Origin: Rickettsiales bacterium
GTDB lineage: Bacteria > Pseudomonadota > Alphaproteobacteria > Rs-D84
Length of the DNA stretch: 34,555 nt
Direction: 5' to 3'
Assembly: GCA_031256175.1 (NCBI GenBank)
Contig: JAIRRC010000009.1
Coordinates: 1 to 34,555, forward strand
Part shown: positions 1 through 34,555 of the stretch, piece after piece
Layout: every line of letters starts with the position of its first letter
Numbering within the stretch: position 1 is the first letter of the stretch
Made by a program: the position numbers and the translations under genes
Notes under the pieces: generated by a model
Seen by the model: the letters and a program-made list of their open reading frames with translations, nothing else
Databases searched by the model: none
Told to the model about the DNA's origin: nothing

Positions 1-384
1 GACATAGTGGCGCATGGCGACGAAAGCCTTGACGATTGCGATATTGACCTCTACGGCGGTCTTGCTGTTAAGCACGGAAGCAAGCATGACGACGCCGTGT
101 TCCGTGAACACGAATGGCAGATATTTATGGCCTCTATGGTTTGAGATCACAAATTGTGATGACATATCCCAACTTGATGTTCCAATTTGGAACATCAAGT
201 TATCCCTTTCTTCCTGCGTCAATTGGAACCTGAACTCAGGTGGAAATTTATGAATGTTGCGCTTTACGGCCTGATTTAATACTCGGGTCTCGACCTTATA
301 AATACGCGCCAGGTCGCTGTCCAGCATGACCTGCTGTCCCCGGACTTCGTAAATTTTATTATTTATATTGGCTATGTCTTTCAT
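1..384 (-). CDS. ORF6N (KilA-N-like) domain protein, 3' end truncated by the window edge
   Basis: Absent from the ORF track because it runs off the edge. Reverse-strand reading from ATG at 384: MKDIANINNKIYEVRGQQVMLDSDLARIYKVETRVLNQAVKRNIHKFPPEFRFQLTQEERDNLMFQIGTSSWDMSSQFVISNHRGHKYLPFVFTEHGVVMLASVLNSKTAVEVNIAIVKAFVAMRHYV; typical ORF6N motif MLDSDLARIY...VLNQAVKRN...FP.EFRFQLT...FTEHGVVMLASVL. Confidence 0.88.
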   Translation of the reverse strand, partial: MKDIANINNKIYEVRGQQVMLDSDLARIYKVETRVLNQAVKRNIHKFPPEFRFQLTQEERDNLMFQIGTSSWDMSSQFVISNHRGHKYLPFVFTEHGVVMLASVLNSKTAVEVNIAIVKAFVAMRHYV

Positions 385-1157
385 TTAATCTCCCTCGCGC
401 TTTTGGGCATCTTGCCGTCGTAAGAAATGACGCCGTCCTTGATATGGATAAGCCGCCCGGCATATTGCGCGATTTCGAATTCGTGGGTAATCATGACGAT
501 TGTGATTCCCATCTCGCGGTTTAATTTTTGGAAGAATTTCAGAATATCGTTTCCCATTTTTGAATCGAGCGCGCCGGTCGGCTCGTCCGCGAGGATAAGT
601 TTCGGCGAACCCGCAAGCGCGCGCGCAATGGCGACGCGCTGCCGCATACCGCCGGAAAGCTGGTTCGGCAAATAGCGCTCGAATTTTGAAAGCCCGACCA
701 TTTCCAACATCTCGCGCGCCAAACGCACGCGCTCGTCATATGACACGCCGCGATACATGATTGGCAGCATGACATTGTCCAAGACGTTCCGCTTCGACAG
801 AAGATTGAAGCTTTGGAAAACGAAACCTATGTGCTCGTTTCTGGCGACGGCCAGGTCGTCGGGCTCCATGTCTTCGATGGGCAAACCATACAGCTTATAT
901 AGGCCGCTGGTCGCGGTGTCCAGCGCGCCGATGATGTTCATAAGGGTTGATTTACCGGAACCCGAAGGCCCCATAATGGCGACGAATTCTCCTGGCTTGA
1001 CGCGGAAAGAAATATCGAAAAGGACTTTTTGAACGCCGCCGCCATACAGGGGGAATTCCTTGTCGACCCCCTGCATGAAAATGACATCCGGCTCAATTTT
1101 TTTAAGTTCCCCTCCTGCGGAGGGGTGGCCGGAACGGCCGGGGTGGTCTTTTGTCAT
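381..1157 (-). CDS. ABC transporter ATP-binding protein (MacB/LolD-type stand-alone ATPase)
   Basis: Walker A GPSGSGKST, signature LSGGMRQRVAIARALA, Walker B LILADEPTGALD. ATG overlaps the upstream adaptor stop (ATGA, 1154-1157). Confidence 0.95.
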   Translation of the reverse strand: MTKDHPGRSGHPSAGGELKKIEPDVIFMQGVDKEFPLYGGGVQKVLFDISFRVKPGEFVAIMGPSGSGKSTLMNIIGALDTATSGLYKLYGLPIEDMEPDDLAVARNEHIGFVFQSFNLLSKRNVLDNVMLPIMYRGVSYDERVRLAREMLEMVGLSKFERYLPNQLSGGMRQRVAIARALAGSPKLILADEPTGALDSKMGNDILKFFQKLNREMGITIVMITHEFEIAQYAGRLIHIKDGVISYDGKMPKSAREIK

Positions 1158-2521
1158 CGCGCCCCGCTTCTGCTGCCGAACCCACCACCGCCTCCTCCGC
1201 CTCCGCCGGGCCCGCCAAGGTTGCCCTTCGGCATCCCTCCGCCGGAAGAATTCGCGGCGGCCTGCCCGACCTTTCCGGTGATAATCCTGTCGCCCTTTTG
1301 AAGTCCCTCCGCGATAATTTCCGTTTCTATGCTCGTAACCATTCCCTTCTTGAAGGGAACAAGAACGACCTTCCCCTCGCGAAGAATCGCAAGGGTGTCC
1401 TTAGCGGTCATCTCGCCGGATACCACGCGGTCGTCGTCCGAAATTTTGGACAGGTCGCGCACCAGGAACGCGCTGTTTGGCGCCTTCCAAACATCGTCTT
1501 TTTCGCTGACGGTAATCGTGACGAAGGCCGTCATGCCGGGCATAAGTTCAAGACTGGCGTTGTCGACGTCGATGATAACGGTATAAACGACGACATTCTG
1601 AGTCATCGAAGGCGACAGGCGCACCTGGCGGACGAAGCCCTCGAAAGTTTTTGCGGGATAAGCGTCGACGCTGAACGAAACTTTTTGGCCTTGCTTTATG
1701 ACTCCGATGTCGGCCTCGGAAATGCTGGTGGCGATTTGCATTTTGGATAAGTCTTCGGCGACGACGAAAAGGTCCGGCGCTTGAAGGCTTGCGGATACGG
1801 TTTGCCCCTCGTCGACCTTGCGCGCGATGATGGTGCCGGAAACGGGCGAACGAATGGTTGTGTATCCAAGATTGGCGACGGCGCGGTCGTATTGGGACTT
1901 TGCGGAATTATAGTCTTGAATAAGCGATTCATAGTTCGCCTTGCTCTTGTCCAGCTCGGCGCGCGCAATGAAGCCCGAGTTATAAAGTTTGCGGTCGCGC
2001 TGATAGTCTGCCTTGGCCAGGTCGCGCTGGGTCTCGGCGCGTTTAAGGCGCGCGGCGGCCTCGTCCAAAGACGCCTGCAGGGTGGACTTGTCGATTTCAA
2101 GCAGAACTTGGTCTTTTTCCACGACATCGTTGTAGTCGACAAGAATCTTTTCGATGATTCCGGAAACTTGGGCTCCGACGTTTATGGTGTTGACGGGCGT
2201 AATCTCGCCGGTAGCTGTTACAACTTGGGAAATATGTCCGAAGGAAACCGGCGCGCTGACCCATTTTGCGGCATCGTCTTTTTTCTTGGAAGGAATCGCC
2301 GCCCATCCGATGGCAACCGCAATCGCAACCGCCGCGACAAGCACCCACCTCTTCTTGACCCTGAATCGTTTCTTCGGCTTTGCGGTTTCGTTCGCGCTCT
2401 CGTCGCCCCGGCGAAGGCCGGGGTCCATTGTTTGCGGAATCGTCGCCGCAGGCGACTCCTTTGTCATACCGCGGCTTGACCGCGGTATCCCGGCAGCTAT
2501 TTTTTTCTTCTTCGCCGTCAT
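1154..2521 (-). CDS. macA: HlyD/MacA-type periplasmic adaptor subunit
   Basis: TM followed by GEITPVNTINVGAQVSGIIEKILVDYNDVVEKDQVLLEID, coiled coil, VDEGQTVSASLQAP; Gly-rich C-terminus. ATGA overlap with the TolC-like gene (2518-2521). Confidence 0.9.
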   Translation of the reverse strand: MTAKKKKIAAGIPRSSRGMTKESPAATIPQTMDPGLRRGDESANETAKPKKRFRVKKRWVLVAAVAIAVAIGWAAIPSKKKDDAAKWVSAPVSFGHISQVVTATGEITPVNTINVGAQVSGIIEKILVDYNDVVEKDQVLLEIDKSTLQASLDEAAARLKRAETQRDLAKADYQRDRKLYNSGFIARAELDKSKANYESLIQDYNSAKSQYDRAVANLGYTTIRSPVSGTIIARKVDEGQTVSASLQAPDLFVVAEDLSKMQIATSISEADIGVIKQGQKVSFSVDAYPAKTFEGFVRQVRLSPSMTQNVVVYTVIIDVDNASLELMPGMTAFVTITVSEKDDVWKAPNSAFLVRDLSKISDDDRVVSGEMTAKDTLAILREGKVVLVPFKKGMVTSIETEIIAEGLQKGDRIITGKVGQAAANSSGGGMPKGNLGGPGGGGGGGGGFGSRSGAR

Positions 2522-3840
2522 TCCCTCACCTCTCCGATGGCCAAAGCCAGCGCATGCTTCTTGATTATCAAATCGTATCGCGCATAAACGGCCTGCCGTT
2601 CCGCGCTCGCCAGGTCGGATTGAGCGGTAAGCCAGTCCAGCATGGTCGCGCGCCCGACATTATACATTCCGCTGACGACGCGTTCGCTTTCGCGCGCACT
2701 GGCCAGCAGGGACTTCGTGGATTCAAGAACAGCAATCGCGGTGCCGTAATTCTGGAAAGCGTCCCAAACTTCGCGCCCGACCGCGCTCGATAGCGAACGC
2801 GCGCGGTATTCGAACTGGTCGCGCTGGGCGCGCGCCAACCGCGTGGCGTTGAAGTTGGAAAATCCGGCGAATAAAGGCATGGATACGCGCAGGGAAATGC
2901 TGGAAGATTTCAGGTCGTTGTCGACGTCGTAGTCCTGGGACGCGGCCGCGGTAATGCTTGGCAGATTCCGCAAATAGGAAGAATACATTTTATAATCCGC
3001 GGAATTTACATTCTCGCGCGCGGCGCGCAGGTCGGGCCGAAGGTTGCGCGCGGTTTCTATAAGGCTTTCGACATCGCGCGCTTCCAGAACGGGCTCTGGG
3101 ACGGAATCGTCCAGCTTCACCTCGGAAGTTGTGTCGAATGACATAAGGTTAAGCAAACGCCCGTTCGCGATTTTGGTGGCGCCCTCGCTGCGTTGCAGGT
3201 CGACGCGCTTTTGCGCCAGCTGTGTCTCGGCTTTCAGCTTGTCGGCTTTCGGGACGACTCCGGCGCTGAATTTTTTGGCGGCGGTGTTGTAGGATTGCTC
3301 GGCGACTTTGACCAGGTCGCGGTTGACCTTTTCATCTGCGGCGGCCATAAGCGCGGTGTAATATGCGCTGATGATGTCATAGACGAATGATTGGATTGTC
3401 GCGTCATAGTCGAAACCCGCGGCGTTCCAGGCGGCGATTGCGGCACCGACGTCGGACTCGCGCTTGCCGAAGTCGAATATAAGCCAGCTTGCGGTAAGTC
3501 CGGCGGTGGAAGTCGGGTTGTTTTGTATACCGAAATATTCGTCGCTCCGCCATTGGCGGCGCGCCTCGGCATTGACGGACGGCAGATATCCGGAATAAGC
3601 CTGATACTTTTGATACTTGACGCCGCGCGCGGATTCATAGGCCGCGCGGGTTGAATTGCTTCGGCATAGGCCGAGCTCGACGGCATCGGACACATTGATT
3701 TTCCCCGGCAATTCCTTAATCTCGGCGCAATTATCTATTGTCATCCCAGGCGCGCGGCCATAAGCCGCGCGACCAGGGACCTCAGCCGCCAGTAAGGCGA
3801 ATGCAGCCATAAAAACGAAAATTTTCCCCATCCTCTCCAT
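2518..3840 (-). CDS. TolC family outer-membrane efflux protein (ORF extends to 3876; start at 3840 preferred)
   Basis: MERMGKIFVFMAAFALLAAE signal peptide, long helical repeats typical of TolC (DAVELGLCRSNSTRAAYESARG..., TAQSDLASAERQAVYARYDLI). Confidence 0.85.
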   Translation of the reverse strand: MERMGKIFVFMAAFALLAAEVPGRAAYGRAPGMTIDNCAEIKELPGKINVSDAVELGLCRSNSTRAAYESARGVKYQKYQAYSGYLPSVNAEARRQWRSDEYFGIQNNPTSTAGLTASWLIFDFGKRESDVGAAIAAWNAAGFDYDATIQSFVYDIISAYYTALMAAADEKVNRDLVKVAEQSYNTAAKKFSAGVVPKADKLKAETQLAQKRVDLQRSEGATKIANGRLLNLMSFDTTSEVKLDDSVPEPVLEARDVESLIETARNLRPDLRAARENVNSADYKMYSSYLRNLPSITAAASQDYDVDNDLKSSSISLRVSMPLFAGFSNFNATRLARAQRDQFEYRARSLSSAVGREVWDAFQNYGTAIAVLESTKSLLASARESERVVSGMYNVGRATMLDWLTAQSDLASAERQAVYARYDLIIKKHALALAIGEVRE

Positions 3841-3954
3841 GTGGCCCAGCCTAACCCATCCGCCCGCACAAATCAATGAAAAATTGCATTATTTCACCTT
3901 GACATTTTGCCTAACCCATTATATTCTTATCCATCTCAATATAAGGAAATCGAA

Positions 3955-4251
3955 ATGTCATTTGCAATATTCCAAACCGGCGGGAAACAATACCGCGCGA
4001 AAGTCGGCGACATAGTCCGTGTCGAAAAATTGGACGCGGATAAATCCGTGGAATTCACGGAAGTCCTGCTGTCCGGGGACAAAATCGGCGACCCGTTCAT
4101 AAAGGGCGCGAAAGTCGTGGCGGAAATCGTGGCGCAGGACAAGGCGGACAAAGTCCTTGTGTTCAAGAAGAAGCGCCGCCAGAATTACCGCAGAACCCGC
4201 GGCCACCAGCAGCTGCTGACCATCTGCCGCATCAAAGAAATAAAAGCGTAA
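3955..4251 (+). CDS. rplU: 50S ribosomal protein L21
   Basis: MSFAIFQTGGKQYRAKVGDIVRVEKLDADKSVEF...KKKRRQNYRRTRGHQQLLTICRIKEI; RBS AAGGAAATCGAA before the ATG. Confidence 0.97.
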   Translation: MSFAIFQTGGKQYRAKVGDIVRVEKLDADKSVEFTEVLLSGDKIGDPFIKGAKVVAEIVAQDKADKVLVFKKKRRQNYRRTRGHQQLLTICRIKEIKA

Positions 4252-4309
4252 TTAGCTGTCGTTCCGCGGCCCCGCCGCGGAATCTCGGCCGAATAAAAAG
4301 GAAGAAACA

Positions 4310-4564
4310 ATGGCACATAAGAAAGCCGGAAGCGCAACTACAAACGGCCGCGACTCTGCGGGCCGCAGACTTGGGGTAAAGAAAGGCGGCTTCCAGAAAG
4401 TGATACCCGGGAATATAATCGTGCGCCAAAGGGGCACGAAAGCGCACCCTGGCCTTAACGTGAAAATGGGCAAAGACCATACGATATTCGCGACTACATC
4501 GGGCCATGTTAAGTTCAAGAAAAGCACGGGCGGCCGCACCATCGTCTCCGTCGTCGCGGAATAA
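4310..4564 (+). CDS. rpmA: 50S ribosomal protein L27
   Basis: [61 protein letters not shown]. Confidence 0.98.
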
Positions 4565-4643
4565 TTCATATTTCCTGCCGCCGCAGGCGGCCGGGGCCCC
4601 CAATGGGCCACCCGTTATCGGTCGGCCCATTGGGGAAACAATT

Positions 4644-4719
<76 letters not shown>

Positions 4720-4720
<1 letters not shown>

Positions 4721-4756
4721 AAATTAAAAAACCCCTTGAAGGGGTATTTTAATTTT
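4720..4756 (+). terminator. Rho-independent terminator after tRNA-Arg
   Basis: AAAATTAAAAAACCCCTTGAAGGGGTATTTTAATTTT hairpin with T-rich tail. Confidence 0.8.
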
Positions 4757-4773
4757 GAAGCAATCGATAGCTT

Positions 4774-4918
4774 TTGAACCCGGCAGCCGCGAAGCGGCAG
4801 GGTTCAACAACGAGTTAGTGAGAACAAGCCGCAAGGCGCAGTTCGAACGCAGCCGCGAAGCGGCGAATACGAATGCCGCGCAGCCCGCAAGGGCGAGCGA
4901 ATCCTTCCGGGTGCGCCA
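4774..4918 (+). repeat. Hairpin-rich unit ending in a duplicate of the tRNA-Arg 3' end
   Basis: AATCCTTCCGGGTGCGCCA at 4702-4720 recurs at 4900-4918. Between them: TTGAACCC..GCCGC-GAA-GCGGC..GGGTTCAA (4774-4807) and a second GCAGCCGCGAAGCGGC at 4849-4864. Confidence 0.75.
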
Positions 4919-5000
4919 ATCATCTGTCATGCTGACGAAGGTCAGCATCTCAAATTGTTCCTATCCTTATTCATCATATTGGCGAAGGCTGGACTTTCCC

Positions 5001-5029
5001 TTGACATTCCCTGATTCCCACCCCATAAT
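5001..5029 (+). promoter_or_regulatory. Putative sigma70-type promoter upstream of purC
   Basis: TTGACA - 17 nt - CATAAT. Confidence 0.55.
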
Positions 5030-5078
5030 CCCACACAGGGAACGAGAGAGCGTGTGCAACAAATGACGGAGTCATAAA

Positions 5079-6095
5079 ATGGCCAAAGCGCAAATCACTT
5101 CCCAGTATTCCTTTCTTCCGCTGAAATTATTGAACACGGGCAAAGTCCGCGAAACCTTCGAATTCGACGACCAGCATCTGCTCATCGTGACGACGGACCG
5201 CATCTCGGCCTTGGACATCGTCCTCGAAACGCAAATCCCCGGCAAAGGGATAGTGCTTAACCAGATGTCGAACTTCTGGATGGAAAATTTGGTGCCCGAC
5301 CACAACCACTTGATGGATACGAATATGGAAAGAATAGCGGAATCGAAAAAGGAATTGGCGCCGTTCATAAGCCAGTTGCAGAACCGCGCGGTCCTGGTGA
5401 AGAAACTGAAAATGTTCCCGCTGGAATGTATCGTCCGCGGCTACTTCACGGGAAGCGTCGTGAAGAAATACCAGAAGGACAATAACGGCATGGTCTTGGG
5501 CCACGACGTCGGCATGGGCCTGACGAACTGGCAGAAATTTCCGAAAGGCAATATATATACTCCCAGCACCAAAGCGGAATTGGGCCTCCACGACCAGAAT
5601 TTGACCAGGGAACAAGCGAAGGAAATTTTGACCGAACGCGGCCTTGGCGAATACGCGCGTTCTATCGAGGAATTGTCCCTGAACCTTTACGGCCAAGCGT
5701 GCGAATACGCGCTGAGCAAAAACATAATACTGGTCGATACGAAGTTGGAACCCGGCCTTGACGGCGAAGTCATCTCGCTGGGCGACGAAATGTTCACTCC
5801 TGATTCGTCCAGATTCATCGCGACTGATGAATACGAGAAAGCGTTCGCGGAAGGCCGCGACCCTGCCAGCTTGGATAAGGAACCGGTGCGCCGCGTCGTC
5901 CGCGGAATGTTGAAAGGCCTTCCGGAAGGCACGGAACCCGAACAGCAAACGTTGAAGCTTTGCGAAGACGACGTGAAGAAAACGATTGAAAACTACACCG
6001 ACATATACTTTAACTTGGTCGGCGAAGATTACAATCATTCTGCTACGCGCGCCTTATACGCCATCCGCGCGAACCACAACATCCGCTCGAAATAA
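5079..6095 (+). CDS. purC: Phosphoribosylaminoimidazole-succinocarboxamide synthase
   Basis: GKVRETFEFDDQHLLIVTTDRISALDIVL, FPLECIVRGYFTGSVVKKY, LVDTKLEPGLDGEVISLGDEMFTPDSSRF. Confidence 0.95.
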   Translation: MAKAQITSQYSFLPLKLLNTGKVRETFEFDDQHLLIVTTDRISALDIVLETQIPGKGIVLNQMSNFWMENLVPDHNHLMDTNMERIAESKKELAPFISQLQNRAVLVKKLKMFPLECIVRGYFTGSVVKKYQKDNNGMVLGHDVGMGLTNWQKFPKGNIYTPSTKAELGLHDQNLTREQAKEILTERGLGEYARSIEELSLNLYGQACEYALSKNIILVDTKLEPGLDGEVISLGDEMFTPDSSRFIATDEYEKAFAEGRDPASLDKEPVRRVVRGMLKGLPEGTEPEQQTLKLCEDDVKKTIENYTDIYFNLVGEDYNHSATRALYAIRANHNIRSK

Positions 6096-6148
6096 AACAT
6101 CATCTGTTGTCATGGTCGGGTTAAATCCGACCATCCAGGTAATAAAAA

Positions 6149-6297
6149 AAGTTCCCCCCATAGCGAGGGGTGGCGCGAAGCGCCGGGGTGGTCTTTGTCA
6201 TCCCCGATTTAATCGGGAACCTCATCCACACCAGTCACCCCGTCGAAAACATTTCCTGTTTCGTCACCCCGGACTCGGTCCGGGGTCCATTGTAAAA
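6149..6297 (+). repeat. Cluster of palindromic repeats: one family A copy followed by family B copies
   Basis: AAGTTCCCCCCATAGCGAGGGGTGGCGCGAAGCGCCGGGGTGGTCTTT (6149-6196), then GTCATCCCCGATTTAATCGGGAACCTCATCC and GTCACCCCGGACTCGGTCCGGGGTCCATTGT. A further B copy, GTCATGGTCGGGTTAAATCCGACCATCCAGGTAATAA, lies just upstream (~6109-6143). Confidence 0.85.
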
Positions 6298-6382
6298 TTC
6301 CTTAAAGCGTGCGGGCACCGCCGCTCAATAACCCCGAAAAATAATTAGCTGCGTCGCGTCTTGGATGGATTATAAATAACCC

Positions 6383-6540
6383 CGAAAAATCCTTAGCGGA
6401 AACGCGTTTTTGAGGATAGAACGTCCAATACCAAGAAAAACCACCCGGCGTCTGGCCTTTATGGCTGCCGCGACGGGTGGTTTTTCGAAGCGTAGTGGGC
6501 GTTATAGACCAAAAACGAAAATTTCCGCTAGGATTTTTCG
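6383..6540 (-). ncRNA. Candidate structured RNA element, copy 1 (strand uncertain; coded as minus because it abuts the stop of the minus gene at 6544)
   Basis: CGAAAAATCCTTAGCGGAAA pairs with TTTCCGCTAGGATTTTTCG (one bulge). Internal GCGTT-TTTGAGGATAG-AACGT mini-hairpin and AAAAACCACCCG...CGGGTGGTTTTT hairpin. Diverged copy at 17083-17157. Confidence 0.55.
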
Positions 6541-6543
6541 TCC

Positions 6544-7668
6544 TTACAACTGCGCCAGCGCGGTCTCTAACGCGTCGCGGCGTTCCCCGTCGCCAATGGC
6601 ATCGGCCAATAGAATCGCGCCGCGCAAATCGTCCTTCGCGCCATCAAGGTCGCCCAGCTTCAATTTGATGGCGGCGCGCTTTTCGAAAGCTTCCATGGCG
6701 ATGGTCGCGGACGCGGCTTTTTCCTCCTCGTCGTCCATCTGGCCTATGACGGAAGCGACGCTGCGGATGACCTCGTCGAAGTCGCGGACAGCGCCCTGGA
6801 AATCGCCCATTCCCATCTTGGCGTCGGCGCGTCCGGCTATGTCCGGGAAATCGAGCCGCCCGACATTTTTAGCGAAACTGCTGGCCATGGTATAGTCGCG
6901 GATGGCGTCGCTGAAATTCTTGTTCCAAAGGTTGAGCTGGGCGCGCTTGCGGTAAAGCTCGTCTGCGAAAATATTCTGGTTGGCGTCGGGATAAGCGGTA
7001 TAAGCGGCGATGGCGGCGTTTATGCTCTCCATCGCGGACGGCATGTCGCCCAGCTTGACTTGCAACACCGACAAATCGAACCAAGCCATCGAAAGGTTCT
7101 CGTCCAGCTTGATGGCGGCCAGAAAGGAATCCATAGCGCCGGCCAGGTCGGTCTTCATGAAAAGGGCCTCGCCGCGATAAACATAGGCTGGCGCGAAAGC
7201 CGGGAATAAAGCGATTGCGGAATTGAATTCGGAAAGCGCCAAGTCGGGCTTTCCTGCTTTAAGGAAATCGACGCCTGCGATGATATACTCTTGGGCTTTT
7301 TCCTCTTTCTGCTCGTCGGAAAGAACGACGGCGTTGGCGACTACTGCAACCCTTGTGTCGATTTCCGGGCGGATTACGACAGGCGCGGTGGTGCCTTGGA
7401 CTTTTTCGGCGATATGCTCGGCGGCCTGGCGCGAAAATACCGGTTTGTTGGAATTGAGCGCGACCCAAGCGCCGGCGGCGGCGAACGCGACAAGCGCGGC
7501 AAGAAGAAGCAGTCGCGTCCTGCGCGACCCCTTTGCGGCCTTCTGGGCTTTTTGGGCCTTTCCTGCATCGGACTCGATGACGTCGGGCGCGGCGCCCGGG
7601 GCGCATTTTTCTTCTTTATAAGGTGCGATTTTTTCCGCTGACTTGACGGACAATTTTGATTTTGCCAT
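6544..7668 (-). CDS. TPR-repeat protein with N-terminal transmembrane helix
   Basis: RRTRLLLLAALVAFAAAGAWVAL TM segment, then repeated TPR-like helices (AYVYRGEALFMKTDLAGAMDSFLAAIKLDENLSMAWFDLSVLQVKLGD). Confidence 0.8.
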   Translation of the reverse strand: MAKSKLSVKSAEKIAPYKEEKCAPGAAPDVIESDAGKAQKAQKAAKGSRRTRLLLLAALVAFAAAGAWVALNSNKPVFSRQAAEHIAEKVQGTTAPVVIRPEIDTRVAVVANAVVLSDEQKEEKAQEYIIAGVDFLKAGKPDLALSEFNSAIALFPAFAPAYVYRGEALFMKTDLAGAMDSFLAAIKLDENLSMAWFDLSVLQVKLGDMPSAMESINAAIAAYTAYPDANQNIFADELYRKRAQLNLWNKNFSDAIRDYTMASSFAKNVGRLDFPDIAGRADAKMGMGDFQGAVRDFDEVIRSVASVIGQMDDEEEKAASATIAMEAFEKRAAIKLKLGDLDGAKDDLRGAILLADAIGDGERRDALETALAQL

Positions 7669-7740
7669 ATTTTCCCTCTCTACTCTCTAAGGTCAATGAT
7701 AAGATTTAGCCGCCCCCGAATCAAGCTATATTTTTACCTA

Positions 7741-7769
7741 TTGCACCACTTCCTGATTCCTGTTATAAT
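7741..7769 (+). promoter_or_regulatory. Putative promoter of the skp/ompH-like gene
   Basis: TTGCAC - 17 nt - TATAAT; followed by RBS AAAGGAG at ~7787. Confidence 0.7.
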
Positions 7770-7798
7770 AAACCCAACAAATTAAAAAGGAGCTTACA

Positions 7799-8437
7799 AT
7801 GCCAAACAAACCCTTGACCAAAAGCAGAAAAATAGTCCTGATAGCCGCGGCGGCCGCGCTTGTAGCCGCGGGCATCGGTGTCTTCGCGCTCAGCAGCGCG
7901 AAGCGGAACATCTCGGCGGAAGCTGCGGTAAGCGACGCGTCGCCGATAGCCATATCCGCGGCGGATTTGAAAATCGCGGTGGTAAAAATGGACGACATAC
8001 AGAAGAATTCGAAAATCCTGTCGGACCTTCGGAAACAGCGCGAATCCCTGGAATCTGAGCTGAAAGCGGACCTTGAAAGGAAACAGAAAAAGCTGGAAGC
8101 CGAAAAGAAATCGATAGAATCCCAGCAGGGGATATTGTCGCGCGAAGCCTTGCAGGCGCGCGTGGTGGACTACCAGCGCACGGTCGCGGAATTCCAGAAG
8201 GAAATAGCGGAAAGGGCCCAGGCGATAGACGCGGCGTTCCAGGCGGCCTTGCTTGAAATCCAGGAAAAGCATCTGGACCCTGTCATCGACGCATTGGCGG
8301 CGAAAAAGGGATTGGACTTGATAATGGACGCGCGCTTCACGCGGGTCGTCAGCAAAGCGCCGGGCCTTGATATAACGAATGAAATCGTGGCGGCGCTCGA
8401 CAAGAAAGCCACCAAGTTCAACCTGAAAGTGAAATAA
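7799..8437 (+). CDS. OmpH/Skp family periplasmic chaperone-like protein
   Basis: N-terminal hydrophobic segment, KIAVVKMDDIQKNSKILSDLRKQRESLESELKADLERKQKKLEAEKKSIESQQGILS coiled coil; located upstream of lpxD-fabZ. Confidence 0.78.
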   Translation: MPNKPLTKSRKIVLIAAAAALVAAGIGVFALSSAKRNISAEAAVSDASPIAISAADLKIAVVKMDDIQKNSKILSDLRKQRESLESELKADLERKQKKLEAEKKSIESQQGILSREALQARVVDYQRTVAEFQKEIAERAQAIDAAFQAALLEIQEKHLDPVIDALAAKKGLDLIMDARFTRVVSKAPGLDITNEIVAALDKKATKFNLKVK

Positions 8438-8484
8438 AATAAGGAAATGTCATCCCCGGCTTGACCGGGGACCTCATCCACGCC

Positions 8485-9576
8485 ATGAACCTTAAACTTG
8501 TATCTTTGCTAGGAATAATTGCCGTCTTGGGAACCGGCCCGGCGCTTGCCGATAAAAATTACGCCGGCGGCAAGAAAACCGACGCGGAAGAAATGGAAAA
8601 GCGCGGCAAATACAAATACGGCTATAAGAACCGCAGCGGCGGAACGATAGTCCGGAACGAATTGGACATAGTGGAATACCCTGCGCCGGTCCAGACCAAA
8701 AAGAAAAAGAAGAAAAAGGAAGAGATCCCCGACGCATTGACCCGGGCGGAATTGGACGAAACCATCCAAGCGCTCAACCTGTCGAGTTCGGGCGAACCGA
8801 TTTCGATAGCGGTTTCGGAAAACCTTACGATAAATCTGGAAATCGAATTCGACGACGATGAAGATTTCGAATTGCAGCCCGCGGCCGTTAAAATATCCCC
8901 CTTCGACCGGGCGATAGCGGATATGATGGCCGGGAACGCGAAATACAAAACGACCAATATATGCGGCAAGCCGGATAAGTCGCGCTGCCCGTTCGCGACG
9001 GAAAAGGAATGCGGGATATGGCGCGCGAAGCCGTCGGTCGATGTTTCGGGCGAAGCGCAGAACCGCGCGGTGGAAGACAACCGCCTGTGCCGGATAATAT
9101 CGGAATTAAGGGCGCACCGCCGCGTTCCTGCCCAGGGCGAAGCGGGCCGCGCGCTGATACCGGCGCATAGGGCGCTTATGGACGCGGGCCGGAAATGCTG
9201 TATGAACTCGATGGCGAACGCGTTCCGCGCGGCTGGGCTTTCGGACTCGGACGTCGCGAATTTCGAGCGTGAAGACGCGACGGGATTCAGATTCACGGAA
9301 AGGTGCCTCACCATCTCGCGCGCGAACATAACGCAAATGACCGGCGGCGGCTGGATGGGCGACGCGATGCTGGGCGCGCAAAGCCAGTGCTATTCCGGGA
9401 CATCCGCGGCGCACTTGGCGAAACTTCTGGCGCCATTCGTGCAGTTGTTCGAAACGGCGCCCGACTTGAAGCAATACCCGCTTGATTATACATTTACGGA
9501 TTCGCGCGGCCGCCGGATAAGGATGTCGATAACGCACGACGTTTTCACCATCGCCGACCGCCTGAACCAGCTCTGA
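8485..9576 (+). CDS. Secreted/periplasmic protein of unknown function (tracked ORF start at 8461 lies in a repeat)
   Basis: MNLKLVSLLGIIAVLGTGPALADKNYAGG signal peptide; Cys residues in CGKPDKSRCPFATEKECG and AGRKCCMNSMANAF. The 8461 start is a TTG inside GTCATCCCCGGCTTGACCGGGGACCTCATCC. Confidence 0.7.
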   Translation: MNLKLVSLLGIIAVLGTGPALADKNYAGGKKTDAEEMEKRGKYKYGYKNRSGGTIVRNELDIVEYPAPVQTKKKKKKKEEIPDALTRAELDETIQALNLSSSGEPISIAVSENLTINLEIEFDDDEDFELQPAAVKISPFDRAIADMMAGNAKYKTTNICGKPDKSRCPFATEKECGIWRAKPSVDVSGEAQNRAVEDNRLCRIISELRAHRRVPAQGEAGRALIPAHRALMDAGRKCCMNSMANAFRAAGLSDSDVANFEREDATGFRFTERCLTISRANITQMTGGGWMGDAMLGAQSQCYSGTSAAHLAKLLAPFVQLFETAPDLKQYPLDYTFTDSRGRRIRMSITHDVFTIADRLNQL

Positions 9577-9581
9577 TAAAA

Positions 9582-9629
9582 AAGTTCCCCTCCTGTGGAG
9601 GGGTGGCGCGAAGCGCCGGGGTGGTCTTT
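9582..9629 (+). repeat. Family A palindromic repeat
   Basis: AAGTTCCCCTCCTGTGGAGGGGTGGCGCGAAGCGCCGGGGTGGTCTTT. Confidence 0.9.
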
Positions 9630-9646
9630 ATAAAAAAGGAACGCAC

Positions 9647-10696
9647 ATGCTCGAAAAACTCCTGACCCGTTTTCTCGCGCCCAAAGCCTCGGTGAAATTG
9701 ACCGCGGGCGAAATCGCGGACAAGCTCGGCCTCGAAATCCGGGGCAACCGCGATACGATTATAACGGGCCTCGCGCCGATAGCGGACGCAAAGCCGGGCC
9801 AGGCGGCGTTTTATTCGGCGGAAAGGAATTCCGCGGCGTTCAAAATCCTTCCGATAGAAGTCCTGAAAAACACGAAAGCGTCGGTCATCCTCTTGCAGCC
9901 CGAACAGACGGCAGACGCGCCGAAGGGCGCGACGCTTGTGGTTTCCGACAGCCCGCGCCGCGATGTTATAAAGATTATGGAAATCATATTCGCGCCGAAA
10001 AAGCGCCGCGGGATAGACCGCAGCGCGAAAATCGCAAGGGGCGTGTTCTTCCGCGATAAAAAATCCGTCTTCATCGGCCCGAACGTAGTTATCGAGTCCG
10101 GCTGCGCGATAGAGCCGGATGTGGAAATAGAGTCCTGCGCATACATTGGCGGGCGCAGCATAATCGGCCGCGGGACGACAATCGGCCCGAACGCTTACGT
10201 GGCGAATACGACCTGCGGCGCGGATTGCGAAATCGCGAACGGCGCGAGCATCGGCAAACACGGCTTCGGCTATTCGATAGTTGACGGGAAAAACATGCCG
10301 ATACCGCACCTTGGCCGCGTGGTCCTGGGCGACAGGATTGACGTAGGCGCGAACAGCGTGGTGGACAGGGGCGTCATGGCGGATACGATACTTGGCAGCG
10401 GGACGAAATTGGACAGCCTTGTTATGGTTGGGCACAACGTTGTATTCGGCGAAGAATGCTTCGCGGCGGGCCAAAGCGGCTTTGCCGGCGGCACGATTGT
10501 CGGCAGCCGGGCGAAATTCGGCGGCCAGGCGGGCGCGGTCAATAAAATCTCGGTCGGCGACGACGCGGAAATCGGAACGAATTCCTGCCCGACCAAGGAC
10601 GTCCCTGCGGGCTCGAAAATGCTGGGCTTTCCGGCGGTTCCGGCGAACGATTTTTTGCGTATGCAGGCCTTCCTCCGCCGCTCCATAAAACAATAA
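9647..10696 (+). CDS. lpxD: UDP-3-O-acylglucosamine N-acyltransferase
   Basis: Left-handed beta-helix hexapeptide repeats (IGPNVVIESGCAIEPDVEIESCAYIGGRSIIGRGTTIGPNAYV), HGFGYSIVDGKNMPIPHLGRVVLGD, GGQAG. Confidence 0.95.
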   Translation: MLEKLLTRFLAPKASVKLTAGEIADKLGLEIRGNRDTIITGLAPIADAKPGQAAFYSAERNSAAFKILPIEVLKNTKASVILLQPEQTADAPKGATLVVSDSPRRDVIKIMEIIFAPKKRRGIDRSAKIARGVFFRDKKSVFIGPNVVIESGCAIEPDVEIESCAYIGGRSIIGRGTTIGPNAYVANTTCGADCEIANGASIGKHGFGYSIVDGKNMPIPHLGRVVLGDRIDVGANSVVDRGVMADTILGSGTKLDSLVMVGHNVVFGEECFAAGQSGFAGGTIVGSRAKFGGQAGAVNKISVGDDAEIGTNSCPTKDVPAGSKMLGFPAVPANDFLRMQAFLRRSIKQ

Positions 10697-10705
10697 ATAA
10701 AAAAT

Positions 10706-10753
10706 AACTCCCCCCTTGCGGGGAGTCTGCGCCTCCGGCGCAGGTGGGGGGAC
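10706..10753 (+). repeat. Family A' palindromic repeat
   Basis: AACTCCCCCCTTGCGGGGAGTCTGCGCCTCCGGCGCAGGTGGGGGGAC; second copy with a different inner hairpin at 27857-27911; degenerate copy at 32176-32196. Confidence 0.85.
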
Positions 10754-10762
10754 AAAAAATAC

Positions 10763-10790
10763 TTGCACTTCCCGCCCGTATTACTATAAT
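10763..10790 (+). promoter_or_regulatory. Putative promoter of fabZ
   Basis: TTGCAC - 16 nt - TATAAT, 7 nt before the ATG at 10798. Confidence 0.7.
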
Positions 10791-10797
10791 TATCACC

Positions 10798-11247
10798 ATG
10801 TCGAAAACACTAACCCGCAAAGAAATCGAAGATATAATCCCGCACCGCGGAACGATGCTTCTGTTGGACGGGGCGAAGAACATGACGAAAACCTCGGCCA
10901 CGGGGTTGCATAACGTCCGGGACGACGAATTCTGGTGCTGCGGACATTTTCCGGGGAACCCTGTCATGCCCGGGGTATTGCAGGTCGAAGCATTGGCGCA
11001 AACGGCGTGCCTTGTGGCGTTGAAAGCGATGATGGACAAATTTCCGGACCAAAGGGGCGCGGGATACTTTACCAAGATAGAGAATTGCAAATTCACGAGA
11101 ATGGTGCTTCCCGGCGACGTGCTGGAATTGGAAGTGAACCAAATAATGAACAAATTGACGCTTTACAAATTCCACGGGGTTGCAAAGGTGCGGGGCGAAA
11201 CCGCGTGCGAAGCGACATTCAGCGCCATCATGCAATTCGGCAATTAA
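10798..11247 (+). CDS. fabZ: 3-hydroxyacyl-ACP dehydratase FabZ
   Basis: IEDIIPHRGTMLLLDG, HFPGNPVMPGVLQVEALAQTACLVAL. Confidence 0.95.
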   Translation: MSKTLTRKEIEDIIPHRGTMLLLDGAKNMTKTSATGLHNVRDDEFWCCGHFPGNPVMPGVLQVEALAQTACLVALKAMMDKFPDQRGAGYFTKIENCKFTRMVLPGDVLELEVNQIMNKLTLYKFHGVAKVRGETACEATFSAIMQFGN

Positions 11248-11255
11248 TCCAAATT

Positions 11256-11390
11256 AAGTTCCCCCCGTAGCGAGGGGTGAGGACGAAAAGGAAAACATGA
11301 CCGACGTCATGTTTTCCCGTCCGAGCAGGAACCCCAATCTTCGATTGGTTGGTTCCGTCGACGCGCGAAGCGCCGGGGTCCATTGTATTT
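11256..11390 (+). repeat. Composite nested palindromic repeat (family A left half, extra hairpins, family A/B-like right end)
   Basis: AAGTTCCCCCCGTAGCGAGGGGTG / GGACGAAAAGGAAAACATGACCGACGTCATGTTTTCCCGTCC / GGAACCCCAATCTTCGATTGGTTGGTTCC / GCGCGAAGCGCCGGGGTCCATTGTAT. Confidence 0.8.
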
Positions 11391-11430
11391 ATCCTTATAA
11401 AACCACCCCGAAATATGCTATAATTAACCA

Positions 11431-13626
11431 ATGAACAAATTCGTTTTTGCGATTTTTGTGGCCCTTGTCTTTTGCGCGCATTCCGTTGGCGCGTCGACCA
11501 CATCGTCGCGCGGCGCCGACGCAAGGCCTGACGCGACCGGCGGCGTAAAAACGGCCGTCGAAAACAATCGCGCGGGCCAGGGCGTCAAAAACCAGCAGGC
11601 GAAGGAATCGCGCGATTTGGCGGCGCGGAAAGCGGTCGCGCTTAATAGGAACGCCGCCCTGTCCCGTAGTGCGTCCGCTCGTTCCGCAACGGCGAATAAT
11701 CAAAAATTGTCGCCCCGCGGCCCCGCCGCGGGGTCTCGGCCGAATCCTGTGAATGCGTCGCGAAGCGCAAGAAACAATTCGCCCGCGAACCAAAGCCGCG
11801 CGGCGAACGTCCGCGGCCAAGTGGGCAAAATCGCGGCGCCTGTCGCGGTGGCGAGCCACCGCCTTGGCCGCGCCGCCGAAGCGCTGGGAAGCGATTATAC
11901 GGCCTGCCGCGACCAATACGGCGCCTGCATGGACCAGTTCTGCGCGGCGGCCAGCGAAACTTACAAGAAGTGCATATGCTCGGATAAATACCTGGACTTG
12001 GCGGCGCAGCGCGAAGCCCTGGAATCGGCCGAGAACGCCTTGCAGGACTTCGGCGCGCTCAATCTGAACATGATTCAAATGACGGCGAACGAAGTGAACG
12101 CCGTCACAAGCGCGACCGAGGGCGAAAGGGCGGCCCGGGAAGACACTTCTGCGAACGCGCAGAAATTGAACGACATCTTGGGCGGCCTTGGCGGCGGCAA
12201 AAGCGGCCCGAATAATAAATCGCGCTTTGATTTGGGCGGCCAGTCGTCGTTCAACCTGGACGTTGACGACATATGGGGCGGCGGCGCGACGGAAGGCGTG
12301 GTGGGCGATAATGTGCGCGGCCGCGCGTTGTTCACGGCTGTGAACGGCCAGTGCCAGCAGATGACGCGTGACGCGTGCAAGGGCTCGAACGTGGCGATGG
12401 TTGTTTCGGCCTATTCGCTTACGATAGATTCGGATTGCCAGAAATTCCAGGCGGCCGTGGATAAAATGCGCCAGGCGGTGAAGGATAAAATCCGCGCGGC
12501 GAACCTCGCGATGATGAACGAAAGGCTCTCGGACTTTGAAAACCGGAATTCGCAAACTGCGGTAGACTGCTTGCAGAATGTCTTGAAGGATTTCCAAACG
12601 GACGCGGTTTGCGGCGCGGATTGGGTGAAATGCCTGGACTTCACGGGCAAATTCATAGACCAAAAGGGCGAGCCGATTTATAACCCGGACTTCGCCGACG
12701 ACCAGAAAGGCCTGACCAGCCTGCTCAGCTTCGGCAGCGGCAGCCAGACGATTTTGGAAGCGAATAAAAGCACGCGCTTCGTCGGCTTCCTGAATGAAAA
12801 GCGCGTCTTCGCGGGCGACTCGCTCAAACGTTGCGAGCAGGAAAACGCGAACGACGTGGTATGGATAGAAGCGCTTAACCGCGCATTGTTGGAAATCGTC
12901 CAGGCCCAGGCGCGAAAGGTCGAGGACGTGAAGGACAATTGCCTGACGAAGCTTGTCGAATGCAATGTGAAGAACGCGGGCGAAATGGGCAAAATAACCG
13001 GCACGTCCGGCGACGACACCGGCACGAAAGCGGGCAGCCTTGCGTCAATCGAAGCCTGCCGCGACATACAGCGCAGCTGCGAATCGGTGTATGGAAGCGA
13101 CGCGCTGGAAGCCTTGCTTGCGGACCGGCAGCACGCGCTGCAAATAGAGTATTGCGAGAAGGAACGCGGCGGCTATTGGTTCCCGGAAGGCAGCGTCGAC
13201 GGCAAATGTATCATAACGAAGGCGGATTGCGAAAAAGCGGGCCTGTATTGGACGGACCAGGAAGGGAATTTGAACGAATTCCAAAAGAACGCGAAAGCGA
13301 ATGCGAAGAATTTCTGCGTATCGTTCGAATACTATTGCGGCAATTTCGAAGCTTCGGAGCCCCTAGCGCCGGCCGAGCGGAACCCGTCGCAGGGCGTGAT
13401 ATGCAAAGCGCCGACGCGCGACCAGTGCCTCAGGAACAATTTCCCATGGGTGCAGGAAAAATGTATCCGGAATAAATTCGATTGCGACAGCGCCGGGGAA
13501 GGAATAATTTGGTATAAGGGCCGCTGCTTCAATAATCCCGACGAAGCCAGCAAACAGATTTGCATCGACCTCGGCGGCAATGTCGCGGCGGGCCTGTGCA
13601 ATATCCCGGTCACCCATAAAAAGTAG
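11431..13626 (+). CDS. Large secreted Cys-containing protein of unknown function
   Basis: Signal peptide MNKFVFAIFVALVFCAHSVGA; Cys-rich segments (YTACRDQYGACMDQFCAAASETYKKCICSDK); many Cys in the C-terminal third. Confidence 0.8.
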   Translation: MNKFVFAIFVALVFCAHSVGASTTSSRGADARPDATGGVKTAVENNRAGQGVKNQQAKESRDLAARKAVALNRNAALSRSASARSATANNQKLSPRGPAAGSRPNPVNASRSARNNSPANQSRAANVRGQVGKIAAPVAVASHRLGRAAEALGSDYTACRDQYGACMDQFCAAASETYKKCICSDKYLDLAAQREALESAENALQDFGALNLNMIQMTANEVNAVTSATEGERAAREDTSANAQKLNDILGGLGGGKSGPNNKSRFDLGGQSSFNLDVDDIWGGGATEGVVGDNVRGRALFTAVNGQCQQMTRDACKGSNVAMVVSAYSLTIDSDCQKFQAAVDKMRQAVKDKIRAANLAMMNERLSDFENRNSQTAVDCLQNVLKDFQTDAVCGADWVKCLDFTGKFIDQKGEPIYNPDFADDQKGLTSLLSFGSGSQTILEANKSTRFVGFLNEKRVFAGDSLKRCEQENANDVVWIEALNRALLEIVQAQARKVEDVKDNCLTKLVECNVKNAGEMGKITGTSGDDTGTKAGSLASIEACRDIQRSCESVYGSDALEALLADRQHALQIEYCEKERGGYWFPEGSVDGKCIITKADCEKAGLYWTDQEGNLNEFQKNAKANAKNFCVSFEYYCGNFEASEPLAPAERNPSQGVICKAPTRDQCLRNNFPWVQEKCIRNKFDCDSAGEGIIWYKGRCFNNPDEASKQICIDLGGNVAAGLCNIPVTHKK

Positions 13627-13665
13627 CAGCGTCGCCGAAGGCGACTCAACCCGTAAGGTAAAGCG

Positions 13666-13926
13666 ATGGCCAAAACGAAACACTTCATAAACATATTGGG
13701 CGGCATGATAATCGCGTTCCTGTGCCCTGACGCGCACGCGGACGAAAGCGTGACGGCCTATTCGGTCTGGACGAATAAAATAACTTACGAATTGAGTTCA
13801 TTGATTAAATGCCGCGAGAACGATATAAAAAGCTGCCTGAACTGGACGGACGCGATGAATAAAAGCCGGCAGAAGTGCAGCGATTACGGCTTCCCGAAAA
13901 CCGGCTCGAACGCCTGCACATATTAA
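13666..13926 (+). CDS. Small secreted protein of unknown function
   Basis: MAKTKHFINILGGMIIAFLCPDAHADESV signal peptide; mature part has Cys in KCRENDIKSCLNW...KCSDYGFPKTGSNACTY; 40 bp downstream of the preceding gene. Confidence 0.65.
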   Translation: MAKTKHFINILGGMIIAFLCPDAHADESVTAYSVWTNKITYELSSLIKCRENDIKSCLNWTDAMNKSRQKCSDYGFPKTGSNACTY

Positions 13927-13955
13927 AAAAGTTCCCCTCATGACGCGCGCGGAAT

Positions 13956-14037
13956 AAGTTCCCCTCCTGCGGAGGGGTGCGCGAAGCGCGGGGTGGTCTT
14001 TAATTGTCATCCCGCGGCCCCGCCGCGGAATCCCGGC
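13956..14037 (+). repeat. Family A repeat followed by a family B repeat
   Basis: AAGTTCCCCTCCTGCGGAGGGGTGCGCGAAGCGCGGGGTGGTCTTT (13956-14001), GTCATCCCGCGGCCCCGCCGCGGAATCCCGGCA; a truncated family A head lies at 13929-13953. Confidence 0.9.
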
Positions 14038-14049
14038 AACTCGTAAGTT

Positions 14050-16179
14050 CTACTCAAACCTCAAAAACCGCACATCGACTTTTTTGATTCCTGCATCCCG
14101 GAAAGCGACGGTAGCAATCTCGCCGTCAAGCTCGATAAGCACGCCCTTCCCCAATTCCTCATGACTCACTAATTTTCCCTGCATATTGGATTTTGTATTC
14201 ATAGCCGCGGCCCTCTTCGCAACTTCGCTGTCCTGTTTCGTCACCCCGGCGAAGGCCGGGGCCCATTGTTTATTTCCTTTATAAAATCCCACCCTCTCAA
14301 CAAATTCTCCGTCTATTTCATCAATAAAAATACTCTGCAATTGGGGCACCGGCCTTGGCGGCCCGTCTTCCACGAACATATATCTTTGGTTCGTGAATGA
14401 AATGACCAGCCTTTTTATCGCGCGTGTTATCGCGACATAAGCCAGCCGCCTCTCTTCTTCCAAATCGGTTTCTGGGCGTCTGTCTGGAAAAATCCCCTCT
14501 TCCCAAGCTGGCAGAAACACGTTCTTGAATTCAAGTCCCTTGGCCTTATGTATGGTCATCATGGAAACGACATTGCCGCTTTTCGCCTCGTCCTCGTCGT
14601 CACTGATGGCAAGCGCGACCTCCTCTAAGAACGCTTCAAGCGACGGATAGCCTTTGATGCCGTGTATCAATTCCGCGATTCTTTTCATCCGTTCGTCCTT
14701 GTCCAATTCTACGGAATCTTTCCACATTTGGATATATCCCGACCCGTCGAGGATTTTTTGCAAAGCCTCGTCCGGCGTCAAATCGTCCATTTGCGCTGTG
14801 GTTTCGGAAAAAATCTTGGCGAAGTCCGCGGCGCCCTTGGCCATGCGCGGCGGCAACGACATCGTATTCAAAGCATCCATACAAGATATGTGATTCGCGC
14901 GCGCGAATTCTCTTACATGCCCCAAAGCGACATCGCCCATGCCCCTTTTCGGTTTGTTGAAAATTCGCGCAAAAGACACATCGTCGAAAGGATAAACCAA
15001 CAGACGCGCATAGGCGATTGCATCGCGGATTTCGGTATGGTCGTAGAATTTTGTGTCGCCGATAAGCCTGTATGGAATCTTTCGCGCGATGAATTCGTCT
15101 TCGAACTTTTTCAAAAGCGAAGCCCTTCTGACAAGAATGGCTATGTCGGAATAATTTTCTCCGTCGCGCGCCATGTCCTGTATCGCATTTGCGATTCCCT
15201 CTGCCTCGGCAATATCGTTCCAAACGCGAACGACTTGCACTTTGTCGCCGCTGTCTTTGGTCGCCTCTAAATTCTTCCCAAGTCGTTCCTCGTTGTTTTT
15301 GATAAGGCTGTTCGCCGCGCCCAGAATCTCGGGCGTGCTGCGGTAGTTTTTTTCAAGCCTAATGACTTTTGCATCTTTGTATTCCTTTTGGAAACCAAGA
15401 ATATTTTTGACTTCCGAACCCCGCCATGAATAGATTGATTGGTCGTCGTCGCCGACGCAGCAGATATTGCCGGACCCTGACGCAAGCAGACGCATAAGCT
15501 GGTATTGCGAAGCGTTGATGTCCTGATACTCGTCCACCATCACATATTTGAATTGCGACTGGTATTTTTTAAGAATATCGGGATTGTCGATTAACATCTT
15601 AATTGGCTTGATAATAAGGTCTCCGAAATCGACGGCGTTCATGCGTTCCAATTCGGCCTGATAAGCGTAAAGTATTTTATCCAAATCCGCCGAACCTAAA
15701 CTCGTATTCATTTTGTCTTTCATGGACCCGATTTTTTCCATGATAACCGCTGGGTCGTAATTTTCCTTATCAAGCCCCATATTTTTGATTACATTTTTTA
15801 CGACCAACTTTTGGTCGTCGTCGTTCAATATTACAAATGGGGTCCTCAAACCTGTATAAGCGGAATTCTCGCGCAACAAGCGCAATCCTATTGAATGGAA
15901 AGTTCCAGCCCAGATTTTATATCCGTCTCCTTCTTTAATGGGAAACTCTCCTAGGCGTTTTTTTATCTCGCCTGCGGCTTTATTAGCGAATGTCATCGCA
16001 AGAATCTGCTCAGGCTCGGCAAATCCCTTATACATAATGTAAGCAATTCGGTTGATAATCACGCGGGTCTTGCCGGTGCCGGCGCCGCTTAATACAAGCA
16101 GCGGCCCGTCGGTGGATAGCACGGCCTGCCTCTGCCCCTCGTTCAAAAATTCCAATAAATCCTGCACCGCCGGCTCCAC
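14050..16179 (-). CDS. uvrD: UvrD/PcrA/Rep-family ATP-dependent DNA helicase
   Basis: LNEGQRQAV, GAGTGKTRVIINRIAY, VDEYQDINASQYQLM, VGDDDQSIYSWRG, MTIHKAKGLEFKNVFLP, ERRLAYVAITRAIKRL; C-terminal Tudor-like tail. Apparent GTG start. Confidence 0.95.
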   Translation of the reverse strand: MEPAVQDLLEFLNEGQRQAVLSTDGPLLVLSGAGTGKTRVIINRIAYIMYKGFAEPEQILAMTFANKAAGEIKKRLGEFPIKEGDGYKIWAGTFHSIGLRLLRENSAYTGLRTPFVILNDDDQKLVVKNVIKNMGLDKENYDPAVIMEKIGSMKDKMNTSLGSADLDKILYAYQAELERMNAVDFGDLIIKPIKMLIDNPDILKKYQSQFKYVMVDEYQDINASQYQLMRLLASGSGNICCVGDDDQSIYSWRGSEVKNILGFQKEYKDAKVIRLEKNYRSTPEILGAANSLIKNNEERLGKNLEATKDSGDKVQVVRVWNDIAEAEGIANAIQDMARDGENYSDIAILVRRASLLKKFEDEFIARKIPYRLIGDTKFYDHTEIRDAIAYARLLVYPFDDVSFARIFNKPKRGMGDVALGHVREFARANHISCMDALNTMSLPPRMAKGAADFAKIFSETTAQMDDLTPDEALQKILDGSGYIQMWKDSVELDKDERMKRIAELIHGIKGYPSLEAFLEEVALAISDDEDEAKSGNVVSMMTIHKAKGLEFKNVFLPAWEEGIFPDRRPETDLEEERRLAYVAITRAIKRLVISFTNQRYMFVEDGPPRPVPQLQSIFIDEIDGEFVERVGFYKGNKQWAPAFAGVTKQDSEVAKRAAAMNTKSNMQGKLVSHEELGKGVLIELDGEIATVAFRDAGIKKVDVRFLRFE

Positions 16180-16217
16180 CCCGTCATTCCAGCGAAAGCT
16201 GGAATCCAGGTAATAAC

Positions 16218-16256
16218 TATTTGCATTATTATTTCTGAATAAATATAATGCAAATA
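16218..16256. promoter_or_regulatory. Symmetric divergent promoter between uvrD and the dnaQ-like gene
   Basis: 12-bp perfect inverted repeat TATTTGCATTAT...ATAATGCAAATA. Plus strand TTGCAT-17-TATAAT (16221-16249); minus strand TTGCAT-17-AATAAT (16253-16225). Confidence 0.65.
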
Positions 16257-16279
16257 CGCATGGAATGAAAGGGGAAATT

Positions 16280-16975
16280 ATGTCGCGGATAGTGTGCTTT
16301 GATACGGAAACTACGGGCTTCGATTATAGGGGCGGGGACAAGATAATCGAAATCGCGGCGGTGGAAATCGTCGATGGAAAAATCACGAGCAACCACGTGC
16401 ACGAGCTTATAAACCCCGACGGGAAATTGGTGCCGAAAGAAGCCTATGAAGTGCATAAGATTTCGAACCACGCCTTGGAAGGCAAACCGAAATTCCGGGA
16501 GATAGCGCCGAAATTGATTGAGTTTTTCGGCAATTCGCAGATAGTGGCGCATAACGGCCAGGACTTCGACTTTCCGTTTTTGAACCATGAATTGCGCAAT
16601 GCGGGCCTGCCCGAAATCCCGAAGGAAAAACAGATAGACAGCTTGATAATCGCAAGGAACCGGGTGTTCGGCCCGAAGTCGTATTCATTGGACGCCTTGG
16701 CGAAATGGTTCGAGATAAGCCTGAAAGAACGCGAATTCGCGCATAGCGCCCTGGTCGATTCGAAAATCCTGGCGCAAATTTACTTAGAGCTTACAAGCGT
16801 AGGCGATATGGAAAGCTACGATTCGATAAAAGAAAGATACGAAAAAGCGATGAAGGAAATACCGAAAACATCGGGCCGCGCGCCGCGCGATTTTCCGCCC
16901 AGCGAAACGGAGTTAAAAACCTGGAATGAATTCCTGACCAAAACCATCCCAAATTCCACCTGGTCGCAATCCTAG
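16280..16975 (+). CDS. dnaQ: DnaQ-like 3'-5' exonuclease (DNA polymerase III epsilon family)
   Basis: IVCFDTETTGFDYRGGDKIIEIAAVEI, IVAHNGQDFDFPFLNHEL, HSALVDSKILAQIYLEL (ExoI-III). RBS AAAGGGG precedes the ATG at 16280. Confidence 0.93.
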   Translation: MSRIVCFDTETTGFDYRGGDKIIEIAAVEIVDGKITSNHVHELINPDGKLVPKEAYEVHKISNHALEGKPKFREIAPKLIEFFGNSQIVAHNGQDFDFPFLNHELRNAGLPEIPKEKQIDSLIIARNRVFGPKSYSLDALAKWFEISLKEREFAHSALVDSKILAQIYLELTSVGDMESYDSIKERYEKAMKEIPKTSGRAPRDFPPSETELKTWNEFLTKTIPNSTWSQS

Positions 16976-17042
16976 CCTCACTCGTCATTCCGGGCCCGAC
17001 CCTCTCTTGTCATTGTCGGGCTTGACCCGACAATCCAGGTAA

Positions 17043-17073
17043 TAAAAAAACTTGTCTACTATAATAGACAAGT
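17043..17073 (-). terminator. Rho-independent terminator (minus strand)
   Basis: ACTTGTCTA-CTATAA-TAGACAAGT 9-bp stem; on the minus strand it is followed by TTTTTTT. Confidence 0.75.
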
Positions 17074-17082
17074 AATAAACTC

Positions 17083-17157
17083 AAAAATTTCTAGAGAAAT
17101 CGCGTTTTCGAGGATAGAACGCCGAATGACACTTCGAAAAATTGAGCAGAAATTTTT
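17083..17157 (-). ncRNA. Candidate structured RNA element, copy 2 (3' UTR of the minus gene at 17164)
   Basis: AAAAATTTCT/AGAAATTTTT perfect outer stem; GCGTT-TTCGAGGATAG-AACGC inner hairpin shared with the 6383-6540 element; directly upstream of the minus-strand terminator. Confidence 0.55.
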
Positions 17158-17163
17158 GTCTTA

Positions 17164-17688
17164 TTAATAAGACCCAATCACGCCGTAATAATGATTGCCC
17201 GTGTCGCGGAGCGCGGCTTCCAGTTTCGCCTCGTTAAGCCCGCCGAAAAGAACCATAACTGTTCCTCCGCTTGTCGCAATCATGTCGTGAATGCAAGTTA
17301 TCTTTTGTGAAACGACTTTGAAAAAAGCGCTGGCGGTATTGACTTCGCCAACGCTTAGATTTTTCTTGCCCGCCTTTTTCGATTCGAACTCGCTGACGTT
17401 TCGGATGACGGCCAGCTGGCATTCCGGGGAAACGATAAGCTTGTCGACAAGCTTGACGTCGCCGGCGTCGACAAGGTGCAGCCACCAGTGCTTGTTGCTG
17501 GTCATGATTGGATAATAAAAAACGGCGTCCAACGGCAAGGTGCTTATTTTAGTTGTGTCGGAAACTATTTTGGGCATAAGGCCGGAATCTTTATAAACGA
17601 TTTTTCGCGCGGCTTCATAAAGGCTTTTGTCCTCTTGCAGGGCGGCGGGACAATAGAGCAGTGAAGCGGAAGAATCGATTCGTGGCAT
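17164..17688 (-). CDS. Hypothetical protein
   Basis: Start MPRIDSSASLLYCPAALQEDKSLYEAARKIVYKDSG preferred over 17862 because TATAAT lies 6 nt upstream of this ATG and the longer N-terminus reads through repeat-like sequence. Confidence 0.65.
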   Translation of the reverse strand: MPRIDSSASLLYCPAALQEDKSLYEAARKIVYKDSGLMPKIVSDTTKISTLPLDAVFYYPIMTSNKHWWLHLVDAGDVKLVDKLIVSPECQLAVIRNVSEFESKKAGKKNLSVGEVNTASAFFKVVSQKITCIHDMIATSGGTVMVLFGGLNEAKLEAALRDTGNHYYGVIGSY

Positions 17689-17886
17689 GCCTATATTATA
17701 GCATAAAACGCGCCCGTTTTCGACCCGATTTTTCAGCCCGAATTTAAGACTTGACTCCCCCGGTTTTTCTCGTCCTTCCCGCCACCCCCGCACATAGGCG
17801 GAAGGCGGGAATCCCAAATCGTATAAATCATTGCTTAGTATGAACCGGCGATATATAAGCAATTTTTTGCTTGATATTGTAAAAAT

Positions 17887-18687
17887 TCAAGCCACTTTCC
17901 GCTCGGGCCAATCAAAAATATTCGCGGAATTGTTTTTAGTATCTTCAATTCTATCTTTTATCGTATCGCAATATTCGGCGTTCAATTCAAAGCCCACGTA
18001 ATTCCGGCCATTCTTTATGCATGAAATAGCGGTTGTCCCGCTTCCCATAAATGGGTCCAAAACAAGTCCGCCGCGCGGGCAGCTGGCCAACACCATCCTG
18101 TCTATTATTTCCAATGGCTTCTGAGTTGGATGTTCCTCTCTTTCCGGGTCTTGGCGATGAAGCCTTGATACAGACCATAAATCTTTTGGATTATGCCCCA
18201 ATTCCAACCATTTTTTACCAACGAAAATCGAGCGGGTCCTGGCCTTTTTGGTTTCTTCATCATAAGGAACCCTAATTGAATCCAAATCAAAATAATGATT
18301 TTTTGACTTTGCAAAAAAACCTATCGTATCATGGACAGATGAAAATGACCTTGTGCTTCCACCCATGCTCGGCACTCGCCTGTCCCATACGATTTCATTC
18401 AGCATTATCATTTTTTTCTTAATGTATGAGAATATCTCCGGCGAATATCGCCAAGTAAGAAATATATACAAGCACCCATTTTCTTTTAGTTTGGGAATTA
18501 CAGCATCAATCCACCTGTATGTCCATTCAAGATACTCTTCCGGATCTTTTTTATCTGAATCGTTGCCATAGTCTTTACCTAAACAATACGGAGGGTCCGT
18601 CACTATCAAATCTACTGATTTATCGGGAATTCTGCTAACACCTTCAAGCATATCTTCGTTAAAAATTTTATTTACATAATCACGCAT
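17887..18687 (-). CDS. Site-specific DNA methyltransferase (beta-class adenine-N6/cytosine-N4 MTase)
   Basis: Motif IV VDLIVTDPPYCLGKDYGND near the N-terminus, motif I LVLDPFMGSGTTAISCIKNGRNYVGFELN near the C-terminus, HPTQKPLEIIDRMV. Confidence 0.93.
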   Translation of the reverse strand: MRDYVNKIFNEDMLEGVSRIPDKSVDLIVTDPPYCLGKDYGNDSDKKDPEEYLEWTYRWIDAVIPKLKENGCLYIFLTWRYSPEIFSYIKKKMIMLNEIVWDRRVPSMGGSTRSFSSVHDTIGFFAKSKNHYFDLDSIRVPYDEETKKARTRSIFVGKKWLELGHNPKDLWSVSRLHRQDPEREEHPTQKPLEIIDRMVLASCPRGGLVLDPFMGSGTTAISCIKNGRNYVGFELNAEYCDTIKDRIEDTKNNSANIFDWPERKVA

Positions 18688-19289
18688 TATTTCTTAGACC
18701 CCAAAACTATGCTCCTGGACTCCGATTTCAATAAGTTCAAGAATTCCTTCCTGCTCCTATATTCCGGTTTATGCTCATAAAACGCCTGTATCTTATCGTT
18801 GGTTGGGTTCACATATATCGGGACGAACTGCACGGAGAACACTCTGAGGTAATCCTTATCGAAAATAATATTCAATCCATCGAATCTGATTCCTATGCAA
18901 ACATAAAATATATCATAATCCGGGTTCGCCGTATATTGCGCGAACAGTTTAGCCACTGCGGTTACATCGTTTTTATTTTCTTTTCCGCCGACATTATGAA
19001 TTTTGACATTTATGAAAAGTTTTTTATCCCCGGATTTTATAACGCAATCATGCAGACATGTATCAGGCATATCAAAGTCCACCTCGTCCAAACCAAGTTT
19101 GCTCTTGTTATATTTCGTCTGTTGAGTAATGACCTGCTCCACCAGCCAGCTTACGGAGCGGGTATGTGGCTTTAACCCATACGGCAATATCCTATCATCC
19201 GTTATCTTAAACGAAGGCAATATCTTTGCTAATTTTTGATATAGCTTTTCAAGATACTCAACATTGCTCTTGATGTTCTCAATATTCAT
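18687..19289 (-). CDS. Putative type II restriction endonuclease paired with the methyltransferase
   Basis: TAATG overlap with the MTase start; DCVIKSGDKKLFINVKIHN resembles a PD-(D/E)xK-like D-x(n)-x-x-K core; GGAGG RBS; AT-rich like the MTase. Confidence 0.6.
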   Translation of the reverse strand: MNIENIKSNVEYLEKLYQKLAKILPSFKITDDRILPYGLKPHTRSVSWLVEQVITQQTKYNKSKLGLDEVDFDMPDTCLHDCVIKSGDKKLFINVKIHNVGGKENKNDVTAVAKLFAQYTANPDYDIFYVCIGIRFDGLNIIFDKDYLRVFSVQFVPIYVNPTNDKIQAFYEHKPEYRSRKEFLNLLKSESRSIVLGSKK

Positions 19290-19360
19290 ACCATTGCCTC
19301 CATACCCAATAATCTACCTTTTTATAGGGCTCGAGGCAAGCGCATTTATCCTAAAAACTT

Positions 19361-19380
19361 GTCGCCCCTTTCGGGGCGAC
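19361..19380 (-). terminator. Hairpin terminator downstream of rpoC
   Basis: GTCGCCCC-TTTC-GGGGCGAC; on the minus strand followed by AAGTTTTTAG. Confidence 0.75.
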
Positions 19381-19389
19381 TCATTTGGC

Positions 19390-22300
19390 TTAAAGGTCCA
19401 GCGTTCCCTGCTGCGGGACGCCTTCCTCGATTTTGGCGACCTCGGACGCTTCCTCTGCCTCGGCAATCTCGCGCACGCGGCGAACATATGTTCCGGTGCC
19501 GAGCGGAATCAACCGACCCACAATCAGATTTTCGTTCAAGCCTTCAAGCCTGTCGACCTGCCCGCGGATTGCGGCGTCGGTAAGAACGCGCGTTACCTCC
19601 TGGAAGGCGGCGTTGGAAATGAAGCTGTCCGAAGACCGCGACAATTTGGAAATTCCCATCAGGCGGTGCTTGTAAAGCGCGGGCTTTTTGCCATCGCTTG
19701 CGACGCGCTTGTTCTCCGCGCGCAAAGTTCCGATGTTCACTTCCTGCCCGTGCATGAAGGTCGTGTCTTTCGGGTCGATGATTTCGACCTTTCGCATCAT
19801 CTCGCGGATTATGATTTCCATGTGCTTGTTGTTGATGGACACGCCTTGAAGTCGATAGACCTGCTGCACCTGGTCGACCATGTAAGTGGCCAAAGCCTTG
19901 CGTCCTGAAATGCGCAGGATGTCTTCCGGCACCGGGTCTCCGCCGACTATGAAATCGGCCTTCTTGATGACGTCGCCGTTGTTGACCAGAATGTTGCTGC
20001 CCTTTGGAATCATGTATTCGACGGGTTTTTCGGCCGCGTCGGCCGGAAGGATTCGAACCATGATTTTCGACTTGTGCGAATCGTCGATTTCGATTTCTCC
20101 GTCGATGTCGGCGAGAACGGCCGGGTTTTTAAGGTTGCGCGCTTCGAGAAGCTCCTCGACGCGCGGCAATCCTCCGGTAATATCCTTTGTCTTCTGGTTT
20201 TCGACGGGAATGCGGGCGATGACGTCGCCGGCCTTTATGTCGTCGCCGTCGGACACATTGAGCACGGCGTAAATCGGCATCATGTATTCGAGCTTGTTCT
20301 TTCCCATGGTTATGATTTCGCCGGCGTCGTCGAGAATGGCGATTCCTGGTTTAAGGGATTTTTTGGTTATGTTCTTCCAGTTGATGATTTTCTTGGTTGA
20401 AATACCGGATACGGAATCTTCCTCTTCTTTGTAGGAAATATTGTCGATAAGGTCGCGATAAGCGACTTTTCCGGATTTTTCTGCCAGGATGACGCGCGAA
20501 TACGGGTCGGTTTCTGCGATTTTCGCGCCCTTTTCGACCATCGCGCCGTCGACGATTGCGACTTCGGAAGAATAAGGCAATTTCACGCGCGCATTGCCGA
20601 TTTTGACATATGCGTTGTGCCCCATGACGATGTTCTTGCCGCGCGAATTGACGACGATTCCGACATTTTCGAATTCGGCCTTTCCGGCAACTGGCGCGAC
20701 GACGAATCCTTCGTTTCCTCCGCTGCTTACCGCGACGCCGCCGACGTGGAAGGTCCGAAGCGTCAGCTGCGTTCCGGGTTCGCCGATGGCTTGTGCGGCG
20801 ATGATTCCGACGCCCTCGCCGATTTGGACTTGCGTTCCCTTGCTAAGGTCGCTGCCGTAGCACTTTGCGCAAAGGCCTTCGGATTCGCAGGTAAGGACGC
20901 TGCGGACTTTTATTTCTTTAAGGTCTGCGGCGTCTATCTTGCTGGCGATTTGCTTTGTTATAAGCTCGTTGCGTTTTACGATGGCGTCGCCCGCGGCGTT
21001 CTTGACGTCTTCTGCGGCGAATCGTCCCATGACGACCTTGCCCAAAGTTTTCACAATCGTGGCGCCGTCATGTATAGGCCGCTCTATGACGGATTCCGTG
21101 GTTCCGCAGTCGGTTTCGGTTATGACGATGTTTTGGGCGAGCGACACCAGGCGGCGGGTTAGATAACCGGCTTCCGCGGTCTTCATGGCTGTGTCGGAAA
21201 GACCCTTGCGCGAGCCGTGCGTCGAGGTGAAATATTCGGACACGTTGAGGCCTTCCTTGAAGTTGGAAATAATCGGCACCTCGATGATTTCGCCGGAAGG
21301 TTTCGTCATCATTCCGCGCATTCCGGCCAGCTGGCGGATTTGGGTCTGCGAGCCGCGCGCGCCGGAATCGGCCATCATGGAAATGCTGTTCCATTTGCCT
21401 GGCGCCGAAGATTTTTCCATAGCGGCAAGCGAAAGTGCGCCGACGCTGTCTGTGGTCTTCTGCCAAAGGTCGACGACTTTATTGTATCGCTCGCCGTTGG
21501 AAATAAGTCCGTTCTGATATTGTCCCTCGATTTCGCCGGCGGACTTTCGTGCGGCCTCGATAAGCTTGGCCTTTCCCTCGGGGATTACGATGTCGTCCTG
21601 CGAGATGGAGATTCCAGATTTGGCGGCCTGCTCGAACCCGATGTTTTTAAGCTTGTCTGCGACGATAATCATGTCCTTGTCTCCGCAGAATTCGTATGCC
21701 GATGCGAGAAGCTCTTCGATTTTGCCCTTCTTCATGTCCTGGTTCACAAGCGCGAAGCTCATGCCTGGCTTTTTGGGAAGGATTTCGCCCAATATCATTC
21801 GGCCAGCGGTGGTCTTGAAGGTCTTCATGGCGACGTTTCCGTCCATGTCGATTTCATTGAATCGCGCGATGATGGGGGTATGGAGCTCGATGGCCTCGTT
21901 CTGCAAAGCCATCTTGATTTCGTCCATGTTTGCGAAGCGCGGGGACTTTTGGGTCCAGTCGCCGTTGACCAGCGATATGTAATAGACGCCAAGCACCATG
22001 TCCTGCGAAGGGACTATGACGGGCGCGCCGTCGGCGGGGTGAAGGACGTTGTTTGTCGCGAGCATAAGCGTGCGGGCTTCCAGCTGCGCTTCGAGCGAAA
22101 TCGGCACATGGACGGACATGGTGTCGCCGTCGAAGTCTGCGTTGAATCCCTTGCAGACGAGCGGATGAAGCTGTATGGCTTTTCCCTCGACCAGGATAGG
22201 CTCGAACGCCAGCACCGAAAGCTTGTGCAAAGTCGGCGCGCGGTTGAGGATGACGGGATGCTGGTAAATGACCTTTTGAAGAATGTCCCAAACGATGGCT

Positions 22301-23514
22301 TCCTGGTTTTCGACCATCTTTTTGGCGGTCTTCAAAGTGTTGGCGTGGTCCATGGCCAAAAGCTCGGCATAAACGAACAGGCGGAATAGTTCCAAAGCCA
22401 TGATTTTCGGAAGACCGACCTGGTGCAGCCTAAGCGTCGGGCCTGAAACGATGACCGAACGGCCGGAATAGTCGACGCGCTTTCCAAGCAGGTTCATGCG
22501 GAATCGTCCCGACTTTCCGCGCAGCGAATCGGACAGGGATTTCAAAACGTGCTTGTTCTGGGAAACCATGGGGCGCGGCTTGTGGCTGTTGTCGAACAGG
22601 GCGTCGACGGCCTCTTGCAGCATGCGCTTTTCGTTGCGGACTATGATTTCCGGCGCGCGCATTTCTATAAGTTTTTTGAGGCGGTTGTTGCGGATGATGA
22701 CGCGGCGGTATAAATCGTTAAGGTCCGAAGTCGCGACGTGTCCGGCGTCAAGCTGGACCAGCGGGCGGAGTTCCGGCGGCAGAACGGGAATGGTGTCCAT
22801 AATCATCCAGGAAGGATTGACTCCGGAAGCGACGAAATTCTCGACCAGGCGCAGGTGTTTCTGCAAAGAACGCCTCTTTACGTCGGACTTTGTGTCGGCC
22901 AGCTCGGCGCGAAGGCGGTTGCGCTCTTCGACCATGTCCAAGGCGGCGATGATGTTGCGGACGCCCTCGGCCCCGATACCGACGCGGAATGAATCGGCGC
23001 CGAACTCTTCGATTTTCTTCTGGTAGTCGTCCTCGGAAATGACGTCATACAAACGAAGGTCGGTCAGACCGGGCTCGGCGACGATATAGTTGTCGTATGA
23101 TATGACCTGGTCCAGCTTCTTGTTCGGCATATTGTTGAGCAGTGTTGCGATTTTTCCTTCGCGCATGAACCAGTTGTGGACGACGGGTGTTATAAGCTTG
23201 ATGTGCCCCATGCGTTCGCGGCGGACCGAGCTGGCGCCGACCTCGACGCCGCAGCGTTCGCAGACTACGCCGCGGAATTTTATGCGCTTGTATTTTCCGC
23301 AGGCGCATTCATAGTCTTTTTGCGGCCCGAAAATCTGCTGGCAGAAAAGGCCTTCGGGTTCCGGGCGCAGGGAATGGTAGTCGATGGTGTCGGGCTTTTT
23401 GACCTCGCCATAGGACCAGGATTTTATTTCATCGGGCGAAGCTACGGTTATCCGCAGGGCTTCGAACGGGTCGTTGGTTTCGATTTGGCCGAAAATTTTC
23501 TGCAACATGCTCAT
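19390..23514 (-). CDS. rpoC: DNA-directed RNA polymerase subunit beta'
   Basis: [68 protein letters not shown]. Confidence 0.99.
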
Positions 23515-23530
23515 GTCTAACTCCTTTTTT

Positions 23531-23577
23531 AAGTTCCCCCCGTAGCGAGGGGTGCCCGCAGAGCGGGGTGGTCTTTT
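23531..23577 (+). repeat. Family A palindromic repeat in the rpoB-rpoC gap
   Basis: AAGTTCCCCCCGTAGCGAGGGGTGCCCGCAGAGCGGGGTGGTCTTTT. Confidence 0.85.
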
Positions 23578-26500
23578 TATTCCTGTGTTCCTTCTGCTTC
23601 CTCTTCCTGGACCTTCTCGCGGTTCTTCATCGCAAGGTTGAGGCCGATTGCCCGAAGCTCGCGCGTCAGAACATTGAAGCCCTCGGGGATTCCGGTCTTG
23701 ATGTCTGTGGAACCGCTTATGACGGCCTCATACATCTTGTTGCGTCCGGTGATGTCGTCGGACTTCACCGTCAGCATCTCTTTCAGGATGTGCGCGGCGC
23801 CGTGCGCTTCCAGGGCCCAGGTCTCCATTTCACCGAAACGCTGTCCGCCCATGTTCGCGCGGCCGCTCAGCGGCTGCTGGGTGATAAGGGTATAGTGCCC
23901 GGTGCTTCTCGCGTGAATCTTCTCGTCGACAAGGTGTTTCAGCTTCATCATATAGATGATTCCGACCGTGACGGGCCGCGCGAACTTGTCGCCCGTGACG
24001 CCGTCGTAAAGGTCGACCTGTCCCGACTCGGGAAGTCCGGCCTGTTCCAGAACCTTGTGGATTTCTTCCGGCAAAGCTCCGTCGAACGACGGGGTCGCCA
24101 TCGGCACGCCCTTTCGCAGAAGTTCGCCCTGCTGCATGATTTCCGCATTGGTCATCTTTTCGAATTGCGCGGCGATGTTCTTGTCGTCATAGACCTTGCG
24201 AAGTTTCGTGCGAAGGTCGTCGGCGGAAGCGCGCTTTGCGCGAATCTTCTCGACCATCTCGTCGATTTGCTGGCCCAAACCGCGGCTGGCGAACCCAAGA
24301 TGGGTTTCAAGAATCTGCCCGATGTTCATACGCGACGGCACGCCCAGCGGATTGAGGACTATGTCGACGGGCGTTCCGTCCGCAAGATGGGGCATGGATT
24401 CGACGGGAACGATGTTGGAAACGATGCCCTTGTTTCCATGGCGGCCGGCCATCTTGTCGCCGGGCTGAAGCTTCATCTTGTGCGCGATATAGACTTTGAC
24501 CTCTTTAAGGACGCCCGCGGTAAGGGAATTGCCTTCCTGGATTTTCTTGACCAGATTGTCGCTGCGCTCGTCCAGTTCTTTAAGGGCGATGACATGCTGC
24601 TCTTTAAGGACGTCGACCTTTTCCTGGGTGTCTGAATCCTTGACGACGATTTTCTTGATGTCGCCCAGACGGATTGTTTCAAGAACGCCCTCTGTAAGCT
24701 TGCGGTTCATGTGCGGTTTAAGGGAGCCTGCGCCGGATACAAGTATTTTGCCGAGAACAAGCGGGAACACCTGCGCGGAATATCCTTTTTCCAGAATCTC
24801 GCGCTCGACTTCGCGGGCCTTGTTGACCTTGGCGATTTTCTGCATCTCAATCATCTGGGTGCGCTCGTCTTTTATGACGCCGTGGCGTGTCAGAATGTCG
24901 ACTCCGACGACGACGCCCTCTTCTCCGGCCGCCATACGCAGCGAAGTGTCGCGGACGTTAAGCGCCTTCTCGCCGAAAATGGCGCGAAGCAAATCTTCTT
25001 CCGGGGTTGGCGAAGACTCGGCCTTCGGCGAAACCTTTCCGACCAGAATGTCGCCGGGCTTCACATGTGCTCCGACGTAGATTATGCCGGATTCGTCCAG
25101 ATTGCGCAAAGCGTGCTCTCCGACGTTGGGAATGTCGCGCGTGAAGGATTCCTGTCCAAGCTGGGTGTCCTTTGCGCGGACTTCCTTCTTGTAAATCTTC
25201 AATGAAGTGAAGGTGTCCTCGCGCGATATTTTTTCTGATATGACGATAGAGTCTTCATAGTTGTATCCGCGCCACGGCATGAATGCGACGACGACGTTTC
25301 GGCCAAGGGCCAGCTCGCCGTGCTCGGTGCAGGACCCGTCGGCTATGACGTCTCCGGCGTTCACGCGGTCGCCGGTCTTGACCAGCGGCTTTTGGTGGAT
25401 AAGCTTGTCGCTGTTCGAGCGTTCGAATTTTTTAAGGTTGTAGATATCGACGCCCATGACGACATTGCGCGAGTTGAGGCGCTTGACGACTATGCGTTCC
25501 GCATCCACCAGCTCGACCGCGCCGGAATGAGCGGCGACAAGTGCGGATTTGGAGTCGCGCGCGATGACGCCCTCTATTCCTGTGCCGACCAGCGGCGCGT
25601 CGGAACGAAGCAGCGGCACGCCCTGCTTCTGCATGTTGGAACCCATCAGGGCGCGGTTTGCGTCGTCGGATTCAAGGAACGGGATAAGTCCGGTTGCCAG
25701 GGATATGACCTGCTTTGTGGACACGTCGATAAGGTCGATTTCGTCGCGCGGGACCATGATGAATTCCTCGTCCACTCGTGCGATGACGTTTTCGTCGACC
25801 AGTCGGCGCTTGTCGTCCAGCTTGGAATTTCCCTGGGCGATTTTGCGGGTCGCTTCTTCGTCGGCGGTAAGATAGACAAGCTCGTCGGTCACGGCCCCGC
25901 CTTTCACGACATAATACGGGGTCTCGATGAAGCCGTATTTATTGACGCGCGCATAGATGGAGAAATGGTTTATAAGGCCGATGTTCTGGCCTTCGGGCGC
26001 CTGTATCGGGCAAATGCGTCCGTAATAGGTGGGATGAACGTCGCGGACGTCAAGGCCTGCGCGCTCGCGGTTAAGTCCGTCGGGTCCAAGCGCGGACACA
26101 AGGCGCTTGTGCTCGATTTCGGCCAGCGGATTGGTCTGCTCCAAAAGCTGCGACAGGGGCGAAGAACCGAAGAATTCGGAAATGGCGGCGACAAGCTGGC
26201 GCGCGTTTATGATGTCCTGCGGCGTGGACGACGCGATGTTTGCGGATGCCAGCTGCTCGCGGACGAATCGTTCGATGCGGGACATTCCGATTCGAATCTG
26301 GTCGCCCATAAGCTCGCCGACCGTTCGAACGCGGCGGTTGGAAAGATGGTCGACGTCGTCGACCTTGTCCTTGCCGTCGGTAATCGCGCAAAGCATGGCG
26401 ACTATGCGGACTATGTCGGTCTTGGTAAGCAGGCGTTCCTTTTCAAGGTCTGCGGGCTCTGCGACTTTAAGGCGGGTGTTCATCTTGAAACGTCCGACTT

Positions 26501-27746
26501 CGGACAGGTCGTAGTAGTTCTTGTCGAAGCCATAGTGCGAGAAAAGGTTGGCTGCGGCGTCGACGGTCGGGCGCTCGCCGGGGCGCATGACGTTGTAGAT
26601 GTCGATAAGCGCGGCGTCGCGCGTGGCGTTCTTGTCCTCGGCCAGGGTGTTGCGAAGATGGGCGCCGTAATAGAATCGGTCGACGGATACCAGGCTGATG
26701 TTCTGCACGCCGAGCTTTAGGATGTCTTTAAGCACCATCTCTGTAATTTCGGTCGCGGCGGGATAAAGGACTTCGTCGCCATTCATGATTGGGTCGAAGA
26801 TATATTCGCCGACAAGGGAATCCTTGGCGATTGCGAATTCTTTCGAAATCTGTTGAAGCTTGGTTATCTTGCGCAGATTGAGGTTTTCGGTCTTCGTGGC
26901 GATGACCTTTCCGGCCTTGTCCAAAAGGTCGAAGTTCAGGCGGAATTGCCCAAGCTGTTTAAGGTTCTCGAAATCGCCGATGAAGCGTTCCTTGTCGGCG
27001 CGCAGAAGAACGGGCTTGTAATATATGCCAAGGATTTCCTGGTCGCTCATTCCGCGAATTGAAACGTCGCGCGGGTTTTCCATGAACTTCGCCTCGTCTT
27101 CCTTGGTCGGCATGCAGCGCAGAAATGTCGTCATAAGGATTTTGCGGCGGCGGTCTATGCGCGCGTAAATGACGTTGCGGATTTCGTCCATGTCAATCCA
27201 TGAACCGCGCTCCGGGATTATGCGGGCGGTGTGGACTTTGCGGTCGGAAAGGGTGCCGGTTCCCTCGTCCTCGCCGAATACGACGCCGCGACTGCGGTGG
27301 ATTTGCGAAACGATGACGCGCTCTGCGCCGTTGAAAATGAAAGTTCCGGTCTCGGTCATCATGGGAAGGTCGCCCATGAAAACTTCCTGGTCTTTTATGT
27401 CGCGAAGCGCCTTCTTTCCGGTTTCCGGTTCGATGTCCCACAGGGTCATGCGGAGCTTTAATTTCAAACGCGAAGCATAGGTCAAATTGCGGGCGATGCA
27501 CTCTTCGATGGTGTAGACGGGCTCTTCCAGCTTGTATTCGACGAATGCCAGCTCGGCGGCGCCGTTGTTGTCGCTGATTGGGAAAACCTGGCTGAACACG
27601 GCTTGAAGCCCCTTGTTCTTGCGGGCGGCGGGCAGGACGTCGGCCTGAATGAATTCTTTATACGATTCGATTTGCATGCTCATAAGGTCCGGGAGTTTAA
27701 GGTCAAGTGTCCTGTGAGCGAACGATTTTCTGAATTTAAGCGCCAT
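23577..27746 (-). CDS. rpoB: DNA-directed RNA polymerase subunit beta
   Basis: ORF extends to 27767 but MALKFRKSFAHR at 27746 has GGAG just upstream. PIQAPEGQNIGLINH, DKMAGRHGNKGIVS, GGQRFGEMETWALEAHGAA. Confidence 0.98.
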   Translation of the reverse strand: MALKFRKSFAHRTLDLKLPDLMSMQIESYKEFIQADVLPAARKNKGLQAVFSQVFPISDNNGAAELAFVEYKLEEPVYTIEECIARNLTYASRLKLKLRMTLWDIEPETGKKALRDIKDQEVFMGDLPMMTETGTFIFNGAERVIVSQIHRSRGVVFGEDEGTGTLSDRKVHTARIIPERGSWIDMDEIRNVIYARIDRRRKILMTTFLRCMPTKEDEAKFMENPRDVSIRGMSDQEILGIYYKPVLLRADKERFIGDFENLKQLGQFRLNFDLLDKAGKVIATKTENLNLRKITKLQQISKEFAIAKDSLVGEYIFDPIMNGDEVLYPAATEITEMVLKDILKLGVQNISLVSVDRFYYGAHLRNTLAEDKNATRDAALIDIYNVMRPGERPTVDAAANLFSHYGFDKNYYDLSEVGRFKMNTRLKVAEPADLEKERLLTKTDIVRIVAMLCAITDGKDKVDDVDHLSNRRVRTVGELMGDQIRIGMSRIERFVREQLASANIASSTPQDIINARQLVAAISEFFGSSPLSQLLEQTNPLAEIEHKRLVSALGPDGLNRERAGLDVRDVHPTYYGRICPIQAPEGQNIGLINHFSIYARVNKYGFIETPYYVVKGGAVTDELVYLTADEEATRKIAQGNSKLDDKRRLVDENVIARVDEEFIMVPRDEIDLIDVSTKQVISLATGLIPFLESDDANRALMGSNMQKQGVPLLRSDAPLVGTGIEGVIARDSKSALVAAHSGAVELVDAERIVVKRLNSRNVVMGVDIYNLKKFERSNSDKLIHQKPLVKTGDRVNAGDVIADGSCTEHGELALGRNVVVAFMPWRGYNYEDSIVISEKISREDTFTSLKIYKKEVRAKDTQLGQESFTRDIPNVGEHALRNLDESGIIYVGAHVKPGDILVGKVSPKAESSPTPEEDLLRAIFGEKALNVRDTSLRMAAGEEGVVVGVDILTRHGVIKDERTQMIEMQKIAKVNKAREVEREILEKGYSAQVFPLVLGKILVSGAGSLKPHMNRKLTEGVLETIRLGDIKKIVVKDSDTQEKVDVLKEQHVIALKELDERSDNLVKKIQEGNSLTAGVLKEVKVYIAHKMKLQPGDKMAGRHGNKGIVSNIVPVESMPHLADGTPVDIVLNPLGVPSRMNIGQILETHLGFASRGLGQQIDEMVEKIRAKRASADDLRTKLRKVYDDKNIAAQFEKMTNAEIMQQGELLRKGVPMATPSFDGALPEEIHKVLEQAGLPESGQVDLYDGVTGDKFARPVTVGIIYMMKLKHLVDEKIHARSTGHYTLITQQPLSGRANMGGQRFGEMETWALEAHGAAHILKEMLTVKSDDITGRNKMYEAVISGSTDIKTGIPEGFNVLTRELRAIGLNLAMKNREKVQEEEAEGTQE

Positions 27747-27856
27747 CTTATTTTCTCCATCTTTCATATGGAAACAACCTGTCGTCCCGGCAGAGCCCTT
27801 CTCCGCGCGTCATTCCGGCGGAGGCCGGAATCTCAGATTGTTCCTATCCTTTTCCC

Positions 27857-27911
27857 AACTCCCCCCTTGCGGGGGAGTCGAAAACCACAAAGTGGTTTTC
27901 GGTGGGGGGAC
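27857..27911 (+). repeat. Family A' palindromic repeat
   Basis: AACTCCCCCCTTGCGGGGGAGTCGAAAACCACAAAGTGGTTTTCGGTGGGGGGAC. Confidence 0.85.
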
Positions 27912-28051
27912 TAACCACGCGATGAATTCTTGTTCGGATTTTATTTCGAACCCGGGAAGACCATCAGCCCATCTCCCCTTTTATTTCTTTTGCATCAAAT
28001 GCAATAAAAATAGCTTTCCATTTCTATTGCACTCTTTTTAATAAACCCCAT

Positions 28052-28113
28052 AAGTTCCCCTCCTGCTCCGGGGTGCCGCCCGAAGCCTTGGCGAAGGGGG
28101 GCGGGGTGGTCTT
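28052..28113 (+). repeat. Family A palindromic repeat (long variant)
   Basis: AAGTTCCCCTCCTGCTCCGGGGTGCCGCCCGAAGCCTTGGCGAAGGGGGGCGGGGTGGTCTT; its right half recurs at 29502-29540. Confidence 0.85.
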
Positions 28114-28117
28114 GCCA

Positions 28118-28181
28118 CCCCCGCAACCGCGGGGGTAGGGGTCCCCACAAACCCGTCCTGTTATGGATTGGGTTTGTGGGG
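28118..28181 (-). promoter_or_regulatory. Tandem stem-loops in the rplL-rpoB intergenic region
   Basis: CCCCACAAACCC-15 nt-GGGTTTGTGGGG (28143-28181) and CCCCCGC-AACC-GCGGGGG (28118-28137). Confidence 0.6.
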
Positions 28182-28190
28182 AAGTTGTCC

Positions 28191-28556
28191 TTACTTCACT
28201 TCGACCTTGGCGCCTGCGCCTTCAAGCTGTGCCTTAAGCGCGTCGGCTTCTTCCTTCTTGACGCCGGTCTTGACCGGTTTCGGCGCTGACTCGACGAAAG
28301 TCTTGGACTCGATAAGTCCAAGCCCCGTTATGGCGCGGACTTCCTTGATGACGGCGGTCTTGTTTTCGCCCGCGGCGGCCAGTATGACGTCGAAAGTGTC
28401 CTTGACGTCGGCGGCGGGACCGGCGGGACCGGCGGCGACAGCGACGGCGGCGGCGGCGGAAACGCCCCAAACTTCTTCAAGCTTTTTCGACAATTCGACG
28501 GCTTCCAATACGGACAGCTTCGAAAGTTCTTCTACGATTTTTTCAATATTTGCCAT
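28191..28556 (-). CDS. rplL: 50S ribosomal protein L7/L12
   Basis: [43 protein letters not shown]...EKTxFDVIL-like C-terminal domain. Confidence 0.98.
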
Positions 28557-28575
28557 TTTATTTTTCCTTTCATTT

Positions 28576-28624
28576 AGTTCCCCTCCTGCGGAGGGGTGGC
28601 GGCTTCGCCGCCGGGGTGGTCTTT
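28576..28624 (+). repeat. Family A palindromic repeat
   Basis: AGTTCCCCTCCTGCGGAGGGGTGGCGGCTTCGCCGCCGGGGTGGTCTTT. Confidence 0.88.
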
Positions 28625-28626
28625 AA

Positions 28627-29103
28627 TTATTGTTTATTTCCATACTCTTTCGAAACACGCGCAAGCCTGCTTGCCGGCTCTACCAGCATGCGTGCGATAG
28701 TCGCGCGGATTTCGTTCAAAGACGGAAGCTTCGACAGGCGAACTATTCCGCTCGCGTCCATCATTTCCGAATCCATAAATCCGCCGAGAAGAACCAGCTT
28801 CTGGTTTGCTTCGGCGAATTTGGCAAGGACTTTCGTCGCGGCCAGCGGGTCCGTCGCGAAAACGACGGCGGTCGGCTTGTGCAAAAGCTCTTGAACAGGT
28901 TCGAACGTTGTGGATTTGAGGGCGATTCGCAATAAGCGGTTTTTCGTGACCCTGAACATGGACACTGCGGGCGCGAGCTCGCGGCGGAGTTTTTCCATGT
29001 CCTTGACGGCAACGCCGTCGTTCTGGACTACGAAAAGGCCTTTTGCGGAATCAAGTTCCTGCTTCAATGCACCGACCAGACTTTCTTTATCCTGACGTTT
29101 CAT
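28627..29103 (-). CDS. rplJ: 50S ribosomal protein L10
   Basis: MKRQDKESLVGALKQELDSAKGLFVVQNDGVAVKDMEKLRRELAPAVSMFRVTKNRLLRIAL. Confidence 0.95.
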   Translation of the reverse strand: MKRQDKESLVGALKQELDSAKGLFVVQNDGVAVKDMEKLRRELAPAVSMFRVTKNRLLRIALKSTTFEPVQELLHKPTAVVFATDPLAATKVLAKFAEANQKLVLLGGFMDSEMMDASGIVRLSKLPSLNEIRATIARMLVEPASRLARVSKEYGNKQ

Positions 29104-29136
29104 TGTTTGCTCCTTTACGTTTTACTTCTTCCCGGC

Positions 29137-29540
29137 TTATTGTCATTCCGACAAGGGTCGGAATCCCAATTTATTCCCGAACTTGTCGCCGAAGGCGACT
29201 CCATTCGTAAGAACCCGCCGGGGGCTCATCCTGTCCAAAGCTTCATTTTTTCCGCCTTGTCATTCCGCGGCTTGACCGCGGAATCTCGGCATAAATAAAA
29301 CTCTTCGTCTGGAATGGAAATTAAGACTCCTCGCTTCTGTCATCCCGGGCTTGACCCGGGACCTCATCCGCTAAAAGCCGCCATTCGTCTTAGACAGGCT
29401 CGGAACAATCGGACTCGCGCCCAACCGCCCCTAATCTTTTTCCTTTGTCATCCCGGGCGAAGACCCGGGACCTCATCCTTACCCGCCACCCCGGCAACCT
29501 GTCCGCCGAAGCCTTGGCGAAGGGGGGCGGGGTGGTCTTT
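29137..29540 (+). repeat. Dense array of family B/C/A palindromic repeats
   Basis: GTCATTCCGACAAGGGTCGGAATCCC, GTCGCCGAAGGCGACTC, GTCATTCCGCGGCTTGACCGCGGAATCTCGGC, GTCATCCCGGGCTTGACCCGGGACCTCATCC, GTCATCCCGGGCGAAGACCCGGGACCTCATCC, then a family A right half. Confidence 0.85.
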
Positions 29541-29543
29541 CTT

Positions 29544-30221
29544 TTATATACTCTTCACATCCAGTTTAAGCCCCGGCCCCTGGGTGGTGCTGACGCTCGC
29601 GCTGACGATATAGTTTCCCTTGACGCTCGCGGGCTTGGCCTTCTTCAAAGCGTCCAGCAGGGCGTTCGCGTTTTCAAGCAGCGCGGGGGTCTTGAACGAA
29701 ACTTTTCCAAAACCGGCGTGAATGATTCCGGCCTTCTCCGGGCGATACTCGATTTGCCCGGCCTTCGCAAGCTCGATGGCCTTCGCGGGATTCGCGGCGA
29801 CCGTTCCAAGCTTGGGATTCGGCATAAGTCCCTTCGGTCCCAGAATCTTCGCAATCTTGGACATCATGGGCATGGCCTCCGGCGTCGCGATTACGACGTC
29901 GAATTCCATATAACCGCCGGCAATCTTGTCAACCAAGTCGCTGTCGCCGACGACATCGGCCCCGGCTTTTTTCGCTTCGCTTTGCTTGTCTTTCGTTATG
30001 ACTGCGACGCGAACTTTCTTTCCGGTTCCATGCGGCAAAGACACCATCCCGCGGATATTCTGGTCGGCCTTCGTTACATCGATTCCAAGCTTGACGCAAA
30101 TGTCGAAAGTCTCGTCGAATTTTTTCGAAGCATACTTGCGCAAAGCCTCGATTGCCTCATTCAAAGTGTAAAGCTTCTCGCGGTCGAGCTTTTCAAAGCC
30201 CTTGATTTTTTTCGTAGTCAT
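29544..30221 (-). CDS. rplA: 50S ribosomal protein L1
   Basis: DETFDICVKLGIDVTKADQNIRGMVSLPHGTGKKVRVAVITK; GPKGLMPNPKLGTV. Confidence 0.98.
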   Translation of the reverse strand: MTTKKIKGFEKLDREKLYTLNEAIEALRKYASKKFDETFDICVKLGIDVTKADQNIRGMVSLPHGTGKKVRVAVITKDKQSEAKKAGADVVGDSDLVDKIAGGYMEFDVVIATPEAMPMMSKIAKILGPKGLMPNPKLGTVAANPAKAIELAKAGQIEYRPEKAGIIHAGFGKVSFKTPALLENANALLDALKKAKPASVKGNYIVSASVSTTQGPGLKLDVKSI

Positions 30222-30223
30222 GA

Positions 30224-30652
30224 TTAGCCCTCCACTTTTATGCCCATGGAGCGCGCCTGTCCCGCGACGATGTTCATGGCTGATTCGATTGACGTGCAGT
30301 TAAGGTCGGGCATTTTTTGTTCCGCGACTTTCTTCACTTGGTCTTTTGTTATCTTGGCGACGATGTCGAGGCCTGGTTTTTTGGACCCCTCTTTAAGACC
30401 GATGGCTTTCTTGATAAGGAAGCTGACGGGCGGAAGCTTCATGATGAATTCGAAGCTGCGGTCCGCATAAACCGTTATGATGACCGGAATGGGCATCATT
30501 TTTTCCTTGTCCTTGGTCGCGTCGTTGAATTGCTTGCAGAATTCCGCGATATTGACGCCCTTTGCGCCCAAAGCGGGGCCGATAGGCGGGGCGGGATTTG
30601 CCGCGCCTGCGGGAACCGTCAACTTAACGTATCCCTTTATTTCTTTTGCCAT
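30224..30652 (-). CDS. rplK: 50S ribosomal protein L11
   Basis: [50 protein letters not shown]. Confidence 0.98.
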
Positions 30653-30746
30653 TACCTACTCCTTTTTCATTTGTTATGATGGCCTTTCCGACTTGTCATT
30701 CCCGCGCAGGCGGGAATCTTAAATCGTATTTGCCTTTTTACCATTC

Positions 30747-30771
30747 CTGAAAAACCTTCATGGTTTTTCAG
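30747..30771. repeat. Perfect hairpin between the small ORF and rplK
   Basis: CTGAAAAACC-TTCAT-GGTTTTTCAG. Confidence 0.6.
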
Positions 30772-30854
30772 TAGAGTCATCGTGGTCCGGCATGGCTGCC
30801 CGCCACAATCTTGTCGATGTCATCCCGGGCTTGACCCGGGACCTCATCGAATTT

Positions 30855-31103
30855 CTACCCCCTCTGCCACGGGGTCCTTAACTCGGCCAGCGCGGCGAAC
30901 CTGACGACGTCGCGTTTTTCTCCGGATAGGAATTCCGGGAAAGCGTCCTTGTCGGCCGATTTTCCCAAACTATCCAAAGAATCTTCAGAGAGAACGCCTG
31001 GAAACCCGTCCTTGATGTCCCGTCTTGAAATCTCGTCGAACCTTTTCAAAGCCGCCTGCTCTTCGCTGGACATGGTCAAAGCCTCGCCGTAAGAAATATT
31101 CAT
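30855..31103 (-). CDS. Small hypothetical protein between nusG and rplK
   Basis: ATG overlaps the nusG stop (TGATG). MNISYGEALTMSSEEQAALKRFDEISRRDIKDGFPGVLSEDSLDSLGKSADKDAFPEFLSGEKRDVVRFAALAELRTPWQRG. Confidence 0.55.
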   Translation of the reverse strand: MNISYGEALTMSSEEQAALKRFDEISRRDIKDGFPGVLSEDSLDSLGKSADKDAFPEFLSGEKRDVVRFAALAELRTPWQRG

Positions 31104-31645
31104 CACAGCTTCTCCACCTGGTTGTAGTCCAGGTCGACCTGGGTCTCGCGCCCGAAGACAAGAATGGCGACGCGCATGCGCTGCCTCGTGTCGTCGGATT
31201 CCGAAATGACTCCGTTGAAGTTCGCGAAAGGCCCGTCGATGACGTGAACCTCCTGGCCGACTTCATAGGTGGCGTCGATATTGACCGAGCCTTCCTCCAT
31301 CTGACGCATAAGGTGCTTGACTTCGGACTCGGAAACGGGAATCGGCTTGTTGCGTTGGCCAAGGAACATGATGACGCCCGGCGTGGTCTTGACGAGCGAG
31401 AAAGTCTCGTCCGACATGACCATCTGCACGACGACATATCCCGGGAAGAATTTCTTTTCGGAAGCGACGCGCTTTCCGCGCTTGACTTCGACGACCTCGC
31501 GGGTCGGCACAAGGATTTCGCCGAATACGGCGTTAAGCTTCTGCTGGTCGATTTTCTCGCGCAGAAGTTTGACGACCTTCTGCTCGGTGTTGGATTGGAC
31601 GTTCACGACAAACCACTGGAAATTGTTGTTCATTAGAATATCCAC
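31103..31645 (-). CDS. nusG: Transcription termination/antitermination protein NusG
   Basis: FQWFVVNVQSNTEQKVVKLLREKI, FFPGYVVVQMVM, EVGQEVHVIDGPFANFNGVI (KOW). Confidence 0.97.
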   Translation of the reverse strand: MDILMNNNFQWFVVNVQSNTEQKVVKLLREKIDQQKLNAVFGEILVPTREVVEVKRGKRVASEKKFFPGYVVVQMVMSDETFSLVKTTPGVIMFLGQRNKPIPVSESEVKHLMRQMEEGSVNIDATYEVGQEVHVIDGPFANFNGVISESDDTRQRMRVAILVFGRETQVDLDYNQVEKL

Positions 31646-31806
31646 CCCACGATTTTATTTAGAATTGAATCAACGGCGAAAAAGAACAAAGCCATGACGC
31701 CCGCGAAAGTCATGATAAGGATTGCGGAGCGGACAACAACGCTGCGCGTCGGCCAGGTAATCTTGAAAGCCTCGGACCGGACGTCTTTTATGAAATTGAT
31801 AAAAAC
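31633..31806 (-). CDS. secE: Preprotein translocase subunit SecE (ORF extends to 31875 through a repeat; exact start uncertain)
   Basis: VFINFIKDVRSEAFKITWPTRSVVVRSAILIMTFAGVMALFFFAVDSILNKIVGWIF. Confidence 0.9.
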   Translation of the reverse strand, partial: VFINFIKDVRSEAFKITWPTRSVVVRSAILIMTFAGVMALFFFAVDSILNKIVGWIF

Positions 31807-31978
31807 CCTAATCCTGTTCACGTCAGTCCTTTTTTCCTTTGTCATCCCGGGCTTGACCCGGGACCTCATCCACACCCGTCATCCCCGCATCTACCATTCG
31901 TCATGCTGGCGAAGGCCAGCATCCAGTGAAAATTATCGCGAAGCGATTTCTTATTCCCTTGTCCACAGCCTAGTTTTT

Positions 31979-32054
31979 TGGCAGGGGCGAGAGGAATCGA
32001 ACCCCCGACACGCGGTTTTGGAGACCGCTGCTCTACCAACTGAGCTACACCCCT
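31979..32054 (-). tRNA. tRNA-Trp (CCA)
   Basis: AGGGGTGTAGCTCAGTTGGTAGAGCAGCGGTCTCCAAAACCGCGTGTCGGGGGTTCGATTCCTCTCGCCCCTGCCA. Confidence 0.96.
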
Positions 32055-32308
32055 ACTTGCGCGCATTACCTTCGGCTTGCATGGCAGAATAACACGGACT
32101 TTCAGAAATGCAAGCGAAAAGGAAGCCTTATTTTACATTTTAGCCCCGCCCCAGGCAAGCAGAAAAATAAGAAATAACTCCCCCCTTTGCGTGGACAAAA
32201 AACGGGGCCCGCCAATATCCCAGAAGCCAAGCCCTGCTATAAGCAAAGAAAAAGCCACTTTCAAAATATGGCAGAAACAATCCCGCCAACGAATAATATG
32301 CAAAAATG

Positions 32309-33145
32309 CTATATTATCAAACGCATAGCAGCAGTTTGATTGGAAATCCAAGCTTCTTGGTGATTATGATACAAAGATAAACGCTCATTTAATGCCTGAA
32401 CTCTTAAAAATGGCAAACCCTTGTTTTTATCATCTTCGGTTGGATTATCTATCCTGCGTTGCTCATCAAGACACCATTTTTCGAATGTTTTTGAGTCAGA
32501 AATTTTTGAATCGACTAGAAAATTGTTAGTTTTATAGGATGTGTATTTATATGCATCTAAAAGGGTTGGTTGTCCATCTCCATCAACATCAACTGGCGCT
32601 CTTAACCAATCGAAAAAATTGTATAAAAACACATTCGCAGACCAATGACACCTTCCATCGTTTATAGGCGAACTTATAGACGGATAAAAATTACTAGCCC
32701 CGATTACGCATATATCAGAATGCTTCGGCATATTGAAAATTCCGGAATAACACTGCCCAAGCAAAAGCAAACCATCGGTTAAACCTGGTATTTTCTGCAT
32801 TTTCTCTAACAAATGATTTGGTTTTATGTTTGATGAGCAATTTATACCGTTTATATCACCATGGGAAGAAACTACGCAGCCAAGAAACGATATATTGGAA
32901 AATCCGTTCAATATTTCTTCCAATCTATCCGTAGAATACAACTGACCGGCCGATAACCCATTTGCAGTCAGAATCTTGCTCGCGCTCTGGAAATCTGAAA
33001 AATAATATATATTTGATTCATTGTTCTGGCGTTCTTTTATAATTTTCGCCGCGTTTATTATATCAAACATGAAACGCGGACTGGATTCTTTCCCGCATAT
33101 GAATAACCATTTCGAATCATTAACATTGTTGAGAATGCGAACCAT
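32309..33145 (-). CDS. Caspase-like (peptidase C13/CD clan-like) protein
   Basis: His motif VVSSHGDINGINC and Cys motif LLLLGQCYSGIFNMP, followed by ICVIGASNFYPS and VDVDGDGQPTLLDAYKYTS. AT-rich compared with neighbours. Confidence 0.65.
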   Translation of the reverse strand: MVRILNNVNDSKWLFICGKESSPRFMFDIINAAKIIKERQNNESNIYYFSDFQSASKILTANGLSAGQLYSTDRLEEILNGFSNISFLGCVVSSHGDINGINCSSNIKPNHLLEKMQKIPGLTDGLLLLGQCYSGIFNMPKHSDICVIGASNFYPSISSPINDGRCHWSANVFLYNFFDWLRAPVDVDGDGQPTLLDAYKYTSYKTNNFLVDSKISDSKTFEKWCLDEQRRIDNPTEDDKNKGLPFLRVQALNERLSLYHNHQEAWISNQTAAMRLII

Positions 33146-33151
33146 TTTCTT

Positions 33152-33388
33152 TTACTCAGCGAATAACACTAAATCCGTTTTATCAAAATCATCCGAAGAT
33201 GACATACCTATTATTTTACCATTTTCATCAAGATAATAATTTACGTTATTCATAATATGTAAAATATATTTTACCCCAGAATTGCCACCCACATCTGATT
33301 TCTGAGCATACAGAGCTACGTTACCCAATTTTACTGCGTTCTTTATTTCTGAGTCCAAGTTTGGCAAATCAGAATAATTTTTTTGCAT
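33152..33388 (-). CDS. Small hypothetical protein upstream of the caspase-like gene
   Basis: 6 bp upstream of the caspase-like ORF; MQKNYSDLPNLDSEIKNAVKLGNVALYAQKSDVGGNSGVKYILHIMNNVNYYLDENGKIIGMSSSDDFDKTDLVLFAE. Confidence 0.6.
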   Translation of the reverse strand: MQKNYSDLPNLDSEIKNAVKLGNVALYAQKSDVGGNSGVKYILHIMNNVNYYLDENGKIIGMSSSDDFDKTDLVLFAE

Positions 33389-33423
33389 TTCACAAACCTC
33401 TATTGTTTATTCATAATATCATA

Positions 33424-33450
33424 AAATTGCCCTTTTTTGAAAGGCAATTT
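33424..33450 (-). terminator. Terminator-like hairpin after tRNA-Leu
   Basis: Minus strand AAATTGCCTTTCAAAAAAGGGCAATTTTAT. Confidence 0.65.
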
Positions 33451-33452
33451 CA

Positions 33453-33537
33453 TGGTGGGCAAGGGGGGAATCGAACCCCCAAACCTTTCGGCGGCAGATT
33501 TTGAGTCTGCTGCGTCTACCAGTTCCGCCACTTGCCC
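33453..33537 (-). tRNA. tRNA-Leu (CAA)
   Basis: Acceptor GGGCAAG/CTTGCCC, A73, CCA encoded; anticodon loop CTCAAAA; long variable arm; T-arm GGGGGTTCGATTCCCCC. Confidence 0.95.
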
Positions 33538-33551
33538 AATCTTCGCCACCT

Positions 33552-33597
33552 AAGTTCCCCTCCGGTGGAGGGGTGCGCGAAGCGCGGGGTGGTCTTT
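33552..33597 (+). repeat. Family A palindromic repeat
   Basis: AAGTTCCCCTCCGGTGGAGGGGTGCGCGAAGCGCGGGGTGGTCTTT. Confidence 0.88.
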
Positions 33598-33599
33598 AA

Positions 33600-33896
33600 T
33601 TATTTCTTCGCCTTCTTGGCGGTCTTCTTGGCAATCGCCTTCTTGATGGCGGCCATATCCGGGGTCAAACGCGAAATCGGCGTCGACATCACATACTCGT
33701 CCAAACCGCCGTGCTTGACCAGGGTTCGAAGCCCCGCGGTCGAAATACGGAACGTGAACTCGCGCCCCAGAATTTCGCTCTTGAATTTAAGCTCCTGCAA
33801 ATTGGGCTTGAACACGCGCTTGGTGCGGCGGTGCGAGTGGGAAACATTCATCCCGACCTCGGTTTTTCTTCCGGTTATCTGACAAATCCTTGGCAT
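33600..33896 (-). CDS. rpmB: 50S ribosomal protein L28
   Basis: MPRICQITGRKTEVGMNVSHSHRRTKRVFKPNLQELKFKSEILG; Lys/Ala-rich C-terminal tail. Confidence 0.96.
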   Translation of the reverse strand: MPRICQITGRKTEVGMNVSHSHRRTKRVFKPNLQELKFKSEILGREFTFRISTAGLRTLVKHGGLDEYVMSTPISRLTPDMAAIKKAIAKKTAKKAKK

Positions 33897-34034
33897 AATT
33901 TCATCCTTTTAATTAACGGAACGAATCCTACTCCGCCCCTTTTCCAAAGTCAAGTTTTTCATCTGTCATCCCGGGCTTGACCATCCCCCGCTCGTCACCC
34001 CGGCACAGGCCGGGGTCCATTGTATAAATCCTTC

Positions 34035-34555
34035 TTACTTCTGCTTGAACAATTCCTCTGAACTTACTTTCTTCTCTTTTTTCTCGGCCTTGGCCACCAT
34101 CGCGTCAAGCACCTTCTGCTCGAAAAGAACTCCGCGCATCATGCCCATGGCATCCTGGTTTTTGGAATAATATTCCATAACCTGCTGCGGATTCATTCCA
34201 TTCCTATAAGCTTCCTGAATTACGGCCTGCTGCACTTCCTGGTTGGAAACTTCGACGTGCTCGGCGTTTCCCCATTCGGCGAGAATAAGGCCAAGCTTGA
34301 CGCGGCGTTCGGCGTCTTTCTTCGCTTCCTTTTCGTCGAACTTTTCCGGGTTTTCCTGTTTGGCCAATTCCATCTCGCGCTCGACTAAGGACTCCGGCAA
34401 ATCGAGCTTTACCTTCGCGGCAAGAACTTCAAGCAGCTCTTCCTTCATCTGTCGTTTTGCGGCTGCGTCATACTGCTCGGAAAGGATTTTTTTGATGTGC
34501 TCGCGAAGCGCGGCGACGGACTCCTGCCCGACGGCCTTCGCCAATTCGTCGTCGA
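34035..34555 (-). CDS. tig: Trigger factor, C-terminal part (5' end beyond the window)
   Basis: DDELAKAVGQESVAALREHIKKILSEQYDAAAKRQMKEELLEVLAAKVKLDLPESLVEREM. Confidence 0.9.
   Translation of the reverse strand, partial: DDELAKAVGQESVAALREHIKKILSEQYDAAAKRQMKEELLEVLAAKVKLDLPESLVEREMELAKQENPEKFDEKEAKKDAERRVKLGLILAEWGNAEHVEVSNQEVQQAVIQEAYRNGMNPQQVMEYYSKNQDAMGMMRGVLFEQKVLDAMVAKAEKKEKKVSSEELFKQK

What the first reader, a model, noticed from the sequence alone, without database searches (positions are those of the whole stretch)
6383..6540. Candidate new structured RNA (copy 1) abutting the TPR gene stop codon
A ~158-nt imperfect hairpin: CGAAAAATCC(T)TAGCGGAAA pairs with TTTCCGCTAGGATTTTTCG, pairing continues inward (CGTTTTTG.../...CAAAAACG), and there is a terminator-like central stem AAAAACCACCCG/CGGGTGGTTTTT. 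It shares GCGTT-TTYGAGGATAG-AACGY and its outer stem with 17083-17157. Between the copies the outer stem differs compensatorily (AAAAATCC/GGATTTTT versus AAAAATTTC/GAAATTTTT) and the mini-hairpin closing pair is G-C versus G-U. It begins 3 nt after a minus-strand stop.
Basis: partly seen in the sequence, partly recalled or inferred. Interest (0 to 1): 0.75.

Follow-up and report, generated by a model that had tools for sequence, protein, structure and literature searches.

The report
Replication-polarised hairpin repeat at gene ends
The hairpin is one of about 40 to 90 copies per genome of a new folded repeat found only in one genus of termite-gut bacteria; nearly all copies point the way the DNA is replicated and most sit right behind the stop codon of a gene facing the fork, so it looks like a mobile single-strand DNA hairpin rather than an ordinary RNA gene.

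Summary
The hairpin at 6383-6540 is real: z = -9.7 as RNA on the + strand, -10.0 on the - strand. It is not one of two copies. Its covariance model finds 44, 54, 91 and 74 matches in the four held genomes of the genus (termite-gut alphaproteobacteria, about 0.8 Mb). Nothing convincing appears in about 200 other genomes of the order, in phages, plasmids or Rfam.

The stems covary strongly: 34 of 44 pairs have double changes, covariation score 0.45 against 0.17 shuffled and at most 0.09 slid. Only the window's + strand tolerates wobble pairs (57 G.T against 9 A.C; 41 of 41 copies), so a single strand is what folds.

Two facts point away from an ordinary RNA gene. Orientation follows replication: 69 of 71 copies match the gene-balanced GC skew, while gene direction does not predict it. 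And when the right-hand neighbour faces the fork (44 of 66 copies), its stop codon always lies within 19 nt of the element's right end (40 within 10 nt; chance expects 1.9).

Best reading: a new REPIN-like, non-autonomous repeat that folds and moves as single-stranded DNA on the lagging-strand template, doubling as a gene-end hairpin. No mobilising enzyme shared by the four genomes was found. RNA function is not excluded.

The parts
6375..6546 (+). Whole element copy 1, from left terminus AATAACCCCG to right terminus GTCCTTA; folded strand is +
   Evidence: Covariance model match 6377-6547, 186.2 bits; conserved flank columns over 93 copies end at about -13 on the left and +6/7 on the right
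6383..6402 (+). Outer stem, 5' arm (A-tract plus copy-specific part)
   Evidence: Pairs with 6522-6540; fold; helix 1 has 9 of 13 pairs with changes on both sides
6522..6540 (+). Outer stem, 3' arm, ending in a T-tract
6405..6412 (+). Second stem, 5' arm (CGTTTTTG)
   Evidence: Pairs with 6510-6517; helix 2 has 7 of 7 pairs with changes on both sides
6510..6517 (+). Second stem, 3' arm (CAAAAACG)
6413..6420 (+). Conserved internal loop, 5' side (AGGATAGA)
   Evidence: Near-invariant columns in alignment A1; opposite strand is TATAGAC at 6503-6509
6503..6509 (+). Conserved internal loop, 3' side (TATAGAC)
6421..6427 (+). Third stem, 5' arm (ACGTCCA), pairing with 6496-6502 (TGGGCGT)
   Evidence: Helix 4: 6 of 8 pairs with changes on both sides; G-C to G-U to A-U series
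6496..6502 (+). Third stem, 3' arm (TGGGCGT)
6436..6485 (+). Central hairpin AAAAACCACCCG...CGGGTGGTTTTT, terminator-like on both strands by eye
   Evidence: helix 6 has 6 of 9 pairs with changes on both sides; the consensus terminator scan, which allows loops of only 3-8, did not list it
6328..6371 (+). 5'-terminal fragment of an older copy directly left of copy 1
   Evidence: Left-end profile hit at 6337-6367; several full copies elsewhere have such fragments on their left
17075..17165 (+). Copy 2: internally deleted remnant abutting the stop of the minus-strand ORF 17164-17862
   Evidence: Covariance model 40.2 bits, E = 3.8e-6; the orthologous site in the species of L083 holds a full copy
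6544..7668 (-). TPR-repeat protein gene whose stop codon abuts copy 1
   Evidence: Pfam TPR families, best E = 1.3e-15

Best explanation
A new, genus-specific, non-autonomous mobile repeat of about 155-170 bp that works like a REPIN or an IS200/IS605-type hairpin. The + strand folds as a single strand while it is the lagging-strand template, is recognised through its conserved internal loops, and inserts into single-stranded DNA at gene 3' ends, mainly behind stop codons of genes facing the fork. Once there it carries its own stop codon (TAAGGAC or TGAC at the right end read on the minus strand) and A/T-flanked hairpins, so it can replace the gene's natural 3' end and terminator. Shown: the fold, covariation, strand asymmetry, copy number, genus restriction, polarity with GC skew and stop-codon anchoring. 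Inferred: that GC skew marks replication direction, single-stranded DNA as the acting form, mobility by insertion rather than template switching, and terminator activity. Unknown: the enzyme.
For: Copies: 22 BLASTN matches in the own genome; 44/54/91/74 model matches in the four genomes of the genus. Covariation: 34 of 44 pairs changed on both sides, score 0.451 against 0.174 shuffled and at most 0.093 slid. One strand folds: G.T 57 against A.C 9 at well-paired columns, 41 of 41 copies; the + strand is more stable in 28 of 31 copies. Polarity: 69 of 72 copies follow local GC skew while 36 of 72 follow local gene strand; 69 of 71 follow gene-balanced third-position skew. Anchoring: right neighbour faces the fork in 44 of 66 copies, and in all 44 its stop lies within 19 nt; 40 within 10 nt against 1.9 expected, maximum 8 in 2000 simulations. 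Turnover: nearest relative lies in the same genome for 84 of 92 copies, orthologous sites hold different repeats or dissimilar copies, and copies insert into copies. Precedents: orientation of IS200/IS605 elements follows host replication (PMC5371812, PMC6006769); REPIN hairpins show compensatory changes (PMC3116915).
Against: No Y1/HUH transposase in three of the four genomes; the one in the fourth is not flanked by copies. No GTAG foot common to all copies. No target-site duplication and no clean empty site was found. The leading strand is inferred from GC skew plus 16S rRNA and ribosomal S8 orientation, but rpoBC/rplL lie on the other strand. Three other palindromic repeat families are polarised as well, so the polarity may be a property of these genomes rather than of this element. 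Covariation in long palindromes can also arise from template-switch repair.
Confidence: 0.5

Rival explanations
1. A structured non-coding RNA or 3'-end regulatory RNA, transcribed from the + strand, dispersed in many copies; orientation follows replication because expressed RNA genes are favoured on the leading strand.
For: Strong covariation with G-U intermediates on one strand and nearly invariant internal loops, both typical of RNA.
Against: No promoter-like site near copy 1; the left flank is unconserved beyond about -13; orientation is independent of gene direction; copies are lineage-specific and turn over at orthologous sites; many are truncated.
Confidence: 0.2
2. A bidirectional transcription terminator, domesticated from a repeat and kept because it ends head-on genes cleanly.
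For: Nested hairpins flanked by A and T tracts; the right end is anchored to stop codons in 44 of 44 head-on neighbours; ordinary terminators after other genes are simple hairpins, showing the need is general.
Against: Does not explain fixed orientation with replication in the 22 copies not anchored to a head-on stop; the strand favoured by wobble pairs is not the one the abutting gene transcribes; left ends are not anchored to co-directional stops (3 against 2.0 expected).
Confidence: 0.15
3. A chromosomal single-strand site used by replication itself, for example priming or fork restart on the lagging-strand template.
For: Replication polarity with a folded + strand, spaced every several kb along contigs.
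Against: No convincing match in any other genus of the order that was searched, so it is not a general replication site; other palindromic families share the polarity.
Confidence: 0.05
4. Palindromes spread and kept symmetrical only by replication template switching, without selection on structure.
For: Fragments of old copies next to new ones and interiors swapped at orthologous sites; 56 of 81 outer-stem octamers are distinct.
Against: Internal loops stay mismatched and conserved, and mismatches are strongly of the G.T kind on one strand.
Confidence: 0.1

Closest known systems
REPINs (REP doublets forming hairpins) with RAYT/TnpA-REP transposases
   Same: Extragenic imperfect palindromes of the order of 100 nt, present in many copies, predicted hairpin in single-stranded DNA, compensatory changes, non-autonomous (PMC3116915).
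   Different: No GT[AG]G foot common to all copies, no resolvable pair of REP units, no RAYT in three of four genomes and none flanked by copies; strict anchoring to head-on stop codons.
IS200/IS605 elements and their non-autonomous derivatives
   Same: Orientation follows host replication through use of the lagging-strand template; end recognition through hairpins (PMC5371812, PMC6006769).
   Different: No transposase inside the element, whole element is one hairpin; no TnpA in three genomes.
Integron attC sites
   Same: Imperfect palindromes with conserved structure and diverse sequence, folded single strand, placed behind stop codons (own knowledge).
   Different: No integron integrase evident (only one to three tyrosine recombinases per genome, presumably XerC/XerD); ends do not match RYYYAAC...GTTRRRY; genes are not arranged as cassettes.
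Intrinsic transcription terminators
   Same: A-tract, hairpin and T-tract directly behind stop codons.
   Different: About 155 nt with three conserved internal loops and fixed replication polarity.

Membership tests
REPIN/RAYT | Y1 (RAYT) transposase gene in the same genome, flanked by copies of the repeat | tested here: not met
   PF01797 in one of four genomes, protein search finds no other, no copy near it; genomes are 86-96% complete
REPIN/RAYT | GT[AG]G tetranucleotide at the hairpin foot | tested here: not met
   Ends are TTAATAAnCTC and GTCMTTA; an internal GTAG is replaced by CTAA or ATAG in several copies
REPIN/RAYT | Hairpin with compensatory changes, extragenic | tested here: met
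IS200/IS605-type single-strand mobility | Orientation follows replication direction | tested here: met
   69 of 71 copies follow GC skew; replication direction itself is inferred from that skew
IS200/IS605-type single-strand mobility | HUH/Y1 transposase acting on the ends | tested here: not met
Integron attC | Integron integrase and R-box ends | tested here: not met
   Only one to three tyrosine recombinases per genome, not typed further; end consensus differs
IS110 bridge RNA | IS110 transposase in the genome | tested here: not met
   PF01548 in none of four genomes
Known RNA family (Rfam 15) | Match to a covariance model | tested here: not met
   No match at gathering or E up to 1
Intrinsic terminator | Terminates transcription | not testable with these tools
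   Sequence shape compatible on both strands; no expression data

The most novel reading that the evidence does not exclude
A mobile DNA hairpin that inserts at the place where the replication fork enters genes transcribed towards it, without a recognisable transposase in most hosts, so that its copies form a genome-wide map of replication-transcription conflict sites; several unrelated palindromic families in the same genomes share the replication polarity, which would mean a common, undescribed single-strand mobilising system.
Probability: 0.2. Interest if true: 0.85.

Novelty: new variant of a known kind. Interest (0 to 1): 0.62.

Why it matters
Palindromic repeats are common in bacteria, but for most nobody knows what moves them or why they sit at gene ends. 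Here a reduced genome carries dozens of copies that are nearly all oriented with replication and, when the neighbour faces the fork, always sit just behind its stop codon. This gives a sharp, testable link between single-stranded DNA at the fork, head-on transcription and repeat insertion, and a clear search target for the missing enzyme.

Tried and rejected
Rfam at two thresholds: no match. Phage and plasmid records: no match. Scans of viral contigs failed on the server three times, so that collection is untested. Two marginal model hits outside the genus (E = 0.001 and 0.005 per genome, 31-35 bits) were treated as chance for about 200 genomes. Y1 transposase, reverse transcriptase and IS110 transposase were sought as the partner: none is present in all four genomes; tyrosine recombinases are, in one to three copies as expected of XerC/XerD. 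The two reverse transcriptases found are not flanked by copies. Long-range split copies that might hold a gene were sought in about 750 kb and none was convincing. The outer-stem shuffle test was mis-registered by two bases and is not used, except for the count of distinct octamers. The idea that polarity merely follows gene direction was rejected (36 of 72).

Full report
What is in the window. The hairpin at 6383-6540 is present as described and folds far better than shuffled sequence on either strand (z about -10). Its right end lies 3 nt from the stop codon of a minus-strand TPR gene. The second copy at 17083-17157 is a remnant with its centre deleted (40 against 186 bits). Rfam has nothing like it.

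A repeat family. BLASTN finds 22 matches in the window's own 786 kb genome and 20 in each of three other genomes of the genus, which was the number scored. A covariance model built from 31 full copies finds 44, 54, 91 and 74 matches in the four genomes (these counts include fragments and probably some opposite-strand matches of the same palindrome, as seen). It finds no convincing match in any other genome of the family (96 genomes searched in all) or order (202 in all). Relatives found by RpoC are MAGs labelled Rickettsiales in GenBank, which I take from their isolate names to come from termite guts; JAIRUP010000003.1 has the length of contig G002:C4 (84,968 bp) and the same element positions, so it is very probably that contig.

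Structure. Four stems are separated by conserved internal loops, CGC/GAAAA, AGGATAGA/TATAGAC and AATACCAAG/CGAAGCGTAG. Of 44 consensus pairs, 34 have copies changed on both sides; 94% of cells pair; the covariation score is 0.451 against 0.174 when partners are shuffled and at most 0.093 when they are slid. The outer stem is nearly copy-specific: 56 distinct octamers among 81 copies. The copies are related by descent and palindromes can be repaired by template switching, so covariation alone does not prove selection. The decisive point is asymmetry: at well-paired columns of 41 copies in G002 there are 57 G.T but only 9 A.C mismatches on the element's + strand, and every copy has more G.T than A.C. 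The consensus structure was derived on that strand, which favours G.T somewhat; restricting to columns with at least 60% Watson-Crick pairs is meant to limit this. The GC skew of these contigs is only about 0.02-0.05, too small, in my judgement, for a mutation bias to give six to one. One strand, the window's + strand, is therefore the one that folds.

Orientation. Within each contig copies share a strand, with few exceptions. Over 72 full copies on contigs of G002, G003 and the window, 69 match the sign of the local GC skew but only 36 match the local majority gene strand. With third codon positions only and both gene directions weighted equally, 69 of 71 match (p = 2e-18; copies on one contig are not independent). 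16S rRNA and the ribosomal S8 gene of G003 lie on the same strand as nearby copies, as expected for the leading strand, whereas rpoBC and rplL lie on the other. If the G-rich strand is the leading strand, the folded strand is the lagging-strand template. Three other palindromic families in these genomes are polarised too (43/45, 72/85, 25/32), so this may be a general property.

Gene context. Among 66 full copies with usable neighbours, the right neighbour is transcribed towards the element in 44, and in all 44 its stop codon lies within 19 nt of the right end, 40 of them within 10 nt; random placement gives 1.9 (maximum 8 of 2000 runs). The left end is not anchored to co-directional stops (3 against 2.0). 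The conserved right terminus GTCMTTA, read on the gene's strand, supplies TAAGGAC or TGAC, so the element carries a stop codon; orthologous proteins without the element end at about the same residue, so insertion falls at the stop codon or a few nt behind it.

Turnover. The most similar copy is in the same genome for 84 of 92 copies. Three orthologous positions occupied in two species hold copies no more alike (54-63%) than random pairs, and other sites hold different repeats between similar flanks. Fragments of old copies lie beside new ones, including 6328-6371 beside copy 1. This is the behaviour of a mobile or recombining repeat.

Mechanism. The best-supported account is a non-autonomous repeat that acts as folded single-stranded DNA on the lagging-strand template and inserts at gene ends. 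It would work like IS200/IS605 elements, whose orientation follows replication (PMC5371812, PMC6006769), and REPINs, whose hairpins show compensatory changes (PMC3116915). It fails the membership tests of these families: no Y1 transposase in three of four genomes and none near copies, and no common GTAG foot. IS110 transposase is absent, reverse transcriptase is in two genomes only, and the one to three tyrosine recombinases per genome are what XerC/XerD would give. Termination by the nested A/T-flanked hairpins is plausible but untested. An RNA function is not excluded.

Noticed in passing
G002 and G003 contigs L122-L164; window 27857, 9582: Other palindromic repeat families (AACTCCCCCC..., AAGTTCCCCTCC..., GTCATTGTCGGGC...) also follow GC skew in orientation (43/45, 72/85, 25/32), and the first sits by its left end behind co-directional stop codons.
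   Followed up: partly
L023 and L024 (G000:C4:2881-2997, G000:C25:1932-2032): Two copies carry the same roughly 54-nt G+C-rich palindromic insert (CCCGGGTCCCGCGGCCGAGCC...) at the same internal position.
   Followed up: no
L143 (G000:C39) and L144 (G001:C9): Single reverse transcriptase genes in two of the four genomes, possibly of diversity-generating retroelements; not flanked by the element.
   Followed up: partly
L142, 1423-1917: A RAYT-like Y1 transposase present in only one of the four genomes, not near copies of the element.
   Followed up: partly
window 27740-28260 against L083: At the 3' end of the gene ending in ...GAKVEVK (probably rplL), one species has the element and the other a different hairpin repeat between the same flanks (AATAARCCYC / TTGTCMTTAC), as if interiors had been swapped.
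   Followed up: partly
window 19390-30652: The rpoBC operon with upstream ribosomal protein genes lies on the strand opposite to the folded strand of the elements; in G002 that is the C-rich strand, unlike in most bacteria.
   Followed up: partly
G003:C4:85673-91833: Two copies 99% identical lie 6 kb apart on opposite strands, in a stretch where the GC skew sign also changes, perhaps marking a recent inversion.
   Followed up: no

Follow-up and report, generated by a model that had tools for sequence, protein, structure and literature searches.

A predicted legumain-like protease and its small protein partner: a mobile bacterial gene pair and candidate phage-exclusion module

Caspase-type proteases already have a place in bacterial immunity, where they normally form part of larger systems; protease-activated bacterial gasdermins and the caspase-like Thoeris effector are cases in point. 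Enzymes of the legumain type (asparaginyl endopeptidases; MEROPS C13, PF01650), members of the same clan CD, frequently cleave after Asn. Protease-based accessory modules of mobile elements are likewise known. A caspase-like protease with a dedicated small target is seen in Craspase, which comprises the TPR-CHAT protease of type III-E CRISPR and Csx30 (reviewed in PMC10952713); a CHAT protease is also present in Borvo. The places in which mobile elements carry immune genes have themselves been described: anti-phage systems sit in P2/P4 hotspots (PMC9122126), and in PICIs immune systems occupy the 5' or the 3' end (PMC11364771).

Here we describe a gene pair from the window, by which we mean the whole 34,555-nucleotide stretch of DNA analysed (contig JAIRRC010000009.1 of assembly GCA_031256175.1). 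What is new in it is the combination of a legumain-type enzyme with a partner of its own. The protease resembles legumain in its predicted fold (best Foldseek E-value 2.5e-6, TM-score about 0.5), and its His-Gly, Cys-x-x-Gly and RH-containing N-terminal stretches align with those of legumain; however, the two share only 10-15% identity, the window protein has no evident signal peptide or C-terminal prodomain, and it differs further in its small partner, in an HQExW motif near its C terminus and in a DxDGDG loop. The clan fold is shared by caspases and metacaspases (C14), and such a loop would be in keeping with the Ca2+ dependence of metacaspases, but their structural similarity to the protease is lower than that of legumain and no C14 model matches. 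With Craspase and Borvo the pair has a caspase-like protease in common, yet neither CRISPR, TPR nor CHAT matches were found for it, and its partner is not Csx30-like in the libraries used. Unlike the gasdermin and Thoeris systems, it consists of two genes only, with no gasdermin, TIR or nucleotide-sensing gene. Finally, it shares with the accessory immune genes of P2/P4, PICI and cf-PICI elements an element-end or variable-slot position, an independent direction and a sporadic spread (PMC9122126, PMC11364771), although its own defence role is a candidate one, read from context.

The gene pair and its insertion site

The window derives from a 786-kb MAG (48 contigs) whose family includes Candidatus Enterousia. 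Read along the minus strand, the locus consists of tRNA-Leu(caa), a 78-aa ORF, a gap of 6 bp, a 278-aa ORF and tRNA-Trp(cca) (Table 1); the ORF list therefore agrees with the initial annotation, which had reported two co-oriented frames with this spacing. The motifs that it had claimed for the larger product (VVSSHGDINGINC, LLLLGQCYSGIF and VDVDGDGQPTLLDAY) are all present. The larger ORF represents more than chance, since full-length relatives are found at 45-52% and at 24-30% identity with the His and Cys invariant.

Table 1. Coordinates of the gene pair, its predicted functional sites and its insertion site in the window
Feature	Position	Strand	Basis
Small partner gene, 78 aa, first of the pair	33152..33388	-	ORF list; homology to the upstream partner at all other loci
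Predicted clan CD, C13-like protease gene, legumain/caspase fold, 278 aa	32309..33145	-	AlphaFold, Foldseek, legumain profile match
Predicted catalytic His95 codon (SSHG)	32861..32863	-	Invariant among aligned members; in register with legumain His-Gly
Predicted catalytic Cys132 codon (GQCYSG)	32750..32752	-	Invariant among aligned members; in register with legumain Cys-x-x-Gly
Invariant Arg24 codon	33074..33076	-	Aligns with legumain RHQAD stretch
EF-hand/dockerin-like loop DVDGDGQPTLLD, possible Ca2+ site	32555..32590	-	Sequence; D186, D188, D190 and D197 invariant
AT-rich inserted segment carrying the pair	32195..33452		G002 empty-site alignment (locus L015); native short repeat starts at ~32195
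tRNA-Leu(caa)	33453..33537	-	Insert abuts tRNA 3' end
tRNA-Trp(cca), far side of insert	31979..32054	-	144 bp from tRNA-Leu in G002 empty site

An empty site is available in a genome of the same genus (G002), where tRNA-Leu and tRNA-Trp lie 144 bp apart without the pair. By comparison, the extra DNA of the window begins directly after the CCA of tRNA-Leu and runs to about 32195, beyond which native intergenic sequence resumes, including a short genomic repeat; the insert thus measures some 1.26 kb, its left border being exact and its right border placed to within 40 bp either way. The pair has a GC content of 34-37%, whereas the ribosomal and RNA-polymerase genes nearby reach ~50-57%, in keeping with the AT-rich island previously proposed between these two tRNA genes. 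The limits given for that island, 32060-33452, stand on the tRNA-Leu side but not at the other end, which we have moved to ~32195 because the last ~140 bp beside tRNA-Trp are native intergenic sequence common to G002. Both flanks of the insert align to a single uninterrupted segment of G002, which makes a chimeric assembly unlikely. No integrase was found at the tRNA-flanked site, and a search for direct repeats of at least 8 bp between the end of tRNA-Leu and the far border returned none, a single 9-bp inverted match being the only find. The window keeps a bare cassette only, beside tRNA-Leu and without a vehicle.

The short repeat at the right border (~30 bp, 32165-32195) recurs with 90% identity at 10695-10724 and appears to be native. 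Elsewhere in the window, near rpoC, the minus strand of 17164-19289 bears probable type II restriction-modification genes, namely an N6/N4 DNA methyltransferase (PF01555, E-value 3e-60) beside a protein with a sub-threshold SwaI-like match (E-value 0.003).

Predicted protease fold and the small partner

The structure of the protease was predicted with AlphaFold. An earlier model based on four sequences was poor (pLDDT 59) and its fold matches were not significant; the prediction was redone with a 19-sequence alignment, yielding a mean pLDDT of 85, a pTM of 0.83 and a clan CD fold whose alpha/beta core includes strands 87-92 and 124-129, followed by H95 and C132, respectively. The top nine Foldseek matches in the PDB are human or plant legumains, after which come caspases and a GPI transamidase subunit, and comparison with viral models yielded giant-virus caspase-domain proteins. 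At the sequence level, the family profile matches legumain chains (6azt, E-value 3.5e-4) with the His-Gly and Cys-x-x-Gly stretches in register, and Peptidase_C13 (PF01650) is matched by 6 of 20 family members (best E-value 1.2e-5). The window protease itself falls short of the C13 family cut-off, with no PF01650 match in the Pfam scan, and is here called C13-like rather than filed as C13. As far as prediction can establish it, the fold is that of clan CD, and legumain-like rather than caspase-like. The caspase/C13 fold first suggested from the His-Gly and Cys-Gly motifs is upheld by AlphaFold, Foldseek and the profile alike, the protein lying nearer to legumain/C13 than to caspase/C14.

Among the aligned members the predicted catalytic His-Gly and Cys expected of clan CD are invariant. 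The invariant residues are R24, D28, H95, G96, G130, Q131, C132, G135, S156, S158, W168, N171, D186, D188, G189, D190, D197, Q263, E264 and W266. From D186-x-D-G-D-G to D197 the residues are spaced as in the Ca2+ loop of an EF-hand or a dockerin, and one relative gave a weak match to Dockerin_1 (E-value 0.25); the loop may bind Ca2+. Arg24 may have a role in the substrate pocket, and its alignment with the RHQAD stretch of legumain provides a hint, suggestive only, of cleavage after asparagine. No N-terminal signal sequence is evident, and a signal-directed secreted effector was set aside because the protease begins directly with the first core strand of the AlphaFold model.

Relatives of the window protease were reached only with alignments: on its own, the protein drew no match from Pfam, PADLOC, NCBIfam or PDB sequences, and single-protein scans of GTDB contigs and IMG/VR likewise found nothing. 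The collection was built stepwise from Enterousia-family genomes through a phage contig and GTDB contigs to two other alphaproteobacteria, and then to 15 further IMG/VR contigs, more on a second scan, and lastly E. coli. Weak matches in G056 (a fragment with an internal stop), G204, G838, G080 and G429 were excluded, being taken for chance matches, partial matches or distant domains of the C13 type. The same was done with a 1472-aa leucine-rich-repeat protein from Thiotrichaceae (L039, 3334-7752), which has a distant clan-CD-like domain with DHGG and LGACYSGSF.

A small ORF recognised by the partner profile lies directly upstream of the protease, on the same strand, in all 34 loci that have upstream DNA; the loci without a partner either start at a contig edge or represent a cut view of the window itself. 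The co-occurrence of the 78-aa ORF with the protease at homologous loci is thus borne out, although independent cases are fewer than 34, since several loci are near-identical to one another and only about 20 distinct types are represented. A partner profile built without any Enterousia-group row still finds the 78-aa ORF of the window, with an E-value of 1.2e-7. The spacing between the two genes ranges from -10 to +47 bp, and partner distances correlate with protease distances (r=0.94, a value reached in none of 2000 permutations), a co-divergence that is also expected from simple co-inheritance. Enteric partners match phrog_30138, which has no assigned function (E-values from 4e-24 to 8e-19); the match is established for these enteric members, which the family includes, and links it here for the first time to a protease. 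Partner matches to DUF2283, a methyltransferase and gamma-crystallin were insignificant and were discarded.

Distribution and genomic contexts

The protease is present in 4 of 201 genomes of the order. The pair occurs in at least 23 of 5,426 E. coli genomes, where it lies in prophages and satellites (11 and 13 matches, one shared) and the homologues are annotated as hypothetical protein throughout. About 20 further (pro)phage contigs with homologues were found in IMG/VR. None of 72,556 plasmids gave a match, and tblastn of phage and plasmid records found nothing, either with the window protein or with enteric homologues and their partner. No curated family covers either window protein, and searches of the open-access literature by accession and subject returned no description of the pair, weak evidence given that subscription papers were mostly outside their scope.

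The contexts vary. Among Enterousia genomes the pair is found beside tRNA-Tyr and tRNA-Gly, and in an Enterousia-group phage contig (IMGVR_UViG_3300010163_000459) it lies in the terminase/portal region, between the C-terminal part of the large terminase and a head-tail adaptor. The terminase large subunit of this contig is split between two ORFs with an opposite-strand repressor and DnaB block between them (L040, 766-5606); part of the contig may be mis-assembled, or the insertion may be real. The pair adjoins a large serine recombinase and DUF2924 in G117 and a recombinase in G035. In G131 just a remnant of the recombinase is left, its final codons following immediately upon a glycosyltransferase ORF, which reflects a deletion or an assembly join (L010, 9600-9760). 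At the putative R-M island of G231 the neighbour is a putative truncated HsdR ORF, with DNA methyltransferase-like and DUF2924-like ORFs nearby (translations read by eye). IMG/VR contigs position the pair between tail genes, by tyrosine integrases or by regulators, again as read by eye.

E. coli elements of several kinds carry the pair. Strain ABW_S38 has it beside fis, running against terL, where it closes a satellite with its own capsid, portal and terminase genes that appears to be capsid-forming-PICI-like; the nearest relative of this satellite without the pair has a 63-aa ORF in its place, and the cargo slot by terL in related E. coli satellites holds small ORFs and no known defence genes. 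Strains O114:H49 and 300490 bear it on a satellite-like element at tRNA-Ile with ClpP/capsid fusion genes. This element also encodes a HEPN-domain protein of 237 aa with no PADLOC match (L064, 21531-22244; L049/L061). A further setting is beside hokD in Rac-type prophages of strains SC418, STEC005 and 14EC029; a pair-carrying prophage of this type also has a gene annotated as anti-CBASS protein Acb1 family (L066, 25675-27111). Six other hokD slots were sampled: that of one strain contains a candidate defence gene, for a SIR2 protein matching the PADLOC candidate PDC-S25 (E-value 4.3e-143), one has two large uncharacterised proteins and four have no comparable cargo. The two large hypothetical proteins, from E. 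coli AH19E045 (L112, 93-2072), gave no convincing PADLOC match and may be a further cargo system.

Some copies are broken. Two E. coli genomes (matches H16 and H17) have IS1 inserted in the region of the pair, and the protease of one IMG/VR contig is frameshifted (L099, 3977-4896), hinting at a cost of carriage.

The direction of the pair is often opposite to that of the flanking phage genes, and it is therefore probably expressed independently. Strict pairing, independent direction, variable slots and sporadic presence across phages and satellites mark the pair as accessory cargo. Found sporadically, on unrelated elements and in unrelated slots for which empty sites exist, it is a mobile accessory module of the moron or cargo kind that travels with phages, their satellites and recombinase elements. 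The horizontal acquisition first suggested from base composition and tRNA-flanked location is accordingly supported by the G002 empty site, the sporadic presence within the order and these contexts elsewhere.

Proposed phage exclusion and competing explanations

The function to which we incline, with slightly better than even confidence, is phage exclusion of the abortive-infection type, by a protease that is held or triggered by its partner. The larger protein would be a cytoplasmic cysteine protease of the legumain type and the small protein its dedicated partner. In the resting cell the partner, translated first off the shared transcript, would either silence the protease or act as a sensor of infection. 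An infection cue, perhaps a phage product and possibly in combination with Ca2+ at the invariant DxDGDG loop, would free the protease, which would then cut host or phage proteins and so abort the infection, in favour of the resident element or the cell. Computation supports the fold family, the invariant catalytic pair, strict pairing, gene order, co-divergence, mobile contexts and the empty site; enzymatic activity, the part played by the partner, the trigger, the targets and a defensive outcome are proposals. The initial annotation had similarly suggested an antiphage or cell-death effector with the small protein as substrate, inhibitor or sensor, a proposal plausible from context only. We favour phage exclusion because the pair bears the marks of accessory cargo and because slots of this sort (P2/P4 hotspots, PICI ends) are known for immune genes, the hokD slot of one strain holding a candidate defence gene. 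Several observations count against it. Neither protein matches a PADLOC model, so that the pair does not class as a known defence system, and both are absent from defence libraries; non-defence genes also ride on prophages and satellites; only one of the six other hokD slots has a candidate defence gene; and the co-divergence would be expected from co-inheritance alone.

The arrangement of a small gene first and a toxin-like enzyme second, at short spacing, equally recalls addiction, with the protease as toxin and the upstream protein as inhibitor, serving to stabilise the element and only secondarily to defend. Strict pairing, co-divergence, carriage by many mobile elements and the IS1-broken and frameshifted copies, as would be seen for a costly gene, can all be read in this way. 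Nevertheless, no known toxin or antitoxin model of Pfam, NCBIfam or PADLOC matches either protein, no DNA-binding signature was detected in the partner, and the pair gave no match on the 72,556 plasmids searched, where addiction modules are usually common; as to membership of the toxin-antitoxin class, only gene order and spacing appear to fit, and we consider this explanation unlikely. Strict pairing would also be consistent with a partner that is the substrate, cleaved by the protease upon infection to release a fragment as effector, much as Csx30 serves the caspase-like protease of type III-E CRISPR. The C-terminal tail of many enteric partners is conserved and contains SLSN, which would suit the Asn-cutting habit of legumain-type enzymes. 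However, the tail is absent from the window partner and from other Enterousia-group members and so cannot be required, and the partner has no evident stretch of hydrophobic or membrane-active character; a substrate role seems to us decidedly improbable.

The position of the pair within the structural regions of some phages might indicate service to its own phage, through lysis control, host take-over or head maturation, rather than exclusion of others. Such a role sits poorly with the unrelated positions and directions that the pair adopts, on unrelated elements and satellites, beside recombinases and bare in a chromosome; moreover few genomes have it, even among close relatives, and it is therefore dispensable. 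We regard service to the phage as very improbable. Least credible of all is that the window pair is a decayed or neutral passenger, a functionless leftover: it does lie in a short insert without integrase or vehicle, but both frames are intact and every family-invariant residue has been retained.

Returning to phage exclusion, we tentatively raise the possibility, itself rather doubtful, that the pair represents a new family of immune modules: two genes, borne by phages and satellites, with a protease of the legumain rather than the caspase type gated directly by its partner and with Ca2+ as a possible co-trigger. If true, this would be a minimal two-gene death-protease switch in bacteria, extending from gut Enterousia-group organisms to E. 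coli. A two-gene legumain-type module on E. coli prophages and satellites, small and readily testable, would join the biochemistry of legumain with competition between phages, and families at present known just as hypothetical protein and phrog_30138 would acquire a name and a partner through it.
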